From positions 1 through 64,000 of the forward strand of contig JABMNT010000032.1 in assembly GCA_013203595.1 (NCBI GenBank): a stretch of 64,000 nucleotides of DNA, in the 5' to 3' direction. Origin of the DNA: Rhodospirillales bacterium (GTDB lineage: Bacteria > Pseudomonadota > Alphaproteobacteria > Rhodospirillales > Casp-alpha2). Shown here piece after piece: positions 1 through 64,000 of the stretch. Both the position numbers and the translations under genes were made by a program. Every line of letters begins with the position of its first letter. The stretch's first letter is position 1. The notes under the pieces were generated by a model. It had not been told where the DNA came from, ran no database searches, and was given only the letters and a program-made list of their open reading frames with translations.

Positions 1-198
1 ATCATTGGCATTTGACCCTGGTAACCTTGTCCCATCATTGGCATTTGACCCTGGTAACCTTGTCCCATCATTGGCATTTGACCCTGGTAACCTTGTCCCA
101 TCATTGGCATTTGACCTTGGTAACCTTGTCCCATCATTGGCATCTGGCCCCGATAGTCTTGCCCGATCATCGGCATTTGACCCTGATAGCCCTCCCCC
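1..198. repeat. 33-bp tandem repeat, six units
   Basis: Six consecutive 33-bp units begin at 1, 34, 67, 100, 133 and 166. The first three are identical, the fourth differs at one base, and the fifth and sixth are more diverged. A decayed seventh unit follows from 199. The period is a multiple of three and keeps the minus-strand frame, where each unit encodes 11 residues ending MPMM. The near-identity at the window edge suggests recent expansion; the array continues beyond the window. Confidence 0.95.
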
Positions 199-317
199 AT
201 CATCGGAATCTTACCTTGACCGTTTTCCCCAGAACCATGGGCCGATGCACTATCCACCATTGAAATACTTAAGACGCATACCAGTACGAAAGCAGAAACT
301 CTCTGATCAGCAAGCAT
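1..317 (-). CDS. Secreted Met/Gln/Gly-rich repeat protein (3' end cut by window edge)
   Basis: An ATG at 317 on the minus strand follows GGAG by 7 nt and opens a frame that runs off the left edge after about 105 codons. Residues 1-26 look like a Sec signal peptide: a hydrophobic core (AFVLVCVL) and a SASA site before HGSG. From residue 41 the chain is a run of 11-residue units of the form GQGYQGQMPMM, with six visible and the last one cut. Each unit has three Met and alternating Gly/Gln, so it is probably disordered. Met-rich periplasmic repeats often bind copper(I) or silver, but that role here is only inferred. The plus-strand frames over the same DNA (AFDPGNLVPSL repeats) have no signal peptide or ribosome site and are shadows. 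Family not recognised. Confidence 0.7.
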   Translation of the reverse strand, partial: MLADQRVSAFVLVCVLSISMVDSASAHGSGENGQGKIPMMGEGYQGQMPMIGQDYRGQMPMMGQGYQGQMPMMGQGYQGQMPMMGQGYQGQMPMMGQGYQGQMPM

Positions 318-722
318 ATCGGCTCTCCTTGTTAAAATATAAATATGAGGCAGGAATGTTGTTTATAGTGAATGGGTTTGATGCGCTCATTGATTCAGGT
401 CAAATTTTGACACATGGCAACCTGTCTCTCTTCCTGACCTTCTTAATCGACAAATAGTCCCGAAAGTAAGGCATAGGAAGGTGGACGGTTACGTTTTATT
501 GATCTTTAAATAGAAATTCCTGCAACAGACTTTATCCGGCTGAAAATGCCAAGTAATCAGCTCTCTTGCGAAAGGCCCCTTCTGGCTCCTCAGAGACCCT
601 TCAAGACTGCGTGCATCGTGTCCGCTTCATTTCAATAGTGACCTCAGTCTCTCTACTAATATTGCATTTCTCACTTTCTGTGAAAACCGACAGCCGGGCC
701 GCTGCCTTTGTCGGGGCGGGGC
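318..722. other. Gene-free stretch of about 400 bp
   Basis: It lies between the start of the repeat-protein gene and the stop of the racemase gene, both on the minus strand. It is more AT-rich than the coding regions. A short plus-strand frame at 566-796 overlaps the racemase and lacks protein-like composition. No RNA gene or convincing terminator was recognised. The minus-strand sequence just above 317 should hold the repeat-protein promoter. Confidence 0.6.
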
Positions 723-1475
723 CTAAGGCAAGCGCGGGTCTCGCAATCGCGGATCGAACAGCGGCGGCATCAGGCCGGCCTGAAACCAGTTTATAAAACT
801 GTATATGCTGTAAACCGGCACCCCCAGCGATTGGCGAAGATCAGCCGCATAAGGGACCATGTTGGTGCATTCCAACACGATGGCGCCGGTGTCGGGATGG
901 GCGCTCATCAACGCCGCCCCGGCATCCAGCAGATCACCGCGTGCCAGTTCCACATCCAGTTGCGGCTCGTTATCCAGTATGGCGCGGGTAAATTCCCGGC
1001 CACCATCGGTTCCCATAACCGCCGTATCGGCGGGTGCGCCTGATGCCAGTAAATGTTGCGCCGTCAGCGTTGAGGCCGAAATGGTCAGCACCGCGACCCG
1101 TTTGCCCGGCGCCAGCAGTTGCTGGACCAGAGGGATCTGCATCAACGACGAGGCGGCCACGGGAACACCTGTAGCGGCAGCCAGTTGTGCCTGAAACAGG
1201 GCCAGAAACCCGCAGTTGGTGGTAATGCCATCGGCACCGTCGGCGACCAGCTCTCTGGCCGCATCGATAAACCGATCAAGCAAGCCCTCCGCGCCTCGGC
1301 GCACCACATGATCCGGCGACGCACCGCGCACGACTTTATATAAGACCGGAAACGGCCAGGTCAGGGCATTGCCCATGTCGCCGGGGATTCGCGGGAACCG
1401 GGTATCGAGCATGAGAATGCCGACGGCGGCGCCGTAAACGGTTTTGCCACCCCGAGCCGGATTGTTCAGGTTCAT
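723..1475 (-). CDS. Aspartate/glutamate/hydantoin racemase family protein
   Basis: Protein of 250 aa with the two-domain cofactor-independent racemase pattern: TTNCGF near residue 87 and VLECTNM near residue 200 supply the two cysteines that act as acid/base pair in this family. The spacing fits the Asp/Glu/hydantoin racemase group; the substrate cannot be told from sequence. It starts at ATG 1475, 15 nt after the GntR regulator gene on the same strand, so the two are probably co-transcribed. The adjacent DadA-like oxidase and TRAP importer suggest a chiral amino or hydroxy acid substrate. Maleate isomerase-like relatives have the same fold and are an alternative. Confidence 0.8.
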   Translation of the reverse strand: MNLNNPARGGKTVYGAAVGILMLDTRFPRIPGDMGNALTWPFPVLYKVVRGASPDHVVRRGAEGLLDRFIDAARELVADGADGITTNCGFLALFQAQLAAATGVPVAASSLMQIPLVQQLLAPGKRVAVLTISASTLTAQHLLASGAPADTAVMGTDGGREFTRAILDNEPQLDVELARGDLLDAGAALMSAHPDTGAIVLECTNMVPYAADLRQSLGVPVYSIYSFINWFQAGLMPPLFDPRLRDPRLP

Positions 1476-1490
1476 GTCTGTTCTCTCTGT

Positions 1491-2168
1491 TTAGCTGGCC
1501 ATATAAATCCGCGAATAACTTTCCTTGATGGCACTGGTGATCTGGTCCAGGCGTTTGTTAATGTGCAGGTCCATCAACTGCACTGCGTGGTCCGCATCGC
1601 GCGCCTCAATGGCGGCAACAATTTTCCGATGCTCGCCCTGGGTTTCGGCTCGCCGCGCATCCATATCAACCCAGCGAAAATACCTGATCCGGGCATTTAC
1701 ATTATCCAGCACCCGCGCCATTTCCCTGTTGCGGCTGAGCGCCATCAGTTTCTGGTGAAAGATTTCATCCAGCGCCACCAGTTCGGCGCTCGAACGCCCG
1801 CCGTCTTCGGGTCCGGTTTGATCGAGAAAATCAACCAGGTCCTGCACCTCCGCTGCGGTCGCATATTCGCAGGTCAGGCGAACCGAGGCCGCCTCCAGGA
1901 CAGATCTGAACTGATAAAGCTCGAACATCTCGCGCGGCTTAAGCTCCCGGCAAAAGAACCCGCGGCCCTGCTGAAAGGTCAGAAACTCCTCGGCCACCAG
2001 CCGGTTCAGGGCTTCGCGCAGGGGCGTGCGGCTGGCGCCCAGGCGGGCCGCCAGTTCAACCTCGTTTATGCGTTTGCCGGGCTTGAAGTCAAAGGAGATC
2101 GCCATTTCCTTGATCACCAGATACAAATGATCAACACGGCTCAACTCCCTGGTTTTTTTCTCATTCAT
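1491..2168 (-). CDS. GntR-family transcriptional regulator, FCD subfamily
   Basis: 225 aa. The N-terminal winged helix-turn-helix (about residues 10-75) includes the typical LAARLGASRTPLREALNRL stretch. The C-terminal all-helical FCD domain (about 85-215) has the expected acidic and His positions (LDEIFHQ, EHRKIV, DLHINKR) that usually bind a metal and the ligand. It is divergent from the TPP-enzyme gene, with two identical palindromes CTGTATACAG in the gap, so it very likely represses both itself and the catabolic genes until a substrate binds. The inducer is unknown. Confidence 0.9.
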   Translation of the reverse strand: MNEKKTRELSRVDHLYLVIKEMAISFDFKPGKRINEVELAARLGASRTPLREALNRLVAEEFLTFQQGRGFFCRELKPREMFELYQFRSVLEAASVRLTCEYATAAEVQDLVDFLDQTGPEDGGRSSAELVALDEIFHQKLMALSRNREMARVLDNVNARIRYFRWVDMDARRAETQGEHRKIVAAIEARDADHAVQLMDLHINKRLDQITSAIKESYSRIYMAS

Positions 2169-2185
2169 CGGGGCTCGTGATCTTT

Positions 2186-2195
2186 CTGTATACAG
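2186..2195. promoter_or_regulatory. Probable GntR operator 1 (CTGTATACAG)
   Basis: A perfect 10-bp palindrome lies 18 bp upstream of the GntR regulator start. On the minus strand its flank reads TTAACTGTATACAG, the same 14-mer as operator 2 in opposite orientation. The position suggests autoregulation. Binding by the neighbouring regulator is an inference. Confidence 0.65.
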
Positions 2196-2290
2196 TTAAA
2201 ATACCCAGGCAAATAATTTTCGTTAATTTTCGGCGGCTATTCAAGCCTTACAAACTTTATTATTGACTCTTATAACAAGCCTGATCTTAA

Positions 2291-2300
2291 CTGTATACAG
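2291..2300. promoter_or_regulatory. Probable GntR operator 2 (CTGTATACAG)
   Basis: The second copy of the palindrome sits 17-35 bp upstream of the possible TPP-enzyme starts. The flank TTAACTGTATACAG matches the other copy inverted, 105 bp away (about ten helical turns). An extra half-like sequence ACAGTATTCAG follows at about 2302. Confidence 0.65.
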
Positions 2301-2317
2301 TACAGTATTCAGTTTTA

Positions 2318-4039
2318 ATGTCCACAGGATCATCCATGAGCAACTCACGCGGCAATGTGACCACCGGGGCGGAAGCCATGGTTCAGTTGTTAAAAGCCCA
2401 TGGCGTTCGCCATATCTTCGGCTTGTGCGGCGACACCACCCTGCCGTTTTACGATGCCCTGTACCGGCTCGACCACGGCATGCAGCATATTCTGAGCCGG
2501 GACGAACGCTGTGCGGGTTACATGGCCGATGCCTATGCACGGGTCACCGGACGGGTCGGGGTTTGCGAAGGGCCAAGCGGCGGCGGCGCCACCTATATTC
2601 TTCCCGGCGTCGTTGAAGCCAATGATTCGTCGGTGCCGGTGCTGTCGATAACGTCCGATGTGTCGGTCTCGTCGATTGGCCGCTATCCGCTGACCGAACT
2701 GCGCCAGGATGATCTGTTTGCACCCCTGACCAAATGGAACGGCGTCATCAATTCAGCCGAACGGCTGCCGAATATGGTGCGCGCGGCATTTCGGGCGATG
2801 ACCACCGGGCGGCCCGGAGCCGCCCACTTAGGCCTTCCCTTCGATATCCAGAAGGCCGCTGTAAACCCCGATGATCTGTGGGCACAACCCGAGTTCGCCA
2901 GCTATCCGGCCTGGCCGAGCGGTCCTGATGCCCAAGTTATTGATGACGCGCTGAGCGCCATTCTGGCCGCCAAAAACCCGGTCATGATTTGTGGCGGCGG
3001 TCCGGTGCTGGCTGGCGGCGAAGCGGCGGTGCAGGCCTTTGTCGAAACCCTGAACATGGCTCTGGCGACAACGGTCAGTGGTCAGGGCACCCTGTCCGAT
3101 GACCATCCCAACCATCTCGGCGTGGTCGGCTCCAACGGCGGTGTGCCGGCAACGCGGGCGGTTGTCGATGCGGCGGATCTGGTGATCTTCGTTGGCTGTC
3201 GCGCCGGGTCCGTCACCACCGAACGCTGGCGCTCGCCCAAGCCTTCGACCAAGGTTATTCATTTCGATTCAGACCCCATGGTGATTTCTGCCAACTACCG
3301 AACCCAGGTCGGCGTTGTCGCCGATATCAAACTGGCTTTCGAAGCCATGAACACAGCCCTTGCCCAACTGGGTGCCGGGACCACGGATTTTGGCGGCGAC
3401 AAGCGGGTCGCCGCGGCAAAGGGCATCAAGTTCAGGGAATTTGGCGAATTGGCAGCCAGCAACGAAACACCGATCCGCCCGGAACGGGTGATTGCCGATC
3501 TGAATGCCGTGCTGCCGTCCGACGCCGTCATCGTCGCCGACCCGGGCACACCCTGCCCGTATTTTTCGGCTTTTTATAAAATCCCCCATTCCGGCAGGCA
3601 CTTCATCACCAACCGGGCCCACGGGGCACTGGGTTATGCCCTGGGCGCCTCCATCGGTGCGCAGTTTGGCCGGCCTTCATCGCGGGTTGTCTCGGTCATG
3701 GGCGACGGCAGCTTCGGCTTTACGGTGGGTGAACTGGAAACCGTGACCCGTTACAAGCTGCCGATCCTGTTCATTGTCTTTTCCAACAGTGTTTTCGGCT
3801 GGATCAAGGCCGGCCAGAAGTCAGGCTTCGATGAGCGCTACTATTCTGTCGACTTTAACCGCACCGACCACGCCGCCGTCGCCCGGGCCTTCGGCGTCAA
3901 AAGCTGGAAGGTGGAAGACCCGCGCGAATTGACGCAGGTGTTCAGGGATGCCCTCGCTCATGACGGGCCAACCCTGGTCGATATCATCAGCCAGCCCCTG
4001 CAGGACGCCAAGGCCCCGGTCAGCGAGTGGGTGGCCTGA
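2318..4039 (+). CDS. Thiamine-pyrophosphate-dependent enzyme, acetolactate-synthase-like
   Basis: 573 aa with the three-domain ThDP layout: N-terminal PYR domain with catalytic Glu63 in RDERCAG, a central Rossmann-like domain (about 200-340), and a C-terminal PP domain with the GDG...N motif (MGDGSFGF ... VFSNSVFG). The overall type resembles IlvB, benzoylformate decarboxylase and sulfoacetaldehyde acetyltransferase relatives; the exact reaction is not readable. An in-frame ATG at 2336 with AGGA seven bases upstream may be the real start (MSNSRGN). It is the first gene of the catabolic operon controlled by the divergent GntR regulator. A 2-oxoacid made by the following oxidase could be its substrate. 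Confidence 0.85.
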   Translation: MSTGSSMSNSRGNVTTGAEAMVQLLKAHGVRHIFGLCGDTTLPFYDALYRLDHGMQHILSRDERCAGYMADAYARVTGRVGVCEGPSGGGATYILPGVVEANDSSVPVLSITSDVSVSSIGRYPLTELRQDDLFAPLTKWNGVINSAERLPNMVRAAFRAMTTGRPGAAHLGLPFDIQKAAVNPDDLWAQPEFASYPAWPSGPDAQVIDDALSAILAAKNPVMICGGGPVLAGGEAAVQAFVETLNMALATTVSGQGTLSDDHPNHLGVVGSNGGVPATRAVVDAADLVIFVGCRAGSVTTERWRSPKPSTKVIHFDSDPMVISANYRTQVGVVADIKLAFEAMNTALAQLGAGTTDFGGDKRVAAAKGIKFREFGELAASNETPIRPERVIADLNAVLPSDAVIVADPGTPCPYFSAFYKIPHSGRHFITNRAHGALGYALGASIGAQFGRPSSRVVSVMGDGSFGFTVGELETVTRYKLPILFIVFSNSVFGWIKAGQKSGFDERYYSVDFNRTDHAAVARAFGVKSWKVEDPRELTQVFRDALAHDGPTLVDIISQPLQDAKAPVSEWVA

Positions 4040-4047
4040 GGGAACGG

Positions 4048-4161
4048 ATGAACAGCCATGTCACTGAGCACAGTTTACAACGCCGGCCTCGGGTCAGACA
4101 AATTGACTTAACGACCCTATTCACTGACGATTTGAGCCCTGAATACGGGACATTCGGATAA
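4048..4161 (+). CDS. Possible small protein, 37 aa
   Basis: ATG at 4048 is preceded by GAGGGAA with suitable spacing and opens a 37-codon frame that fills most of the gap between the TPP enzyme and the oxidase. The product is polar, rich in Arg, Asp and Thr, with no signal or membrane segment. It could be a real small protein, a translational-coupling leader or chance. Not recognised. Confidence 0.3.
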   Translation: MNSHVTEHSLQRRPRVRQIDLTTLFTDDLSPEYGTFG

Positions 4162-4175
4162 ACGGGAACCTGCCT

Positions 4176-5444
4176 ATGACCACCGAAACGCCTTCACAGG
4201 AACAAAGTAATCCGACCATCGCCATTATCGGGGCCGGCATTGTCGGGGTGTCCTGCGCCCTGCATCTGGTGCGTCTGGGCAAACGGGTAATGCTGATTGA
4301 CCGGGCCGGACCGGCGGAAGGCACTTCGCATGGCAACGCCGGTGTGCTCGCCTGCTGCTCGGTGGTGCCGGTGACCACGCCCGGCATCCTCAGGCGCGCG
4401 CCTAAAATGCTGTTCAGCAGCGATGGCCCGTTGTTCATGAAATGGCGCTATTTTCCAAAACTCCTCAAGTTCCTGGTCCCCTACCTGAAGGCATCAAAGG
4501 CCGAAACGGTTGACCATGTCGCCAGGCACCTGACGCCGCTTGTCGCCGACAGCGTCGATGAACATTTCAATCTCAGCGAAGGCTCACCAGCCCGAAAATG
4601 GCTGAACAGGTCTCCCTATATGTTTGTCTATGCGGACCGGGCCGCCTATGAGGCGGACTCCTTCACCTGGGACCTGCGTAAAAAGAACGGCTTTAAATGG
4701 CAGGTTCTGGAAGGCGATGCGATCCGCAAACGCGAGCCGTCGGTGGCCAGCCATTATGGCTGCGCGGTCATTCTCGAAGATCACGGGTTTGTCAGCAACC
4801 CGGGCCAGTATGTCAAGGATCTGGCCGCCACCGCCGTCGCCGAAGGCGTTGAGTTACGGATTACCGGGGTCAATGCAATCGTGCAAAATCCCCAGGGGGT
4901 TACCCTCAAAACCGAGGATGGCGAGATCGAAGCGGGTGCTGTGGTGATCGCCACCGGGGCCTGGTCGGCCAGCCTGGCAAAAGCCCATGGCGCAAATGTA
5001 CCGCTCGAATCAGAACGCGGCTATCATGTGGTTCTGGCTGAGCCGTCCATGCAACCGACCATGCCGGTGATGGACGCCAAGGGAAAATTTGTCGCCACCC
5101 CCATGGCCGATGGCCTGCGGGTCGCCGGCGTTGTCGAATTTGGCGGGCTTGATGCGCCGCCGTCGCAGGCTCCCTTCGATCTGCTGCTGCGCGGCATCAG
5201 CAATCTTATTCCCAATTTCACATATAAATCGAAAGTAACATGGATGGGGCATCGCCCGGCGACCGCCGACAGTTTGCCGGTGATCGGTCGCTCACCCGTA
5301 TCAAAAAATGTTTATTTCGGTTATGGTCATCACCATATCGGGTTAACCGCAGGCCCGAAAACCGGGCGTCTGCTGGCCGAAATGGTGGCGGGGCTTCAAC
5401 CCAATATTGATCTGCATGCCTATCGCGCAGACCGTTACAGTTGA
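4176..5444 (+). CDS. FAD-dependent oxidoreductase, D-amino-acid dehydrogenase (DadA)-like
   Basis: 422 aa. The N-terminus carries the dinucleotide motif IIGAGIVGVSCALHLVRLG (about residues 11-29) followed by an acidic strand end (LIDRAG). The ATG region near residue 260 (VVIATGAWS) and a C-terminal GHRPATADSLPVIGRSP plus YGHHHIGLT complete the DadA/GlpO FAD pattern. It probably oxidises an amino or imino acid to a 2-oxo acid, passing electrons to quinone. It lies in the operon with the TPP enzyme and TRAP transporter, so it should act on the imported substrate after racemisation. Confidence 0.85.
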   Translation: MTTETPSQEQSNPTIAIIGAGIVGVSCALHLVRLGKRVMLIDRAGPAEGTSHGNAGVLACCSVVPVTTPGILRRAPKMLFSSDGPLFMKWRYFPKLLKFLVPYLKASKAETVDHVARHLTPLVADSVDEHFNLSEGSPARKWLNRSPYMFVYADRAAYEADSFTWDLRKKNGFKWQVLEGDAIRKREPSVASHYGCAVILEDHGFVSNPGQYVKDLAATAVAEGVELRITGVNAIVQNPQGVTLKTEDGEIEAGAVVIATGAWSASLAKAHGANVPLESERGYHVVLAEPSMQPTMPVMDAKGKFVATPMADGLRVAGVVEFGGLDAPPSQAPFDLLLRGISNLIPNFTYKSKVTWMGHRPATADSLPVIGRSPVSKNVYFGYGHHHIGLTAGPKTGRLLAEMVAGLQPNIDLHAYRADRYS

Positions 5445-5488
5445 AGAAAAACACAGCAAAGAAAGTCCACAACAAAGGGAGAGAGTAG

Positions 5489-6472
5489 ATGAAAATCATG
5501 TTAAAATCCGTTCTTGCCGCCGGGGCGATTGTTGCCACTGCCGGTGTCGGGACAGCGCAGGCTGAAAAATGGGATATGCCAATGGCCTATTCCGCAACCA
5601 ACTTCCATTCTGCAACCGGTGCTGAATTTGCCAAATGTGTGACAACGGGCACCGGTGGTGCCATTGAAATTGTTACCCACCCGTCCGGTTCCCTGTTCAA
5701 GGGCGGCGACATCAAACGTGCCATCCAGACCGGACAGGCGCCGATCGGCGAGCGCCTGTTGTCCGGCCACCAGAACGAAAATGCCCTGTTCGGTTTTGAT
5801 TCCATTCCGTTCCTGGCCACATCCTTTGATGACTCGGTCAAACTGTGGAAAGCCGCAAAACCAACTCTGACCAAATTGCTTGATGATCAGAACCTGGTGC
5901 TGCTCTATGCGGTGCCGTGGCCTCCGCAGGGCCTGTATTTCAAAAAGGAAGTGAATTCCGTTGCTGACATGAAAGGCATCAAGTTCCGTTCCTACAATAC
6001 GGCGACGGCGCGATTGGCTGAATTGACGGGAATGCTGCCGGTTACTATTGAAGCGGCTGAAATTTCCCAGGCCTTTGCCACCGGCGTTGCCGAATCAATG
6101 GTCTCCTCAGGCTCGACCGGTTACGACCGGAAAGTCTGGGAAAGCCTGACCCATTTCTACGAAGTCGATGCCTGGCTGCCGCGCAACTATGTGATGGTCA
6201 ACAAGGACGTCTGGGGCAAAACCAGCGACGCCAGCAAAAACGTGATCACCGGCTGTGCAAACCTGGCTGAATACACCGGTTATTATCGCTCCATTCAGTA
6301 CACCGACTTCACCCTGAACGGCCTCAAAGCCGGCGGCATGAAAGTCGGCCCGGCCAGCGAGAAGCTGGTTAATGAGCTGAAAGTTATTGGCGAAACCATG
6401 ACCGCGGAATGGCTGAAAGATGCCGGCGCCGAAGGCAAAGCCATTGTCGATGCGTTCAAGGCCATGAAGTAA
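5489..6472 (+). CDS. dctP: TRAP transporter solute-binding protein (DctP family)
   Basis: 327 aa. A clear Sec signal peptide (MKIMLKSVLAAGAIVATAGVGTAQA, cut before EKWDM) leads a DctP-type periplasmic binding protein. Family features include the Arg-containing segment GIKFRSYNTATARLAELTGMLPVTI, where the Arg contacts a substrate carboxylate. A good AGGGAGAG ribosome site precedes the ATG. The membrane subunits follow, separated by a hairpin that probably lowers their expression. Substrate is a carboxylate of unknown identity, plausibly that used by the surrounding enzymes. Confidence 0.9.
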   Translation: MKIMLKSVLAAGAIVATAGVGTAQAEKWDMPMAYSATNFHSATGAEFAKCVTTGTGGAIEIVTHPSGSLFKGGDIKRAIQTGQAPIGERLLSGHQNENALFGFDSIPFLATSFDDSVKLWKAAKPTLTKLLDDQNLVLLYAVPWPPQGLYFKKEVNSVADMKGIKFRSYNTATARLAELTGMLPVTIEAAEISQAFATGVAESMVSSGSTGYDRKVWESLTHFYEVDAWLPRNYVMVNKDVWGKTSDASKNVITGCANLAEYTGYYRSIQYTDFTLNGLKAGGMKVGPASEKLVNELKVIGETMTAEWLKDAGAEGKAIVDAFKAMK

Positions 6473-6483
6473 GCAAGACGTCC

Positions 6484-6514
6484 GGGAGGTCACGGCAGTG
6501 GCCTCCCGCTTTTT
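6484..6514 (+). terminator. Hairpin with T-run between dctP and dctQ
   Basis: GGGAGG at 6484-6489 pairs with CCTCCC at 6502-6507, followed by TTTTT at 6510-6514. It sits directly after the dctP stop and before dctQ. It is most likely a partial terminator or mRNA stabiliser that gives more binding protein than permease, as often seen in TRAP operons. Confidence 0.7.
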
Positions 6515-6540
6515 CTGATCGTCTGTCGGGGGAACTGGAT

Positions 6541-7077
6541 ATGCAGAGCTTTGGAGGGAGCGTTCGTTCCCTGTTGGACCGCCTTTATGTGGGCAGCGGT
6601 GTCATTGCCGCCCTGTTTTTGATCGCCATTCTATCGCTGATCATTATCCAGATGCTGGCGCGCTGGACCGGCGAGGTTTTTTCAGGCGCGCCTGACTATG
6701 CCGGATATTGCATGGCTGCCGCTTCCTTCTTCGCCTTTGCCCATGCCCTCAACCGGGGCACCCATATCCGCGTCAGCATTCTGCTGAACGCGGTCGGACC
6801 ACGCCTGAAACACGCCCTCGAAATCTGGTGTTTCGCCATTGCCACCGCGCTTGCCTGGTATTTCACCTGGTTTGCCACCAAAGCCACCTACTGGTCCTGG
6901 AAATTCAATGACATCAGCCAGGGCCAGGATGCGACCCCGCTGTGGATACCGCAATTGTCCATGGTCCTGGGCAGTCTTATTTTCGCCATCGCCCTGACCG
7001 ATCATCTGGTTCACGTCGTGTTCTCCGGCAATCACCGCATCGTCTCGGATGTGGTTGAACAAAGTCACGGGGAGTAG
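6541..7077 (+). CDS. dctQ: TRAP transporter small permease (DctQ family)
   Basis: 178 aa with four hydrophobic segments, the usual DctQ topology and length. The start at ATG 6541 follows GGGGGAA by a few bases; an upstream extension of the frame would overlap dctP and the hairpin and is unlikely. The motif NRGTHIRVSIL is typical of the family. It ends 5 nt before dctM and forms the inner-membrane complex with it. Confidence 0.9.
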   Translation: MQSFGGSVRSLLDRLYVGSGVIAALFLIAILSLIIIQMLARWTGEVFSGAPDYAGYCMAAASFFAFAHALNRGTHIRVSILLNAVGPRLKHALEIWCFAIATALAWYFTWFATKATYWSWKFNDISQGQDATPLWIPQLSMVLGSLIFAIALTDHLVHVVFSGNHRIVSDVVEQSHGE

Positions 7078-7082
7078 AGCGC

Positions 7083-8396
7083 ATGGATGAATTCCAGCTC
7101 ATCGGCATCTTCCTGTTTATCCTGTTTCTGTTGCTCGGCACCGGCATCTGGGTCGGTCTGGCGTTGCTGGGGGTTGCCTTCGTCGGCATGGAAATGTTCA
7201 CCACCCGACCGGTTGGCGATGTGATGATCACGACCATCTGGTCGGCATCTTCTTCATGGACATTAACCGCCCTACCCCTGTTCATCTGGATGGGTGAAAT
7301 CCTCTACCGCACACGCCTGTCTGAAGACATGTTCCGGGGTTTGTCGCCGTGGCTGGCGCGGTTGCCGGGTGGCCTGATTCATACCAATATTGTCGGTTGC
7401 ACAATCTTTGCCGCGGTTTCCGGATCTTCGGCAGCCACCCTGACCACGGTCGGCAAGATGTCGATCCCTGAATTGCGCAAACGCAACTATCCGGAAAACA
7501 TGATCATCGGCACCCTGACCGGTGCGGCAACCCTGGGCCTGATGATCCCGCCATCGCTGACGCTTATTGTTTATGGCGTCACTATCAATGAATCGATCTC
7601 GAAACTGTTCATGGCCGGCATCCTGCCCGGTCTGGTCCTGGCCACCCTGTTCATGGGCTATGTGGCGATTGTCTCGAAGTTGTCAAAAAACTTCAACCCG
7701 ACCCCGGAGCCGCAAATGACCTTTGCCGAAAAGGTCGCCAATTCCCGGTTTCTGATCCCGGTCATTCTGCTGATCTCGGTGGTTATCGGCTCCATGTATC
7801 TGGGCTACGCAACAGCGACCGAAGCGGCGGCCTTTGGCGTCATCGGCTCGCTGATCCTGGCGGCCGGGCAACGCTCCCTGAACTGGTCGACCTTCACGGA
7901 AAGCCTGATGGGGGCAACCCGCACGTCGGCAATGATCGCCCTTATTCTGGCCGGTGCGGCGTTTCTGTCCCTGTCCATGGGCTTTACCGGATTGCCGCGC
8001 GCCCTGGCCGAATGGATTGCCGTACTTGATCTCAGCCGGTTCGAGCTGCTGATGGTGCTGCTGGTGTTTTATATTGTCATCGGCTGTTTTCTCGACGGCA
8101 TCTCGTCGGTAGTGCTGACCATGGCCGTGGTTGAGCCGATGATCCGCAATGCCGGCATTGATGTCATCTGGTTTGGTATTTTCATCGTGGTTGTTGTCGA
8201 AATGGCGCAGATAACGCCGCCCATCGGTTTTAACCTGTTTGTCATGCAGGGCATGACCAAACATGAAATGGGCTACATATCGAAAGCCGCGATCCCTATG
8301 TTCCTGATTATGGTGGTCATGGTCTTCATCCTGATTTTCGTGCCCGAGCTGGCAACCTATATGCCCAACAACATGAAAACCATCAACTCCGGATAG
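7083..8396 (+). CDS. dctM: TRAP transporter large permease (DctM family)
   Basis: 437 aa, strongly hydrophobic with about 12 helices. Conserved DctM features include SGSSAATLTTVGKMSIPELRK, GTLTGAATLGLMIPPS and the mirrored C-terminal half ITPPIGFNLFVMQG. It is the ion-coupled transport subunit of the TRAP system. Its ATG is 5 nt after dctQ. Complete, no oddity seen. Confidence 0.95.
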   Translation: MDEFQLIGIFLFILFLLLGTGIWVGLALLGVAFVGMEMFTTRPVGDVMITTIWSASSSWTLTALPLFIWMGEILYRTRLSEDMFRGLSPWLARLPGGLIHTNIVGCTIFAAVSGSSAATLTTVGKMSIPELRKRNYPENMIIGTLTGAATLGLMIPPSLTLIVYGVTINESISKLFMAGILPGLVLATLFMGYVAIVSKLSKNFNPTPEPQMTFAEKVANSRFLIPVILLISVVIGSMYLGYATATEAAAFGVIGSLILAAGQRSLNWSTFTESLMGATRTSAMIALILAGAAFLSLSMGFTGLPRALAEWIAVLDLSRFELLMVLLVFYIVIGCFLDGISSVVLTMAVVEPMIRNAGIDVIWFGIFIVVVVEMAQITPPIGFNLFVMQGMTKHEMGYISKAAIPMFLIMVVMVFILIFVPELATYMPNNMKTINSG

Positions 8397-8414
8397 CCCC
8401 TTGGAACATTTTAC

Positions 8415-8558
8415 ATGTCGACCTGTTGCTCGACCGAGGATATTCTGGTCACACCATTTCCCGTGAAAGACGGGTTCGTCCATATCCCCTCGGGCCCCGG
8501 CCTTGGTGTCGACGTGGACCGCGCCCGCCTTGATAAATACACGATCCATTGTTCCTGA
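8415..8558 (+). pseudogene. C-terminal remnant of an enolase-superfamily (MR/MLE) enzyme
   Basis: The frame 8436-8558 encodes a tail typical of mandelate racemase/muconate-lactonizing enzymes: LVTPFPVKDGFVHIPSGPGLGVD and then a final DKY segment before TGA. An ATG at 8415 opens the frame, but only about 42 family-like residues exist, so the barrel and all catalytic residues are missing. It directly follows dctM, where a catabolic enzyme gene would be expected. Best read as the leftover of a deletion that fused the dctM end to the 3' end of a lost gene. Confidence 0.7.
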
Positions 8559-8584
8559 ATAGACCTGAACTGAGCTTACCGCCC

Positions 8585-9325
8585 ATGCCTGAAATCTCAC
8601 TGCCGCAATTCGGCCTTGGCATGTATGCCCTGGCTGCTCTCGTGATCTTCATTGCCGCCGTTGTGCAAAGCGCTTTTGGCATGGGATTTGGCCAAGTCGC
8701 AGCACCCTTTCTGCTGCTCATTGACCCGACCCTGGTGCCGGTGCCGATCCTGTTCATGGGTATGTGTGTGGCCTGTCTAAGCGCCTGGCGCGGCCGCCGC
8801 GACATCATTTACCCGGAACTGGGAATTGCACTGAGTGGCCGCCTGATCGGGATTTTCCTGGCCGCCGAGGTGATGGTGGTGGTCGTTGCCTCGCCGCATT
8901 TCGCCCTGGTCTTTGCCAGCCTGATTCTGTTTGCCGTGGCGATCAGCCTGATAACAAAAAAATTCAGCCCGACACCCACCGCCCTGTTTATCGCCGGCGG
9001 CCTGTCGGGGTTCATGGGCACGATCACATCGGTCGGTGCGCCGCCCATGGGACTGGTCTACCAAAGCCGGGCGGCGGCCGGTGTGCGGGCCACACTCAAC
9101 GCCTTCTTTGGTGCCGGAACCATATTGGCGCTCAGCGTGCTGGCCATGTACGGACTGGTCGAGGCAGTGCATATCGTGCTGGCGGCGGCTTTGTTTCCAT
9201 CGCTGTTGCTGGGCACCTGGGCGGCGCGGTTCATCTTCCCCTACATCGACCGCCAGTTCCGACCGCTGGTGCTGGGCATCTGCACCCTGTCGGCCCTGGT
9301 CATCCTCTATAAGGCGAGCCTGTAG
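8585..9325 (+). CDS. TauE/SafE (DUF81) family membrane exporter
   Basis: 246 aa from ATG 8585, about eight hydrophobic segments in two similar halves. Conserved family bits are QSAFGMGFGQVAAPFLLL in the first half and GGLSGFMGTITSVGAPPMGLVYQ in the second. The family exports sulfite, sulfoacetate or other organic anions, or imports some of them; here the substrate is unknown. It closes the catabolic operon. A TTG 36 nt upstream would lie inside the pseudogene tail and lacks a ribosome site. Confidence 0.85.
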   Translation: MPEISLPQFGLGMYALAALVIFIAAVVQSAFGMGFGQVAAPFLLLIDPTLVPVPILFMGMCVACLSAWRGRRDIIYPELGIALSGRLIGIFLAAEVMVVVVASPHFALVFASLILFAVAISLITKKFSPTPTALFIAGGLSGFMGTITSVGAPPMGLVYQSRAAAGVRATLNAFFGAGTILALSVLAMYGLVEAVHIVLAAALFPSLLLGTWAARFIFPYIDRQFRPLVLGICTLSALVILYKASL

Positions 9326-9356
9326 CCGGTCGGCGCAGGCGGCCCGATGACCTGAC

Positions 9357-9382
9357 GGCCATTCACTTCGGCCCTTTTTTTT
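9357..9382 (+). terminator. Weak rho-independent terminator
   Basis: GGCC at 9357-9360 can pair with GGCC at 9370-9373, followed by eight T at 9375-9382. The stem is short, but the T-run and position 30 bp after the TauE stop fit the end of the operon. Confidence 0.45.
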
Positions 9383-9707
9383 AGCTTTTATCGGATAAAC
9401 AAATGAATAAGAATTTGACAGGCATCACCGTAGCCACTCCTCGGCGCTGGATCCCCCACCCGGTGGTCTTGTCCAAGGCCGTACAATGACCGTTTCCACA
9501 CGTGCCCTCTGGTAGATAATTATACTTCATTTGAGTATGCTATGGCATTTTATTTGGCGGTACCTGATATCCTAGTCATCAACGAAAAACCTTACTTTGA
9601 CGTACCATTTAAAATGTATTGAGTATATGAGGGTTTTCTTTTCATGTGAAATTGCCCTATCCCTGTATTTTATTTAGTAATTTTTGCGATCGGTATAGGA
9701 ATTGGTG
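9383..9707. other. AT-rich gene-free stretch leading into the DUF488 island
   Basis: Composition shifts from GC-rich to clearly AT-rich after about 9500. A 28-codon frame at about 9403 has no ribosome site and no recognisable similarity. No integrase, tRNA or flanking direct repeat was found. It probably contains the promoter of the DUF488 operon; no box is clear enough to call. Confidence 0.5.
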
Positions 9708-10166
9708 ATGATTGCAACAATAGGATATGAACGTTCTTCACAAGAAGATTTTCTCGCCACCCTCCAAGCGAGTAAAATCGAAGTTTTGGTTGATATTAGA
9801 GACAGAGCACAATCGAGAGTGCCCGGCTTTTCTAAAACCGCTTTGTCGAAAGCTGCACGTGATGTTGGAATAGAATACATACATCACAGGGCCTTGGGCG
9901 ATCCCAAAGAAGGACGGGAAGCTGCAAGAGCGGGTCTAATAAAAGAATTCAGAGCAATTTTCTCTAGGGTTATGAAAAGCCATGATGCGAAAGAGGCTCT
10001 CTCGAAGATCGAAGCATTGTCGCAGTCAAAAAGGATATGCTTAATGTGTTATGAGAGAGACCCTCTTAATTGTCATAGAAAAATTGTATCAGATCATTTA
10101 AGAAATACCCTAGGATGTAAAATCGCTCATCTAGGGGTTATTCAAAATGGAAGCAGAAGGAGCTAA
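9708..10166 (+). CDS. DUF488 family protein
   Basis: 152 aa from ATG 9708, seven bases after AGGA. It carries the DUF488 signature: N-terminal IATIGYERS, a DIR motif near residue 29, and C-YERDP-L-N-CHRK with Cys114, Glu116, Cys122, His123 and Arg124. The molecular function of the family is not established; the conserved Cys/His/Arg cluster suggests a catalytic or metal site. Codon use is AT-rich, unlike genes on both sides. The last 20 nt overlap the next gene, so the two are translated as a pair. Confidence 0.8.
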   Translation: MIATIGYERSSQEDFLATLQASKIEVLVDIRDRAQSRVPGFSKTALSKAARDVGIEYIHHRALGDPKEGREAARAGLIKEFRAIFSRVMKSHDAKEALSKIEALSQSKRICLMCYERDPLNCHRKIVSDHLRNTLGCKIAHLGVIQNGSRRS

Positions 10167-10935
10167 GGAGGATGAATGTTTCATTCTCGTAAAAGCCCAG
10201 CCACACAGGTCGAGTAAATACTTCGAAACCGTTTGTTGTGCTGGAATTGGACGGGACGGCAAGTGGCGACGCCAGTACCCAGTGCCATATAGAATATTGA
10301 ATGATGCGCAAAAATTTAGCCGTTGGAATTGGATTGAATATAGCTATACAAAATCAAAAGAAGATAAACGAACAGAAAGTCAAAAAGTTGTTCCCGAGAG
10401 CCTCGTCGTCACGGGGAAATTAAACAAAAATGAGCGTGCGAGAATTCTTAATCCGTTGGTTCGAAATTCTTTTTCAGAGGCTAATTCTCTAAACGAATCC
10501 CTTACTTTGATACGACCTCAAAAGCTCCTTATCTCATGGGATAAAAAATCTGAAACTGATCTAAACAACGAACGTCGGAAACACGCGGCTTTAGCTAACC
10601 AATTATCTTTATTAGATCCAACGGCTGAGCCTTTAGAACCTTGCCCAATACAATTTTATGTAGAATGGAAAGACTCTGTAGGGGCTGACCGCCGACATGA
10701 ATGCGACGACTGGGAAACATCAACCGCATATAAGCGATTTCAAAGAATGTACGGAGAAACAAAGGCCCTCAAAATAATTAAAACGAAGTACGAAAAAGAG
10801 TACTTTCGAGCCGGTTTGGCCCTCGCCTTCAGCACCCACAGCAGAAGAAATATCACCTACGGCATGCAAAATCAGTGGCTTTTAGTTGGTCTCGTTCGTT
10901 TGGACATAGATACTCAACGAGATTTACTTTTATAG
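10147..10935 (+). CDS. Protein of unknown function, partner of the DUF488 gene
   Basis: 262 aa, no signal peptide or membrane segment. The start at ATG 10147 lies inside the DUF488 gene. The N-terminal half is charged, with a conserved-looking RDGKWRRQYPVPYR stretch (about residues 35-48). The centre has WKDSVGADRRHECDDWETS. The end alternates hydrophobic strands (LALAFSTHSRR, QWLLVGLVRLD). Shared AT-rich composition and overlap with DUF488 argue for joint transfer and joint function. I do not recognise a named domain; nucleic-acid handling is a guess from the basic, aromatic N-terminus. Confidence 0.75.
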   Translation: MEAEGAKEDECFILVKAQPHRSSKYFETVCCAGIGRDGKWRRQYPVPYRILNDAQKFSRWNWIEYSYTKSKEDKRTESQKVVPESLVVTGKLNKNERARILNPLVRNSFSEANSLNESLTLIRPQKLLISWDKKSETDLNNERRKHAALANQLSLLDPTAEPLEPCPIQFYVEWKDSVGADRRHECDDWETSTAYKRFQRMYGETKALKIIKTKYEKEYFRAGLALAFSTHSRRNITYGMQNQWLLVGLVRLDIDTQRDLLL

Positions 10936-10982
10936 AAGCTCTGCTCCAACCGCCCTATCAGTTCGATTTAATTTGAGAATTT

Positions 10983-10997
10983 ACCTGAAATTCAGGT
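10983..10997. promoter_or_regulatory. Perfect inverted repeat ACCTGAA-A-TTCAGGT
   Basis: A 15-bp palindrome with a one-base centre lies 41 bp upstream of the amidohydrolase start in a 100-bp AT-rich gap. Size and location fit an operator for the following IolE-like operon. No regulator gene is adjacent, so the binding protein is unknown. Confidence 0.45.
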
Positions 10998-11038
10998 TAT
11001 TCTATTTCGTAGCAATTTCACTTCAAAGGCACTAAACA

Positions 11039-11893
11039 TTGACGCACGTGCCCCGTATCAAAGCCCCCGCAAACACCTGCGACGTTCATATGCATGTCAT
11101 TTATCCGGAAGACAAACTGCCTTTCTCGCCTGAAAACAAGGGCCGGTTTCCACCCTTTACAGCAGAAAATTATATGAAAGTTGCCAAAAACCTGGGGATC
11201 GGGCGTGCCGTGGTTGTGGTCACCCCGGCCTATGGCACCGATAACCGTTGCGTGTTTCAGGCCATGCAGGACCTGGCCTTGCCGACCCGCGGCGTCATCG
11301 CGCTTTCCGCCGACGCGCCTGATGACATGTTCCGGGATGCAAAGGCCGCCGGCATTGTCGGGCTGAGCACCTTCATGCTGGGCGGGCGCGGCGTCATCGA
11401 CTGGCCCGAACTGTCGGGGCTGGCGGTCCGAGCCAGTGAGTTCGGCATGCATATTGATCTGCAGATGAACGGCCATGAACTGCCAGAGCGGTTTGATCTG
11501 TTGAAAAACCTGCCCTGCGATCTGGTGATCGATCATATCGGCAAGTTTTTGAACCCGCCAACGGCGGTCGATGATCCGGCGGTCCGCTGCCTGTTTGATC
11601 TGCTTGATACGGGCAACACCTACGTCAAGCTATCGGCCGCCGGCGAGACGTCGAACGACCGGCCACCCTATATGAACGATTCCGGGCGTATCGCCCAGGC
11701 GCTGGCGAGGCGTTTTGAGGATCGATTGTTCTGGGCATCCAACTGGCCGCATCTGGGTGATCCGGACCCGGCCCGTAAACCCGATAACGCCGACCTGCTG
11801 GATTGTTTATTGACATGGGCAGCGGACGATAAGATACAGCATAAGATTTTGGTCACCAACCCCGGCCGGTTTTATTTCGGAGACCCCGCATGA
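11039..11893 (+). CDS. Amidohydrolase-family (TIM-barrel) metal hydrolase, PDC-hydrolase-like
   Basis: 284 aa. DVHMHV near residue 16 is the first metal-binding strand of amidohydrolase-2 proteins, and the C-terminal WASNWPHLGDP supplies the usual Asp/His region. Relatives hydrolyse lactones such as 2-pyrone-4,6-dicarboxylate or sugar lactones; a sugar lactonase role would fit the neighbours. The start is uncertain: TTG 11039 follows AAAGG, and GTG 11048 is an alternative; no nearby ATG exists. It overlaps the next gene by 4 nt. Confidence 0.8.
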   Translation: MTHVPRIKAPANTCDVHMHVIYPEDKLPFSPENKGRFPPFTAENYMKVAKNLGIGRAVVVVTPAYGTDNRCVFQAMQDLALPTRGVIALSADAPDDMFRDAKAAGIVGLSTFMLGGRGVIDWPELSGLAVRASEFGMHIDLQMNGHELPERFDLLKNLPCDLVIDHIGKFLNPPTAVDDPAVRCLFDLLDTGNTYVKLSAAGETSNDRPPYMNDSGRIAQALARRFEDRLFWASNWPHLGDPDPARKPDNADLLDCLLTWAADDKIQHKILVTNPGRFYFGDPA

Positions 11894-12795
11894 CTATTCG
11901 AATTGGCGTAAACCCCATTGCCTGGTCAAACGACGACAAACAGGAACTGGGCGGTCACATTCCGCTCGAGACCTGCCTGAGCGAAGCCCGCCAGGCCGGT
12001 TATGCAGGTATCGAGCTGGGCCACAAGTTTCCCCGCGACGCGGCAACCCTGCGCCCGATTCTTGAGGCCCATGACATCGATCTGGTCGGCGGCTGGTATT
12101 CAACGCAACTGCTGCGGCGTTCCGTCGCCGACGAAATTGCCGCCATGCGGGACCATCTGCAACTGCTTTTGGATATGAACTGCAGCGTCTTTATCCTGGC
12201 CGAAACCTCAAACGCCATTCATGGCGACCAAAGCGCCGGACTATCCAGAAGCCCGCTCCTGACGGCGGCGGAAATGACCGCCTTTTGCCACGACATGTCG
12301 GAGCTCTGTGCCTATATCCACGATCAGGGGCTGGTCACCGCCTACCACCACCACATGGGCACTGTCATTGAAACGCCGGCGCAGATCGCCGCCTTCATGG
12401 AGCAGACCAGTGACCGGGTCGGGTTTTTGCTGGATACCGGCCATGCGACCTTCGGTACCGGCGACCCTGCGGCGCTGGCCCGCACCTATGCGTCGCGGAT
12501 CACCCATCTCCATTGCAAGGATATCCGCCGCCCGGTGCTCGACGCCAAACGGAAAGCCGACTCAGCTTTTCTCGATGCCGTTGTTGACGGTGTATTTACC
12601 GTGCCCGGTGATGGCAGCGTCGATTACCCGCCGGTGCTGGACGCCCTGAAAGCCGCCAACTTTGCAGGCTGGATCGTGGTCGAAGCCGAACAGGACCCGG
12701 ACAAGGCCAACCCGCTGGAATACACCTCCATGGGCTATCGCAACCTGTCAAAGATGATTGCCGAGGCCGGCTTCACCATCCAGGACAAAGCCTGA
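11890..12795 (+). CDS. IolE-like inosose dehydratase / sugar isomerase
   Basis: 301 aa xylose-isomerase-like barrel. Strong IolE-type features are the N-terminus IGVNPIAWSNDD...LGGHIPLETCL, GYAGIELGHKFPR, and GGWYSTQLL. Metal ligands are expected at the conserved Glu of IVVEAEQDP and at Asp/His in LLDTGHATF and HCKDIR. IolE dehydrates 2-keto-myo-inositol; this may be a true inosose dehydratase or act on a related cyclitol or sugar acid, since other iol genes are absent. It begins with an ATGA overlap. Confidence 0.8.
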   Translation: MTIRIGVNPIAWSNDDKQELGGHIPLETCLSEARQAGYAGIELGHKFPRDAATLRPILEAHDIDLVGGWYSTQLLRRSVADEIAAMRDHLQLLLDMNCSVFILAETSNAIHGDQSAGLSRSPLLTAAEMTAFCHDMSELCAYIHDQGLVTAYHHHMGTVIETPAQIAAFMEQTSDRVGFLLDTGHATFGTGDPAALARTYASRITHLHCKDIRRPVLDAKRKADSAFLDAVVDGVFTVPGDGSVDYPPVLDALKAANFAGWIVVEAEQDPDKANPLEYTSMGYRNLSKMIAEAGFTIQDKA

Positions 12796-12806
12796 AGCGG
12801 TCCGGT

Positions 12807-13892
12807 TCAGAACTGATCAAGCGCTTTCCAGTCGAGCGCGACCCCGTGGCCCGGGCGGTCCGGTGCCGTGGCATAGCCATCGACGAAGGTCAGCGGCTCG
12901 GCGATATAACGCTCGAGGCCGAAGCCGTGCACTTCGAGATACGACTTGTTGGCGACAGCCCCCAGCAGATGCACATGGATATCGTGGACCCCGTGTGAGG
13001 TGACCTTCAGGTTGGCGGCTTCGGCCAGGGTCGCCACCTTCATCCATACACTTATGCCGCCACAGTTGGATACATCGGGTTCCGGAAAACTCACCCCGCC
13101 GGCCCGGATCATGCGCTCGAACTCATAAATGGTGTGAAAGTTTTCACCGGTGGCGATCGGCAGGTTACAGGCTTCGAGCAGGCGGGCATGGCCAATCTCA
13201 TCGTCGGGGATCAACGGCTCTTCAATCCAGAACAGGCCGGTATCGGCCAGCGCCTTGCAGGCTTTCAGGGCCTCGTCGCGCGACCAGCGCATATTGGCAT
13301 CGGCCATTAAGGTCACATCGTCAGGCAGATGCCTGCGCATGGCTTCGACCCGGGCCACGTCTTCTGCCAGATTGTCGCGACCGACCTTCATTTTTATGGC
13401 CTTGAATCCCTTCGCCAGATTGGCATCGGTTTGCGCCAGCAGATCATCCAGGGTGAACAACAGATCGATGCCGCCCGCATAGGCTTTGACTTTTGCGTTA
13501 TGGCCACCCAGCAGTTTCCACAGCGGCAGGTCCTGGCGTTTGGCGGCCAGGTCCCAGAGCGCAATATCGATGGCCGAAATGGCAAAGGACGCAATACCGC
13601 CGCGCCCGATGTAATGCACGGCCCACCACATCTTTTCCCAGATCGCGGCGATGCGGGCCGGATCATCGCCAATCAACAGCGGCGCCAGATCGTGCTCGAT
13701 CAGGGAATGCACCGCCCGACCGCCATGGTTGACCGTATAGGAATAACCGACCCCTTCGACCCCGTCGCTGTCGATGATCCTGGCCGTAATCAGCTCGAAA
13801 TGGGTCATTTCGCCATGGGTTGAATCGGTCAGGGTCACCGGCAGGGGAATCCGGTAGCAGCGCGACGTGATCGACGTGATGGTGGTGGCCAT
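12807..13892 (-). CDS. Mandelate racemase/muconate-lactonizing enzyme family protein
   Basis: 361 aa enolase-superfamily enzyme with capping domain (1-130) and barrel. AIKMKVGRD has the KxK pair; metal ligands appear in LMADANMRW, WIEEPLIPDD and GENFHT; a C-terminal SHGVHDIH supplies the His of the His/Asp dyad. The substrate is a sugar acid or related carboxylate, not readable. It converges on the IolE-like gene with a 10-nt gap. It is first in neither direction: minus-strand order is SDR, dehydrogenase, this gene. Confidence 0.85.
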   Translation of the reverse strand: MATTITSITSRCYRIPLPVTLTDSTHGEMTHFELITARIIDSDGVEGVGYSYTVNHGGRAVHSLIEHDLAPLLIGDDPARIAAIWEKMWWAVHYIGRGGIASFAISAIDIALWDLAAKRQDLPLWKLLGGHNAKVKAYAGGIDLLFTLDDLLAQTDANLAKGFKAIKMKVGRDNLAEDVARVEAMRRHLPDDVTLMADANMRWSRDEALKACKALADTGLFWIEEPLIPDDEIGHARLLEACNLPIATGENFHTIYEFERMIRAGGVSFPEPDVSNCGGISVWMKVATLAEAANLKVTSHGVHDIHVHLLGAVANKSYLEVHGFGLERYIAEPLTFVDGYATAPDRPGHGVALDWKALDQF

Positions 13893-13910
13893 GGTGATTG
13901 TCTCCGTTTT

Positions 13911-15404
13911 CTAGCAGTAATTGGCAACGCAATAGAGAGCACCATGGGTGCGCAACTGATTGAGGGCGTCGATCAGGATGATTTCCAGGCCGGGTGGCTG
14001 CGCCTCGGCGGCACCGAATATGGGCTCCATGGCCAGCATGCCGCTGACAATGCCAATAACATCGCCCCTGGCTTTCGTGTGGATGGCGGCGAGCTGTTCG
14101 GCGAAGGGGTCGGAAACGTCGATCGCCTGGCCCTGTTCGTCAACGCCGCCCACATACTGCATCCAGGCCGCCACGGCCAGGGACACGGCCCCGGTGGCCT
14201 TGCCCGCCCTGATGTTATGATAAAGGGTTTCCAGCAGGCGTTGCGGCAGTTTCTGGCTGCCGTCCATGGCGATCTGCCAGGTTTTATGGGCCAGTGTGGG
14301 GTTGGCAAACCGCGCCACAAGATTGTCCTTGTAGGTATCAACATCGAAGCTGGGCGGAATCTCCAGGGTCGGGGTCGCTTCTTCGTCCATCAGCTGGCGG
14401 ACAAAGGCGTGCATGGCCGGCACGGCAATCGCCTCGGCAACGGTCTTGAAGCCGCCCAAATAGCCCAGATAGGCAATCGCCGAATGGCTGGCGTTGAGCA
14501 GGCGTAACTTGATCGCCTCATAGGCGGCCACGTTGCTGACGATCTGTGCCCCGGCGGCTTCCCAGGCCGGGCGCGGTGCGGTGAATTTATCCTCGATCAC
14601 CCACTGCCTGAAAGGCTCGGTCAGCAGGGCCGCCTGGTCGTCAAGCCCGAGGCTTGCCGCTGCCAGTGCCAGCCCGTCGGCGGTGGCGGCCGGAACAATC
14701 CGGTCAATCATGGTGCAGGGAAAGGCGACATGGGCATCCAGCCAGTTGCCCAGTTCGGGCGCCGCGGTCGCGCAAAAATCACGGACCAGACCTTCCAGCA
14801 GGCGGCCGTTGTCGGGCAGGTTATCGCAGCTGATGACGTTGACGGGTCCGGCCCCGGCATCCATGCGGGCCTTCAGGCCCCGCACCAGATAACCCAATGC
14901 CGATCTCGGTGGCTTCGCCATGTCCAGATCGTTAACGATGTCGGGCAGGTCGCGGCGCAGGCTGCCGGTCGCCGGGTCATGGCAGTAGCCCTTTTCCGTG
15001 ACCGTCAGCGACACCACATGGATGGTTTGGCGGGCGATGGCACTGATCACCGCCGCCGGGTCGTCCGGCCCATACAGAACCTCGGCGACCGCGCCGATAA
15101 TGCGCACCGCATCGGCCCCGTCCGAGCGATCGATCACCGTATACAAAAAATCCTGGGGCCGCAGGCGGTCGCGGACCTCGGTGCCGCGCAGACTGACCCC
15201 GCAGATGCGCCAGTCGCCGCCCTTCGCCTGCATGGCATCTTCCGTATAAACCGCCTGATGGGCCCGGTGAAAGGCACCGATGCCCAGATGCACAATGCCG
15301 ACACCGGCATCCAGCACCCGGTTGCCCGGCTGTTTGATGGATGGGGCCAGTTCAGCCAGCCGGCTGCGGTCAAGGCGTTGCCTAGTCAAACTGGAACCCG
15401 CCAT
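13911..15404 (-). CDS. Mannitol dehydrogenase / fructuronate reductase family protein
   Basis: 497 aa long-chain polyol dehydrogenase. Typical segments are HLGIGAFHRAHQAVYTEDAM near the N-terminus, NVISCDNLPDNG in the middle, FPCTMIDRIVP, and WVIEDKF before the C-terminal helical domain with LRLLNASHSAIAYLG. The family interconverts ketoses or keto-uronates with polyols or aldonates using NAD(P). Placement between an SDR and an MR/MLE enzyme suggests a uronate or polyol pathway. It overlaps the SDR gene by 23 nt. Confidence 0.85.
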   Translation of the reverse strand: MAGSSLTRQRLDRSRLAELAPSIKQPGNRVLDAGVGIVHLGIGAFHRAHQAVYTEDAMQAKGGDWRICGVSLRGTEVRDRLRPQDFLYTVIDRSDGADAVRIIGAVAEVLYGPDDPAAVISAIARQTIHVVSLTVTEKGYCHDPATGSLRRDLPDIVNDLDMAKPPRSALGYLVRGLKARMDAGAGPVNVISCDNLPDNGRLLEGLVRDFCATAAPELGNWLDAHVAFPCTMIDRIVPAATADGLALAAASLGLDDQAALLTEPFRQWVIEDKFTAPRPAWEAAGAQIVSNVAAYEAIKLRLLNASHSAIAYLGYLGGFKTVAEAIAVPAMHAFVRQLMDEEATPTLEIPPSFDVDTYKDNLVARFANPTLAHKTWQIAMDGSQKLPQRLLETLYHNIRAGKATGAVSLAVAAWMQYVGGVDEQGQAIDVSDPFAEQLAAIHTKARGDVIGIVSGMLAMEPIFGAAEAQPPGLEIILIDALNQLRTHGALYCVANYC

Positions 15405-16146
15405 TCATGTCGATGATTTCGCCGGTGATGAAGGCCGACATGGTGGATGCCAGAAAACGCACACAATTAGCGATTTCTTCCGGCTCGGAAAACCGCCGGA
15501 CCGGGATCTCGGCCATCATTTTCTGGCGTTGCTCCTCGCTCAGCTGCTCGGTGACCATGGGCGACATGACATAGGCGGGCGCGATGCCGTTGACCGTCAC
15601 GCCAAACTCTGCCGCCTGTTTGGCAACGGCAAAGGTCAGGCCGACAATCGCCGCCTTCGATGAGGAATAGGCCGTGCCCGAGGTCTTGCCACCGGATTTC
15701 CATGCATAGGAGGCAATATTGACAATCCGCCCCCAGCCGGCTTGCTGCATGGCCGGCAGCACTTCCTTGGACAGGAAGAATGGCCCGTCCAGATTAACCG
15801 CATGAATTTTGTGCCATTCCTCGGCCGAGGTTTCCATCAGCTTGTTGTTCGACAGAATGCCGGCGACATTGACCAGAATATCGATATCGCCAAGGTCGGC
15901 GCGCACCTGCTTCATGACCGCAGCGACTTCCGCTTCCTTCGACACATCCATGACGTAGGGCGAAACATCGCCTTCAAAAGCGCCGGTCACTTCCTGCAGC
16001 TTGCCCAGATCCATATCAACGGCGGCAACCCGGACCCCGTCTTCCGCCAGAAACCGGGTAATCGCCGCGCCGATGCTGCCGGCGGCACCGGTGACCAAAG
16101 CTGTTTTACCCGTAATATCGTCCAGTTGCGTCCGTTGCGTACCCAT
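15382..16146 (-). CDS. Short-chain dehydrogenase/reductase
   Basis: 254 aa classical SDR: cofactor motif TGAAGSIGAAI near residue 20, NVAGILSNN, Ser and YSSSKAA for the catalytic triad (near 155-160), and a C-terminal GGFQFD tail. An acidic residue (AVDMD) after strand 2 suggests NAD rather than NADP. An AGGAG ribosome site precedes the ATG. Probably oxidises a sugar alcohol or acid in the pathway of its downstream partners. Confidence 0.9.
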   Translation of the reverse strand: MGTQRTQLDDITGKTALVTGAAGSIGAAITRFLAEDGVRVAAVDMDLGKLQEVTGAFEGDVSPYVMDVSKEAEVAAVMKQVRADLGDIDILVNVAGILSNNKLMETSAEEWHKIHAVNLDGPFFLSKEVLPAMQQAGWGRIVNIASYAWKSGGKTSGTAYSSSKAAIVGLTFAVAKQAAEFGVTVNGIAPAYVMSPMVTEQLSEEQRQKMMAEIPVRRFSEPEEIANCVRFLASTMSAFITGEIIDMNGGFQFD

Positions 16147-16249
16147 TAATGCCGGCTCCTGTCATTTAAAATAATCAAACGTGAAAGGTGATTTATACCG
16201 AATAGACGGGCAGTCAGAAACCCCCGTTTATCAATCATTTTTTTTAATT

Positions 16250-17746
16250 TTAGTTGACCAGAACATGCGCCGGCAGTTCACCGACCAGATACTGGCGCAG
16301 GGTGAGGTTGGCGTCGCTGAATAACAGGCTGAAAATATTGTGGGCATCTGAAATGGGCTCGTAACCGGCGTAAAGGCGGCGCGGCAGTTGATAGCCCAGC
16401 GGCAGTGAAAAGGAGGCCAGACTGGTGATCATTCCACCCGTTGGTTGCGCCTGCTTTGGGGCACCGGCGCGCGCGCTGGCAGCGATATAAACGTTTCCAG
16501 CCGTTGCCCCGGCGAGATACAGGTTCGGAAATGACCGGGCGATGGTAGCCAGCAGGCGGCCATTGGGCTCCGGGTTTTCAGAATCGAAAAACACGTTCAT
16601 GACCAGAGCACCTGCTGGACGCAGGCAGGCGCGCACATCGCCGAAAAATTCCATGGTCATCAGATAATCAGGCACGTTATCGCCGAGGAACAGATCAACG
16701 ACGGCGACGTCGTAATCCTGGCGACAGGTACGCACATAGGTTCTGGCGTCTTCGATCCGCACCTGGGCCAGATCGGGCCGGAAGCCGAAGTGTTCGACCG
16801 CCGCCTGCAGGGCCGTCTCATTGATCTCGACCACGGTGACCCGCTTGCCCTGGGCCGCCAGGTTGCGCGGCACAATCCCTGCCCCCAGGCCCAGGACAAG
16901 CACATCGCGGGCCTCGGGTGCGTGCAGGTGAACCATTTTTTCAAGCATTTCCGTGTAGGCCGACAGCGACGAATTATCGAGCCCTGTGCGGTTCTGGACC
17001 AGACCATCCTGGATAAAAAACCGCTCGGTGGCACCGGCGGCGCCTGAGCGACGCACTTCCACCACCTTGATATTTCCGAACATGGATGTGTATTCAGCGA
17101 CAATTTTATGGCTGGAACCGGTTTCCGTGACCCGGTTTATGACCCCGAGATAGGCCTCCTTGAGCACGGAGACGGTTACGCAGAGCAGGCCGGAAACCAG
17201 GGCCAGCGCCAGCAGGCGATGCCTGCGTTGGCGGCTGAGCCCGCCGGCCGTCCAGATAAAGGCCAATACCACCGCGCTCAGGCCCAGGCCGAGTACCAGC
17301 GCACCCCGAAAGTTGGTAATGTTGGGGATAATCGCAAAGGCGGTCAGCAAAACACCAGCGACGGAGCCCATGGTGCTGACATAAAAAACCCGTCCGGCGC
17401 CGGAATCCCCGGCGTTCTTTTTTGCCCGCAGCAGGCTTATCAACAGGGGATTCATCGCCGACAGGGTAATCAGCGGCAGGGCCAGCAGGACGGTTGCGCC
17501 GACAAAACTGCCGAGGATCAGATACCCCTGGGCCAGCCAGGGGAACAAAAGCGGGTAGATCAGTGTCGCCAGGACAATCCCCATGGCCGAGGCGATGGGG
17601 GCGGCCAGAAACAGAAATTCCACATCCGCCGGTTTTGCCCGTGCAGAAATTTTGCCGCCCAGTTGATAGCCGACGGCCAGGAAAACCAGGGTGATTGACA
17701 GTATACCCGCCCAAATAAAAAGGCTGACCCCGAAAAACGGCGTCAT
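16250..17746 (-). CDS. Fused membrane / spermidine-synthase-like protein
   Basis: At least 498 aa: about six membrane helices in the first 210 residues, then a Rossmann methyltransferase-fold aminopropyltransferase-like domain with VLVLGLGAGIVPRNL, VVEINETAL and VVDLFLGDNVP. The family is found in many proteobacteria and its substrate is unclear. The ATG at 17746 is probably internal: 30 further in-frame codons upstream encode the family's usual first helix (LTGAATLSLEVLASRI), but there is no ATG, GTG or TTG there. A GGAGG box precedes an ATC codon at 17836 by 5 nt. See the separate finding. Confidence 0.8.
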   Translation of the reverse strand: MTPFFGVSLFIWAGILSITLVFLAVGYQLGGKISARAKPADVEFLFLAAPIASAMGIVLATLIYPLLFPWLAQGYLILGSFVGATVLLALPLITLSAMNPLLISLLRAKKNAGDSGAGRVFYVSTMGSVAGVLLTAFAIIPNITNFRGALVLGLGLSAVVLAFIWTAGGLSRQRRHRLLALALVSGLLCVTVSVLKEAYLGVINRVTETGSSHKIVAEYTSMFGNIKVVEVRRSGAAGATERFFIQDGLVQNRTGLDNSSLSAYTEMLEKMVHLHAPEARDVLVLGLGAGIVPRNLAAQGKRVTVVEINETALQAAVEHFGFRPDLAQVRIEDARTYVRTCRQDYDVAVVDLFLGDNVPDYLMTMEFFGDVRACLRPAGALVMNVFFDSENPEPNGRLLATIARSFPNLYLAGATAGNVYIAASARAGAPKQAQPTGGMITSLASFSLPLGYQLPRRLYAGYEPISDAHNIFSLLFSDANLTLRQYLVGELPAHVLVN

Positions 17747-17836
17747 GATCCGCGACGCCAGGACTTCAAGCGACAGCGTCGCCGCTCCGGTCAGGAAGAT
17801 CAGGGTTTCATACTTCTTGAAATTGATGATGGCGAT

Positions 17837-17999
17837 GGCAACCTCCCGGAACGGCTTGGACAGATTTCAGGTAGCTGGATAATATTCAATAAATACACGA
17901 AGCGATATCAAATAGTAATTGCAAATGAATATTGCCGTGGACCTGTGATCTCGGGACCTGTAATGCTAAAAACACGGATAAACGGGAATCGGTGGGACA
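17837..17999. other. Divergent promoter gap before the allantoate operon
   Basis: About 160 bp between the spermidine-synthase-like gene (minus) and the allantoate operon (plus). It holds an AT-rich centre near 17880-17930 but no clear operator. The plus-strand operon leader has only a weak ribosome site (GGTGGGA) before ATG 18000. Confidence 0.4.
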
Positions 18000-19259
18000 A
18001 TGCTCGAGACAGCCAGCGGCTTATATGCAAATCTGGGACCTGATATCATGCGCCGCCTGGATGCGCTTGCCTTGTTCAGCGAAGACGGCGACGGCGTCAC
18101 CCGCCGCTTTGCCACCAGGGAACACCGGCAGGCCGCGGAAATGATCCAGTCGTGGATGCGCGATGCCGGTATGACGGCGCATATGGACGCGGTTGGCAAC
18201 GTGATCGGCCGTTATGAAGCGACAACAATCAATGCACCGGCCCTGCTTATCGGCTCGCACCAGGACACGGTTCGCGAGGGCGGCAAATACGATGGGGCCA
18301 TGGGCATTGTCACCCCGATCACCTGTATCGGCATATTAAACAACGCAGGAGAACGGTTTCCCTTTGCCATTGAAGTTATCGCCTTTTGTGATGAAGAAGG
18401 TGTGCGCTTCAATTCCACATTGCTGGGCAGCCGGGCGATCGCCGGGTCCTTCGATAAGGCCGTGCTAACGACAACGGACAGCGACGGAAAACCCATGGCT
18501 GAGGCCCTGCGCAAATTTGGCGTCGACCCCGACGGCATTGCGTCGCTGGCCCGACCGGCCGCCGGCATTCTGGGCTTCGTGGAACTGCATATTGAGCAGG
18601 GTCCGGTGCTGGAAGAGGAAAACCTGGCCTTGGGCGTGGTCACCGCAATTGCCGGCGGCACCCGCATGTCTGCCAAAATCACCGGCTTTGCCGGCCATGC
18701 CGGTACCGTCCCCATGGCGCGGCGCAACGACGCGCTGACCGCCGCCGCCGAGGCCATTCTGGCGATTGAACGCTATTGCTCTTCCGCGCCCGGTCTGGTT
18801 GGCACGGTCGGGCGCATTTCAGCGGCCCCCGGGGCGGTCAATGTGATCCCCGGCGAAGCCGTGTTCACCATCGATATCCGGGCCGGCGATGACGCTGTGC
18901 GGCGCCAGGCCGTAGCGGCTGTGCGGGCCGAAATCGAAACCATCTGTGCACGCCGTGGGGTCCGTCTGGCGGTTGATGTTTTTCACGAATCCGACGGTTG
19001 CCAATGCGCCCCCTGGCTGATGGATCAACTGGAAGCGGCTGTGATCGCCATCGGACAGCCGCCGAAACGGCTGATGAGTGGTGCCGGGCATGACGGCATG
19101 GCGATGGCCCGGGTGACCGATGTGGGCATGCTGTTCGTTCGCTGCAAGGGGGGCATCTCCCATCACCCGGCGGAATCCATTACCGCCGGCGACGCCGCCC
19201 TGAGTGCGCAAACCCTGCTCCAGTTTATCCGGAAATTCGAACCAAAGAACGAGATCTGA
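18000..19259 (+). CDS. Allantoate amidohydrolase / M20 N-carbamoyl hydrolase
   Basis: 419 aa zinc amidohydrolase of the HyuC/AllC group. Metal-site motifs are visible in order: GSHQDTV, GKYDGAMG, CDEEGVRF, ELHIEQGPVLE and, near the end, SGAGHDGMAMA. The dimerisation domain lies at about 210-330. The reaction expected from context is allantoate to (S)-ureidoglycine with release of ammonia and CO2. It leads an operon of eight genes whose other members act on oxalurate and oxamate, which favours allantoate over other carbamoyl amino acids. Confidence 0.85.
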   Translation: MLETASGLYANLGPDIMRRLDALALFSEDGDGVTRRFATREHRQAAEMIQSWMRDAGMTAHMDAVGNVIGRYEATTINAPALLIGSHQDTVREGGKYDGAMGIVTPITCIGILNNAGERFPFAIEVIAFCDEEGVRFNSTLLGSRAIAGSFDKAVLTTTDSDGKPMAEALRKFGVDPDGIASLARPAAGILGFVELHIEQGPVLEEENLALGVVTAIAGGTRMSAKITGFAGHAGTVPMARRNDALTAAAEAILAIERYCSSAPGLVGTVGRISAAPGAVNVIPGEAVFTIDIRAGDDAVRRQAVAAVRAEIETICARRGVRLAVDVFHESDGCQCAPWLMDQLEAAVIAIGQPPKRLMSGAGHDGMAMARVTDVGMLFVRCKGGISHHPAESITAGDAALSAQTLLQFIRKFEPKNEI

Positions 19260-19260
19260 A

Positions 19261-20514
19261 ATGCCTTCATCCGACGCCCCCGCCCCTGAAATCTTCAAGC
19301 CCCTGGACCCGGCACCACGCCTGCTCATGGGCCCCGGACCGGTCAACGTATATCCCTCTGTGCTGCACGCCATGGCAACACCCATGCTCGGCCAGTTTGA
19401 CCCGCAGTTCACCGCCTATATGAACGAAGTGATGGTTCTTTACCGGCAGGTTTTTCAGACAAAGAACCAATGGACCCTGCTGATCAACGGCACCGCGCGC
19501 GCCGGTATCGAGGCCTGTCTGACTTCGATGATTACACCGGGCGACAAGGTGCTGGTACTCAACTTCGGCCGCTTCGGTCACCTGCTGACCGAAATCAGCG
19601 AGCGCTGCGGAGCCACTGTTGTCACCCTTGATACCGCCTGGGGAACGGTGTTCGAGGCAGATCAGGTCCGCGACGCCATCAAACAGCACCGCCCGCAAAT
19701 CGTCGCCACAGTGCATGGTGATACATCGACAACCATGGCCCAGCCGCTGGCGGAAATCGGCGCGGCCTGCCGCGAGTTCGATGCCCTGTTGTATGTAGAT
19801 GCAACGGCGACCCTTGGCGGCATGGAAATCGACGTCGACGGCTGGCAGCTCGACGCGGTGACCAGCGGACTGCAGAAATGCCTGTCGGGGCCACCGGGTT
19901 CATCGCCGATCACCATCAATCAACGAATCGTCGATGTGGTCATGCGGCGCAAGCATATCGAAGAAGGCATTCGCCCGGCAGGCTACCAGGCCGCCGATGG
20001 CCAGCGCATCCAGTCGAACTATTTCGATTTGCCCATGCTGCTCGATTATTGGGGACCACAGCGCCTGAACCACCATACGGAATCCACATCGATGCTGTAT
20101 GCAGCCAGGGAATGCGCCCGGGTCATTCTGAGCCAGGGCCTGCAAACCACCTTCGCGCGCCACAAACAAGCGAGCACGGCCCTGCGCGCCGGTCTGCGGG
20201 CCATGGGGCTTGAGCTCTACGGTGATGAAAACCACCGCATGGACAATGTCACCGGCGTGCATATCCCCTCAGCCGTTGACAGCGACAAGGTGCGGGCCGA
20301 AATGCTGGTCGATTTCGGCATTGAAATCGGCACCTCCTTTGGCTCCCTGCATGGGGTGATCTGGCGGATCGGCACCATGGGTTATGTGTGCAGCAAACCA
20401 AATATCCTGCGCTGTATTTCCGCCCTGGAGGCGGCATTGCGACGCAATGGCTACGTCGCTCCACCGGGTGCCGCTGTTGATGCGGTTTATGGAGTTTATG
20501 ATGGAAAAAAATAA
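19261..20514 (+). CDS. Class-V aminotransferase, ureidoglycine-glyoxylate type (PucG/HpxJ-like)
   Basis: 417 aa from ATG 19261, 1 nt after the upstream stop. PLP fold type I with Lys206 in SGLQKCLSGPPG and Asp180 in YVDATATLGG. This is the alanine-glyoxylate aminotransferase branch that includes PucG and HpxJ, which move the amino group of (S)-ureidoglycine to a keto acid and yield oxalurate. Because the downstream genes consume oxalurate, that reaction is the best call. A serine- or alanine-glyoxylate activity cannot be excluded. The 3' end overlaps the next small gene by 14 nt. Confidence 0.85.
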   Translation: MPSSDAPAPEIFKPLDPAPRLLMGPGPVNVYPSVLHAMATPMLGQFDPQFTAYMNEVMVLYRQVFQTKNQWTLLINGTARAGIEACLTSMITPGDKVLVLNFGRFGHLLTEISERCGATVVTLDTAWGTVFEADQVRDAIKQHRPQIVATVHGDTSTTMAQPLAEIGAACREFDALLYVDATATLGGMEIDVDGWQLDAVTSGLQKCLSGPPGSSPITINQRIVDVVMRRKHIEEGIRPAGYQAADGQRIQSNYFDLPMLLDYWGPQRLNHHTESTSMLYAARECARVILSQGLQTTFARHKQASTALRAGLRAMGLELYGDENHRMDNVTGVHIPSAVDSDKVRAEMLVDFGIEIGTSFGSLHGVIWRIGTMGYVCSKPNILRCISALEAALRRNGYVAPPGAAVDAVYGVYDGKK

Positions 20515-20680
20515 AGTCAGTGACCTGCTTACCCAGCCCCTACAGGTGATCAACGTCGGCCTGGAGAGCTTTGCCGTTGAACTCAAACAGCAGAACGTGG
20601 CGGTTACCCATGTGGACTGGTCGCCACCGGCAGGGGGTGATCCGAAAATCGCCGATCTGCTGTCAAAACTGGGAACCTGA
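20501..20680 (+). CDS. Small FdrA C-terminal-domain-like protein (59 aa)
   Basis: ATG 20501 follows GGAG by 6 nt. The product has PLQVINVGLESFAVELK and a WSPPAGGD motif, which I recall from the C-terminal end of long FdrA proteins. The FdrA encoded later in this operon is 497 aa; E. coli FdrA is about 555 aa, so the missing segment matches this 59-residue piece. It would supply that domain in trans to the oxamic transcarbamylase complex. Overlap with the aminotransferase gene suggests coupled translation. Confidence 0.7.
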   Translation: MEKNKVSDLLTQPLQVINVGLESFAVELKQQNVAVTHVDWSPPAGGDPKIADLLSKLGT

Positions 20681-20691
20681 GGGTACAAAAC

Positions 20692-21942
20692 ATGGAATTA
20701 ATCGAAAAAGCCAATCAGGAAGCCTTATCGCGCATGCTGGCGGCCGAGCCGGTTCTGGTTGATGTGGTGCCGGCCTCGGTTGCCATTCCCGCCCTCAAGG
20801 ACCGCATGATTCTGCATGCTGGACCTCCCGTCGCCTGGGACAGGATGTGTGGGCCCATGCAGGGTGCGATCGCCGGCATTGCAGTTTTCGAGGGCTGGGC
20901 ATCGGACCTGGAAGATGCCGCCAGCAAGGCCGCCGCCGGAGAGTTCGATTTTCATCCCAATCACCATTTCGATGCGGTTGGTCCGATGACCGGCATGACG
21001 ACGATCAGCCAGCCGCTGATGGTTGTCGAAAACCGGACCTATAACAACCGCGCCTACTGCGCCGTCAACGAAGGGCTTGGCAAGGTCATGCGGTTTGGCG
21101 GCAACGATGCCGAAGTGCTGGCGCGCCTGGCCTGGTTGCGCGACGATTTCGGGCCGGCGGTCGGCAAGGCACTGCGCTCGGGCGACGGCATACCGCTCAA
21201 ACATCTGATTGCCCGCGGCCTGACCATGGGTGATGAAATGCACCAGCGCAATGTCGCCTGTTCCGGCCTGCTGCTGCGCGAACTGGCTCCGGCCCTGGCC
21301 CGCACCTCCGACGACAGGGAAACCCTGGCCACAGCGCTGGCCTTCATCGGCGGCAACGATCAGTTCTTTCTGAACGTCGCCATGGCCATGGGCAAAGCGA
21401 TCATGGACCCGGTGCGCAACATTACCGGATCATCCATCGTCACCGCCATGAGCCGCAATGGCACGGATTTCGGCATCCGGGTCAGCGGCACCGGCGACAC
21501 CTGGTTCACGGCACCGGTTGAAATGCCGAAAGGTCTTTATTTTCCGGGCTTTACGGAAGCCGACGCCAATCCGGACATGGGTGATTCAACCATCGTCGAG
21601 ACCATCGGGCTCGGCGGTTTTGCCATGGGCGCATCACCTGCGGTCGCCGGTTTTGTCGGCGCCGGCACGGCCTCCGATGCCGGTAATTTCACCCGCGCCA
21701 TGGCTGAAATCACGGCCGGGGAAAACCCTGAATGGACGATCCCGGCCATGGATTACCAAGGCGTGCCAACCGGTATCGATATCCGACTGGTGCTGGAAAC
21801 GGGTCTGGCGCCAACCATCAATACCGGGATCGCCCACAAACAACCGGGCATCGGCCAGGTTGGTGCCGGCGTCGTCCGCGCGCCCATGAAATGTTTCGAA
21901 AAAGCCCTGATCGCCTTTGCTGAAAGTCTTGGTGTGAAATGA
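20692..21942 (+). CDS. allG: DUF1116 protein, oxamic transcarbamylase subunit (YlbE/AllG-like)
   Basis: 416 aa. The YlbE/DUF1116 pattern is visible: LHAGPPVAWDRMCGPMQGA near residue 41, HHFDAVGPMTGMTTISQPL, and NEGLGKVMRFG. In E. coli the AllFGH proteins together form oxamic transcarbamylase, which phosphorolyses oxalurate to oxamate and carbamoyl phosphate. The gene starts 11 nt after the small FdrA-like gene and overlaps allF by 4 nt. Length is normal for the family. Confidence 0.85.
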   Translation: MELIEKANQEALSRMLAAEPVLVDVVPASVAIPALKDRMILHAGPPVAWDRMCGPMQGAIAGIAVFEGWASDLEDAASKAAAGEFDFHPNHHFDAVGPMTGMTTISQPLMVVENRTYNNRAYCAVNEGLGKVMRFGGNDAEVLARLAWLRDDFGPAVGKALRSGDGIPLKHLIARGLTMGDEMHQRNVACSGLLLRELAPALARTSDDRETLATALAFIGGNDQFFLNVAMAMGKAIMDPVRNITGSSIVTAMSRNGTDFGIRVSGTGDTWFTAPVEMPKGLYFPGFTEADANPDMGDSTIVETIGLGGFAMGASPAVAGFVGAGTASDAGNFTRAMAEITAGENPEWTIPAMDYQGVPTGIDIRLVLETGLAPTINTGIAHKQPGIGQVGAGVVRAPMKCFEKALIAFAESLGVK

Positions 21943-23432
21943 GTGCAACAATCATCAACGACGTCCGCCGCGGCTTCTATCTGGATTCTGTCGCCCTGAT
22001 GCGGTTTTCGCGGGTTCTGGCGACCATGGACGGCATTGAGGAAGCGGCGATGATGATGGCATCGCCGTCGAACCGGCAGATCATGGCCGACGCCGGCCTG
22101 CTCGATCAGACAAGTGCCGGCGCTGAAGGCGGCGATCTGATTATCGGGATCCGGGCAACCACGCCGGAAGCGGCCGAAGCCGCCCGTGTCCAGGCAGAGC
22201 AGTTGCTCGACCAGCCAACTTCGTCCACGGGTGACGGAGCCCGGTGGCGCCCGAAAACCATGCGGGCAGCCGTCAAGGCCCATCCAGAGGCCAATCTGGC
22301 CCTGATTTCAGTAGCCGGCGATTTTGCCGCCGCCGAAGCCCGCAAGGCGCTGCGCAAGGGCCTGCATGTGATGATGTTCAGCGACAACGTGTCCATTGCC
22401 GATGAATTGTCGCTCAAGCGCGAGGCCAGGGACCTGGGCCTGCTGGTCATGGGGCCGGACTGTGGAACAGCTATTCTCAACGGCACCCCGCTGGCTTTCG
22501 CCAACCGGGTAAGCGCCGGCGATATCGGCATCATCGGTGCTTCCGGTACCGGCACCCAGGAGATCAGCTGTCTGATTTCCGAGGGCGGCGGCGGCATTTC
22601 CCAGGCGATCGGTGTTGGCGGGCGCGATCTGCACGAAGAGATCGGTGCGATCACCACCCTGATGGCGCTGGATGCCCTCGACCGGGACCCGGCGACCCGG
22701 CACATTGTTGTTATTTCCAAACCACCGGCCGCAGCGGTCGCGGCCCAGGTCGTCGCCCGCATCGCCGCCAGTTCGAAAACCTTCACCGTCTGTTTTATCG
22801 GGGCCAGCGGCTGGCAACTGCCCGCCAACGCAACCTTCGCCGCGTCCCTCAAGGGGGCTGCCGAGCACGCCCTGGGTGGCAACAAGCTGTTTGCCGAATT
22901 CAATGCGGATGCCCTGGCGAAACCGGCAAAAGGCAGAACCGTAACCGGTCTGTTTTGTGGCGGCACCCTGTGCGCGGAAGTGCAAAGCCTGTTCCTGGGC
23001 GCCGGCGAGGCAGTCATGTCAAATGCCGCCATATCGGGGGTTGAGAATTTGTCGACCGATCCCAGGCGCCATAAAATTATTGATCTTGGCAGTGACGAGT
23101 ATACCCAGGGACGCCCGCATCCGATGATCGACCCCGGTGTCCGCGACAAGGCCCTGAACGGCGAGCTTGACGATGCCGACGTCGGCATCGTTTTGCTCGA
23201 TGTCGTCATCGGCTTCGGTGCCCATGAAGACCCGGCTGGCCATCTGGTCGACAGCCTGGGTGGGCAGACCAACGGGCAGACTATTCTCATTGCCTCGGTA
23301 ACCGGCACCGATGCGGACCCCCAGAACCGCAAGGGACAGATCGCCAAACTGCAGGCGGCCGGCGTGCTGGTGGCCCCGTCAAATGCCGATGCGGCGGAAC
23401 TGGCCCTTGCCTGTCTGCGCCTGGGAGGCTAG
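21939..23432 (+). CDS. allF: FdrA family protein, oxamic transcarbamylase subunit (AllF-like)
   Basis: 497 aa with the succinyl-CoA-ligase-like fold of FdrA: two Rossmann segments with GIIGASGTGTQEISCLI and GGISQAIGVGGRDL, and a C-terminal half with GLFCGGTLCAEVQ. It starts with an ATGA overlap after allG. The usual C-terminal extension of FdrA is absent and appears as the separate 59-aa gene upstream. The long opposite-strand frame (22106-23347) is a shadow. Confidence 0.85.
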   Translation: MSATIINDVRRGFYLDSVALMRFSRVLATMDGIEEAAMMMASPSNRQIMADAGLLDQTSAGAEGGDLIIGIRATTPEAAEAARVQAEQLLDQPTSSTGDGARWRPKTMRAAVKAHPEANLALISVAGDFAAAEARKALRKGLHVMMFSDNVSIADELSLKREARDLGLLVMGPDCGTAILNGTPLAFANRVSAGDIGIIGASGTGTQEISCLISEGGGGISQAIGVGGRDLHEEIGAITTLMALDALDRDPATRHIVVISKPPAAAVAAQVVARIAASSKTFTVCFIGASGWQLPANATFAASLKGAAEHALGGNKLFAEFNADALAKPAKGRTVTGLFCGGTLCAEVQSLFLGAGEAVMSNAAISGVENLSTDPRRHKIIDLGSDEYTQGRPHPMIDPGVRDKALNGELDDADVGIVLLDVVIGFGAHEDPAGHLVDSLGGQTNGQTILIASVTGTDADPQNRKGQIAKLQAAGVLVAPSNADAAELALACLRLGG

Positions 23433-23435
23433 GCC

Positions 23436-24410
23436 ATGAACGCGCCCAACCCGCCCGTCAACCCCGGCCGATTGATGGTCGCCATCGGCGGCAACGCAAC
23501 CCATCCGGAAGATATTGAGGGCACCTCGCAGGAACAAAAGGCCATCGCCAAGCAAACAGCCGAAGCGCTGTTGCCGCTGACCATGCTCGATAACGAACTG
23601 ATCGTCACCCATGGCAATGGCCCGGTGGTTGGTAAAATCCTGATGCGCCAGGTTCTGACACGCGACAGAATTGCCCCCATGCCGCTTGATATCTGCGTCG
23701 CCCACAGCCAGGGCGGCATTGCCTATCTGCTGATGCAGGCCATGGAAAATGCGCTGCGTGAACAGGGCAATGGACGCCACGTCACCTGTCTGTTGACGCA
23801 GGTGGAAGTTGACCCGGATGACCCGGCGTTTCTAAACCCCAGCAAACCGATCGGCCCGTTTTTCGACGAAGCGGAAGCCAAAAAAATCGGCGCCGAACTG
23901 GGCTGGCTGATGAAGGAGGATTCCGGCCGCGGCTGGCGTCACGTGGTACCTTCGCCGCGCCCCAAACATGTCTGTGATATCTCGCTTGTGCAGATGCTGG
24001 CGCGCCGCGGCACCGTGGTGATCGCCGGTGGCGGTGGCGGGATACCGGTTGTGCGTGGCCCGAACGGTGTCCGCAACGGAGTTGCCGCGGTCATCGACAA
24101 GGATCTGACATCGGCCCTGATGGCCAATGTGCTGGGCATCGATACCCTGATGATCCTGACCGCAGTACCCCGGGTTGCCATTCATTTTGGCACCGACAAG
24201 CAGCAATTCCTCGACCGGGTGAGCTTACGCGAAATCCGCGCCTATCAGGCCGAAGGGCATTTTCCGGCAGGCAGCATGGGTCCGAAAATAGATGCCGCCA
24301 TCCGCTTTCTCGACGGTGGCGGCGAACGCGTGATCATTGGCCGGATCGATCAGGCCATGGACGCCCTGAACGGTAAAACCGGGACCCGCATTGTGCCCAA
24401 TGACAAATAA
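23436..24410 (+). CDS. Carbamate kinase
   Basis: 324 aa amino-acid-kinase fold: MVAIGGNATHPE at the N-terminus, HGNGPVVGKILMRQ, GGGGGIPVV and KIDAAIRFL. It converts carbamoyl phosphate and ADP to ATP, ammonia and CO2. Placed between allF and allH it should pull the oxamic transcarbamylase reaction forward and recover ATP, the role shown for catabolic YbcF/AllK. It starts 3 nt after allF. Confidence 0.9.
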   Translation: MNAPNPPVNPGRLMVAIGGNATHPEDIEGTSQEQKAIAKQTAEALLPLTMLDNELIVTHGNGPVVGKILMRQVLTRDRIAPMPLDICVAHSQGGIAYLLMQAMENALREQGNGRHVTCLLTQVEVDPDDPAFLNPSKPIGPFFDEAEAKKIGAELGWLMKEDSGRGWRHVVPSPRPKHVCDISLVQMLARRGTVVIAGGGGGIPVVRGPNGVRNGVAAVIDKDLTSALMANVLGIDTLMILTAVPRVAIHFGTDKQQFLDRVSLREIRAYQAEGHFPAGSMGPKIDAAIRFLDGGGERVIIGRIDQAMDALNGKTGTRIVPNDK

Positions 24411-25311
24411 CGCTGATCCCTTCAGCCTCGACATTCGCCGCTTCGGACCATGCGCCGCCGATGTGCTGAGCGGTGATGCCAGCGGCAGCGTGGTTGGTGT
24501 ATTCAGGCGCTGTTTTTATGTGCACCTTGATGACAGCTATATCTGCATGGGTAATACGGATTTCAGCGATGGTCCGATCAATGTGGTGACCTCGGCCCCG
24601 CACACCACCGACTGGCAGGCCAGCGGCCTGACCTCAGGCGCCCCAGCCCGGCTTTCAAACCACCGCCTGCGCCTTGGCCCGCACCTCACTTTTAGCCTGA
24701 ACCGAGCCCGAATCTGGCGCCCGGCCCGGCCAGGAATAGCCCCCGTTTCTGCCCGTTCGCTGACCACCCTGCGCCGGTTCTTCGCGGCCAGCCCGCCGGT
24801 CGCAGGCCTGGCACCACAGGTCTTCGGCGCCCCTGTCGCGGCCCTGCCCCAGGCAGAACATCCGCTTCGCGCCCTCTCGCTCTGGCTTGCACAGAACCTC
24901 ACCGCGCATCCCGACCACCAGCAGGAGCCACCGGTTGAAAAGCTGCTCGGGCTCGGCCCCGGCCTGACGCCATCGGGTGATGACTTCCTGGCTGGCGTGC
25001 TGATAACCCTGGCAGCCCTCGGCGAAACCCGGGCCCGACTCCACCTTGCCGGCGCGATCAGGACCCACGCCCCCGCCGCAACCAATCCGATCAGCGCCCA
25101 GCATCTCTATGCCGCCACTGCGGGCCTGGGCGGAGCCGCCATCCATGACCTATTCGCTGCCCTGCAAACGGATAACCCGGACAGCCAACGGGCCGCCCTC
25201 AAAAACCTGGTAGCGGTCGGTCATACCTCAGGGTGGGATGCCCTGGCCGGGCTTTATCGGACACTGAATATTTGGCAGAGTGCCAGACAGAATGAAATTA
25301 TCGCCGCCTGA
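24400..25311 (+). CDS. allH: DUF2877 protein, oxamic transcarbamylase subunit (YlbF/AllH-like)
   Basis: 303 aa from ATG 24400, overlapping the carbamate kinase by 11 nt. The DUF2877 signature LLGLGPGLTPSGDDFLAGVL is at about residues 183-202. Together with AllF and AllG it should complete the transcarbamylase. The middle of the protein (about 80-130) is unusually rich in Arg, Ala and Pro and may be a loop. An upstream TTG would add three residues only. Confidence 0.85.
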   Translation: MTNNADPFSLDIRRFGPCAADVLSGDASGSVVGVFRRCFYVHLDDSYICMGNTDFSDGPINVVTSAPHTTDWQASGLTSGAPARLSNHRLRLGPHLTFSLNRARIWRPARPGIAPVSARSLTTLRRFFAASPPVAGLAPQVFGAPVAALPQAEHPLRALSLWLAQNLTAHPDHQQEPPVEKLLGLGPGLTPSGDDFLAGVLITLAALGETRARLHLAGAIRTHAPAATNPISAQHLYAATAGLGGAAIHDLFAALQTDNPDSQRAALKNLVAVGHTSGWDALAGLYRTLNIWQSARQNEIIAA

Positions 25312-25326
25312 CACAGAGGTTTAGAC

Positions 25327-26919
25327 ATGCAGCAAACAGTTCGGTCCTACCGGGGAATGGTTACCGCCCCCCATCATCTGGCGGCGCAGGCCGGCCTCAG
25401 GGTATTGCGCGAAGGAGGCAACGCCGTCGAAGCCATGATTGCCGCAGCCAGCACCATCGCCGTTGTCTATCCGCATATGAACGGACTGGGCGGAGATAAT
25501 TTCTGGCTAATCCACACTCCCGACAAAAAAGTGATCGGCATCGATGCCTGTGGCGGTGCCGCCGGCCTGGCGAGCATCGATTTTTACAGAGACCAGGGCC
25601 TCGATGCGATCCCGTCGCGTGGCCCGCTGGCGGCTTTGACGGTCGGCGGTGCGGTATCCGGATGGCAGGCCGCATATGCCTACAGCAGTCAAAAACTGGG
25701 TGGACGTATGCCCCTGTCGCGGTTGCTGGAAGATGCCATTTTCTACGCCCGCGACGGCATCGCGGTGACCGCCACCCAGGCCGGCAATACAGCAGGTAAA
25801 CAGGCCGAACTGGCCGCGGCACCCGGCTTTGGAAAACTGTTTCTGAACGGTGATGAACCGCCCCGGGAAGCCAGCCGGTTCACCAACAGTCGCCTGTCCG
25901 CCACCCTGGACATGCTGAGGAAAACCGGACTCGATGACTTTTACCGGGGCGATCTGGCGCGCTCCCTTGCCGCCGATCTGGAAGATGCCGGAACTCCGCT
26001 GCGATTAGCCGATCTGGAACGCCACAAGGCATTGATGGTAACCCCGCTCGAGGTCAACGTCGCCGGCCACCGGGTCTTTAACATGCCGCCGCCAACCCAG
26101 GGCCTGGCGTCTCTGATTCTGCTTGGCGTCTACGCCCGCCTTGGCGTCCGCCAGGCTGACGATTTTGACTTTGTCCATAACCTGGTGGAAGCCACCAAAC
26201 GGGCCTTCCGGGTGCGCGACCGGTTCGTTACGGACCCGGCCTATATGACCGTTGATCCCGCCTCCTTTCTGGCTGATGCCAGACTGGACGCCATGGCCGC
26301 GGATATTGACCCGGCAACGGCCCTGCCATGGCCGGATCCTTCGGCAAAGGGCGATACCGTCTGGTTGGGCGCGGTCGATGGCGAAGGCCGGGCCGTCAGT
26401 TTCATCCAGAGCCTGTATTGGGAGTTTGGTTCGGGTACGGTTTTGAACGGTTCCGGGATCGTCTGGCAAAACCGCGGCACCAGTTTCAGCCTGGATGCGG
26501 GCCATCACAATGCATTGGCGCCGCATCGTCGGCCGTTCCATACCATTCAACCGGCGCTCGCCCACCTGTCTGATGGCCGGGTCATGCCCTATGGAACCAT
26601 GGGCGGCGAAGGCCAGCCGCAAACCCAGGCCATGCTGTTTGCCCGCCATGTCCTGCACGGGCAAAGCCTGCAGCAGGCGGTCACCGCGCCGCGCTGGTTG
26701 CTGGGTCGCACCTGGGGCAGCGCGGCCACCAACCTGCGCATGGAAAGCCGCTTCGATGCAGCGGTCTATAAGGCGCTCGTCAAAGCCGGTCATGATGTCG
26801 AGGTGATTGGCGAATTCGACGAAGTGATGGGCCATGCCGGGGCCATTGTCCGCCATCCGGACGGCCTGCTGGAAGGCGCCAATGACCCCCGCAGTGACGG
26901 TCAGGCGAACGGCTTTTGA
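25327..26919 (+). CDS. Gamma-glutamyltransferase-fold amidase, probable oxamate amidohydrolase (HpxW-like)
   Basis: 530 aa Ntn-hydrolase precursor. The N-terminal MVTAPHHLAAQAGLRVLREGGNAVEA is typical of GGT relatives. The expected autocleavage and nucleophile Thr is Thr344 in KGDTVWLGAVD. C-terminal GTMGGEGQPQTQ matches the family. There is no signal peptide, so it should be cytoplasmic, unlike periplasmic GGT. As last gene after the oxamic transcarbamylase genes, oxamate hydrolysis to oxalate and ammonia (the HpxW reaction of Klebsiella) is the best role. A cephalosporin-acylase-like or GGT role is less likely. Confidence 0.75.
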   Translation: MQQTVRSYRGMVTAPHHLAAQAGLRVLREGGNAVEAMIAAASTIAVVYPHMNGLGGDNFWLIHTPDKKVIGIDACGGAAGLASIDFYRDQGLDAIPSRGPLAALTVGGAVSGWQAAYAYSSQKLGGRMPLSRLLEDAIFYARDGIAVTATQAGNTAGKQAELAAAPGFGKLFLNGDEPPREASRFTNSRLSATLDMLRKTGLDDFYRGDLARSLAADLEDAGTPLRLADLERHKALMVTPLEVNVAGHRVFNMPPPTQGLASLILLGVYARLGVRQADDFDFVHNLVEATKRAFRVRDRFVTDPAYMTVDPASFLADARLDAMAADIDPATALPWPDPSAKGDTVWLGAVDGEGRAVSFIQSLYWEFGSGTVLNGSGIVWQNRGTSFSLDAGHHNALAPHRRPFHTIQPALAHLSDGRVMPYGTMGGEGQPQTQAMLFARHVLHGQSLQQAVTAPRWLLGRTWGSAATNLRMESRFDAAVYKALVKAGHDVEVIGEFDEVMGHAGAIVRHPDGLLEGANDPRSDGQANGF

Positions 26920-26954
26920 TTTTGGTTTTTTGTTAAATATCAATTGTTTAAGGC

Positions 26955-26983
26955 TTAACAAAGCGGCCAGCGCCCGCTATAGT
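26955..26983 (+). promoter_or_regulatory. Sigma-70-type promoter for the first sulfatase
   Basis: TTAACA at 26955-26960 and TATAGT at 26978-26983 are separated by 17 bp, 39 bp before the sulfatase ATG. The -35 box overlaps the right arm of an inverted repeat TTGTTAA (26930-26936) / TTAACAA (26955-26961), so a repressor site could overlap it. Confidence 0.6.
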
Positions 26984-27022
26984 GGGGCAACAGAGACTTC
27001 ATCCGGATAGCAGGGAATTTTC

Positions 27023-28507
27023 ATGGCCGACCGCCCCAATATATTGTTCATCATGTCTGATCAGCATGCGCCACGGGTTACCGGTTGTTATGGCGATAAA
27101 ATCGTGCGCACCCCCAATCTCGATGGCCTGGCGGCCCGTGGTGTGATCTTTGAAAATGCCTACACCCCGTCGCCGCTTTGCGTGCCGGCGCGAATGTCCC
27201 TGCTGTCGGGTCGCTATCCCTCATCTCAGCATTGCTGGACCAACAGCGACCCGCTGGACAGCGATATCCCGACCACCGCCCACGCCCTCGGCGCCGGAGG
27301 CTATCGCCCGAACCTGATTGGCCGCCTGCATTCCATCGGCCCCGATCAGATGCATGGTTATGCGGAACGACAGGTCGGCGATCATTCGACCAACTGGGTT
27401 GGCGGCATTGCCCATTCCCTGGGTGTGCTGGCAAAAACCGAAGGCCCGTTCCGGGTCAGTCTGGAACGGTCCGGGGCCGGACAAAGCGCCTATGAAGTGC
27501 ATGATCGCGATGTCACGGCGGATGCCCTGAAAGCCCTGGAGCAACTGGCTGAAGCGCGCAAGGGCGGCGACAGCGAGCCGTTCAGCCTCAACATCGGCTA
27601 TATGCTGCCACACCAGCCCTATGTGGCAAACAAGGAACTGGTCGCCTACTATCTGGACAAGATCGCCGAGCCGACCTACGACAAACCGGCACCAGGCACC
27701 GACCACCCCTATATGAAATGGTGGCGTGAAATGACCGGCATTGATACGGACATCAATCCGCTGGAGGTGCGCCGGGCGCGGGCCGCCTATTACGCCCTGA
27801 CCGAGACCTTCGATACCATGGTCGGCCAGGTGCTGGCAAAATTGCAGGAACTGGGTTTGGCGGAAAACACCCTGATCGTCTACACGTCCGATCATGGCGA
27901 TCAGATCGGCGAACGGGGCCTGTGGTGGAAACAGACTTTTTATGATGATTCCTGCAAGGTGCCAATGATCCTGTCCTGGCCCGGAGTCTTCCCCGAGGGC
28001 CAGCGCCGCAAGCAAATTGTTAATCTGATCGATCTGGCGGCAACCGTACTCGACGCCGCAAATGCGCCGGCCCTGCCGAACATCGATGGCCGCAGTTTTC
28101 TTCCTGTCATCCATAATGCCAGCGCCCCCTGGCTCGATGAAACCTATTCCGAATATTGCACCGACGGCATGGCCGCCTGGGCCCAGGGGATCCCGACCCA
28201 GCAACGCATGATCCGTGCCGGCAAATGGAAGCTGAACTATTATCACGGCCATCCGCCGCAAATGTTTGATCTGGAAACCGACCCCGGTGAAATCAACGAT
28301 CTGGGTCTGGATCCGGACAAAACCGATATCCGCGACCACCTGCAGGCAAAAGTCCTGACCCATTGGGACCCGGAAGCAATCAAGGCGACCATGGCCGACC
28401 GCCGGGCCCGCAAGGAATTGCTCGGCAAATGGAGTCAGGCCATCAAGCCCCAGGACACCTATCGCTGGCAGTTTAAAATGGAAGACAATTGGCTGGACAA
28501 CAGCTAG
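27023..28507 (+). CDS. Sulfatase (formylglycine type)
   Basis: 494 aa S1-family sulfatase. ILFIMSDQHAP holds the first metal Asp; Cys53 in CVPAR is the residue oxidised to formylglycine; VYTSDHGDQIGERG gives the C-terminal metal residues. There is no signal peptide, so it is cytoplasmic and acts on an imported sulfate ester. The next gene is an MFS pump. No sulfatase-maturing enzyme lies in the window. Specific substrate unknown; choline-sulfatase-like enzymes share this architecture. Confidence 0.9.
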   Translation: MADRPNILFIMSDQHAPRVTGCYGDKIVRTPNLDGLAARGVIFENAYTPSPLCVPARMSLLSGRYPSSQHCWTNSDPLDSDIPTTAHALGAGGYRPNLIGRLHSIGPDQMHGYAERQVGDHSTNWVGGIAHSLGVLAKTEGPFRVSLERSGAGQSAYEVHDRDVTADALKALEQLAEARKGGDSEPFSLNIGYMLPHQPYVANKELVAYYLDKIAEPTYDKPAPGTDHPYMKWWREMTGIDTDINPLEVRRARAAYYALTETFDTMVGQVLAKLQELGLAENTLIVYTSDHGDQIGERGLWWKQTFYDDSCKVPMILSWPGVFPEGQRRKQIVNLIDLAATVLDAANAPALPNIDGRSFLPVIHNASAPWLDETYSEYCTDGMAAWAQGIPTQQRMIRAGKWKLNYYHGHPPQMFDLETDPGEINDLGLDPDKTDIRDHLQAKVLTHWDPEAIKATMADRRARKELLGKWSQAIKPQDTYRWQFKMEDNWLDNS

Positions 28508-28509
28508 TG

Positions 28510-28539
28510 CCTTTCCTGTTGATATGGAAACAGGAAAGG
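28510..28539. repeat. 11-bp inverted repeat after the sulfatase gene
   Basis: CCTTTCCTGTT (28510-28520) and AACAGGAAAGG (28529-28539) form a perfect stem with an 8-base loop. It starts 3 bp after the sulfatase stop. No T-run follows, so it may stabilise the mRNA 3' end or act as an operator rather than a strong terminator. The right arm, AGGAAAGG, lies 19 bp before the MFS ATG. Confidence 0.6.
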
Positions 28540-28557
28540 AACTAGCCAGTTCGACCG

Positions 28558-30114
28558 ATGACAAACCCGTCTGCCCGATCGCTCACCCCTGCTCAGGAAA
28601 AAGCCGTCCTGATCGCCACCGCCCTTGCCAGCGGCATGGGGTTTGCCGATATGCTGGCCGTCAACACGGCGTTGCCGGTGATCCAGAGCGAGTTGCATTT
28701 GAGCGCGGCGGATGCTCTTTGGATCGCCGAAATTTATCTGCTGTTTGTGGCATCGCTGATGATGATGGGTGGTGCACTGGGTGACCGTTTCGGGCGGCGG
28801 CGCATCCTTCACTATGGAATCCTGGCCTTTGCCGCCGCTTCGCTTTTCTGCGCCGCATCCGGCTCCAGTACCCTGCTTATTTTTGGCCGTGCCGCACAGG
28901 GGCTGGCGGCGGCTCTGATCCTGCCGTCGAGCCTTGCCCTGCTGAACGCCTGTTTCCCGCCCGAACGCCGGGGCCGGGCAATCGGCTCGTGGACGGCAAT
29001 CAGCTCGATGATGATCCCTCTGGGCCCACTGGCCGGAGGGGCGGCTGTTGATTTTCTGTCGTGGCACTGGATATTCCTGATTAATCTGCCGCTCTGTGCG
29101 GTCGCACTCGGGTTTCTGCGGGCTGTGCCCCGGCCCCCCTATGCGCCGCAAACCAAAGCTCCTTTGGATATCGCCGGCATGATCGGCATCACCGGCGGCC
29201 TGGGTGCGCTGGTATTTGGACTGGTGGAAGGCACCCGCCTGGGGTTTTCCGATCATCTTGTTGTCGGCGCGTTGATTGCCAGCGCCATCCTGCTGCCGCT
29301 GACGGTTTTGATCGAGGCAAAATCGGCAACCGCCATGGTCCCGGTCTGGATGTTCCGGCAACGCACCTTCCTGCTGGTAAATCTGCAGACGTTTCTGTTT
29401 TTTGCCGGCTTTCAGGGCACCATGTTTTTACTGCCGTTTTTCCATATCCAGGTTTTTGGCTTTACCGCCCTCGAGGCCGGCGCCGCTGGTCTGCCCATAC
29501 CCATCGCCATCATTCTTCTGTCGCGGCCGGTCGGCCGCCTGATGGACCTGCGCGGCCCCGGGCCGCTTCTGGCGACCGCTCCCTTTGTGGTTGGCGCCGG
29601 GTTACTGCTGCTGTCTCAGGTCCCTGCCCAGGGGGATTATCTGCATCATATCCTGCCGGCCGTGGTCCTCATCGCCATCGGTCTGGGGCTGTTTATTGCA
29701 CCGGTGACGACGGTTGCCCTGAATGCCGCCGGCGATGCCCGCAGCGGTCTGGCATCGGCAGTCAATAATACGGTTGCCCGGGTTGCCGGACTGGTATCTG
29801 TGGCCGTGATGGGGGTGATCCTGACCACCGGCTATGGCCGCCACCTGCCTGGGGAACTGGGCCCCGTCGGCCTTACCCGCGCGCAGCTTTCAACCATTGC
29901 CGAGCAGGTCCAGCAATTGGCCACATTGCAGCCGCCACCGGCGCTGACCGGCGCGCAGCTGCAGCTCTTCCATGGCGCTGTTGCAGAAGCTTTCACCAGG
30001 GGCTTTGCCAGCGCCGTGACCACAGCAGCCGGGCTTATGCTGCTGGCCGGGGTGATCGGTTTTCTGGGATTGCGTAAAGTGGCCAGCGTTCCTAAAATCG
30101 ATAACACCGACTAA
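28558..30114 (+). CDS. MFS transporter, DHA2-type (14-helix) drug efflux family
   Basis: 518 aa, strongly hydrophobic with about 14 helices. Motif A-like GGALGDRFGRRRIL follows helix 2 and an antiporter motif region includes GPLAGGAAVDFLSWHWIFLINLP, typical of DHA2 (EmrB/QacA). The family exports drugs or metabolites by proton antiport. Between a sulfatase and a 2-hydroxyacid dehydrogenase it might export a pathway product. Start at ATG 28558. Confidence 0.9.
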   Translation: MTNPSARSLTPAQEKAVLIATALASGMGFADMLAVNTALPVIQSELHLSAADALWIAEIYLLFVASLMMMGGALGDRFGRRRILHYGILAFAAASLFCAASGSSTLLIFGRAAQGLAAALILPSSLALLNACFPPERRGRAIGSWTAISSMMIPLGPLAGGAAVDFLSWHWIFLINLPLCAVALGFLRAVPRPPYAPQTKAPLDIAGMIGITGGLGALVFGLVEGTRLGFSDHLVVGALIASAILLPLTVLIEAKSATAMVPVWMFRQRTFLLVNLQTFLFFAGFQGTMFLLPFFHIQVFGFTALEAGAAGLPIPIAIILLSRPVGRLMDLRGPGPLLATAPFVVGAGLLLLSQVPAQGDYLHHILPAVVLIAIGLGLFIAPVTTVALNAAGDARSGLASAVNNTVARVAGLVSVAVMGVILTTGYGRHLPGELGPVGLTRAQLSTIAEQVQQLATLQPPPALTGAQLQLFHGAVAEAFTRGFASAVTTAAGLMLLAGVIGFLGLRKVASVPKIDNTD

Positions 30115-30133
30115 GTGCAACACCACGATTTTC

Positions 30134-30157
30134 ACCGGTTCCCATGAGCGAACCGGT
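30134..30157. repeat. 8-bp inverted repeat between the MFS and dehydrogenase genes
   Basis: ACCGGTTC (30134-30141) and GAACCGGT (30150-30157) form a stem with an 8-base loop. It lies 20 bp after the MFS stop and 27 bp before the dehydrogenase ATG. No T-run. Role unclear: intercistronic hairpin or operator. Confidence 0.5.
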
Positions 30158-30183
30158 TGACCAATCGTCACCGGGGGAAAACA

Positions 30184-31173
30184 ATGACTGTTCGCGTCGC
30201 CATGTACGAAAAATCCCTGGCCCATATCGGCCCGCGCCTGGACGCCCTGGCGCTGGATATTTCGCTGATCTCAATCGACAGGGACGGCCGGTTTCTGGAT
30301 GATGGCCAATCGGTTTCTGCCAATGATCTCGACATCGACTACCTGTGGCTCAGTTCCCACTTCAAGGCGGACGGCGTCCAGGAAACGGTATTCGACGCGG
30401 TCCTTGCCTGCAAATCAATTGGCCTGCTGCAAACCTTCAACGCCGGTCTTGATCATCCCTTTTACAAAAAGATATCCGACAAGGGCACACGCATTTGCAA
30501 CAGCAGCGCGCAGGCGGTCGCCATCTCCGAGTATGTGATGGCCCAGGTGCTCAGCGTTTTTCACCCGATTGAACGCCAGCGTGCCCTGCAGGCCAAAACC
30601 CAATGGCAGACCACACCCTTTCGCGAACTGTCGCGCAGCAACTGGCTGGTGATCGGGTTTGGCCCGATTGGTCAGGAAATCTGCAAACGGGTCAAACCCT
30701 TCGGCGCCGACATCTCGGTTATCCGCCGCACCCCGGCCGCCACTGACCTGGCCGACCGGGTCGGCACCATGGATGATTTGGACGCTTACCTGGCGAAAGC
30801 CGATATTGTTGTGCTCGCCTGCCCGCTTAACGCCACCACCCGTGGCTTTGCCGATGCCGGTTTTTTCGGCGGCGTGAAGCAAGATGCAATTCTGGTAAAT
30901 ATCGCCCGCGGTGGCCTGATCGAGGACCGGGCAATGCTGGCCGCCCTTGATGACGGAAAGCTGGCGACGGCGATCCTTGATGTTTTCCACACAGAACCGC
31001 TGCCCGCTGACGACCCTTTGTGGGCGCATCCGAAAGTACGCTTGACCTGCCACACCTCATTTTCCGGAGAAGGCGTGCAGGACCGCTGGGACCTGTTGTT
31101 CCTCGATAACATCGCGCGGTTCGTAAACGGCGAGACGCTGCTCTACGAAGTCAGGCCCGGCGACATCTCCTAA
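30184..31173 (+). CDS. D-isomer 2-hydroxyacid dehydrogenase family protein
   Basis: 329 aa from ATG 30184 with GGGGG upstream. NAD-binding motif appears as VIGFGPIGQEICKRVKPFG near residue 157. Catalytic-type elements are NIARGGLIED (Arg), TEPLPADDPLW (Glu) and HTSFSGEG (His). This is the glyoxylate/hydroxypyruvate reductase branch. Likely reduces a 2-oxo acid from sugar-acid breakdown; substrate not readable. Confidence 0.85.
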   Translation: MTVRVAMYEKSLAHIGPRLDALALDISLISIDRDGRFLDDGQSVSANDLDIDYLWLSSHFKADGVQETVFDAVLACKSIGLLQTFNAGLDHPFYKKISDKGTRICNSSAQAVAISEYVMAQVLSVFHPIERQRALQAKTQWQTTPFRELSRSNWLVIGFGPIGQEICKRVKPFGADISVIRRTPAATDLADRVGTMDDLDAYLAKADIVVLACPLNATTRGFADAGFFGGVKQDAILVNIARGGLIEDRAMLAALDDGKLATAILDVFHTEPLPADDPLWAHPKVRLTCHTSFSGEGVQDRWDLLFLDNIARFVNGETLLYEVRPGDIS

Positions 31174-31202
31174 GCGTCAACAGCGCCTGATCTCAAAACC
31201 CG

Positions 31203-32633
31203 TCAGCGGTGTTCGCGGGCAATGTCGCGGGTATGGTGCTGGCTGGCCATGCGCCATTCCAGCAAATGATCCAGCATCCGGCGTTTGACAGTTTGCGCAG
31301 ACGGATCGTCCCATTTGTTGTCAACTTCGCCGGGATCCGCCTTCAGATTAAACAGCTGGCCGAAATCCTCGCCCAGAAAATGCACCAGTTTCCAGTCCTG
31401 CGATCGCACCATGGTCATGAACTCGGTATCCTGCAGGATGCCGTCGCGTGACTGTTCGCAATAAACATAATCCCGGTCCTGCCAGTCCCGGCCCTCGAGC
31501 GCCGCCTGCGCCGATTTGGCCTCGAATATTTCCGGCGTGTCGATGCCGCCGTAAGTGAGCAGCGCCGGCACGATATCCATCTGCTGCATAAGCGCATCGA
31601 CGCGATGGCCCTGCTTGACCCGGCCCGGCGACCAGACAATCATCGGCACCCGGGTGACCTGCTCATACATGGTCCACTTCTGACTATGGCCATGATCACC
31701 CAGGCAATCCCCGTGATCGGCAGTAAAGACAACAATGCTGTTGTCCAGATAGCCCTTGCGATCAAGTGCCTCGATCAGCTCGCCGACTTTTCGATCAATC
31801 ATGGTGACGTTGGCCAGATAATAGGCGCGCTGTTTGAAGCGGGCGTCGGCGGAAGGCTCGAGCTGATGAACAACACTGTCATGATCAACCTTGGCATTAT
31901 GAACCCGCATCGATTTGAAAGGCGCTGGCTGGCCATCGAGGTCGCTTTGCAGGACCGGATCAATGGGCAGGTCCCGTGCCATGTAAGCGGCACTGAATTC
32001 AGGTGTCGGGTCGTAGGGTGGATGCGGTCCCGGAAAACCGACCTGCAGGAATAATGGCTCCGTGGTCGGGTAACTGTCGACCCACCAGGCGGCCATGCCA
32101 CCGACAAACATATCGGAATGCATATGCGCCGGCAGTTCCCAGTCGAAAGCGCCGAGACTGTCTTTGTAATCACTGCGGCTGCGGTAGGTTTCGCGCTGCT
32201 GTTTGACCATGCCGTTGGCGGCCAGGGCCCGGTCCCATTCATCGAAGTAATAGCGGCCTTCGAGAAAGCGGTCCTTGTTTTCGACGTTGTAGCGCTCCTT
32301 GAATCCGGCCGGCGTATTCATCGGCCAGGTGTGCATTTTGCCAATATTCACCGTGTGATAGCCAGCATCGCTGAACAGCTCGAGCCAGGAATGGCGCCAC
32401 AGATCGGCATTTTTCAGGATCCCCGTGGTGTGCGGATAGAACCCGGTAAACAGGCTGGCCCGCGATGGCACGCAGGACGCGCCAGCCACGTGGCAATTGG
32501 TAAAATGCGTGCCTTCTTTGACCAGCCGGTCCAGATGCGGCGTGTCCACATGCGAATAGCCCAAGCCGGCTATGGTGTCATAGCGCTGCTGGTCGGTGAT
32601 GATGAAAATGATATTTGGTCTTTTATCGCTCAT
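31203..32633 (-). CDS. Sulfatase (formylglycine type)
   Basis: 476 aa from ATG 32633 (MSDKRPN). Metal and active-site pattern: IIFIITDQQRYD, Cys54 in CVPSR, VFTADHGDCLGDHG and KWTMYEQ. There is no signal peptide. A TTG start 36 nt upstream has no supporting ribosome site. Convergent with the dehydrogenase. A perfect 11-bp inverted repeat 48-75 bp upstream probably regulates it. Substrate unknown; the sequence differs clearly from the other two sulfatases in the window, so three specificities are likely. Confidence 0.9.
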   Translation of the reverse strand: MSDKRPNIIFIITDQQRYDTIAGLGYSHVDTPHLDRLVKEGTHFTNCHVAGASCVPSRASLFTGFYPHTTGILKNADLWRHSWLELFSDAGYHTVNIGKMHTWPMNTPAGFKERYNVENKDRFLEGRYYFDEWDRALAANGMVKQQRETYRSRSDYKDSLGAFDWELPAHMHSDMFVGGMAAWWVDSYPTTEPLFLQVGFPGPHPPYDPTPEFSAAYMARDLPIDPVLQSDLDGQPAPFKSMRVHNAKVDHDSVVHQLEPSADARFKQRAYYLANVTMIDRKVGELIEALDRKGYLDNSIVVFTADHGDCLGDHGHSQKWTMYEQVTRVPMIVWSPGRVKQGHRVDALMQQMDIVPALLTYGGIDTPEIFEAKSAQAALEGRDWQDRDYVYCEQSRDGILQDTEFMTMVRSQDWKLVHFLGEDFGQLFNLKADPGEVDNKWDDPSAQTVKRRMLDHLLEWRMASQHHTRDIAREHR

Positions 32634-32680
32634 GACATGGAGGCCTGACTGACTGGAAGGTGATGACAAGGGATGTCTGT

Positions 32681-32708
32681 AACTAAGAACTCAGTTTAGT
32701 TCTTAGTT
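32681..32708. promoter_or_regulatory. 11-bp inverted repeat upstream of the sulfatase, probable operator
   Basis: AACTAAGAACT (32681-32691) and AGTTCTTAGTT (32698-32708) are perfect arms around a 6-base spacer. It is AT-rich and lies 48-75 bp before the sulfatase start, where a repressor would block the promoter. A run of T/A on both sides also allows a terminator reading, but no gene ends here. Confidence 0.55.
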
Positions 32709-32845
32709 TTAAAACATTTCACCAGCGAAGACAACAGGTTTCCTGACAGGGCCCCGAATATCTCATGGGGCATAAATGGCCATGATTATTGAGTTTTCTT
32801 CATATCGCCCCAGAAAACAGAGTGACAAGCACCGTTATAAAAGGA

Positions 32846-32869
32846 CCCCGCCGCCGGATGGCGGCGGGG
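32846..32869 (-). terminator. Strong terminator of the carbonic anhydrase gene
   Basis: CCCCGCCGCC (32846-32855) and GGCGGCGGGG (32860-32869) form a perfect 10-bp GC stem with a 4-base loop. On the minus strand it is followed by TCCTTTTATAA. It lies about 65 bp after the stop of the delta carbonic anhydrase gene. The rest of 32634-32932 holds only the inverted repeat at 32681 and the sulfatase promoter. Confidence 0.85.
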
Positions 32870-32932
32870 CATGAGCGTTTCAATAATCCATAGATAATAC
32901 AGCGTCCTCACTCAGCGTAATCGTGTGGACCG

Positions 32933-33799
32933 CTATTTTTGAATTTCCGACAACAGGTCAGGGTTCAACACGAGGTTACGGACACCATGCGCATAATGTT
33001 CGTCAAAGGTGTTTCCCTGGAGCCATGCATCAACGGAACCGATGGAGACCTTTGCGACTTGAGGGCGAACACTCCATGTCACCTGGAAGGGTGATCCGAT
33101 TTCGTTATAATCGGGGCCGGTTGTGGAACCCGCATACTGAACTGGTGTTCCGGTATCGGTCGGTATGTGGATTGCCTGATGCAAACCGTTGACGACTTCG
33201 TGGTGCATCAACTTAACAAAGTCACCTGCATTTTCGTCGTTAACCAAAACATAGACCTGGGTTTCAACACGGAGCTGCGGGTTTCCGATGGCCTCGCTGA
33301 GACAGGAATTCAGTGTCGGTCCCGGCTCTACCTTTGCCGTTGTATACACGTAGTGAACCTCGATGGTATCACCGGGTTGCAAATCGCCATGGCTGCTCAT
33401 TCCCACTTTATGGCCGTAGTCTGCCAATTCGGCATTGGACAGCTTGCCATTATATTTGAAACCTGTGCCATAGCCGCGGCCATCCCCGTTGCCGGCATAG
33501 GTGGTAAATTCCCCGCCTTTATGTTCAGCACTTTCATGAAAGTGGATATTACAGAGATTCATCCCTGTGTGGCCGGGCGCAGTTCCAAACGCGCGGCGAT
33601 TGCTACCCGCAACGGCACCAATGTCACGCGGCGATTGGGGGCCAAAGCCCGCACCAGCGGTGTTCTTGGCCAGCATTTGACGTTGCGCTGCGATCACTTC
33701 GTCAGAAACCAGCCTGGGTCCTTCCGATGACGATGTGCACGCGGAAACCAGGGCGAGCGCTGAAACGGTGAAAGCGAGGGTTAAAAATGATTTTTTCAT
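32933..33799 (-). CDS. Delta-class carbonic anhydrase, predicted lipoprotein
   Basis: 288 aa from ATG 33799, preceded by AGGA. Residues 1-20 are a lipoprotein signal ending LVSA before Cys21, so the protein should be membrane-anchored in the periplasm. The motif N-x-H-x-H-x4-H (His86, His88, His93 in NIHFHESAEHKGGEF) matches the zinc site of delta carbonic anhydrases first known from diatoms and also found in bacteria. It would interconvert CO2 and bicarbonate outside the cytoplasm. The longer frame to 33943 lacks a signal and is not used. It is a single-gene unit with its own terminator. Confidence 0.8.
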   Translation of the reverse strand: MKKSFLTLAFTVSALALVSACTSSSEGPRLVSDEVIAAQRQMLAKNTAGAGFGPQSPRDIGAVAGSNRRAFGTAPGHTGMNLCNIHFHESAEHKGGEFTTYAGNGDGRGYGTGFKYNGKLSNAELADYGHKVGMSSHGDLQPGDTIEVHYVYTTAKVEPGPTLNSCLSEAIGNPQLRVETQVYVLVNDENAGDFVKLMHHEVVNGLHQAIHIPTDTGTPVQYAGSTTGPDYNEIGSPFQVTWSVRPQVAKVSIGSVDAWLQGNTFDEHYAHGVRNLVLNPDLLSEIQK

Positions 33800-34008
33800 A
33801 AGAAATCCTATGTCGGTTTCAATGCGATCCTGTGCCCATCCTGGCGAACCTGCGCAAAAAGTCAGACGCGCGCAGGTCTCGACCAAATGACACACCTTAT
33901 AATAATGTGTTTTTGATACAAAACAACTGAAAGAGGCAGGCAATGGGTCTGGGGGAGACTCCCTTAATGCCCGCTTTCAAGACACACCCCGATGAGCCGG
34001 CAACCGAC

Positions 34009-34311
34009 CTATGGGCGCATTGCCCGCAGACTTTTGATGTTGTGGACGTGGGCGTGGGCACCGGCGGTGATGGCGGCTGTGGCAAGGCCGATGGTTTCGC
34101 CGTATTTGCGCACCGTATCTCCGGCGGCAATTGTCTCCACGGCAAACTTGTGACAGAGCGCCACGTCCGTTTGCATGGTCAGTTCGCGCACCGCACCGGC
34201 TATTTTGAACCGCGCCGTTTCGCCTGCCTTTAAATGGCGCAGTGCGGTTGCCAGATTGTCGCTGGCGTCAAGCACAACCGCGTCCCAGCCCTGGCGCGAC
34301 GCCTCGCTCAC
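34009..34311 (-). CDS. UxaA-family small subunit (SAF domain)
   Basis: 100 aa SAF-domain protein: the segment ALCHKFAVETIAAGDTVRKYGETIG is typical of the N-terminal domain of altronate and galactarate dehydratases, and GAHAHVHNI at the end matches the HVHN motif. In many bacteria it is a separate small subunit. It overlaps the large subunit by 4 nt and is translated after it. Together they should dehydrate an aldonate or aldarate. Confidence 0.85.
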   Translation of the reverse strand: MSEASRQGWDAVVLDASDNLATALRHLKAGETARFKIAGAVRELTMQTDVALCHKFAVETIAAGDTVRKYGETIGLATAAITAGAHAHVHNIKSLRAMRP

Positions 34312-35477
34312 AGAGACGCTCCAAAGCGGCTGACCACTTCTTCGCCCTCGCCCAGAACCTCGCCCCAGGTTCGGGTGCCCGATGCCACATCAATCATCAA
34401 CGCCAGCAACCGGGGGGCTGCCTCGGCCAGGGAGGTTGCACCGGTGAACACATCGGGGCAGCTGAAATCGAGCTGTTCAAGCAGGCGTTTATCGGAATCC
34501 GGATTGGCGCTGACCTTGATGGTGGGCGAGATCAGATTAACAAAACTGTTGCCCTGGCCGGTGGTGAACAGGATCAGATTTGCCCCGGCCGCCGTGAAAC
34601 CGGTCACTGATTCCGGCGCATAGGTGGCGGCTTTCATGGCATGCAGTCCCGGCGTGGCCGGCGCCTCGGCATAGCCAAGCAGGCTCTGGATCGGCCGGCT
34701 GCCGCTTTTCGCGATATTGCCCAGTGATTTTTCCTCTATCGTTGTCAGGCCACCGGCAATGTTGGTCGGGCCCGGATTATCCCCGGTCAGGTCAAGGCCT
34801 GCATCAATGGCCCGTTGTTCATGATCGAGAGCCGCGTCCAGTATCGCTTTGCCGACCGCAGGCGTTGCCCCGCGTCTGGCCAGCAAATGTTCGGCGCCCA
34901 GCCATTCCGTGGTTTCGCCGAAAACGGCCTTGCCGCCCGCATCAACAATATGATCAGCCATCAGCCCCAGCAGCGGGTTCGCCACCAGCCCGGAACTGGG
35001 GTCTGAGCGGCCGCATTCGAGGCCGAGAAAAAGCGTGGCCAGCGAACAGGGCTGGCGCCGCTGTCTGGAAATTTCAATCATCAGCCGGGCGCCTGAACGA
35101 ATGGCCCGGTCAGTCAGGGTCAGGGCATCATGGTCGCATTCATCAAGCGTAAGCGCGACCACCGGTTTTCCGCTTTTTGCCATCTGTTCAGCCAGCTGAG
35201 CCACTTTCGGCGGGTTGCCACCAATCAGCAAAACTGCGCCCACATTCGGGTTCAGGCCAAGCCCCAGTAAAGTGCGCAATTGCGCATCGCGGTCGTCGCC
35301 CAGCAGTCCGCCATCGTAGGGCATGCTGACAAACACCGAACCCGGCAGCGCGCCGGCGATGCGCCGTCCCGTGGGCCCGGTCAATCCGGTGGCGGAAAGC
35401 ACCAGCAACCGGTTGCGCAGGCCGACCTGACCGTCAGGCCGCAGATAACCGGCAAATTGCACCGCTGGCTTACCCAT
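34308..35477 (-). CDS. UxaA-family large subunit, altronate/galactarate dehydratase-like
   Basis: 389 aa. Family features: GYLRPDGQVGLRNRLLVLSA at the N-terminus, LGLECGRSDPSSGLVANPLLG in the middle, TGQGNSFVNLISPTIKVSAN near the end. The Cys in LECGRSD probably helps bind the metal. It is expected to work with the small SAF subunit on a sugar acid taken up by the adjacent TTT transporter. The 22-nt gap to tctA suggests one operon. Confidence 0.85.
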   Translation of the reverse strand: MGKPAVQFAGYLRPDGQVGLRNRLLVLSATGLTGPTGRRIAGALPGSVFVSMPYDGGLLGDDRDAQLRTLLGLGLNPNVGAVLLIGGNPPKVAQLAEQMAKSGKPVVALTLDECDHDALTLTDRAIRSGARLMIEISRQRRQPCSLATLFLGLECGRSDPSSGLVANPLLGLMADHIVDAGGKAVFGETTEWLGAEHLLARRGATPAVGKAILDAALDHEQRAIDAGLDLTGDNPGPTNIAGGLTTIEEKSLGNIAKSGSRPIQSLLGYAEAPATPGLHAMKAATYAPESVTGFTAAGANLILFTTGQGNSFVNLISPTIKVSANPDSDKRLLEQLDFSCPDVFTGATSLAEAAPRLLALMIDVASGTRTWGEVLGEGEEVVSRFGASL

Positions 35478-35499
35478 TATCCGTTAATCCCCTGACCCG

Positions 35500-36990
35500 C
35501 TAACCAAGATCCGCTTTCCGCTTTTGCTGCCATTCACTATAGAACGGATAAACCAGAAGAATAACAGCGATTACGGTAAACGAGGCCGCCAGCGGGCGGG
35601 TAAAGACCGGAGTAATATCGCCATCAGTCATCATCAGTCCGGAGCGCAGTTTGGCCTCGCCCAGCGGCGCCAGCACAAATCCGATCACGAAGGGTCCGAG
35701 CGGGTATCTGGCTTTTTCCAGGAACAGACCGAGGATGCCAAAGGCAACCATTGTCCACACATCAAACATCGTGTTGTTCAGCGCGAAGGAGCCGATCACG
35801 CAGAAAATCAGCACCACCGGCAGCACATAGAGCCGTGGCATATACATGACCTTCGACAAATGACCGACAAATGTGGTCATGAAAATGAACATCACAATAT
35901 TGGCGACCAGACAGGCGGCGATCATGGCCCAGACAATATCGGCATTGGTGGTAAACAACGTCGGTCCCGGCTGGATCGAATGAATGGTCAGGGCACCGAT
36001 CAGGATCGCATCGATAACACTGCCCGGAATACCCATGGAGATCAGCGGGATCAGTGCACCGCCCACCGTCGCATTGTTTGCGGCTTCTGAGGAAACAATC
36101 CCCTCTTCCGATCCCTTGCCAAATTTCTCCGGAGTTTTCGACATGTTTTTTGCCGCCGTATAGGCGATGACGGAACCGATGGAGGCGCCGATTCCCGGCA
36201 GGATGCCAACGCCGGTGCCGATTACCGAGGACCGGATCAAATTGAAAGCCTGTTTGCGCCAGTCGTCGAGCGACATGAAAATGCCTTTTCTGGACATTTC
36301 GACCTTTTGTATTTTCTGGTTCATTTCCATCAAATCACTGAGGATCTGGCTGACGGCGAAGACTCCGATAAGAACCGGCAGCAGCTTCAGCCCCCCGTTC
36401 AGCATGTACCAGTCCCAGGTCAGGCGTGGCATGCCGGATGAAGGATCAACCCCCGGCATCGAAATCAACATGCCCAGAAGCCCGGCAATCAGACCCTTGA
36501 CCAAACTGCCTTCGCTGACCGAGGCGATCAGCACCATGGCCATCATGATCAAGGCAAAATATTCAAAGGGGCCAAACCGGGTGGCGATAATCGACAGCGG
36601 CTTGGCGAGCAGAAACAAGGCCGTCCACGACACCATGCCACCAACGAAGGAGGCTCCGATACCCAGCCCCAGCGCCCGGCCCGGATGTCCGGCCCGGGCC
36701 ATGGGATAGCCGTCAAAGGTCGTCATCACCGCCGCCGGTGTTCCGGGCATGCGCAACAGGGTAGCGGTTATCAAACCGCCGCTGATCGCCCCCACATACA
36801 TGGCGATCAGCAGGATGATGGCCTCGACCGGAACCATGAAAAATGTCAGCGGTAGGGTCAGGGCAATCAGCATCGCCCCGGTCAGCCCCGGAATGGCACC
36901 AACCACGATGCCAAGCACAACCCCAACAACAATGAACAAAAACGGCATCGGCGAGAAGACGACCCCAAGAGCGGTAATCAGTTCAGTCAT
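35500..36990 (-). CDS. tctA: Tripartite tricarboxylate transporter, large permease (TctA)
   Basis: 496 aa from ATG 36990, about 12 helices. Typical TctA segments: GIVVGAIPGLTGAMLIALTLPLTF, TPAAVMTTFDGYPMARAG, and the second repeat GILPGIGASIGSVIAYTAAK. It moves a carboxylate using the ion gradient. Its start is 2 nt from the tctB stop, so translation is coupled. The substrate is likely a sugar acid given the UxaA pair and sulfatase around it. Confidence 0.95.
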   Translation of the reverse strand: MTELITALGVVFSPMPFLFIVVGVVLGIVVGAIPGLTGAMLIALTLPLTFFMVPVEAIILLIAMYVGAISGGLITATLLRMPGTPAAVMTTFDGYPMARAGHPGRALGLGIGASFVGGMVSWTALFLLAKPLSIIATRFGPFEYFALIMMAMVLIASVSEGSLVKGLIAGLLGMLISMPGVDPSSGMPRLTWDWYMLNGGLKLLPVLIGVFAVSQILSDLMEMNQKIQKVEMSRKGIFMSLDDWRKQAFNLIRSSVIGTGVGILPGIGASIGSVIAYTAAKNMSKTPEKFGKGSEEGIVSSEAANNATVGGALIPLISMGIPGSVIDAILIGALTIHSIQPGPTLFTTNADIVWAMIAACLVANIVMFIFMTTFVGHLSKVMYMPRLYVLPVVLIFCVIGSFALNNTMFDVWTMVAFGILGLFLEKARYPLGPFVIGFVLAPLGEAKLRSGLMMTDGDITPVFTRPLAASFTVIAVILLVYPFYSEWQQKRKADLG

Positions 36991-36992
36991 GC

Positions 36993-37487
36993 TCAGCTCC
37001 CCGGCAGATCGACATAGAAAATTTGTGTAAACAGGTACTGACAACCGGCGCCCATCAAAACCCCCAGCAGCGCACCGATCATCATCGACTTCCGATTGAA
37101 GCCGGACAGGATGGCAATGAGCGAGAATACCAGCACCATGGTCGCCAACCAGAACGGCAGAATATGCAAAGCCATGGCAAGGATGTAGATGACCGTTCCC
37201 GCCAGCACGATTATCGCGTTGAGCGGGCGTGGCGGTTCAGGCGCCTCTGCCGCCGGCACCGGATCCGGATCACTGATGATTTGGGCATCGCGTCGCCAGG
37301 CCCTGACGATCACATAGACACACATAGCGATAATCAAAACACAGATGGTTTGCGGGATTGGCCCGGACCCCAGCGGCTCGAAGGTGCCCGGCGGCAGATC
37401 CCAGCTTTCATACAAAAACACGCTGCAAATGACGATAAGCAGGGTTGCGACAAACGTGTCCATTTTAGCTGATACGGAGTTGGTCAT
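36993..37487 (-). CDS. tctB: Tripartite tricarboxylate transporter, small permease (TctB)
   Basis: 164 aa with four hydrophobic segments and the SWDLPPGTFEPLGSGPIPQ loop common in TctB. ATG 37487 is preferred over a TTG two codons upstream. It lies between tctC and tctA in the usual order. Confidence 0.9.
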   Translation of the reverse strand: MTNSVSAKMDTFVATLLIVICSVFLYESWDLPPGTFEPLGSGPIPQTICVLIIAMCVYVIVRAWRRDAQIISDPDPVPAAEAPEPPRPLNAIIVLAGTVIYILAMALHILPFWLATMVLVFSLIAILSGFNRKSMMIGALLGVLMGAGCQYLFTQIFYVDLPGS

Positions 37488-37564
37488 GGTCAATATCTTT
37501 TAAAAAGGGTCCCGCCCCGAAAAATTCACGGGACGGGAGGGAGTGTAACGTGTGACCTGGTTGC

Positions 37565-38539
37565 CTATTTTTTGGAAGCCTGCATGGCGATCGGAGCAAT
37601 TGCCTTCCAGGTTGCGTCCAGGGATTTTTGCAAAGCCTCGCCTTTCAGGAAGACCGGTGCAAAAAGCTTGTCGGCGTAGAGCTTCTTGACCCGATCCGTT
37701 TGCGCGGATTTCTCCAGGGCGTTGGCGAAACCGTCAACGGCTTCCTTCGGCGTGCCCTTGGGCGCGAACCACCAGCTGTGAATACAGAACTCAACATCGT
37801 ATCCCAGTTCCTTGGCGGTTGGCAGATCCGGGAGTTTCGGATGCCGCGCGGCACCCGTGTAGGCCAGCGGCTTGATTTGTGATTCCGGATTAGGCATGCC
37901 GTCTTTCATGGTGAAATTAACCACCTCCGCACCGGACAGGACCGTTGCATTGGTTTGCGCGCCGGTCAGTGCGGTGAAGTTCGCGGTGCCACCACCAATC
38001 TGCACAAAACGGAATTTTGAGCCCGGATTTGCATTCTGCAGCATAATCCCGGCCATGTGGTTGATGGCCCCTAAATTAGCCCCGAAAATCAGGCTGTCGG
38101 GCTTGGCTTTCGCTGCATCCAGCAGTTCCTTCAGGGAATTGATGCCGGAATCCTTACGGACCATGGGGGCCAGGCAAAACTCGCCGGTGGCCGCTACCGG
38201 CTCAAAGTCGGCGTGTCCAAAGTCCATCTTACCGCTGCCCTGCCCGCCCATTAAAGCGATATGAATGGTCAGGAACTCGTAACCGTCCGGCTTGGCTTCC
38301 TTGACCCGGCGCGAGCCGATGGAGAAATGACCACCCACATTGACGATGGAAATCGGATGTGGCAGCGCGTTGATGTCACTGATTCCAGCCGCCAGCACGC
38401 GGGCAACCGTATCCGAGGTTCCGCCTGCGTTAAACGGAACAACCACCTTGATCGGCTTTTCCGGCCATGCGGCCTCGGCAGCGGTCAATCCCAATGCAGC
38501 GGTCATGGCGACGGCTGCTGATATCAATAATGTTTTCAT
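37565..38539 (-). CDS. tctC: Tripartite tricarboxylate transporter substrate-binding protein (TctC)
   Basis: 324 aa. Signal peptide MKTLLISAAVAMTAALGLTAAEA precedes WPEKPIKVVVPFNAGGTSDTVAR, the Bug/TctC N-terminus that binds a carboxylate through water-linked loops. HSWWFAPKGTPKEAVD is also typical. AAGGGA precedes the ATG. First gene of the tctCBA-uxaA operon. Substrate unknown. Confidence 0.95.
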   Translation of the reverse strand: MKTLLISAAVAMTAALGLTAAEAAWPEKPIKVVVPFNAGGTSDTVARVLAAGISDINALPHPISIVNVGGHFSIGSRRVKEAKPDGYEFLTIHIALMGGQGSGKMDFGHADFEPVAATGEFCLAPMVRKDSGINSLKELLDAAKAKPDSLIFGANLGAINHMAGIMLQNANPGSKFRFVQIGGGTANFTALTGAQTNATVLSGAEVVNFTMKDGMPNPESQIKPLAYTGAARHPKLPDLPTAKELGYDVEFCIHSWWFAPKGTPKEAVDGFANALEKSAQTDRVKKLYADKLFAPVFLKGEALQKSLDATWKAIAPIAMQASKK

Positions 38540-38701
38540 GATGCATCCCTTATTCAGTTTACAGTTGGTGAAAATACTCCTTACGCGGCCTTTAATTGAT
38601 CTCCTCCCTTCGCGCTTTCCTCCTCAAAATTTGCTGTGGCAGACAGCGCCACGAACGAACAACCAAACCGCTCACCCAACCCCTTGGCCCATTGATCACG
38701 G

Positions 38702-40186
38702 TCAGGGTGAACCGACTTTCGCGCCCGGGTCCGTGCGCGGCGGTGTCGGGTAATGCAGGCCCCGTTGTCCGGAAAAACTCCGGTTCGCCTCGATACGGAA
38801 TTCCGGCGCTTCCATTCCCACCAGCCTGCCGCCTTCGACCCAGTCCAGGTCCTTGCCGTAAAGATAGCCCGCCAGAACAGATTCCAGACGCGCCCGCACA
38901 GGCCCGTGGCCGCTGTCATTTGCCAGATCCGTGATTTCTTCGCGGTCATTGTGCAGATCAAACAGCTGCACATGATTGCCGGCCGGGTACCAGATCAGCT
39001 TGTAGCGGGCATCACGTACCATCCGCATGGCCTTCGGCCCCTCCAGGGATTCGCCGTAAAAAATGTCGCGCTGATCTTCACCTACCATCGACAGGCCGTC
39101 GACCGTGCCCGGCACCTCTATACTGGCCATATGCAAAAGCGTCGGCATTACATCGTGCAGCCCAACCAGCCGGTCGTCGGTGCTCGCCGGCGCGATTCGC
39201 TCAGCATCGGCGCGATCAACCAAAATCATCGGCACATTGCTTGAGCCTTCGAGCATGGCGCGCTTGGCATAAAGCCCATGATTGCCCAGCATATCACCAT
39301 GATCCGAGGTCAGCATGATGATCGTATCATCGAGCACGCCCTCTTCGCGCAGGGTGCCGAACACAACCCGCAGGGAATGATCAATGTGGGTGCACTGCGC
39401 ATAAAAAGCGCGTCGGGCATCGGCCAGCTGCTCACCCGCCAGACGTGGCCAATAGTGGCGCGGCCCCTTCAAGGGGTAGGGCAGGGCATCATCATCGGCT
39501 GACCAGTCGGATGTATGGGCACCGGGAATCTGTTTGCGCGCGTAGCGTTCGAAATAGTCAGCCAACGGCACCAGCGGCGGATGTGGATGGGTATAGGACA
39601 GATGCCAGAACGCCGGACGCCCGGGATCGCGGCGCTTGATCATCTTCGCCATTTCCCGGGCTTTCCAGTTGGTCTCGTGGGTTTCCTGCGGCAGATGCCA
39701 GGGGCGCCAGACGTAATCGTTGTTGCACATGCCGTGGGTAAAATGCTGTCCGGCAAAACCCTGTTCGGCGAGATAGATATCGTAATCATCAACCGCACCC
39801 AGATGCGGGCGACCTTCTTCGGCAATCAGCACATCATCAAAACCAATGCGGTCACGGGCCGGATAAACATGCAGTTTGCCGACGCCATAGGCCTGATACC
39901 CGGCGTTGCGAAAGGTTTGCGCCAGGGTAGGCAAATCGGGCATGCGGGCGGCGGGCTGGAAGACCCGGTCGCCATGGCTGCGCGCGGTTGTTCCAGTCAT
40001 CACGGAGCGGCGGGCCGGGATGCAGATCGGGCATTCGGAATAGGCATTGGTGTAGCGCACACCGAGGCTGGCCAGATTATCAATGGTCGGGGTTTCAATC
40101 ACCGGATGCCCGGCAACGCCCAGCAGGTTGCCCGGCCACTGGTCGACCATGATCAAAAGTACATTGGGTTGTGACTGCCCGCTCAT
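38702..40186 (-). CDS. Sulfatase (formylglycine type)
   Basis: 494 aa. Active-site pattern VLLIMVDQWPGN, Cys55 in CIPAR, HLSYTHPHPPLVP, and MLTSDHGDMLGNHG. No signal peptide. The start overlaps the upstream gene by 4 nt (ATGA), so this sulfatase is translationally coupled to the unrecognised barrel protein and probably removes sulfate from the same glycan or sugar. Downstream lies tctC, 160 bp away. Confidence 0.9.
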   Translation of the reverse strand: MSGQSQPNVLLIMVDQWPGNLLGVAGHPVIETPTIDNLASLGVRYTNAYSECPICIPARRSVMTGTTARSHGDRVFQPAARMPDLPTLAQTFRNAGYQAYGVGKLHVYPARDRIGFDDVLIAEEGRPHLGAVDDYDIYLAEQGFAGQHFTHGMCNNDYVWRPWHLPQETHETNWKAREMAKMIKRRDPGRPAFWHLSYTHPHPPLVPLADYFERYARKQIPGAHTSDWSADDDALPYPLKGPRHYWPRLAGEQLADARRAFYAQCTHIDHSLRVVFGTLREEGVLDDTIIMLTSDHGDMLGNHGLYAKRAMLEGSSNVPMILVDRADAERIAPASTDDRLVGLHDVMPTLLHMASIEVPGTVDGLSMVGEDQRDIFYGESLEGPKAMRMVRDARYKLIWYPAGNHVQLFDLHNDREEITDLANDSGHGPVRARLESVLAGYLYGKDLDWVEGGRLVGMEAPEFRIEANRSFSGQRGLHYPTPPRTDPGAKVGSP

Positions 40187-41616
40187 GGCGATCCGGCTCC
40201 CGTCACCTGGCCCAGAACATCAAGCTTTTCATCGCTCAGATATCCGTAACGGTTAACCACCATGCGCTGCCCTGAAGCCTGCCAGGCCACGTCCATGCGG
40301 GCCCGGAAATCATCCAGCGGTCCATAGGCATGAGAGAACGCATAGACCGGAATATCGCCGGCCAGTGCGCGGGTTTGCATAATCTTTCGCTCCTGCGCAC
40401 GCAGGCCCGCCAGATGCGCCGCGTCCGGTTCCGGATAATTGACGTCCCCAAGCTGCAAAGGCGGCGCGTCATCCAGCACATCCAAAATCGCGAACAGGCC
40501 CCGCAGCAAAACAGCTTCCGAGACGTTGCCGTTGGCAGCCAGGATTCGCTGCGCATAACCACGCACCATCATCGGCCAGTGCATGGTGTAAAGCTTGACC
40601 CCGATGCCCGAAACATGGGGTGCGATTTTGCCGACATCAAACCCCGATGCCTGGCTCCAGGGCGGCGGGAACCCCTGAACAACAAAATCCATGGTACCCG
40701 CAGAGGCCTGATCGACGGTTTTAGAGTAGGCGCTCAGCATTTCAGCGATCAGGTCGGCTTTGAAGGCGCACAAATCAATGACGCCCGGAAATCTGCCGAG
40801 CAGATCCCGCAGCGCTGCCCTGCCCGACCCGACAAAGGCCAGAATAGCCGGGTCCGCCATCTCACCCAGCAGATAATTGATAAGCCGCTGGGTATCCATC
40901 CGCATCCGGGCAAAATCATAACCCAGCCGATTTGCCGCGGTTTCGGCATGGCCGCTGAAATCGAAGAACAGGCTGTCGAAGGCATAGGGAGGGTATTCGG
41001 GCCAGTCGACACGCAGGCCGCTCAGGTTGGGATAGGCCTGGATGACATCACGCAGCAGCGCGCAGCCGTAGGCAATGATGTGCGGGCTTGCCAGGCTGGC
41101 GTTCTTGTCGACCCGGCCTTCATGCGCGGACCCATTGGGCAGCAGCGGCCGGTCGTCGGCAACGGCGCCGCCGAACTGCACCCGGTAGCCCGGCGGGATC
41201 GCCGATTGCACCTGCATATAGGCATCCATACCGCGGGTTCGGGCGGCATCGATGAATGCTGCAATCTGTGCGCCTTCGCGCCTGGTCAGCGGGTCGGGTT
41301 CCGACGGCTGATAGCGCAGGCCGGTGTACAGGGATTTATCGGGAACAAAGCTGGGTGCGGCGCGCACCGTCAATTCGCGTTTTCCCCACAACTGGCGGTC
41401 CAGTAATCTGACCGCGCCGGCTTTCGCGTCGGCGGGCGGCTCGCGGCCGGCATCCGGTGCGGTTGATGGTTCCATCACATAGGGCGAGGTTGTCACCGCT
41501 GTCGCTGCCGTCCGCTCAGACAGATTATCCAGAACCCGTTCGCCGCCTTCCGATTGTGGATACTCGGGCATTACGGAGATGTTTAAAGAGCGTGCAAAGG
41601 GCGGCGGCTTATTCAT
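40183..41616 (-). CDS. Unrecognised protein, TIM-barrel / glycoside-hydrolase-like
   Basis: 477 aa from ATG 41616. No signal peptide or membrane helix. Alternating strand/helix blocks with acidic strand ends (GLRVDWPEYPPYAFDSLFFDFSG, IGVKLYTMHWPMM) look like a glycosidase-type barrel such as GHL10 or DUF4015 relatives, but I cannot assign a family. It shares a 4-nt overlap with the sulfatase, suggesting a joint role on a sulfated sugar. The frame continues upstream to 41664 without a better start. Confidence 0.7.
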   Translation of the reverse strand: MNKPPPFARSLNISVMPEYPQSEGGERVLDNLSERTAATAVTTSPYVMEPSTAPDAGREPPADAKAGAVRLLDRQLWGKRELTVRAAPSFVPDKSLYTGLRYQPSEPDPLTRREGAQIAAFIDAARTRGMDAYMQVQSAIPPGYRVQFGGAVADDRPLLPNGSAHEGRVDKNASLASPHIIAYGCALLRDVIQAYPNLSGLRVDWPEYPPYAFDSLFFDFSGHAETAANRLGYDFARMRMDTQRLINYLLGEMADPAILAFVGSGRAALRDLLGRFPGVIDLCAFKADLIAEMLSAYSKTVDQASAGTMDFVVQGFPPPWSQASGFDVGKIAPHVSGIGVKLYTMHWPMMVRGYAQRILAANGNVSEAVLLRGLFAILDVLDDAPPLQLGDVNYPEPDAAHLAGLRAQERKIMQTRALAGDIPVYAFSHAYGPLDDFRARMDVAWQASGQRMVVNRYGYLSDEKLDVLGQVTGAGSP

Positions 41617-41687
41617 GGCATGCTTGGTCTTCTGTGTTTTTATTATGCACGCGGCGGCAGCCACGCGCTCCCTGATTTAGTGTCGTT

Positions 41688-41697
41688 ATACTAGTAT
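41688..41697. promoter_or_regulatory. Palindrome ATACTAGTAT, probable operator of the second GntR regulator
   Basis: A perfect 10-bp palindrome in the divergent gap between the barrel-protein/sulfatase operon (minus) and the GntR/FCD gene (plus). Size and location match operators of FCD regulators. The binding link is inferred. Confidence 0.5.
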
Positions 41698-41805
41698 GGT
41701 AGAATATTGACAAGTTGATATGGCTGTGATTGGTTACTTTTTTACAATGCACGTTTCTTTTCGGGCGTCGTTACCTTAAATTGCCCGGACAGGGACCCAA
41801 CAAAT

Positions 41806-42504
41806 ATGGCACAGTCGACAATGGCCGCTTCTCCGACAAATCAGCATATTCCGGCGGCGCAGCAGGCCTATCAGGCGCTGCACGAAAGTATCCTCAGGCT
41901 TGAGCTTGAACCGGGACAATCGGTTTCGGAGAAAGAAATATCCGTCCAGATCGGGGTCAGCCGGCAGCCCGTACGTGAAGCCTTTATCCGGCTTGCCCAG
42001 GAAGGGCTGCTGAACATTCGCCCGCAGATCGGAACCTTTGTTTCACGCCTCAATGTGGCGCAGATCCACGAAGCCGTGTTTGCCCGTGTCGCCCTGGAAT
42101 GTGCCTCCGTCCGCCTTGCCGCCGGCCGTGCCAGCGCCCGCGACCTGCGCGATCTGGGCGACAACATCCGCGCCCACAGGCAGGCAAGCGATGATGGCGA
42201 GTTCGATCTGGTTTATCAGCTCGACGCCGGATTCCATATCAAGTTACTGGAAATCGGTGGCCATCCGGGCCTCTGGAAAATGGTTAACCAGGCACGCTCC
42301 CATATGGCCCGCCTGCGCCAGTTATCAGTCACAAAAATGAGCAACACCTCGTCCCAGGCCGTGGCCTTCCATACCCGTATCATGGAAGCGGTCGCGGCCG
42401 GCGACGGGGACCTGGCGGCCCGCCAGCTGGAAGCCCATATTGCCCAGAACGTTGATTACATGGACCAGCTCATCGCTGAAATTCCCGCATACTTCGAGAC
42501 CTGA
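41806..42504 (+). CDS. GntR-family transcriptional regulator, FCD subfamily
   Basis: 232 aa. Winged helix at about 20-85 with EKEISVQIGVSRQPVREAFIRLAQEGL; FCD domain after 95 with metal-type residues in YQLDAGFH, AVAFHTRIMEA and LEAHIAQN. It is divergent from the sulfatase operon and precedes an MR/MLE gene by 28 nt, so it should control both. Ligand likely a sugar acid. Confidence 0.9.
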   Translation: MAQSTMAASPTNQHIPAAQQAYQALHESILRLELEPGQSVSEKEISVQIGVSRQPVREAFIRLAQEGLLNIRPQIGTFVSRLNVAQIHEAVFARVALECASVRLAAGRASARDLRDLGDNIRAHRQASDDGEFDLVYQLDAGFHIKLLEIGGHPGLWKMVNQARSHMARLRQLSVTKMSNTSSQAVAFHTRIMEAVAAGDGDLAARQLEAHIAQNVDYMDQLIAEIPAYFET

Positions 42505-42532
42505 CTCGCTCAACGCCTTTGAAAGCCGCCCC

Positions 42533-43711
42533 ATGCCAAATGCCCCCGTAATCGAACGTATTGAACTGACGGCCTTTGAGATTGAATTGGACAGCATGGT
42601 CACCGACCGGGCCGGATTCGGAATTTCCTATCAGCCCGGCGCCAAAGGCACGCATGTAAGGTTTGCCGTGCGCATCATTGCCGATAGCGGGGTTGTCGGC
42701 GAATATGTGCCGCCACGCGGTCGCGCCCGGGTCCTTATGACGGCGGCGGAAGCCTTGTCCTTCAGCCTGCTTGGCAAACCGGCCCTGCAGCGCGAAAAGC
42801 ATTATCGCAGCATGCGCCGGCTGACCAAACATATCGGCGAGGCCGGCATCGGCGCTCTCGATATCGCGCTCTGGGATCTGGCCGGCAAGCAGCATGGCTG
42901 TTCCGTTGGCCAATTGCTGGGCGGCTACCGGGACCGGCTGCCCGCCTACGCCAGCACGCTCGGCGGTGATCGGCTGGACGGCCTTTCCAGCCCCGAAGCC
43001 TATGCTGACTTTGCCGAACAATGCCTGGATATGGGATACCGGGGGTTCAAGATGCACGGCTGGCACGAGGGGGATGTTGGTGAAGAAACGGCGATGATAA
43101 AGGCGGTTGGCGAGCGCGTTGGCGGGCGCATGGACATCATGTACGACGCCGCCTGCCATCCGTCGACACTGGCGGATGCCATCCAGATTGGCCGCGTTTG
43201 TGACGCCTACGGGCTCTACTGGCTGGAAGACCCCTACGGCGATGGCGGAGTCTCGATCCATGGCCACCAGATGCTCAAGAAAAATGTCAGAACCCCGATC
43301 CTGGTCAGCGAACATGTGCGCAATCTGGAAACCACAACAGACATGCTGGTCGCCGGCGCCACCGACTTCGCCCGCGCCGATCCCGATTACGACGGCGGCA
43401 TCACTGGCTGCCATAAGGTTGCCGTCGCGGCGGAAGGACTGGGCATGGACTGTGAAGTCCATTCCTGTGGCCCGGCCATGCGGCAACTGATGTCGGCTTG
43501 CCGCAATGCCAACTATTACGAAGTCAATCTGGTCCACCCGAAATGCGGCAATGCCTGGTCATTACCTGTCTATACCGATGGCTATTCGGACGAAATCGAC
43601 TGCATCGACGCTGACGGCTGTGTCCCTGTTTCTGCAGATCCGGGACTGGGTGTGCGCTATGACTGGGATACAATTCGTAAAAACGCCATTGAAACCCTGA
43701 TCATTGAGTAG
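42533..43711 (+). CDS. Mandelate racemase/muconate-lactonizing enzyme family protein
   Basis: 392 aa from ATG 42533; longer frames overlap the regulator. Capping domain then barrel: GFKMHGWH, IMYDAACHPS and WLEDPYGDGG supply metal ligands; SEHVRN and the C-terminal EVHSCGP supply the remaining active-site residues. The KxH form of the second-strand motif (KMHGWH) suggests a His base, as in some sugar-acid dehydratases. Downstream of the GntR regulator, probably co-transcribed. Confidence 0.85.
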   Translation: MPNAPVIERIELTAFEIELDSMVTDRAGFGISYQPGAKGTHVRFAVRIIADSGVVGEYVPPRGRARVLMTAAEALSFSLLGKPALQREKHYRSMRRLTKHIGEAGIGALDIALWDLAGKQHGCSVGQLLGGYRDRLPAYASTLGGDRLDGLSSPEAYADFAEQCLDMGYRGFKMHGWHEGDVGEETAMIKAVGERVGGRMDIMYDAACHPSTLADAIQIGRVCDAYGLYWLEDPYGDGGVSIHGHQMLKKNVRTPILVSEHVRNLETTTDMLVAGATDFARADPDYDGGITGCHKVAVAAEGLGMDCEVHSCGPAMRQLMSACRNANYYEVNLVHPKCGNAWSLPVYTDGYSDEIDCIDADGCVPVSADPGLGVRYDWDTIRKNAIETLIIE

Positions 43712-44074
43712 AAACTTTTGATGGGCGCTCCCTAAGGTTGCCACTCACGCAATCTTGATGGTCCTTTCTCAACGCATTTAACGATCACCTTGCACCTGTT
43801 GGCGATTTTCTGGTCTCCCCCAGGAGCCCCGCAAGGGCGGCGAGCCGGGCCCGGCTCTATGACGACAGCCCCGTCGAGGGCACGGTTTTATCGTCTGACC
43901 GGGCGCATTTTCAATTCCAGCCTCAAGACGATTGTTACCCTGCTGGCCATGCTTTTGATGTATAATGTGGTGACCGTGCGGGCTCCGAAGAGGCCGGAAA
44001 GTCTTTGTAAGGGCTTGAAACTGCACCCGGATCAAGGTAAACCCCCGGTTAGCTGGAGCTTTTGGGATAGGGTT
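43712..44074. other. Gene-free stretch with a 16-bp palindrome
   Basis: The ArsR-type frame extends back to 43790, but that extension has no family similarity, so the region is read as non-coding. It contains the perfect palindrome GAGCCGGGCCCGGCTC at 43842-43857, possibly part of a terminator for the MR/MLE gene, though no T-run follows. The right half should hold the repressor gene's promoter. Confidence 0.5.
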
Positions 44075-44389
44075 ATGGAAGAATTATCGATCGCAGACCC
44101 GAAAAAGGCGAGCAAGTTTTTAAAGTCGCTGGCCAATGATAACCGTCTGGTCATTGTCTGTGCACTTGCCAATGGGGAACGCAATGTCAGTCAACTGGAA
44201 GAACTGCTGGGCATTCGCCAACCGACCTTGTCGCAGCAACTGGCGCGCCTGCGCAGTGATGGCATCGTTTCCACGCGGCGCGAATCCAAACAGATTTTCT
44301 ACAGCCTGGCGAGCAAGGAAGCCGAACGGGTGATCAGCCTGCTCTGTCTGCCACGCAAAGCCAAAATTCCACAAACCGAGGATGCCTGA
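44075..44389 (+). CDS. ArsR-family repressor, SqrR/BigR-like persulfide sensor
   Basis: 104 aa from ATG 44075 after AGGG. Winged helix: LANDNRLVIVCALANGE, ELLGIRQPTLSQQLARLRSDGIV, RRESKQIFYSL. Two cysteines, Cys29 and Cys91, lie where SqrR and BigR keep the pair that forms a tetrasulfide link with reactive sulfur. That fits the sulfur genes nearby (yeeE, tusA, SoxW-like, glpE). It could instead respond to another oxidant. A target site may be the AT-rich repeat between yeeE and tusA. Confidence 0.75.
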   Translation: MEELSIADPKKASKFLKSLANDNRLVIVCALANGERNVSQLEELLGIRQPTLSQQLARLRSDGIVSTRRESKQIFYSLASKEAERVISLLCLPRKAKIPQTEDA

Positions 44390-44404
44390 TTTTCACGCCC
44401 TGAG

Positions 44405-45823
44405 TTAACCGGGCCGTGTAACAGAGCCGGTGTCACCTTCATCGGCGAACCACTCCAGCCGATCCCGCAAACTGACAACAGAGCCGATAATGATGATGGC
44501 CGGCCCGGTCAGGGCTGCCTTCTCGACCGCGTCAACGATGGTGCCTATGGCACCGGTGACGACCCGCTGATCAACCCGGGTTCCCTTGTCGACAACCGCC
44601 ACCAGGGTTTTCGGGTCCGCCCCATGGGCAATCAGTTCACCCATCACCTGGGCCAGAGAAATCAGACCCATATAGACGACAACGGTTTGATTTGGCTGAA
44701 TCAGGGCCTGCCAGTTGAGGTCGAGTTTGTCGTCTTTGGCGTGGCCGGTAACGAACACGCAGGCCTGGGCATGATCGCGGTGGGTCAGCGGAATGCCCGC
44801 ATAGGCCGCGCAGCCGTTGGCGGCACTGATACCAGGCACCACCTGGAACGAGATGCCTTCGGCAGACAGCATCTCTATCTCTTCGCCACCACGACCAAAA
44901 ACAAACGGATCGCCCCCCTTAAGCCGCAGAACCCGTTTGCCCTGTTTCGCCAGGTCAACCAGGGTGCGGCTGATATCTTGCTGCTGCATGGAGTGATCAC
45001 CCTGCTTTTTACCTACATAAATACGGTCCGCATCGCGGCGCACCAATTCCAGTATGCCGTCCGGCACCAGGCGATCATGCAAAACCACATCGGCCTGCTG
45101 CATCAGGCGCAGCGCGCGGAAGGTCAGCAGATCCGGATCACCGGGGCCGCTGCCGACCAGATAGACCTCGCCTGCAGGCTCAACATCCAGGCCCTGGCGC
45201 GCCGCCTCCAGCAGTTGCTCCATGCGCGCTTCGGCAGCACCCGGTTTCAGGCCCAGAATATTTTCGGCCACCGAGCCGTCGGCAACCCGCTCCCAAAAAC
45301 GACGACGGCGGGCTATATCAGGGATCAGCTCTTTCACCCGGTCGCGGTAACTGCCGGCGAACGCTGCCAATGCGCCAAGCGCTGCCGGGACCAGACTTTC
45401 CAGCTTGGCGCGTAGCATACGGGCCAGAATAGGGGCTTCCCCGCCACTTGATATGGCCACTACAATCGGCGACCGGTCAACGATTGAAGGCATGATGAAG
45501 GTTGAGATGTCGGAGCGGTCGGCGACGTTGACCAACAGGCCCTGTTCGCGCACCGCCGCGGCAACGCGGGTTTCATAATCAGGGTCTTCCTCACAGGCGA
45601 CATAGACCAGCGTGATACCAGCCAGGTCACTGGCGTCAAAGGGGCGGGCTCTGTGCTCAAACGCCAGGCAGCTCTCGAAGTCGCGGACCAATTCCGGGGC
45701 GACCACCACCACCCGCGCACCGGCACGCTGCGCCATGGCCGTTCGCCGCCAGGCCATGGCGCCGCCACCGACAACCAGCACGAAACGTTCGTTTATATCT
45801 ATAAATGCGGGTAAATGCTTCAT
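44405..45823 (-). CDS. cysG: Siroheme synthase (CysG, trifunctional)
   Basis: 472 aa fusion. Residues 1-210 are the precorrin-2 dehydrogenase/ferrochelatase part (VVGGGAMAWRRT for NAD, SSGGEAPILARMLRAKLE). Residues 220-460 are the uroporphyrinogen-III methyltransferase with LVGSGPGDPDLLTFRAL, GDPFVFGRGGEE and GISAANGCAAYAGIPLTHR. It makes siroheme for sulfite and nitrite reductases in the cytoplasm. Normal length. Convergent with the ArsR gene. Confidence 0.95.
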   Translation of the reverse strand: MKHLPAFIDINERFVLVVGGGAMAWRRTAMAQRAGARVVVVAPELVRDFESCLAFEHRARPFDASDLAGITLVYVACEEDPDYETRVAAAVREQGLLVNVADRSDISTFIMPSIVDRSPIVVAISSGGEAPILARMLRAKLESLVPAALGALAAFAGSYRDRVKELIPDIARRRRFWERVADGSVAENILGLKPGAAEARMEQLLEAARQGLDVEPAGEVYLVGSGPGDPDLLTFRALRLMQQADVVLHDRLVPDGILELVRRDADRIYVGKKQGDHSMQQQDISRTLVDLAKQGKRVLRLKGGDPFVFGRGGEEIEMLSAEGISFQVVPGISAANGCAAYAGIPLTHRDHAQACVFVTGHAKDDKLDLNWQALIQPNQTVVVYMGLISLAQVMGELIAHGADPKTLVAVVDKGTRVDQRVVTGAIGTIVDAVEKAALTGPAIIIIGSVVSLRDRLEWFADEGDTGSVTRPG

Positions 45824-45985
45824 CGGTACAAGGCTTCTTCTGAAAAGCGAAAGACGGCTGTCTGCAGTGACATAAAGCGGAATACCTTTAGGTCAAGACC
45901 GCTTTTCCAAATCATAAGCAGACAGACTACCGATCCTGTGATATTGACGCCAGTTCCCTGTCCCAACAAGACCAGGCAAAGCCCC

Positions 45986-46987
45986 ATGCAAGAGCACCCC
46001 TTCGCCCCTTATATCCGCATTCTGGCACGTGGTAAATCCAACACCAGGCCCCTGACCCTGGATGAAGCCGATGCGGCGATGACCATGATCCTCACTGATC
46101 AGGCCCTGCCGGAGCAGATTGGCGCCTTCCTGATGGTGCTCAGGTACAAGGAGGAAACACCGGAAGAAATTGCCGGTTTTGTGCGCGCTGCCCGGAGGCT
46201 GGTCAAGCGCCCGGCCGGGGCCCCTAAAATCGATCTGGACTGGTCCTGCTATGCCGGAAAACGCCGGCAATTGCCGTGGTTCGCACTGGCCGCCCTCGCC
46301 CTGTCACAAACCGGCGTTAAGATTTTCATGCATGGCGTCGAAGGCCATACGGCGGGACGGATCTATGCCGAACAGACCCTGCGGGCGCTGGGCTTACCGA
46401 TCGCAGAAAGCCTGGAGAACGCCGCTGATATTCTGTCAAAAGCCAATCTGTGCTACCTGCCGCTGGCTGCCGTCAGCCCGAAACTGGCAGAACTGATCGA
46501 TCTGAAAGCCGTCCTCGGATTACGCTCGCCCGTTCACACCATCGCCAGACTGGTCAATCCGTTTGCCGCCGATCATGTCCTGCAGGGTATTTTTCATCCC
46601 GGTTTTAACGCCGTCCACCAGCAGGCGGCGGCCCTGATCGAACAACCGCATCTGGCGGTATTTCGGGGCGAAGGGGGCGAGATCGAGCGGCGCCCGCAAA
46701 AACCCGTGGACGTGCTGAGCGTCCATAATGGCATCCTGGATACAGAAATCTGGCCGGCCCTGATGGAAGAGCCACGCCAGGCCGTCGATGCCGACATGAA
46801 CATGAGCCGGCTGGCGTCAGTCTGGCGCGGCGATGCCACGGATGAATACGCCACGGCGGCGATCACCGGCACCCTGGCCATTGCCCTGAAATTACTTGGC
46901 AAAGCCACGACGCCCGCTGATGCCCAGAACAAAGCGGCCGCACTCTGGCAGAGCCGTGACCGGGCGGCGCTCCGGGAGAATATATAG
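45986..46987 (+). CDS. Anthranilate phosphoribosyltransferase-like protein (TrpD2/YbiB type)
   Basis: 333 aa from ATG 45986. Nucleoside-phosphorylase/TrpD fold: N-terminal helical part with LDEADAAMTMILTDQALPEQIGAFLMVLRYK and KIFMHGVEGHTAGR in place of the TrpD GTGGD loop. The YbiB/TrpD2 group binds nucleic acid rather than making tryptophan; true TrpD activity is unlikely as the PRPP motif is missing. Such genes often lie beside cysG in alphaproteobacteria; here they are divergent. Confidence 0.8.
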   Translation: MQEHPFAPYIRILARGKSNTRPLTLDEADAAMTMILTDQALPEQIGAFLMVLRYKEETPEEIAGFVRAARRLVKRPAGAPKIDLDWSCYAGKRRQLPWFALAALALSQTGVKIFMHGVEGHTAGRIYAEQTLRALGLPIAESLENAADILSKANLCYLPLAAVSPKLAELIDLKAVLGLRSPVHTIARLVNPFAADHVLQGIFHPGFNAVHQQAAALIEQPHLAVFRGEGGEIERRPQKPVDVLSVHNGILDTEIWPALMEEPRQAVDADMNMSRLASVWRGDATDEYATAAITGTLAIALKLLGKATTPADAQNKAAALWQSRDRAALRENI

Positions 46988-47152
46988 ATATCGTCCGAAG
47001 CGGAAATGCTCGCCGCCACCCCTGCGACAGCCACTTGCAAAGCCCGCTTTTGAGCGCCCAAAACCCCATACGCCCGGCAACAAGCGTATTGTCAAACGCG
47101 GTCTGGCACGCAATAGTTTGATATCAATCGGACCAATACAGAAGGAGCCCCC

Positions 47153-47440
47153 ATGTCGAATGAAGGATATCACGAGCCGATCGCTGAACTGTCAGACGAA
47201 ACACGTGACATGCACCGCGCGATCACATCGCTGATGGAAGAACTGGAAGCGGTCGATTGGTACAACCAGCGGGTTGATGCCTGTAAAGATGATGAACTGA
47301 AAGCGATCCTCGCCCATAACAGGGACGAGGAAAAAGAACACGCCGCCATGGTGCTTGAGTGGATTCGCCGGAAGGATAAGACCTTTGACCATGAACTGCG
47401 TGACTTTCTGTTTACTGACAAGCCGATCACGCACAAGTAG
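47153..47440 (+). CDS. Encapsulated-ferritin-family protein (EncFtn) without shell gene
   Basis: 95 aa, GGAG upstream of ATG 47153. It closely follows the R. rubrum EncFtn pattern: MEELEAVDWYNQRVDA, ILAHNRDEEKEHAAMVLEW and LFTDKPIT. The iron-site residues are kept (Glu30, Trp36, Glu60, His63 by alignment with Glu32, Trp38, Glu62, His65). The protein stops right after the ferritin-like helices, with no C-terminal tail or encapsulin-targeting peptide, and no encapsulin gene is next to it. It probably forms the ring-shaped ferroxidase but acts free or with a distant shell. Confidence 0.85.
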   Translation: MSNEGYHEPIAELSDETRDMHRAITSLMEELEAVDWYNQRVDACKDDELKAILAHNRDEEKEHAAMVLEWIRRKDKTFDHELRDFLFTDKPITHK

Positions 47441-47761
47441 TTCAGCTAGGCTCTGGTAAAACGCGCAGTCGGCGCTGAAAACCCCGGTTCCCGGACAGGT
47501 TCTGTTTAAACACCTGATCTCATCTGTTGATGAGCTAATCGGACGTCCTGCGTTGCAGGGCAGACAAGCCAGTTCACTTCCCCATTACCCCAGGCCTTGG
47601 TATCTTATCCGGTCATTTAAAAGTCCGCCATCAAACCGCCAATTGGGTTCGAGACGGTGGCGTATATCGGGGTGTCGGAGCGGGATAACGCTGATATGAT
47701 TTGGAATTTTTCGAAAAATCGGTGAAAATGCTGCCAACACACCAGATGTTAGGGGCCGACC
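47441..47761. other. Gene-free stretch of about 320 bp
   Basis: It lies between the EncFtn-like gene and the thioredoxin-like gene, both plus strand. It contains a short stem CCTGC-GTT-GCAGG near 47550 without T-run. No small ORF with a ribosome site and no encapsulin remnant was found in any frame. Confidence 0.5.
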
Positions 47762-48391
47762 ATGAAACATTTCTTTCTGATCTTCCTGCTTACCGCTGTG
47801 TTTACAATGGCACCAGCGGCCCGACCGGCAATTGCGGAGAGCGCAAAGCTGCCCGCGGCGGAACTTTCCGACGACGGCGTCTATACCCAGCCGTGGTTCC
47901 TGGACTCGTTTCTTGATTTGCGCGACGACATTACGGAATCGGCCGCGGCCGGCAAACAACTGGTGATTTTGTGGGAACAACGGGGCTGTCCCTATTGCAA
48001 GGAAACCCACATGGTCAACCTGCGCATCCCTGAAATCGTTGATTACATCAAAGCCCATTTTAATGTGGTCCAACTCAATCTGTGGGGTGACCGGGAAGTG
48101 ACGGACGTTGATGGTGAAGTGACGACCGAAAAAAAACTGGCCCGCAAATACCGCGTCCAGTTCACCCCGACCCTACAGTTTTTTCCGCCCACCCTCGCCG
48201 CTGACAACACGATGCCCGGCCACGACGTGGAAGTCTGGCGCCTGCTCGGCTACTGGAAACCCTTCCATTTTATGAATTCCTTCGTGTATGTCCATTCCGG
48301 CGGATATCAGACAGAGCCCAATTTTCAGCGCTGGTTGCAGGTCCGGGCCGACGAATTACGGGCTCAGGGCAAGGAAGTCGAGCTTTGGTGA
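47762..48391 (+). CDS. Periplasmic thioredoxin-like protein (SoxW type)
   Basis: 209 aa. Signal peptide of about 25 residues (ending RPAIA before ESAK). Thioredoxin fold with the CxxC active site in WEQRGCPYCKETH (about residues 72-84) and cis-Pro region VQFTPTLQFFPP. SoxW-like proteins reduce Sox pathway thiols or disulfides in the periplasm. It converges on the YeeE-type importer, 6 nt apart, supporting a sulfur role. Confidence 0.85.
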   Translation: MKHFFLIFLLTAVFTMAPAARPAIAESAKLPAAELSDDGVYTQPWFLDSFLDLRDDITESAAAGKQLVILWEQRGCPYCKETHMVNLRIPEIVDYIKAHFNVVQLNLWGDREVTDVDGEVTTEKKLARKYRVQFTPTLQFFPPTLAADNTMPGHDVEVWRLLGYWKPFHFMNSFVYVHSGGYQTEPNFQRWLQVRADELRAQGKEVELW

Positions 48392-48397
48392 AATCTG

Positions 48398-49498
48398 TCA
48401 GCTACGGCTGAACAGGTCTGCGCAGACGGCCTTGAAACTGCCCTCTTCCAGATACTTCATGCCGAACACCCCGCCGCCGATGATCGACGCCAAGGCGATC
48501 AGGGAACCGAAGGCCAGGGTCGACATTCCGCTAACGCCCTGACCGATGGTGCAGCCCAGCGCCAACACACCGCCCACCCCCATCAAGGCACCACCGCTCA
48601 AATGACGCCCCATATCGGCGGCATCAACAAAGGATTCAACCCTGAATTCGCCAGCCAGTTTGGCTGACAGGAAGGAGCCAAAAATAATTCCCCCCACTGC
48701 GGCGATGCCGAAATTGATCTTGGCACCGGTAAAAGTCATGAGATACTGCAAACCCTCGGCGATGGGAGCCACGAAACTGAACGAGGCGACGGGAGTCGGC
48801 TCGAAATCGTCATAGCCGATAAAACCGGTGACAAACCAGGCGCAGACGATCAAGCCACCAATAATCAGTCCCGCAGCAACGTCGGCTCTGGATTTCCGGA
48901 AGGCCGCACTTTTGAAACAGAAAACCAGCAAACCACCGCCAATAAGGACCACTGAAATCAAGCGGGCGACATCAGCATCGAGGCCCAGCATCATCAAAAA
49001 TTCCGGAATTCCCTGGCTTTCCATCTCAAACGATGCCAGATCAATAACCGTCATGGCTTCCAGCTGCACCCGACCGACGCCGATTAATCCGCGCAATGTC
49101 ATATAGGCAAAAATACCAAGAACCATGGCCACAACCAGCGACTTGAGGTTTCCGGCCCCTAAACGAACCAGTGTCTTGTTGCCGCAGCCGCCACCCAGCG
49201 TCATCCCGAACCCGAACATCAGACCGCCGATAATGGCACCAGCCCAGCCCAGATTGGTCGACAGATAAATAGATTCCTGGAGATCAACCAGGTCTGCCAT
49301 GACCAGCGCCTGGGTACCGACAATGGCGGTTGCTGTCGCCAGCATCCAGGCCCGAAACCGGTTCCAGTCGCCAATAAAAAAGACATCGGAAATAGCCCCC
49401 ATGGTGCAGAACTGGGTGCGCTGCGCCGTCGCGCCCAGCAATCCGCCCAGGCCAAAGGCCAGCAGGGGCACCAGAACTGCGCTGTCGATTTGATCCAT
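48398..49498 (-). CDS. YeeE/YedE family thiosulfate/sulfur importer
   Basis: 366 aa from ATG 49498 with GAGGAA upstream; about ten helices. The conserved cysteine motifs of the family are present: QRTQFCTMGAISD, GGGCGNKTLVR and GCTIGQGVSGM. YeeE (TsuA) passes thiosulfate through the membrane by these cysteines. TusA, divergent next to it, is the usual partner that takes the sulfur. Full length. Confidence 0.9.
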   Translation of the reverse strand: MDQIDSAVLVPLLAFGLGGLLGATAQRTQFCTMGAISDVFFIGDWNRFRAWMLATATAIVGTQALVMADLVDLQESIYLSTNLGWAGAIIGGLMFGFGMTLGGGCGNKTLVRLGAGNLKSLVVAMVLGIFAYMTLRGLIGVGRVQLEAMTVIDLASFEMESQGIPEFLMMLGLDADVARLISVVLIGGGLLVFCFKSAAFRKSRADVAAGLIIGGLIVCAWFVTGFIGYDDFEPTPVASFSFVAPIAEGLQYLMTFTGAKINFGIAAVGGIIFGSFLSAKLAGEFRVESFVDAADMGRHLSGGALMGVGGVLALGCTIGQGVSGMSTLAFGSLIALASIIGGGVFGMKYLEEGSFKAVCADLFSRS

Positions 49499-49630
49499 TC
49501 GTGCCCATTCCTCAATAAACTGGCTCCTGGTGAGCCCGGCTGCGCATTCTATTGATTTTCTGCGACCCCGCAATCGCTTGCTTGGTAAAATTCCCGGGAT
49601 TGCATATTTTATCTTTATTTAGTATACAAT

Positions 49631-49649
49631 ATTATATAATACGTATAAT
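49631..49649. promoter_or_regulatory. AT-rich inverted repeat and back-to-back promoters of yeeE and tusA
   Basis: ATTATA (49631-49636) and TATAAT (49644-49649) are inverted around 7 bp. Each arm reads as a consensus -10 box on its own strand, so one site could serve both divergent genes. The AT-rich repeat also fits a binding site of a SqrR/BigR-like repressor such as the one encoded at 44075. The link is a hypothesis. Confidence 0.5.
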
Positions 49650-49685
49650 GAATGTATTTTATTTTAAATTACAAGAGTTTTAAAA

Positions 49686-49922
49686 ATGACCGTTATGATT
49701 TCACAATCCATCGATGCCCGCGGCCTCAATTGTCCAATTCCCGTAATGAAGGCAAAAAAGGGCATCAAGGGCCTGCAAACCGGCCAGATCCTGGAAATTC
49801 TGTCGTCAGACCCGGGCTCGGCCCGTGATTTCGACGCGCTTTGCCGTTCAACCGGCGACAAACTGCTGTCATCGGACAACCAGGACGACGGCAGCTACCG
49901 GTTTGTCATTGAGAAGACCTGA
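49686..49922 (+). CDS. tusA: TusA-family sulfurtransferase
   Basis: 78 aa. The persulfide Cys lies in GLNCPIPVMKAKKGI (CPxP motif, about residue 16). It accepts sulfur from a donor such as YeeE cargo or a rhodanese and hands it on in the cytoplasm. It is divergent from yeeE with a shared promoter region. ATG 49686 is used; an ATG three codons later is possible. Confidence 0.9.
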   Translation: MTVMISQSIDARGLNCPIPVMKAKKGIKGLQTGQILEILSSDPGSARDFDALCRSTGDKLLSSDNQDDGSYRFVIEKT

Positions 49923-50139
49923 GCAAAGAGTAGCGAACAGGCCCCTCCAAACCTCGGCAATAGATCTTTCATTATTTATCGGTAAATGTCGAAACGCGCT
50001 GTTTGACATATATGGACATCAAACCGACATCATCCAGAAACCTTTACCGGTTAGTATGTGATTTCATGTCTGATCTATCTGTCACCCCTACCGGTGCAGG
50101 TTCAATTTGCCAAGAATACTGTCCATGATCGGAGAATTC

Positions 50140-50874
50140 ATGCACGGTCGTCTGTTTGTTGGTCTGATCGCTTGCTGTTTTTGGTTTGACGGGACGGCGC
50201 GTTCCGCTGAGCCTGTTGTCTTCGCCTGTAATGAATTCCCACCGTTTAAAATGGAAAACAGCGATACCGGGCTGAAAGGCTTTGATGTTGATTTTCTGGA
50301 AGAAATTTTCCGGCGAGCTGATATTGCCCTGAAAATTGTCTATCTGCCCTGGAAACGGGCCCTGCGGGAAGCCCAGCGGGGCGAAGTTAATGGTGTTTGC
50401 AGTTGTTCACGAACTGCAGAACGCGACAGCTATCTGACTTATTCCGCACCCCTGGGAAGAGCCTCGTCAGGTCTGTTCAGTCTGGCTGAAAACAAATTCC
50501 CGCCCCTGAAAAAACTGGAAGAAATCGAGAGCAAAAGTGTCAGTGTGATTCTTGGCTATAATCTGATCGAAAATCTAGCTGCCGCAGGAATCCAGAACAT
50601 CGTACAGGTGGCTAGCGAGATCCAGGGGGCAAAGGTGCTGATCAACGGGCGCACCGATTATTTCTACGGCTATAAAGAACCGGTCCTGTTCAACTTAAAA
50701 CAACTCGGCACTTCTGAAGGGATCGCCTATAACGAAATCGCCTACAGCGAATATTATGCCTGTTTCAGTAAAAACGCCAAAGGCATGGATCTGTTAGTGG
50801 AGCGGTTCAACCGCGGACTGAAAACCATACAAGCCGACGGCACCTATGATCAGATCCTGTCCAAATACCGCTGA
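50140..50874 (+). CDS. Periplasmic substrate-binding protein, SBP family 3
   Basis: 244 aa from ATG 50140 with GGAG 5 nt upstream. Signal peptide MHGRLFVGLIACCFWFDGTARS, then VVFACNEFPPFKMENSDTGLKGFDVDFLEEIF, the start of the amino-acid-binding SBP_bac_3 fold. No permease or ATPase is adjacent. It is more like the solo family members found in gammaproteobacteria than ABC-operon ones, so it may be a sensor or stand-alone protein. Confidence 0.8.
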   Translation: MHGRLFVGLIACCFWFDGTARSAEPVVFACNEFPPFKMENSDTGLKGFDVDFLEEIFRRADIALKIVYLPWKRALREAQRGEVNGVCSCSRTAERDSYLTYSAPLGRASSGLFSLAENKFPPLKKLEEIESKSVSVILGYNLIENLAAAGIQNIVQVASEIQGAKVLINGRTDYFYGYKEPVLFNLKQLGTSEGIAYNEIAYSEYYACFSKNAKGMDLLVERFNRGLKTIQADGTYDQILSKYR

Positions 50875-50941
50875 CCGCTGTCGGTGACAGGCGGTAAATC
50901 CTCAGTCTGACTTAGAGATAATGTACACAGGGGGCTGTCCC

Positions 50942-52243
50942 CTATCCGGCCTTGGCCTGGGCCAGATAGCTTGGGATCACGTAAGGGCCTTCCGGGATCA
51001 CGGCAATCGCCCGATCGCCGGTTTCGGCAACACTTTTTGCCACCGCCTGTTCAACGGAGCTGACAATCTCAACCCCGGTCAGGGCCTGCTCGGCTGCCGA
51101 CAAACCGTCCGTATACAGATGGATGGTGCCGATGCGCATGGGCTTGAGCTGCATTTCCGTTTGCCACTCATCGATATCGGCCCGTGTTTTTTTCTGAATT
51201 TCCGCCAGAAACCCGTCCGCTCCCAGCGCCACCAGCCGCTTCTGTGATTCGGCAAATTCGGCTGAGCCGATACCTTCCTCGCAGGCCGAGGCGATGATCA
51301 GATTGCCGCCGGGCTCCAGGATATCCATGGCCCCGACCATGCCTTTGACCGTCTGGTAGTAGGTCTTGTCCAGCGGATACCCTGCTGCACTGGTGACCAC
51401 GGTCTTATACAGGCGCGGTACCGTGACTTCCGTGTAGTTTTTAACGAAGTTGACAGCCTGGCCATGGCTTTCGATGATTTCACCAAAAGTCACAAAAGAA
51501 AGCCTGCGCTCTTCATCAATAACCGTATTCAGAGCCAGGGCACCGCCCACCTTCTTGACGATTTCCAGCTGTTCCTCATGCAACGGGTTGCCGGCCAGAT
51601 TGCAATTGATGGCATTGGGGTTTTCCATAAATTCCGCATTATGAAATGTGGTGATGGTTTCGGCATGGGCGACACCGGGGGCAATGACTTTGCGCCCGCC
51701 CGAATAACCGGCCATGAAATGCGGCTCGACCAGACCGGTGGCAATGCGAATATCGGCGGTAACGAAGCGGCTGTCGATGCGCACCGCAGTCCCCCGGGTC
51801 GGGGTTTTGCCCAGATCCGTATGGGCCGCGTCATCGCGGGCAAAATGATTTTCAACGCGAACTGTATCCATCACCCACTGACTGCCGACCAGTTCGATCA
51901 GCTCCGCCCCTTCATTGGGGCGGTGCAGACCGGTCGCCACCAGCACCGTGATATCATCGGCGGCAACGCCACGGTCGAGCAGACGGCGGATCAGGATCGG
52001 CAGGAACAGGCCATTGGGCACCGGACGGGTAATATCGCAGATCAGAATACAGGCGGTTTTTCCCGGCGCCGACAGATCATCCAGTGTCGGGCCGCTGCCG
52101 GTTGGATTGTCAATGGCATCGTTAATCGCCTGTTTCGGGTCGGCCAGCACCGGCATCGGGCGTTTGCCAATGACCGTCACCTCATAGCTGTCATCCAGAT
52201 CGAGGGTCAGAGCGCCTTTTGCATAGTTGATATCGACTTGCAT
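50942..52243 (-). CDS. larA: LarA-type nickel-pincer racemase (DUF2088)
   Basis: 433 aa. LarA features: ICDITRPVPNGL, VATGLHRPNEG and the lysine of GYSGGRKVIAPGV that forms the covalent link to the nickel-pincer cofactor. His residues in LHRP and VENHFARDD also fit. LarA homologues racemise or epimerise lactate and other 2-hydroxy acids. Cofactor genes larC and larE lie 10 kb downstream. Divergent from a second, longer diverged relative. Confidence 0.85.
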   Translation of the reverse strand: MQVDINYAKGALTLDLDDSYEVTVIGKRPMPVLADPKQAINDAIDNPTGSGPTLDDLSAPGKTACILICDITRPVPNGLFLPILIRRLLDRGVAADDITVLVATGLHRPNEGAELIELVGSQWVMDTVRVENHFARDDAAHTDLGKTPTRGTAVRIDSRFVTADIRIATGLVEPHFMAGYSGGRKVIAPGVAHAETITTFHNAEFMENPNAINCNLAGNPLHEEQLEIVKKVGGALALNTVIDEERRLSFVTFGEIIESHGQAVNFVKNYTEVTVPRLYKTVVTSAAGYPLDKTYYQTVKGMVGAMDILEPGGNLIIASACEEGIGSAEFAESQKRLVALGADGFLAEIQKKTRADIDEWQTEMQLKPMRIGTIHLYTDGLSAAEQALTGVEIVSSVEQAVAKSVAETGDRAIAVIPEGPYVIPSYLAQAKAG

Positions 52244-52355
52244 TTGGTAATCCCATTGTTTGATGCTAAATGCTTGATCCTGAATAGCACAAAGGGCGGC
52301 CCGTTCAAATGGCGCTTTCGTGCCAAATCGCTGACAACTGTATCAAGGATCCGCC

Positions 52356-53666
52356 ATGCAATCGCCCGTTTTCCCAGCCGTCCATTTGTCCATGCTGCAA
52401 TCCGTCCAACTGCCGAAGGTGCTGCGGGTCAAGCTCACCCACCCCCATGCACCGGCGATTGTCGACCTCCAAGCAGCCGTCGCCAGTGAACTGGCAAAAT
52501 CCCGGCGCCTGGCGTCCCTGAACCAGGGTGCCAGCGTCGCCGTGGCCATCGGCAGCCGCGGCATATCCGGCATCGCTCAGGTGGCCCGCGCCACCGTTGA
52601 TCATCTGAAGGCATCGGGTTTCAGCCCGTTTATCGTGCCCGGCATGGGCAGCCACGGCGGCGGCACGGCGGACGGACAGATCGCCGTATTAAGCGGCCTG
52701 GGGGTGACTGAAGACAGTATGGGGGTGCCGATCCGGGCAACCATGGAGGTCGTCAACTACGGCACCTCAAGCCAGGGCGTCGATGCCATGTTCGATAAAA
52801 ACGCCGCCGAAGCCGATGCGGTAATTGTCATCAACCGGGTCAAGTCGCATACCAGTTTTGACCGGCCCATTGAAAGCGGGCTGACCAAAATGGTCGCGGT
52901 CGGTCTGGGCAAGGGCGAAGGGGCCCGGCGGGTTCATGTGCTGGGACCGCGAGGCCTGCGCGATGTGCTGCCGGAACTGGCCAGAATCTCCATCGCCAAC
53001 AGCCCCATCTGTTACGGCATTGCGCTCGTTGAAAACCCGCATAAACAACTGGTGGTCATCGAAGGGGTGGAGCCGGAAAACTTCTATGCCACGGACGAGC
53101 GCCTGCTGGTCAGGGCCAAATCCCTGCTCGCCCGCCTGCCCTTTGCGCAGATCGATGCTTTGGTTTGCGAACTGGTGGGCAAAAACATTTCCGGTGCCGG
53201 AATGGATTTTGCGGTGACCGCGCGGACCGATATTCGCGGCATTGAAAACCCGCCAACGCCCCTGATCCACCGCATCGGAGTGCTGGGCGTGACACCTGAA
53301 TCAAAAGGTAACGCCAACGGTATCGGTATGGCTGACTACGCGCCCATGGATTTCATAAATTCCATTGATCTGCATTCCATCTACTTCAACGGAGTTACCG
53401 CCGCCATCGTCGAGAAGGGCCGGATCCCCCTTGTTCTGCCCCATGACCTGGATGTGTTTCGCGCCTGCGTCTCGACGGCCTGGGTGGCGGACCCGACCGA
53501 GGCCCGCTTCTGCATGATCAAATCAACCGCACAGATGAACGAGGTCCTGGTGTCGCCGACCCTGTTCGCCGATATTGAAGACAGCCCGGATATGGAAGTG
53601 CTGGAGCAGGCCCGGGCCATCGAGTTTTCCAAAGAAGGTAAATTACTGACCCACTGCAGCGGATAG
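52356..53666 (+). CDS. LarA-like DUF2088 protein, second paralogue
   Basis: 436 aa. A diverged relative of LarA: VAVAIGSRGISGI, GMGSHGGGTADGQ, VINRVKSHTSF and GLTKMVAVGLGKGEGARRVH, where the Lys matches the cofactor region. It is distinct from the gene at 50942 and may act on a different 2-hydroxy acid or lack racemase activity. It is divergent from larA with a 112-bp gap and is followed by a small membrane protein 6 nt away. Confidence 0.8.
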   Translation: MQSPVFPAVHLSMLQSVQLPKVLRVKLTHPHAPAIVDLQAAVASELAKSRRLASLNQGASVAVAIGSRGISGIAQVARATVDHLKASGFSPFIVPGMGSHGGGTADGQIAVLSGLGVTEDSMGVPIRATMEVVNYGTSSQGVDAMFDKNAAEADAVIVINRVKSHTSFDRPIESGLTKMVAVGLGKGEGARRVHVLGPRGLRDVLPELARISIANSPICYGIALVENPHKQLVVIEGVEPENFYATDERLLVRAKSLLARLPFAQIDALVCELVGKNISGAGMDFAVTARTDIRGIENPPTPLIHRIGVLGVTPESKGNANGIGMADYAPMDFINSIDLHSIYFNGVTAAIVEKGRIPLVLPHDLDVFRACVSTAWVADPTEARFCMIKSTAQMNEVLVSPTLFADIEDSPDMEVLEQARAIEFSKEGKLLTHCSG

Positions 53667-53672
53667 ATAGCA

Positions 53673-54032
53673 ATGCCCGAGCGCCCGAGCCACACCTGGA
53701 GAACCCGGCTTGCCGATATCGGCATGATCCTGTTCGGCGCGATCATGGCGATAACACCCCTGGCCCTATGGGTCGCGCCCACCAAATCCTGGTTCTATTT
53801 TGTCCTCGAACTTTTTGTCATCTCGGGTTTCATCGTCTGGTATTTATCCAGGTTCGAGAGCTCGGCGGCGGAACACCAGCGCAACCAGCGCCTCAAACGC
53901 TCGGTTTACGATCGCATTGTGCATCTGCTGCAAAATCTGGGTTTAATGAAACGAAACGCCCCCTCTCAGGCGGAGCTGAAAGAGCGGGCGGCAAAGCATC
54001 GCCGGGACATTCAAGAGCGGAAGGCCCCTTAG
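53673..54032 (+). CDS. Small membrane protein of unknown function
   Basis: 119 aa with two membrane helices (about 16-34 and 42-60) and a long charged C-terminal tail rich in Arg, Lys and Glu (QSQAELKERAAKHRRD region). It starts 6 nt after the LarA-like gene, so the two are co-translated. Not recognised. The basic tail should face the cytoplasm. Confidence 0.7.
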   Translation: MPERPSHTWRTRLADIGMILFGAIMAITPLALWVAPTKSWFYFVLELFVISGFIVWYLSRFESSAAEHQRNQRLKRSVYDRIVHLLQNLGLMKRNAPSQAELKERAAKHRRDIQERKAP

Positions 54033-54179
54033 ACCTTCCCGTCAACCGGAGGAAATTCGCTTTGGGTGTCACTGGCGCTAACCGCTCCGGAAATTACGTT
54101 ATATAAAATAAATGCGTCTTTTTGCCTTCAGGACCGTCTTTAAGGGTTGTAAACTGTTTAACTCAACAAGGAGACGATG

Positions 54180-54611
54180 ATGCGCTTACAATTGGCTTTA
54201 AACGTTAAAAACCTGGATGCGGCCATAAGCTTTTATTCAAAAATGTTTGATACACCGCCACACAAGGTGCGCAAGGGGTACGCAAACTTTGCCATTGATG
54301 ATCCGGCCCTGAAACTTGTTTTGTTTGAAAACCCGGACGCCGATGAGCACCTCAACCATCTCGGCGTCGAGCTTTTTGATGACAAGGACATTGAACATAC
54401 CAGCCAGCGTTTTGCCGCTAATGGACTGTTAGGCAGCGTGCAGACCGATACCCTATGCTGCCACGCCGGCCAGGATAAGGTCTGGACCAAAGACGCCACC
54501 GAGCTCAGCTGGGAATGGTACCTGATAAAGGATGACAACCCGCTTGAGCCTGAACTGGACGCGTCCAAATGCTGCAGCGGCGGCGACGATCAGAAAACGG
54601 CTTGCTGTTAG
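54180..54611 (+). CDS. arsI: ArsI/CadI-family VOC metalloenzyme, C-As lyase type
   Basis: 143 aa; the second ATG (54180) has the better spacing to GGAG. Vicinal-oxygen-chelate fold with Fe ligands expected at Gln4, His60 and Glu112, and the vicinal pair Cys93-Cys94 in TLCCHAGQDKVW that binds trivalent organoarsenicals. The end has two more Cys pairs (KCCSGG, ACC). ArsI removes methyl or aryl groups from As(III) compounds. It is followed by a SigZ-like sigma gene 37 nt later. Confidence 0.85.
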   Translation: MRLQLALNVKNLDAAISFYSKMFDTPPHKVRKGYANFAIDDPALKLVLFENPDADEHLNHLGVELFDDKDIEHTSQRFAANGLLGSVQTDTLCCHAGQDKVWTKDATELSWEWYLIKDDNPLEPELDASKCCSGGDDQKTACC

Positions 54612-54648
54612 AGCTGATGCAAAAAACCAGGACGCAGCAGGTGGCAGA

Positions 54649-55203
54649 ATGAACGACAGGGCGTGGTTGGAATTCGACAAGAAACTGCGCGCCTATGTGG
54701 GCCGTCGGATGAACAGCAATGCCGTCGACGATGTGGTTGCCGATATCCTGCTGCGTCTTGTCCGTTCCCAGGAAAAAATGGAAGGCGCGCGCAACCCGAT
54801 GGCCTGGGTCTATCGGGTTGCCAGCCATGTGATCGCCGATCATTACCGCAAGGCCGCCAGTGAAAAACGGCTATTGGCGGCAGTCAATCAAGATATCCCT
54901 GACGCCGGGGTGACGGATCCGACCGAGGACACGTCCGCCGCCCTCGCCCGCTGTCTGGTGCCCATGATCCGAAACCTGCCTGCCGTCTATGGGCAGGCCC
55001 TGATGCTGGTTGACATTGGCGGCGTCAGCCAGAGCGATGCCGCCCAGCAACTGGGCCTGTCGGTATCGGGGGCAAAATCCCGGGTCCAGCGTGGCCGGCA
55101 AAAACTGAAGGCGATGCTGTTGCGATGCTGCCGTCTGGAAACCAATTCCCGCGGCGCACTGATCAGCCATCAATCGCGCAACGCTTCCGCCTGTTGCGAC
55201 TAA
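54649..55203 (+). CDS. ECF sigma factor, SigZ-like, with Cys-rich tail
   Basis: 184 aa from ATG 54649. Region 2 spans about 10-75 (ADILLRLVRSQEKM, NPMAWVYRVASHVIADHYRK); region 4 spans about 105-155 (LPAVYGQALMLVDIGGVSQSDAAQQLGLSVSGAKSRVQRGRQKL). The final 27 residues hold two Cys pairs, RCCRLE and ACCD, not part of a normal sigma factor and able to bind arsenic or another soft metal. It follows arsI and no anti-sigma gene is present, so the tail may itself sense the metal. Confidence 0.8.
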   Translation: MNDRAWLEFDKKLRAYVGRRMNSNAVDDVVADILLRLVRSQEKMEGARNPMAWVYRVASHVIADHYRKAASEKRLLAAVNQDIPDAGVTDPTEDTSAALARCLVPMIRNLPAVYGQALMLVDIGGVSQSDAAQQLGLSVSGAKSRVQRGRQKLKAMLLRCCRLETNSRGALISHQSRNASACCD

Positions 55204-55252
55204 TCAGCCCGCAGGCAAAACCGGCGCGCCTTAAATTTCGAGCCCGAATTCC

Positions 55253-55861
55253 TTAGACCTTGAAGCGGTCAAACACCCGGCCAAAGCGCCAGCGGTGAAA
55301 GGTGATATCGGCGTAGCAGCCAGCCCTGTAAAATGGCTCGTTCTCCATAAATGCGCGTGCGGTATCCATGTCGGGAATATCAAGCAGCAAGACACTGCCA
55401 ATGCCGTTTTCACCGCTGGCGTCGAGTAAAGGGCCACGGACAATGACGGTATCGGCGTGGTCTTCGAGATAGGCCTCGTGGGCATCGCGGTTCTGGCTGC
55501 GGATGGCGCTGCCGTCGGGCCCGTCGATGGCGTGAAACAGGGCCTGGATATTGCCTTGCGTGCGCGGACAATCGCGCCACGTGTTGGCAACCGACGGCCG
55601 CCAGCGGTTGATGATCCAGCGCTTTTGCACGCCGCCGGTCACATAGGGCTCGTCGGCAATGTGATTTTCGACCGCCGCCAGATCGGGGAAATCGATCAGC
55701 CGCAGGCTGCCCAGATCGGCGGACTCATCGTCGGTGGTGAAAGGCCCGGCAAACAGGGTCTGCGCATCAAAAGCCTTCAGATAGTCGAGATGGGCCTTGC
55801 GGTGGATATCGCGCAACTCCGCCGTGTCGGGCTCGTCAAAAATCACAATGGAATACAGCAT
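55253..55861 (-). CDS. Tandem YciI-domain protein
   Basis: 202 aa built from two YCII domains: residues 1-95 (MLYSIVIFDEPDT, HLDYLKAFDAQTLFAGPF) and 100-195 (RDAHEAYLEDHADTVIVRGPL). Each has the His/Asp pattern of the family, a dimeric ferredoxin-like fold that normally forms by pairing two chains. The fusion makes a single-chain pair. Function unknown; it follows an amidohydrolase gene, 21 nt away, and may help the same pathway. Confidence 0.85.
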   Translation of the reverse strand: MLYSIVIFDEPDTAELRDIHRKAHLDYLKAFDAQTLFAGPFTTDDESADLGSLRLIDFPDLAAVENHIADEPYVTGGVQKRWIINRWRPSVANTWRDCPRTQGNIQALFHAIDGPDGSAIRSQNRDAHEAYLEDHADTVIVRGPLLDASGENGIGSVLLLDIPDMDTARAFMENEPFYRAGCYADITFHRWRFGRVFDRFKV

Positions 55862-55882
55862 TTCAGTCTCCGCAGGGGTTAT

Positions 55883-56797
55883 CTAAAAAAAATAAAGCTG
55901 GCTCGGGTTATCGACAAGAATTTTGCGGCGGCTGGTTTCATCGGCCACCCAGTCAAAAAAGTAGTCACACATATCGGCATCATGGGGCATGGGTTTGGAA
56001 ATTTTCACATGCGGCCAGTCGCTGCCCCAGATCACGCGCCCGGGCGCCGCCGCAACGGCGGCGCGGGCAAAATCGCCGGCATCGCCATAGGGCAAGTCAG
56101 CGGCTGAAATCCGGTAGGGCCCGGTCAGCTTGATCCAGCATTTACCGGCCCGCGCCAGCTCCAGCATAGCCTGGAAACCCGGATCATCCGTTGTCCTGCC
56201 AATGCGCAGATACCCCGTATGACCAAACACGATCTCGGTCGGGAAATCGCCGAACATCCGGGCCAGATCCGGATAGTCATCAACATGGGCCAGAAACTCC
56301 ACATGCCAGCCCATATCGGCTATGCGTTCCGCCAGCCGGCGGATCTGCGCCAGCGGCAAGCCCTTCGACGGGTCGGCCACATCCACAAGATTAAAGCGCA
56401 GCCCGCGAATGCCAAGCCTGTTCAGCTCTGCCAGTTCCGCATCGCTCACATCAAAATCGACCACCGCCACCCCGCGATTGGGAACGCCGGCCGCGTCTAA
56501 CGCGACCATGGCATCCAGCATCGCCCGGTTGTCGGCGCCATAAATGCTGGGCTGGACCAGAACCGCGCGGGCCAGCCCCAACGCCTTCATCAGTTTGATA
56601 TAATCGGCGACCAGAGCGTCGGGCGGCGTGTAAATGCGCTTTGCATCGTAAGGATAGCGGCTGGCCGGGCCGCAGATATGCATGTGGGTATCGCAGGCAT
56701 CGGCACCCATCGGGCTTTTTGGCGAACGCATTTCGGGCCGGGGGCCGGGGCAAAGCGGCGCATCATCGCCAAGGGGGACAGCTGGAGTGAAGGTCAT
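55883..56797 (-). CDS. Amidohydrolase-family (TIM-barrel) metal hydrolase
   Basis: 304 aa from ATG 56797. DACDTHMHICGPASRYPYD gives the first metal pair; VFGHTGY and WGSDWPHVK supply the later His and Asp. The group includes 2-pyrone-4,6-dicarboxylate hydrolase and sugar lactonases. It is related to the hydrolase at 11039 but clearly distinct. Downstream YciI-type partner suggests an aromatic or lactone degradation step. Confidence 0.85.
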   Translation of the reverse strand: MTFTPAVPLGDDAPLCPGPRPEMRSPKSPMGADACDTHMHICGPASRYPYDAKRIYTPPDALVADYIKLMKALGLARAVLVQPSIYGADNRAMLDAMVALDAAGVPNRGVAVVDFDVSDAELAELNRLGIRGLRFNLVDVADPSKGLPLAQIRRLAERIADMGWHVEFLAHVDDYPDLARMFGDFPTEIVFGHTGYLRIGRTTDDPGFQAMLELARAGKCWIKLTGPYRISAADLPYGDAGDFARAAVAAAPGRVIWGSDWPHVKISKPMPHDADMCDYFFDWVADETSRRKILVDNPSQLYFF

Positions 56798-56991
56798 GAT
56801 CAGGCTCGATATTAAAAAAGAACGTTTCGCCAAACGGAGCCTAACATCAAAATTCACCACGTCAAAGCCAGCCTGTCCGACGCCTGCACACCGCGCGTTT
56901 CCAGCGATTTTGGCTTGATCAAATTATTTTGACCGGGGAATTTAGGCGCAACGCCCTGACAACCAATAACCCCTTTGGTTATGAATTTTCG

Positions 56992-57672
56992 TTAGCGCGC
57001 CATCTCTTTAAACAACGCCACCATTTCCCCATAACCCGCCTGCTCCGCATGTTGCAGAGGTGTAACCCCCTGGCGGTCGGCAATTGTCCGGTCGGCCCCG
57101 CCCGCCAATAAGGCCCGCGCCGCCTGCCGATGCCGGGGGCCGCCATCACCGAGCACAACAACCTCGATCAGCGCCGTCCAGCCCAGATTATTGACATGAT
57201 CGAGCGGGGCACCAGCCTCAACCAGCGCGCTGACAACCTCGGCATGGCCCAGATGGGCGGCGGCAATCAAGGCTGTTCCCTCATAGGGGCTGGTGATGTT
57301 GGCCGGGTTGCCGCCCAGGTTCAGGGCCCGCGTCAGCAATTCCAGATCATCAGCAACGGCGGCAATGGTGATCACGTCATAGGCCGCATGCTCAAGTGCG
57401 TTGATATCCGCACCGGCCGTAACCAGGGCTTCCAGCGCCGCGTCGTGGGATTTGAACGCCGCCACATGCAGGGCCGTCCGTCCGGCCCCGTCGCGGGCTT
57501 CCAGATCGGCACCGTCACCGGCCAGTTGGCGAATAAGGGCTACGTCACCCTGTGCCGCGGCGGCATGCAGCCCCCGATAGCCGGCTTCTTCCGTTGCCGA
57601 GGGCGGCACCTGTGCCAGGGCACCGGTTTGCACGATCAGTAGGACAGCAGCGCTCAGGATGAGAAATTTCAT
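56992..57672 (-). CDS. Exported ankyrin-repeat protein
   Basis: 226 aa from ATG 57672. Signal peptide MKFLILSAAVLLIVQTGALA then five ankyrin repeats, visible as recurring GxTALHVAA-type units (GRTALHVAAFKSHDAALEALVTAGADINA; GTALIAAAHLGHAEVVSALVEAGAPLDHV). Likely a periplasmic protein-binding adaptor. Ends with a partial repeat LQHAEQAGYGEMVALFK. It lies 17 nt downstream of mnmH. Confidence 0.85.
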   Translation of the reverse strand: MKFLILSAAVLLIVQTGALAQVPPSATEEAGYRGLHAAAAQGDVALIRQLAGDGADLEARDGAGRTALHVAAFKSHDAALEALVTAGADINALEHAAYDVITIAAVADDLELLTRALNLGGNPANITSPYEGTALIAAAHLGHAEVVSALVEAGAPLDHVNNLGWTALIEVVVLGDGGPRHRQAARALLAGGADRTIADRQGVTPLQHAEQAGYGEMVALFKEMAR

Positions 57673-57689
57673 AGGCCCGGTCTCCCCGC

Positions 57690-58817
57690 TCAGGCGTCGA
57701 CCAGACCCGGCTGGCGCTGGCTGTTTTCCCGTGTCCATTCCAGCACGTCGTCATAGGAGCCGCGAAAGGCAATGGCATCGGCCTGTTTGGCGAGCTGGTA
57801 GTCATACATGGGATCATAATAGTCGTTCAGCAAAGCCCTGATCCAGGCTTCGTGGCGGCTGCAGTCGCCGCTGGCCTTCTGCAGGGCAAGGGCGTCGTCC
57901 ATCTGCTCGGCGATGTTGCGGAAGCGTTCCATCCCTAAGCGTTTTTGCACCCGCACCAGGCTCTGGGTCAGATAATCGACAAACAGCTCCCAGCCATCGG
58001 CTGGATAGGCTTCGGCAAACTCCCGGCTCATGTCGATGACATATTCCTGGGCGATGCGCTGGATGCGAAACGCAAGCGGCATTTCAACGATGGCGACCGG
58101 GCTTGCGTGCAGACGGTCAAAAAACGCCTGGGGGATGGCGCAGGCGCCGATGCGGCGGCTCTCATCCTCGAAGACCAGGGTTCGGCCCGGAAAGGCATGG
58201 CGTTTCTGCAGAAGATCAATGCCCAGAGCATTTTCGAAATCAACCTGGCTGGGCACGCCTGACACCCGGCGGCCAAAGCTCGAGCCGCGGTGGTTGGCAT
58301 GGGCCTCCAGATCAATGGAGCCGTCAATTGCGTTGATCAGTACGGTTTTTGCAGTCCCGGTTTTACCACCGATACGCAGCATCGTAAGCCCGCCCGCGGC
58401 ATCGTCGATTTCATCGATCAGCACCCGGCGCAGGGCCTTGAAGCCGCCGTCAATCAACGGCATATCGACACCGGCCTCATGCATCCACTGGCGGGCGAAG
58501 TTCGACCGCATGCCGCCCCGCCAGCAATACAAGTGCGCTCCCGGATGCGCGGTGGCAAACTGGCACCAGGCCTCGATGCGCGCCGCTTTGGTCTGACCGG
58601 TGACCAGCGAATGGCCGAGTTCGATGGCCGCCGCCCGGCCCTCTTGCTTGTAACAGGTACCGACCCGCTGGCGCTCCGCATCGTTGAGGATCGGCAGATT
58701 ATGCGAGGTCGGAAACCGGCCCTTGGCAAACTCCACTTCGGCCCGCACGTCGAGAAACGGCGTATTGGCGAGAAACAGCTCTCTAAACTGCGTGGCGGGG
58801 ATCAGATGGTCTGACAT
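57690..58817 (-). CDS. mnmH: tRNA 2-selenouridine synthase (MnmH)
   Basis: 375 aa from ATG 58817. The N-terminal rhodanese domain carries catalytic Cys98 in LYCWRGGMRSN. The P-loop domain follows with GKTGTAKT at 151-158; the sixth position is Ala where Gly is common. MnmH replaces sulfur by selenium at tRNA wobble uridine via geranylated intermediates. Its partner SelD is not in the window. Together with ankyrin gene in one operon. Confidence 0.9.
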   Translation of the reverse strand: MSDHLIPATQFRELFLANTPFLDVRAEVEFAKGRFPTSHNLPILNDAERQRVGTCYKQEGRAAAIELGHSLVTGQTKAARIEAWCQFATAHPGAHLYCWRGGMRSNFARQWMHEAGVDMPLIDGGFKALRRVLIDEIDDAAGGLTMLRIGGKTGTAKTVLINAIDGSIDLEAHANHRGSSFGRRVSGVPSQVDFENALGIDLLQKRHAFPGRTLVFEDESRRIGACAIPQAFFDRLHASPVAIVEMPLAFRIQRIAQEYVIDMSREFAEAYPADGWELFVDYLTQSLVRVQKRLGMERFRNIAEQMDDALALQKASGDCSRHEAWIRALLNDYYDPMYDYQLAKQADAIAFRGSYDDVLEWTRENSQRQPGLVDA

Positions 58818-59027
58818 GGGTAAGATCAAGGCTCCTGTTAGCGATGCACCGCTTCATAGCCGGTTTCACCGGGTTTTTAAATGGAAACCACACAGCGAGC
58901 CAGCGGGATTGGGAAATTTGGCCCTATCGCCGCCAAATCCGAGCCCTGGCCGGGCCACAGATACACCTTGTCCCCTGCAATCGAAAGTTGCTAGGCTTGT
59001 CGCGATCATTTGAAACGGTGCGTGTGC

Positions 59028-61346
59028 ATGAGGGACACCACAGATTATTCGGGAAACTTCCAGCAGGGGACGGTTTATCATAAATCGTCGATCATCAATA
59101 ATACCTATCTGAACACCCCCGCCGCCGTGGTTGAGGCGGAAGAACTGGCGGCAGCGACGGCGCACCTGGAAAAAATGCCATTGGATCGGGTGCCGGACGT
59201 AGCCCCCCTGCCCGCCGGTTCGGTGATCGGACTGGCGACCAATCCCCTGTTTGTCGGGCGGCAGGCGGATCTGCAGGCGCTGGCGGCGGCGCTGGTGGCG
59301 GGGACCACGGCGGCAATCGGGCAAATCGCCGCCGCGACCGGGCTCGGTGGCATTGGCAAAACCCAGCTGGCGAGCGAATTTGCCCATCGCTACGGCTGTT
59401 ACTTCGCCGGTGGCGTGTTCTGGATAAGCTTCGCCGACGCCAGCGCCATCGTCGGCGAAGTGGCGCGCTGTGGCGGGGTGGCCGGGCTGGCGCTGGCCGA
59501 CAATTTCGACGCATTGCCGCTGGAGCAACAGGTGACGATGGTCAGCGCCCAATGGCATAATGCCCTGCCCCGTTTGCTGGTATTTGACAACTGCGAAGAC
59601 GAAGCCCTGATCGAGGCATGGCGACCCAAAACCGGGGGCTGCCGGATCCTGGTGACCAGCCGCAAGGTCGACTGGTCACCACATCTGGGTATCGCGCCGC
59701 TGGCACTGGGCGTGCTGACGCGCCCTGAAAGCCTCGCCCTGCTGTGCAAACACCGGCCCGATCTGGCAGCTGACGCGCCCGATCTCGACGCCATCGCCAC
59801 CGAACTGGGTGACCTGCCGCTGGCGCTGCATCTGGCCGGCAGTTTTTTGCGCCAGTACCGGCATGTGCCGGTTGGTGAGCCGGCCCGCTATTTAGCGGCC
59901 CTGCGTGCGCCGGACCTGCTGGATCATCCGTCCCTGACCGGCAGCGGTGCATCGCCGACCCGACACGACCAGCATCTGGCCCGCAGCTTCGCCCTCAGCG
60001 TCGAACAGTTAAACCCGAAAGATCCGGTTGACGCCCTGGCGCTTGACGCACTGGCCCGGCTCGCCTGTTTCGCGGCGGGCGAACCGGTTCCCCGGTTCCT
60101 GCTGTTGGCCAGCCTGCCAATAGCCGAGGACGATGCGGCGCAAATGCAGGCCGCCGACGCGCTCAAGCGGTTGACGGACTTGGGTCTGGGCGAGCCGGAA
60201 CCCGATGGCGCCCTGGTCCTGCACCGCCTGCTGGTGGCCTACGTCCGGCGCACGGTGGACGGCCTGCCTGCGGCCCGCAATGCCGTCGAACGGGCGGTTG
60301 AATCCGTATGCGACATCTTGCTTGAAGACGGCTACCCGGCCCCCCTTCAGGCCTGGCAGGCTCAATTACGCGCCGTCGCCGGGGCGGCGGTGGCCGAAAG
60401 CAGCGACAATGCCGCCAATCTGCAGCTCAGCCTTGGCAATTTCCTCCGAATGATTGCCGCCTATGACGAGGCGCAGACAGCTTTTGAGCAGGCGGTTGAG
60501 GTCTATGAACATCGGTTTGGCCCCAACCAGCCAGGGACCGCCACGGCAATTAACAATCTTGGCCTTGTCCTGCGTGAGCGGGGTGACCTCGAGGGCGCCC
60601 AGAAGGCCTTTGAGCAGGCGCTGAAAATTAACGAGACTATTTATGGGCTAAACAATCCAACGGTAGCCACAATTGTTAATAACCAGGGTGCTGTGCTGCA
60701 GGATAAAGGCGATCTCGACGGCGCTCAGGCGGCTTACGAACGCGCTCTGACAATTGACGAAGCCACATTGGGTCCGGACCATCCGGACGTCGCCAGGGAT
60801 ATCGGTAATGTCGGCGCTGTATTGCACGCCAAGGGTGACCTCATCGGCGCCCAGGCGGCGCACGAGCGCGCCCTGAAAATTGACGAGAACAGCTTTGGGC
60901 CAAACCACCCGAAAGTTGCTGTTCGTCTCAGCAATCTGGGTCCAGTGCTGCAGGGCAAAGGCGATTTCGACGGCGCCCAGGCTGCGCTTGAGCGCGCGCT
61001 GGCCATTGATGAAGTCGCCTTTGGGCCGAACCATCCGGTCGTTGCTACTCGCGTTAACAACCTGGGCAGTGTGCTGTACGCCAAGGGTGACCTTGAGGGC
61101 GCCCAGGCGGCGCATGAGCGCGCACTGAAAATTGACGAAGCCACACACGGGCCAAACCATCCAAACGTTGCTATTCGCGTCAGCAACCTGGGCGCTGTGC
61201 TCCGCGACAAGGGCGATCTCGACGGCGCCCGGGCGGCTTTTGAACGGGCCTTGACGATACTCGAGAGCCGCCTGGGGCCCGACCATGCCCGCACCCGATC
61301 CGTCAAGAAATCTCTGGAAACGGTAACAAGCATCCTAGAAAAATAG
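59028..61346 (+). CDS. STAND NTPase (NB-ARC) with seven TPR units, probable conflict sensor
   Basis: 772 aa from ATG 59028. Residues 1-25 form a short tag (DTT-x2-SGNF-x4-V-x2-KS) shared with the next gene. The NB-ARC core follows: Walker A GLGGIGKT at 105-112, Walker B LLVFDNCED with Asp187, sensor RILVTSR, and LGDLPLALHLAG, the GLPL-type motif. A winged-helix-like region runs to about 450, then seven 42-residue TPR units to the end. This is the layout of bacterial NLR-like regulators, where the repeats detect a trigger and ATP drives assembly. The tag probably recruits an effector. No nuclease, TIR or protease domain is fused. Confidence 0.85.
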   Translation: MRDTTDYSGNFQQGTVYHKSSIINNTYLNTPAAVVEAEELAAATAHLEKMPLDRVPDVAPLPAGSVIGLATNPLFVGRQADLQALAAALVAGTTAAIGQIAAATGLGGIGKTQLASEFAHRYGCYFAGGVFWISFADASAIVGEVARCGGVAGLALADNFDALPLEQQVTMVSAQWHNALPRLLVFDNCEDEALIEAWRPKTGGCRILVTSRKVDWSPHLGIAPLALGVLTRPESLALLCKHRPDLAADAPDLDAIATELGDLPLALHLAGSFLRQYRHVPVGEPARYLAALRAPDLLDHPSLTGSGASPTRHDQHLARSFALSVEQLNPKDPVDALALDALARLACFAAGEPVPRFLLLASLPIAEDDAAQMQAADALKRLTDLGLGEPEPDGALVLHRLLVAYVRRTVDGLPAARNAVERAVESVCDILLEDGYPAPLQAWQAQLRAVAGAAVAESSDNAANLQLSLGNFLRMIAAYDEAQTAFEQAVEVYEHRFGPNQPGTATAINNLGLVLRERGDLEGAQKAFEQALKINETIYGLNNPTVATIVNNQGAVLQDKGDLDGAQAAYERALTIDEATLGPDHPDVARDIGNVGAVLHAKGDLIGAQAAHERALKIDENSFGPNHPKVAVRLSNLGPVLQGKGDFDGAQAALERALAIDEVAFGPNHPVVATRVNNLGSVLYAKGDLEGAQAAHERALKIDEATHGPNHPNVAIRVSNLGAVLRDKGDLDGARAAFERALTILESRLGPDHARTRSVKKSLETVTSILEK
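60432..61313 (+). repeat. Seven 126-bp repeats encoding TPR units
   Basis: Units start at 60432, 60558, 60684, 60810, 60936, 61062 and 61188, each exactly 126 bp (42 codons). The consensus protein unit is of the TPR_12 kind: LGxVLxxKGDLxGAQAAxERALxIDE then GPNHPxVAxRVxN. Units four to seven are very similar, with the same words (KGDL, GAQAAHERAL, GPNHP), suggesting expansion by duplication. Confidence 0.9.
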
Positions 61347-61376
61347 CGCCTCACCCATTCGACACGGAGGATCCCC

Positions 61377-61754
61377 ATGAGCGACACCACCCATTTTTCC
61401 GGCAACTTCGCTGGCGCCATTGTCAATTACAAATCGACTCTGACCCAGGTCACCCAGTCCATTCAGACGGTCCCGGGCAGCGCCGCCGAAAAGCAGGAAC
61501 TGGAGCGCCTGGTGCTTGAACTGCAGGCGGCACTGGATACGCTGCCACCGGCGCAAAAAGACATCGCCGAGGCGATCGCAACCCAGACCCATAACCTTGT
61601 CGAGGAAGCCAAAAAACCGGCACCCAACAAGGCCCTGCTGGGGATCACTGCGGACGGCCTCAAAAACGCCGCCGCCTCGATCGCCGATATCACACCGAAA
61701 GTGCTCAGCGCAGCGACCCAGATTGCCGCCTTTTTCAGTAAATTCGGCAGTTGA
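61377..61754 (+). CDS. Small partner of the STAND protein with shared N-terminal tag, possible effector
   Basis: 125 aa; GGAGG lies about 7 nt before ATG 61377, 30 bp after the STAND gene. Residues 2-18 repeat the tag of the STAND protein: SDTTHFSGNFAGAIVNYKS against RDTTDYSGNFQQGTVYHKS. The middle (about 35-85) is a predicted helical, coiled-coil-like region rich in Leu, Glu and Gln. The end, ITPKVLSAATQIAAFFSKF, is a hydrophobic or amphipathic helix that might insert in a membrane. No known catalytic motif. Proposed to be the effector or adaptor joined to the sensor by the common tag; this is inference. Confidence 0.75.
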   Translation: MSDTTHFSGNFAGAIVNYKSTLTQVTQSIQTVPGSAAEKQELERLVLELQAALDTLPPAQKDIAEAIATQTHNLVEEAKKPAPNKALLGITADGLKNAAASIADITPKVLSAATQIAAFFSKFGS

Positions 61755-61830
61755 CGGGCCTGCCATCCCGCGCTTTTCCTCAGCCCGGAGGAGAAGCAGA
61801 GGGCTGGGGATGACGATCACCGGTCAAAAA

Positions 61831-62127
61831 TCACTCCTCCGGCCAGCCGCCAAAGCCGCCATCCAGGCTGTAGACGTTGGTGAACCCCTTTTCGGCAAAA
61901 AACTGGGCGGCGGACTGGCTTGAGTTGCCGTGGTAACAGCAGACCACCAGCGGCTTTGCCTTGTCTTCGCCGGTAATAAAGGCATCCACATCGACCTCTT
62001 CAATATGTTTGGCGCCGTCGATATGGCCCTCAGCAAAGGAGGCGGGGTCGCGGATATCAAGAATCACCACGTCACCGTCATTTATGAGTTGCTTGGTCTG
62101 TTCAGCAGAAATGTGTTTAAAACTCAT
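61831..62127 (-). CDS. glpE: GlpE-like thiosulfate sulfurtransferase (rhodanese)
   Basis: 98 aa single rhodanese domain. Active-site loop CCYHGNSSQSAA has Cys63-Cys64; by comparison with GlpE, Cys64 of CYHGNSS is catalytic. DIRDPASFAEGHI and SLDGGFGGW are also typical. It transfers sulfane sulfur from thiosulfate to cyanide or thioredoxin. Convergent with the STAND partner gene. It could feed TusA encoded elsewhere in the window. Confidence 0.9.
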   Translation of the reverse strand: MSFKHISAEQTKQLINDGDVVILDIRDPASFAEGHIDGAKHIEEVDVDAFITGEDKAKPLVVCCYHGNSSQSAAQFFAEKGFTNVYSLDGGFGGWPEE

Positions 62128-62274
62128 AAGTCTCGTTTTACCTCCGTCTGTGGGTACCTGCCGCTTGTAGATTAATCAATGCCATTTGCAATATGCAATT
62201 TGAATCTATGGCCTTTCCGGGTGGCGAAAGCTAAAGTTCGCGGCGATTGAAACAATGAACTGAAGTCCTGTCTG

Positions 62275-63513
62275 ATGGCCTCTAATAACGCGGTTTCCGC
62301 CACTCACATTCATCTGGACGTTCTCGGTGGCATTGCCGGTGATATGTTTATTGCGGCAATGCTGGACGGGCGACCTGATCTGGCTGAGCCCTGCATCGAA
62401 GCCATTCGCCGGGCCGGCCTGCCCGATAGCTGGCGGGTTGAGGCAGAAGCCGCCACCGATGCCGGCATGACCGGGCATCGCATGCGGATCGGACCGACAA
62501 CGGCTGCCGCCAAACCGGGCGACCACAGCCACAGCCACAGCCATCACCATTACGCGGATATTCGCCGCACCCTGGAAGGCTCGGATCTGCAGCCCCGGGT
62601 GCTGGCCCGGGCCCTCGATCTGGTGCATTTGATCGCCGCCACCGAAGCCCGGGTCCATGGCGTTGACGTGGACAGCGTTGCCCTGCACGAAGTCGGCGAC
62701 CTCGACAGTCTGGCCGACATGGTCGGTGCCGCCTTTCTGATCGAAGCGCACGCCCCCTGCACCTGGTCGGTTGGCCCGCTGCCCGTCGGCGGCGGCTTCA
62801 TCCAGGCCGCCCATGGCCGGATGCCGGTGCCGGCCCCGGCGACCCAGTTGCTGCTCGATGGGTTTGTGTTTGTCGATGACGGGGTGTCGGGCGAGCGCAT
62901 CACGCCCACCGGCGCCGCCATTCTGCGCTATCTGGACCCGGCCAGCGGCCTGCCCGCCGGCCGCTGGCGGGCGGCGGGCAGTGGCCAGGGGTTCGGGACC
63001 CGGCAACTGGCGGGCATGGCAAACATGCTCAGGGTGCGGTTTTACGAAAATCAGCTACAGCCGGTGGCGTCAGAATCACAGGTCGTGGTGCTCGAGTTTG
63101 TTATTGATGACCAGACTCCGGAAGATCTGGCGATCGGCCTTGACGCCCTGCGCAAGCGCGGCGACGTGCTGGAAGTTCTGCAGATTCCGGCGATGGCCAA
63201 AAAAGGCCGGATCGGCCATGTGGTCCAGGTCATGGCCAGGGCCGGGGCCATGGAAGTGGTTGCCGATGCCTGTTTTAGGGAAACAACGACGCTGGGCCTG
63301 CGCTGGCGGCACGAGGAAAGACGGGTTCTTGATCGCCAGTTGATAACCACAGACACAGGCATTGGCGTCAAACTGGCCCGGCGCCCGGACGGCAGCCACA
63401 GCGCCAAGGCGGAAGCCGATGATATTGCAAAGGCGGCCAGCGGGCATTATGAACGACAGCAGTTCCGCCATGCGGCGGAGACGGATGCAACAGTGGACAA
63501 TGCAGATGAGTGA
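62275..63513 (+). CDS. larC: Nickel-pincer cofactor biosynthesis protein LarC
   Basis: 412 aa. N-terminal HLDVLGGIAGDMFIAAMLDGRP, His-rich loop HSHSHSHHHY near residue 86 for nickel, and VHGVDVDSVALHEVGDLDSLADMVGAA match LarC (DUF111). It inserts nickel into the pincer nucleotide using CTP. Here the gene is one uninterrupted frame, while in Lactobacillus plantarum larC is read through a programmed frameshift. It overlaps larE by 14 nt. Confidence 0.9.
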   Translation: MASNNAVSATHIHLDVLGGIAGDMFIAAMLDGRPDLAEPCIEAIRRAGLPDSWRVEAEAATDAGMTGHRMRIGPTTAAAKPGDHSHSHSHHHYADIRRTLEGSDLQPRVLARALDLVHLIAATEARVHGVDVDSVALHEVGDLDSLADMVGAAFLIEAHAPCTWSVGPLPVGGGFIQAAHGRMPVPAPATQLLLDGFVFVDDGVSGERITPTGAAILRYLDPASGLPAGRWRAAGSGQGFGTRQLAGMANMLRVRFYENQLQPVASESQVVVLEFVIDDQTPEDLAIGLDALRKRGDVLEVLQIPAMAKKGRIGHVVQVMARAGAMEVVADACFRETTTLGLRWRHEERRVLDRQLITTDTGIGVKLARRPDGSHSAKAEADDIAKAASGHYERQQFRHAAETDATVDNADE

Positions 63514-64000
63514 TCCCCAAGCCCTCGCCCGGCTGCAGGCGGTACTGGTTGACCTGGGCCCGGTCGCCGTCGCCGCCAGTGGCGGTGTCGACAGCATGAC
63601 CCTGGCCGCCGTTGCCCATCAGGTTTTTGGCAACCGGGCACTGATTGTCCATGCCGTCTCGCCCGCCGTGCCGCCACAGGCAACAGCGCGGGTGGAAGCC
63701 CATGCCAGGGCCTTTGGCTGGAATCTGAAAACCGTCGATGCCGAAGAGTTCAAGGACGAACGCTACCTGGCCAATCCGGTCAACCGCTGTTTTTACTGCA
63801 AGTTCAACCTGTACGACTGCATTTCCGGGGTCACTGACCTGCCCATCGTGTCGGGCACCAATACCGACGATCTGTCCGATTACCGGCCCGGCCTGGAAGC
63901 CGCCCGTGACCATCAGGTTCAGCATCCGCTGGTCACCGCTGGTATCGACAAACCGACCATCCGCCAGATCGCCCGCGATCTCGGGCTCGATGATCTGTCT
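63500..64000 (+). CDS. larE: LarE, ATP-dependent sulfur transferase of nickel-pincer synthesis (cut by window edge)
   Basis: About 167 codons are visible before the right edge. The start is ATG 63500 or 63506, inside larC. The PP-loop VAVAASGGVDSM near residue 22-33 binds ATP; NRCFYCKFNLYD (about 95) holds the conserved Cys region; GTNTDDLSDYRPGLEAA is also a family mark. LarE thiolates the pincer carboxylates. It should act with LarC on the cofactor used by the LarA proteins. Confidence 0.9.
   Translation, partial: MQMSDPQALARLQAVLVDLGPVAVAASGGVDSMTLAAVAHQVFGNRALIVHAVSPAVPPQATARVEAHARAFGWNLKTVDAEEFKDERYLANPVNRCFYCKFNLYDCISGVTDLPIVSGTNTDDLSDYRPGLEAARDHQVQHPLVTAGIDKPTIRQIARDLGLDDLS

Follow-up and report, generated by a model that had tools for sequence, protein, structure and literature searches.

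The free, shell-less state of the short ferritin-like protein (FLP) encoded at positions 47153-47440 of the window (the whole stretch of 64,000 nucleotides of Rhodospirillales bacterium DNA which was analysed) is well supported by genomics, and the best explanation overall is that this is probably an unencapsulated ferroxidase of the EncFtn fold, detoxifying ferrous iron beside rubrerythrin, with bacterioferritin acting as the iron store. The short FLP is a member of an already published class that is widespread in bacteria; what is new here are two genome surveys, one comparing the presence of a targeting tail with that of encapsulin and the other comparing the presence of short FLPs with that of DUF3501.

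Membership of the EncFtn family was confirmed for the 95 amino acid protein by both curated profiles, each exceeding its cut-off (TIGR04535 of NCBIfam, 138.9 bits against a cut-off of 125; PF22277 of Pfam, 148.9 bits against a cut-off of 27), and a profile search found one EncFtn-family gene in the window genome. By alignment, residue i of the window protein is residue i+2 of Rhodospirillum rubrum EncFtn, and because the residues align in this way the R. rubrum ferroxidase residues, as named in PMC5012862, are kept, as the preliminary description had proposed: E30 (E32 in R. rubrum), E60 (E62), H63 (H65) and Y37 (Y39) are all present, as are the entry-site residues E29 and E32 (E31 and E34) and the putative exit-site residues H55, E59 and E62 (H57, E61 and E64). 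The features of the gene are as follows.

47141 to 47146, forward strand: AAGGAG ribosome-binding motif 5' of the ATG, read from the sequence itself.
47153 to 47440, forward strand: short ferritin-like protein (s-FLP / Non-EncFtn), an ATG open reading frame of 95 amino acids with no targeting tail.
47237 to 47266, forward strand: metal-binding helix segment 1, E29-E30-x-E32...W36-Y37 (ferroxidase and entry-site), aligned to R. rubrum E31/E32/E34/Y39 and invariant in 77 of 77 relatives.
47315 to 47341, forward strand: H55-N-R-D-E59-E60-K-E62-H63, which holds the E..H ferroxidase motif together with the residues of the putative exit site, the aligned R. rubrum residues being H57/E61/E62/E64/H65; H55, E59, E60, E62 and H63 are invariant in 77 of 77 relatives.
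47411 to 47440, forward strand: C-terminus LFTDKPITHK and stop, where tailed forms have the targeting tail; H94 is found in 77 of 77 close relatives.

An AlphaFold model of the monomer (mean pLDDT 86.3; helices at residues 15-43, 47-74 and 76-86) supports the two-helix EncFtn subunit fold, with 3K6C as its best Foldseek match followed by 5DA5 (R. rubrum EncFtn). Mean mismatch at codon positions 1, 2 and 3 against 64 relatives of the same length was 13, 7 and 53%, which shows strong purifying selection on the gene; purine-rich AGGAG words were the sole strong signal 5' of the relatives' genes. The protein ends 7 residues past LFT, while tailed forms run for around 30 residues further to LGIGSLR or LTIGRMK, and its length is exactly 95 amino acids in 65 of 77 close relatives. 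It is not a fragment, since the position of the stop and the C-terminal histidine are conserved among relatives. The absence of a targeting peptide, also part of the preliminary description, held up: no LxIGSL-like motif occurs in the protein, and inspection by eye of the three forward frames in the roughly 60 bases 3' of the stop found no targeting-like motif there either. The profile match does extend 15 positions beyond two TAG stops, but without a targeting motif, and with the stop position kept in relatives a decayed tail behind the stop was rejected.

The tail-less form is not a novelty and has been published, as the "Non-EncFtn" group set beside EncFtn by He 2016 (PMC5012862) and as the short class named "s-FLP" by Eren 2024 (PMC11202242), and the crystal structure of one member, 3K6C, was released in 2009. 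That member, NE0167 of Nitrosomonas europaea, is also tail-less and 95 amino acids long, is 79% identical to the window protein from end to end and shares with it the C-terminus LFTxKPIxHx; apart from a leucine in place of W36 it shows no notable difference. R. rubrum EncFtn (Rru_A0973, a tailed FLP-TP) has the same fold and all of the ferroxidase, entry and exit residues, with 65% identity over the core, but it carries a targeting-peptide tail and has a partner encapsulin, both of which the window protein lacks. Bacterioferritin shares with the short FLP a ferritin-superfamily di-iron site and a part in iron handling, but differs in fold organisation and cage, and is separately encoded in the window genome. 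We found no biochemical study of a natural short FLP, and the best experimental guide to what such a protein may do alone is R. rubrum EncFtn 1-96, artificially deprived of its tail, which forms a decamer, has slow ferroxidase activity without a shell and precipitates with excess iron (PMC5012862).

The window genome (4,582,399 bases in 288 contigs, completeness 100%) gave no match to the encapsulin profile PF04454 at E<=1e-3, a search which recovered the encapsulins of three known genomes used as controls, and so the preliminary description, which had found no shell gene within several kb, can be extended to the whole genome. The profile for Family 2 encapsulins, PF19307, was also without a match, though it was silent in the control genomes too. 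Here and below, absence of encapsulin means absence in profile searches of metagenome-assembled genomes (MAGs).

We surveyed an even sample of 385 genomes from across the class to which the window genome belongs, calling an FLP where TIGR04535 matched at E<=1e-15, which gave 63 FLP genomes. Encapsulin was found in 13 of the 385, all with a tailed FLP beside the shell gene, and these are exactly the 13 genomes whose FLP match reaches the last profile position (their targeting motifs being LGIGSLR, LRIGSLK and LTIGRMK); the remaining 50 FLP genomes, including the window genome, have a short FLP and no PF04454 encapsulin. Fisher's test on this split gave a P value of about 1e-13, uncorrected for kinship. 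Both states occur within a single family (f139), and in the same order as the window genome the sole relative with encapsulin again pairs its shell gene with an adjacent tailed FLP. One alphaproteobacterial genome (G205) has two encapsulin genes (L092 and L105), with an FLP beside just one of them.

A second set of 80 genomes, carrying the proteins most closely related to that of the window and drawn from the Alpha-, Beta-, Gamma- and Zetaproteobacteria, was without encapsulin in 78 cases, so that the suggested check on whether tail-less relatives also lack a shell gave a clear yes in both sets (50 of 50 short-FLP genomes in the class survey). The one intact shell belongs to a Thiohalocapsa MAG with two FLPs, a tailed one (ending LTLGSLKPERR) beside the encapsulin (L090:1444-3160) and a short one elsewhere (L060), which is a natural contrast of the two forms within one genome. 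The other case is a Chromatiaceae MAG (L091/L178, around 2075-2554) where the C-terminal part of an encapsulin is present and the N-terminal part absent, with no FLP within the surrounding 9 kb; this fragment is either a pseudogene or a misassembly.

A tree built from 105 cores shows the tail state changing 3 or more times on branches with good support (five on the best tree) and places the window protein in a supported group of 40 proteins that are all short; encapsulin tracks the tail state in 3 of 3 independent pairs. As these three contrasts, all in the expected direction, are the only independent ones, they are too few for the tree-aware test to reach significance, and with a short alignment and a poorly resolved tree gain and loss of the tail are indistinguishable.

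As to what such a free protein would do, its subunits would fold as the EncFtn two-helix unit and form a ring decamer as in 3K6C, judging from the 79% identity, and the di-iron site at the dimer interface would oxidise Fe2+ to Fe3+, to judge from the intact residues and the activity of R. rubrum 1-96, this taking place free in the cytosol, outside any encapsulin shell. We regard these three steps, taken together, as very probable. The short FLP itself would then probably not store iron in bulk, because a ring, being open, does not enclose a cavity, and because a bacterioferritin is separately encoded in the genome (TIGR00754, 228.8 bits; contig C5, L176:1041-1962), near which, on the opposite strand, lies an open reading frame resembling bacterioferritin-associated ferredoxin (Bfd); transfer of Fe3+ from the short FLP to this bacterioferritin is a guess.

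The preliminary description had supposed that a free form might hand iron to some other partner without naming one, and the genomic evidence points to the aerobic-type rubrerythrin system, a peroxide-defence module consisting of rubrerythrin (RBR), the Fe-S oxidoreductase RFO and DUF3501 (Cardenas 2016, PMC5114695). In four loci (L008, L055, L063 and L074) the short FLP lies inside an operon between an Fe-S oxidoreductase and DUF3501, and rubrerythrin is found upstream in the three whose sequence covers that stretch. DUF3501, used as the marker of this system, was present in 48 of 50 short-FLP genomes in the class survey compared to 128 of 322 without any FLP, and when one genome per family was used (handles G141-G277, one per family code, taken in listing order) in 17 of 18 compared to 47 of 116 (P = 1.3e-5), although this co-occurrence could, at least in part, reflect an aerobic lifestyle or genome size. 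The operon arrangement was seen in only 4 of the 80 close loci, three of them from similar marine or seep alphaproteobacterial MAGs, and the published system has three components with no mention of encapsulin or EncFtn (PMC5114695). The window genome has a complete rubrerythrin-RFO-DUF3501 cluster on one strand of contig C28 (L175:1492-3443, L177:323-1360), preceded by an open reading frame which reads as a Fur/Irr-like regulator, but its short FLP stands alone on contig C281, far from this cluster. Operons in four loci and co-occurrence together make a link that is suggestive. If the work of the short FLP is tied to this system, it would most likely remove Fe2+ while rubrerythrin removes peroxide, and Fenton chemistry would therefore be limited; we give this tie somewhat less than an even chance.

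The same operons with electron-transfer partners would also suit a sensor of redox state or of iron, or else a di-iron peroxidase working with rubrerythrin partners, in place of an iron detoxifier, and a solitary gene with an invariant C-terminal histidine fits such a role as well. We consider this unlikely, as R. rubrum EncFtn is a ferroxidase with no peroxidase activity (PMC5012862) and the short FLP has no DNA-binding or signalling domain.

Around the short FLP in the window (43790-50061) lie sulfur-related genes, namely those for an ArsR/BigR-like regulator, CysG, a thioredoxin-like protein, a YeeE/TsuA-like transporter and TusA. The known CysG enzyme has ferrochelatase activity, and from this neighbourhood the short FLP might be taken for an iron donor to an adjacent pathway such as siroheme synthesis (CysG, 44405-45823) or sulfur metabolism (TusA, YeeE), but across 80 related loci the short FLP is never accompanied by any of the genes that flank it in the window, and the surrounding genes are not conserved, so that the short FLP is a solitary gene in most genomes; such a donor role is highly improbable, and a functional link to CysG, the TrpD-like protein, the thioredoxin-like protein, YeeE or TusA was rejected. 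Searches upstream of the genes for a common regulator site (Irr ICE, Fur, RirA, OxyR and IscR) gave best matches no better than those in shuffled sequence. FNR-like sites with up to 2 mismatches were found in 14 of 77 upstream regions, where shuffled sequences gave 5.7 on average and 13 at most, a slight enrichment which is too weak to claim.

Turning from a free ferroxidase to an encapsulated one, a 2024 review raised the possibility that LFTDKPIAHE, the C-terminal sequence, serves as a cryptic targeting peptide and takes the protein into a shell; it is given as an uncharacterised putative targeting peptide, with no steric bar noted, in Table 2 of PMC11202242, and the high conservation of this C-terminus, including the histidine at position 94 in all 77 relatives, would agree with such a function. 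Our survey speaks against it because a shell is almost always absent where the motif is present: an intact PF04454 encapsulin is missing from 79 of the 80 genomes of its closest carriers and from the window genome, and in the sole genome where the shell is intact a second FLP, with a tail, lies beside it. The Family 2 profile PF19307, silent in the window genome and in the controls alike, says nothing either way. There is thus very little chance that the motif is a targeting peptide. Short FLPs with another ending were seen in another genus of the same family (L082:1492-1794 and L083-L086), where the C-terminus is rich in histidine and aspartate (GHHGDDH) and a MoaD/ThiS-like open reading frame lies near 4 of the 5 loci, making up a second short form with a neighbourhood of its own.

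That an encapsulin was simply lost in an assembly gap is barely credible and was rejected, since, for all its 288 contigs, the window genome is rated complete and the other short-FLP genomes, including ten assembled as a single contig (G008, G019, G020, G168, G260, G336, G342, G440, G450 and G517), also lack one.

Reviews still count short FLPs among the possible cargoes of encapsulin and discuss a putative targeting peptide for them, and the NCBIfam name of TIGR04535, "encapsulin-associated ferritin-like protein", is misleading because 14 of the 27 class genomes that score above its cut-off are without encapsulin. Against that tentative published assignment, what this analysis adds is a clean segregation of tail and shell, together with a lead to the rubrerythrin system. 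More speculatively, and with the chances rather against it, the shell-free EncFtn may be a fourth, unlisted partner of aerobic-type rubrerythrin, acting as a scavenger of ferrous iron, with the encapsulated ferritins forming a side branch in which tail and shell were acquired, or retained, together. If the rubrerythrin link is true, it would provide the first testable role for a shell-free EncFtn, and DUF3501 would gain a new partner.
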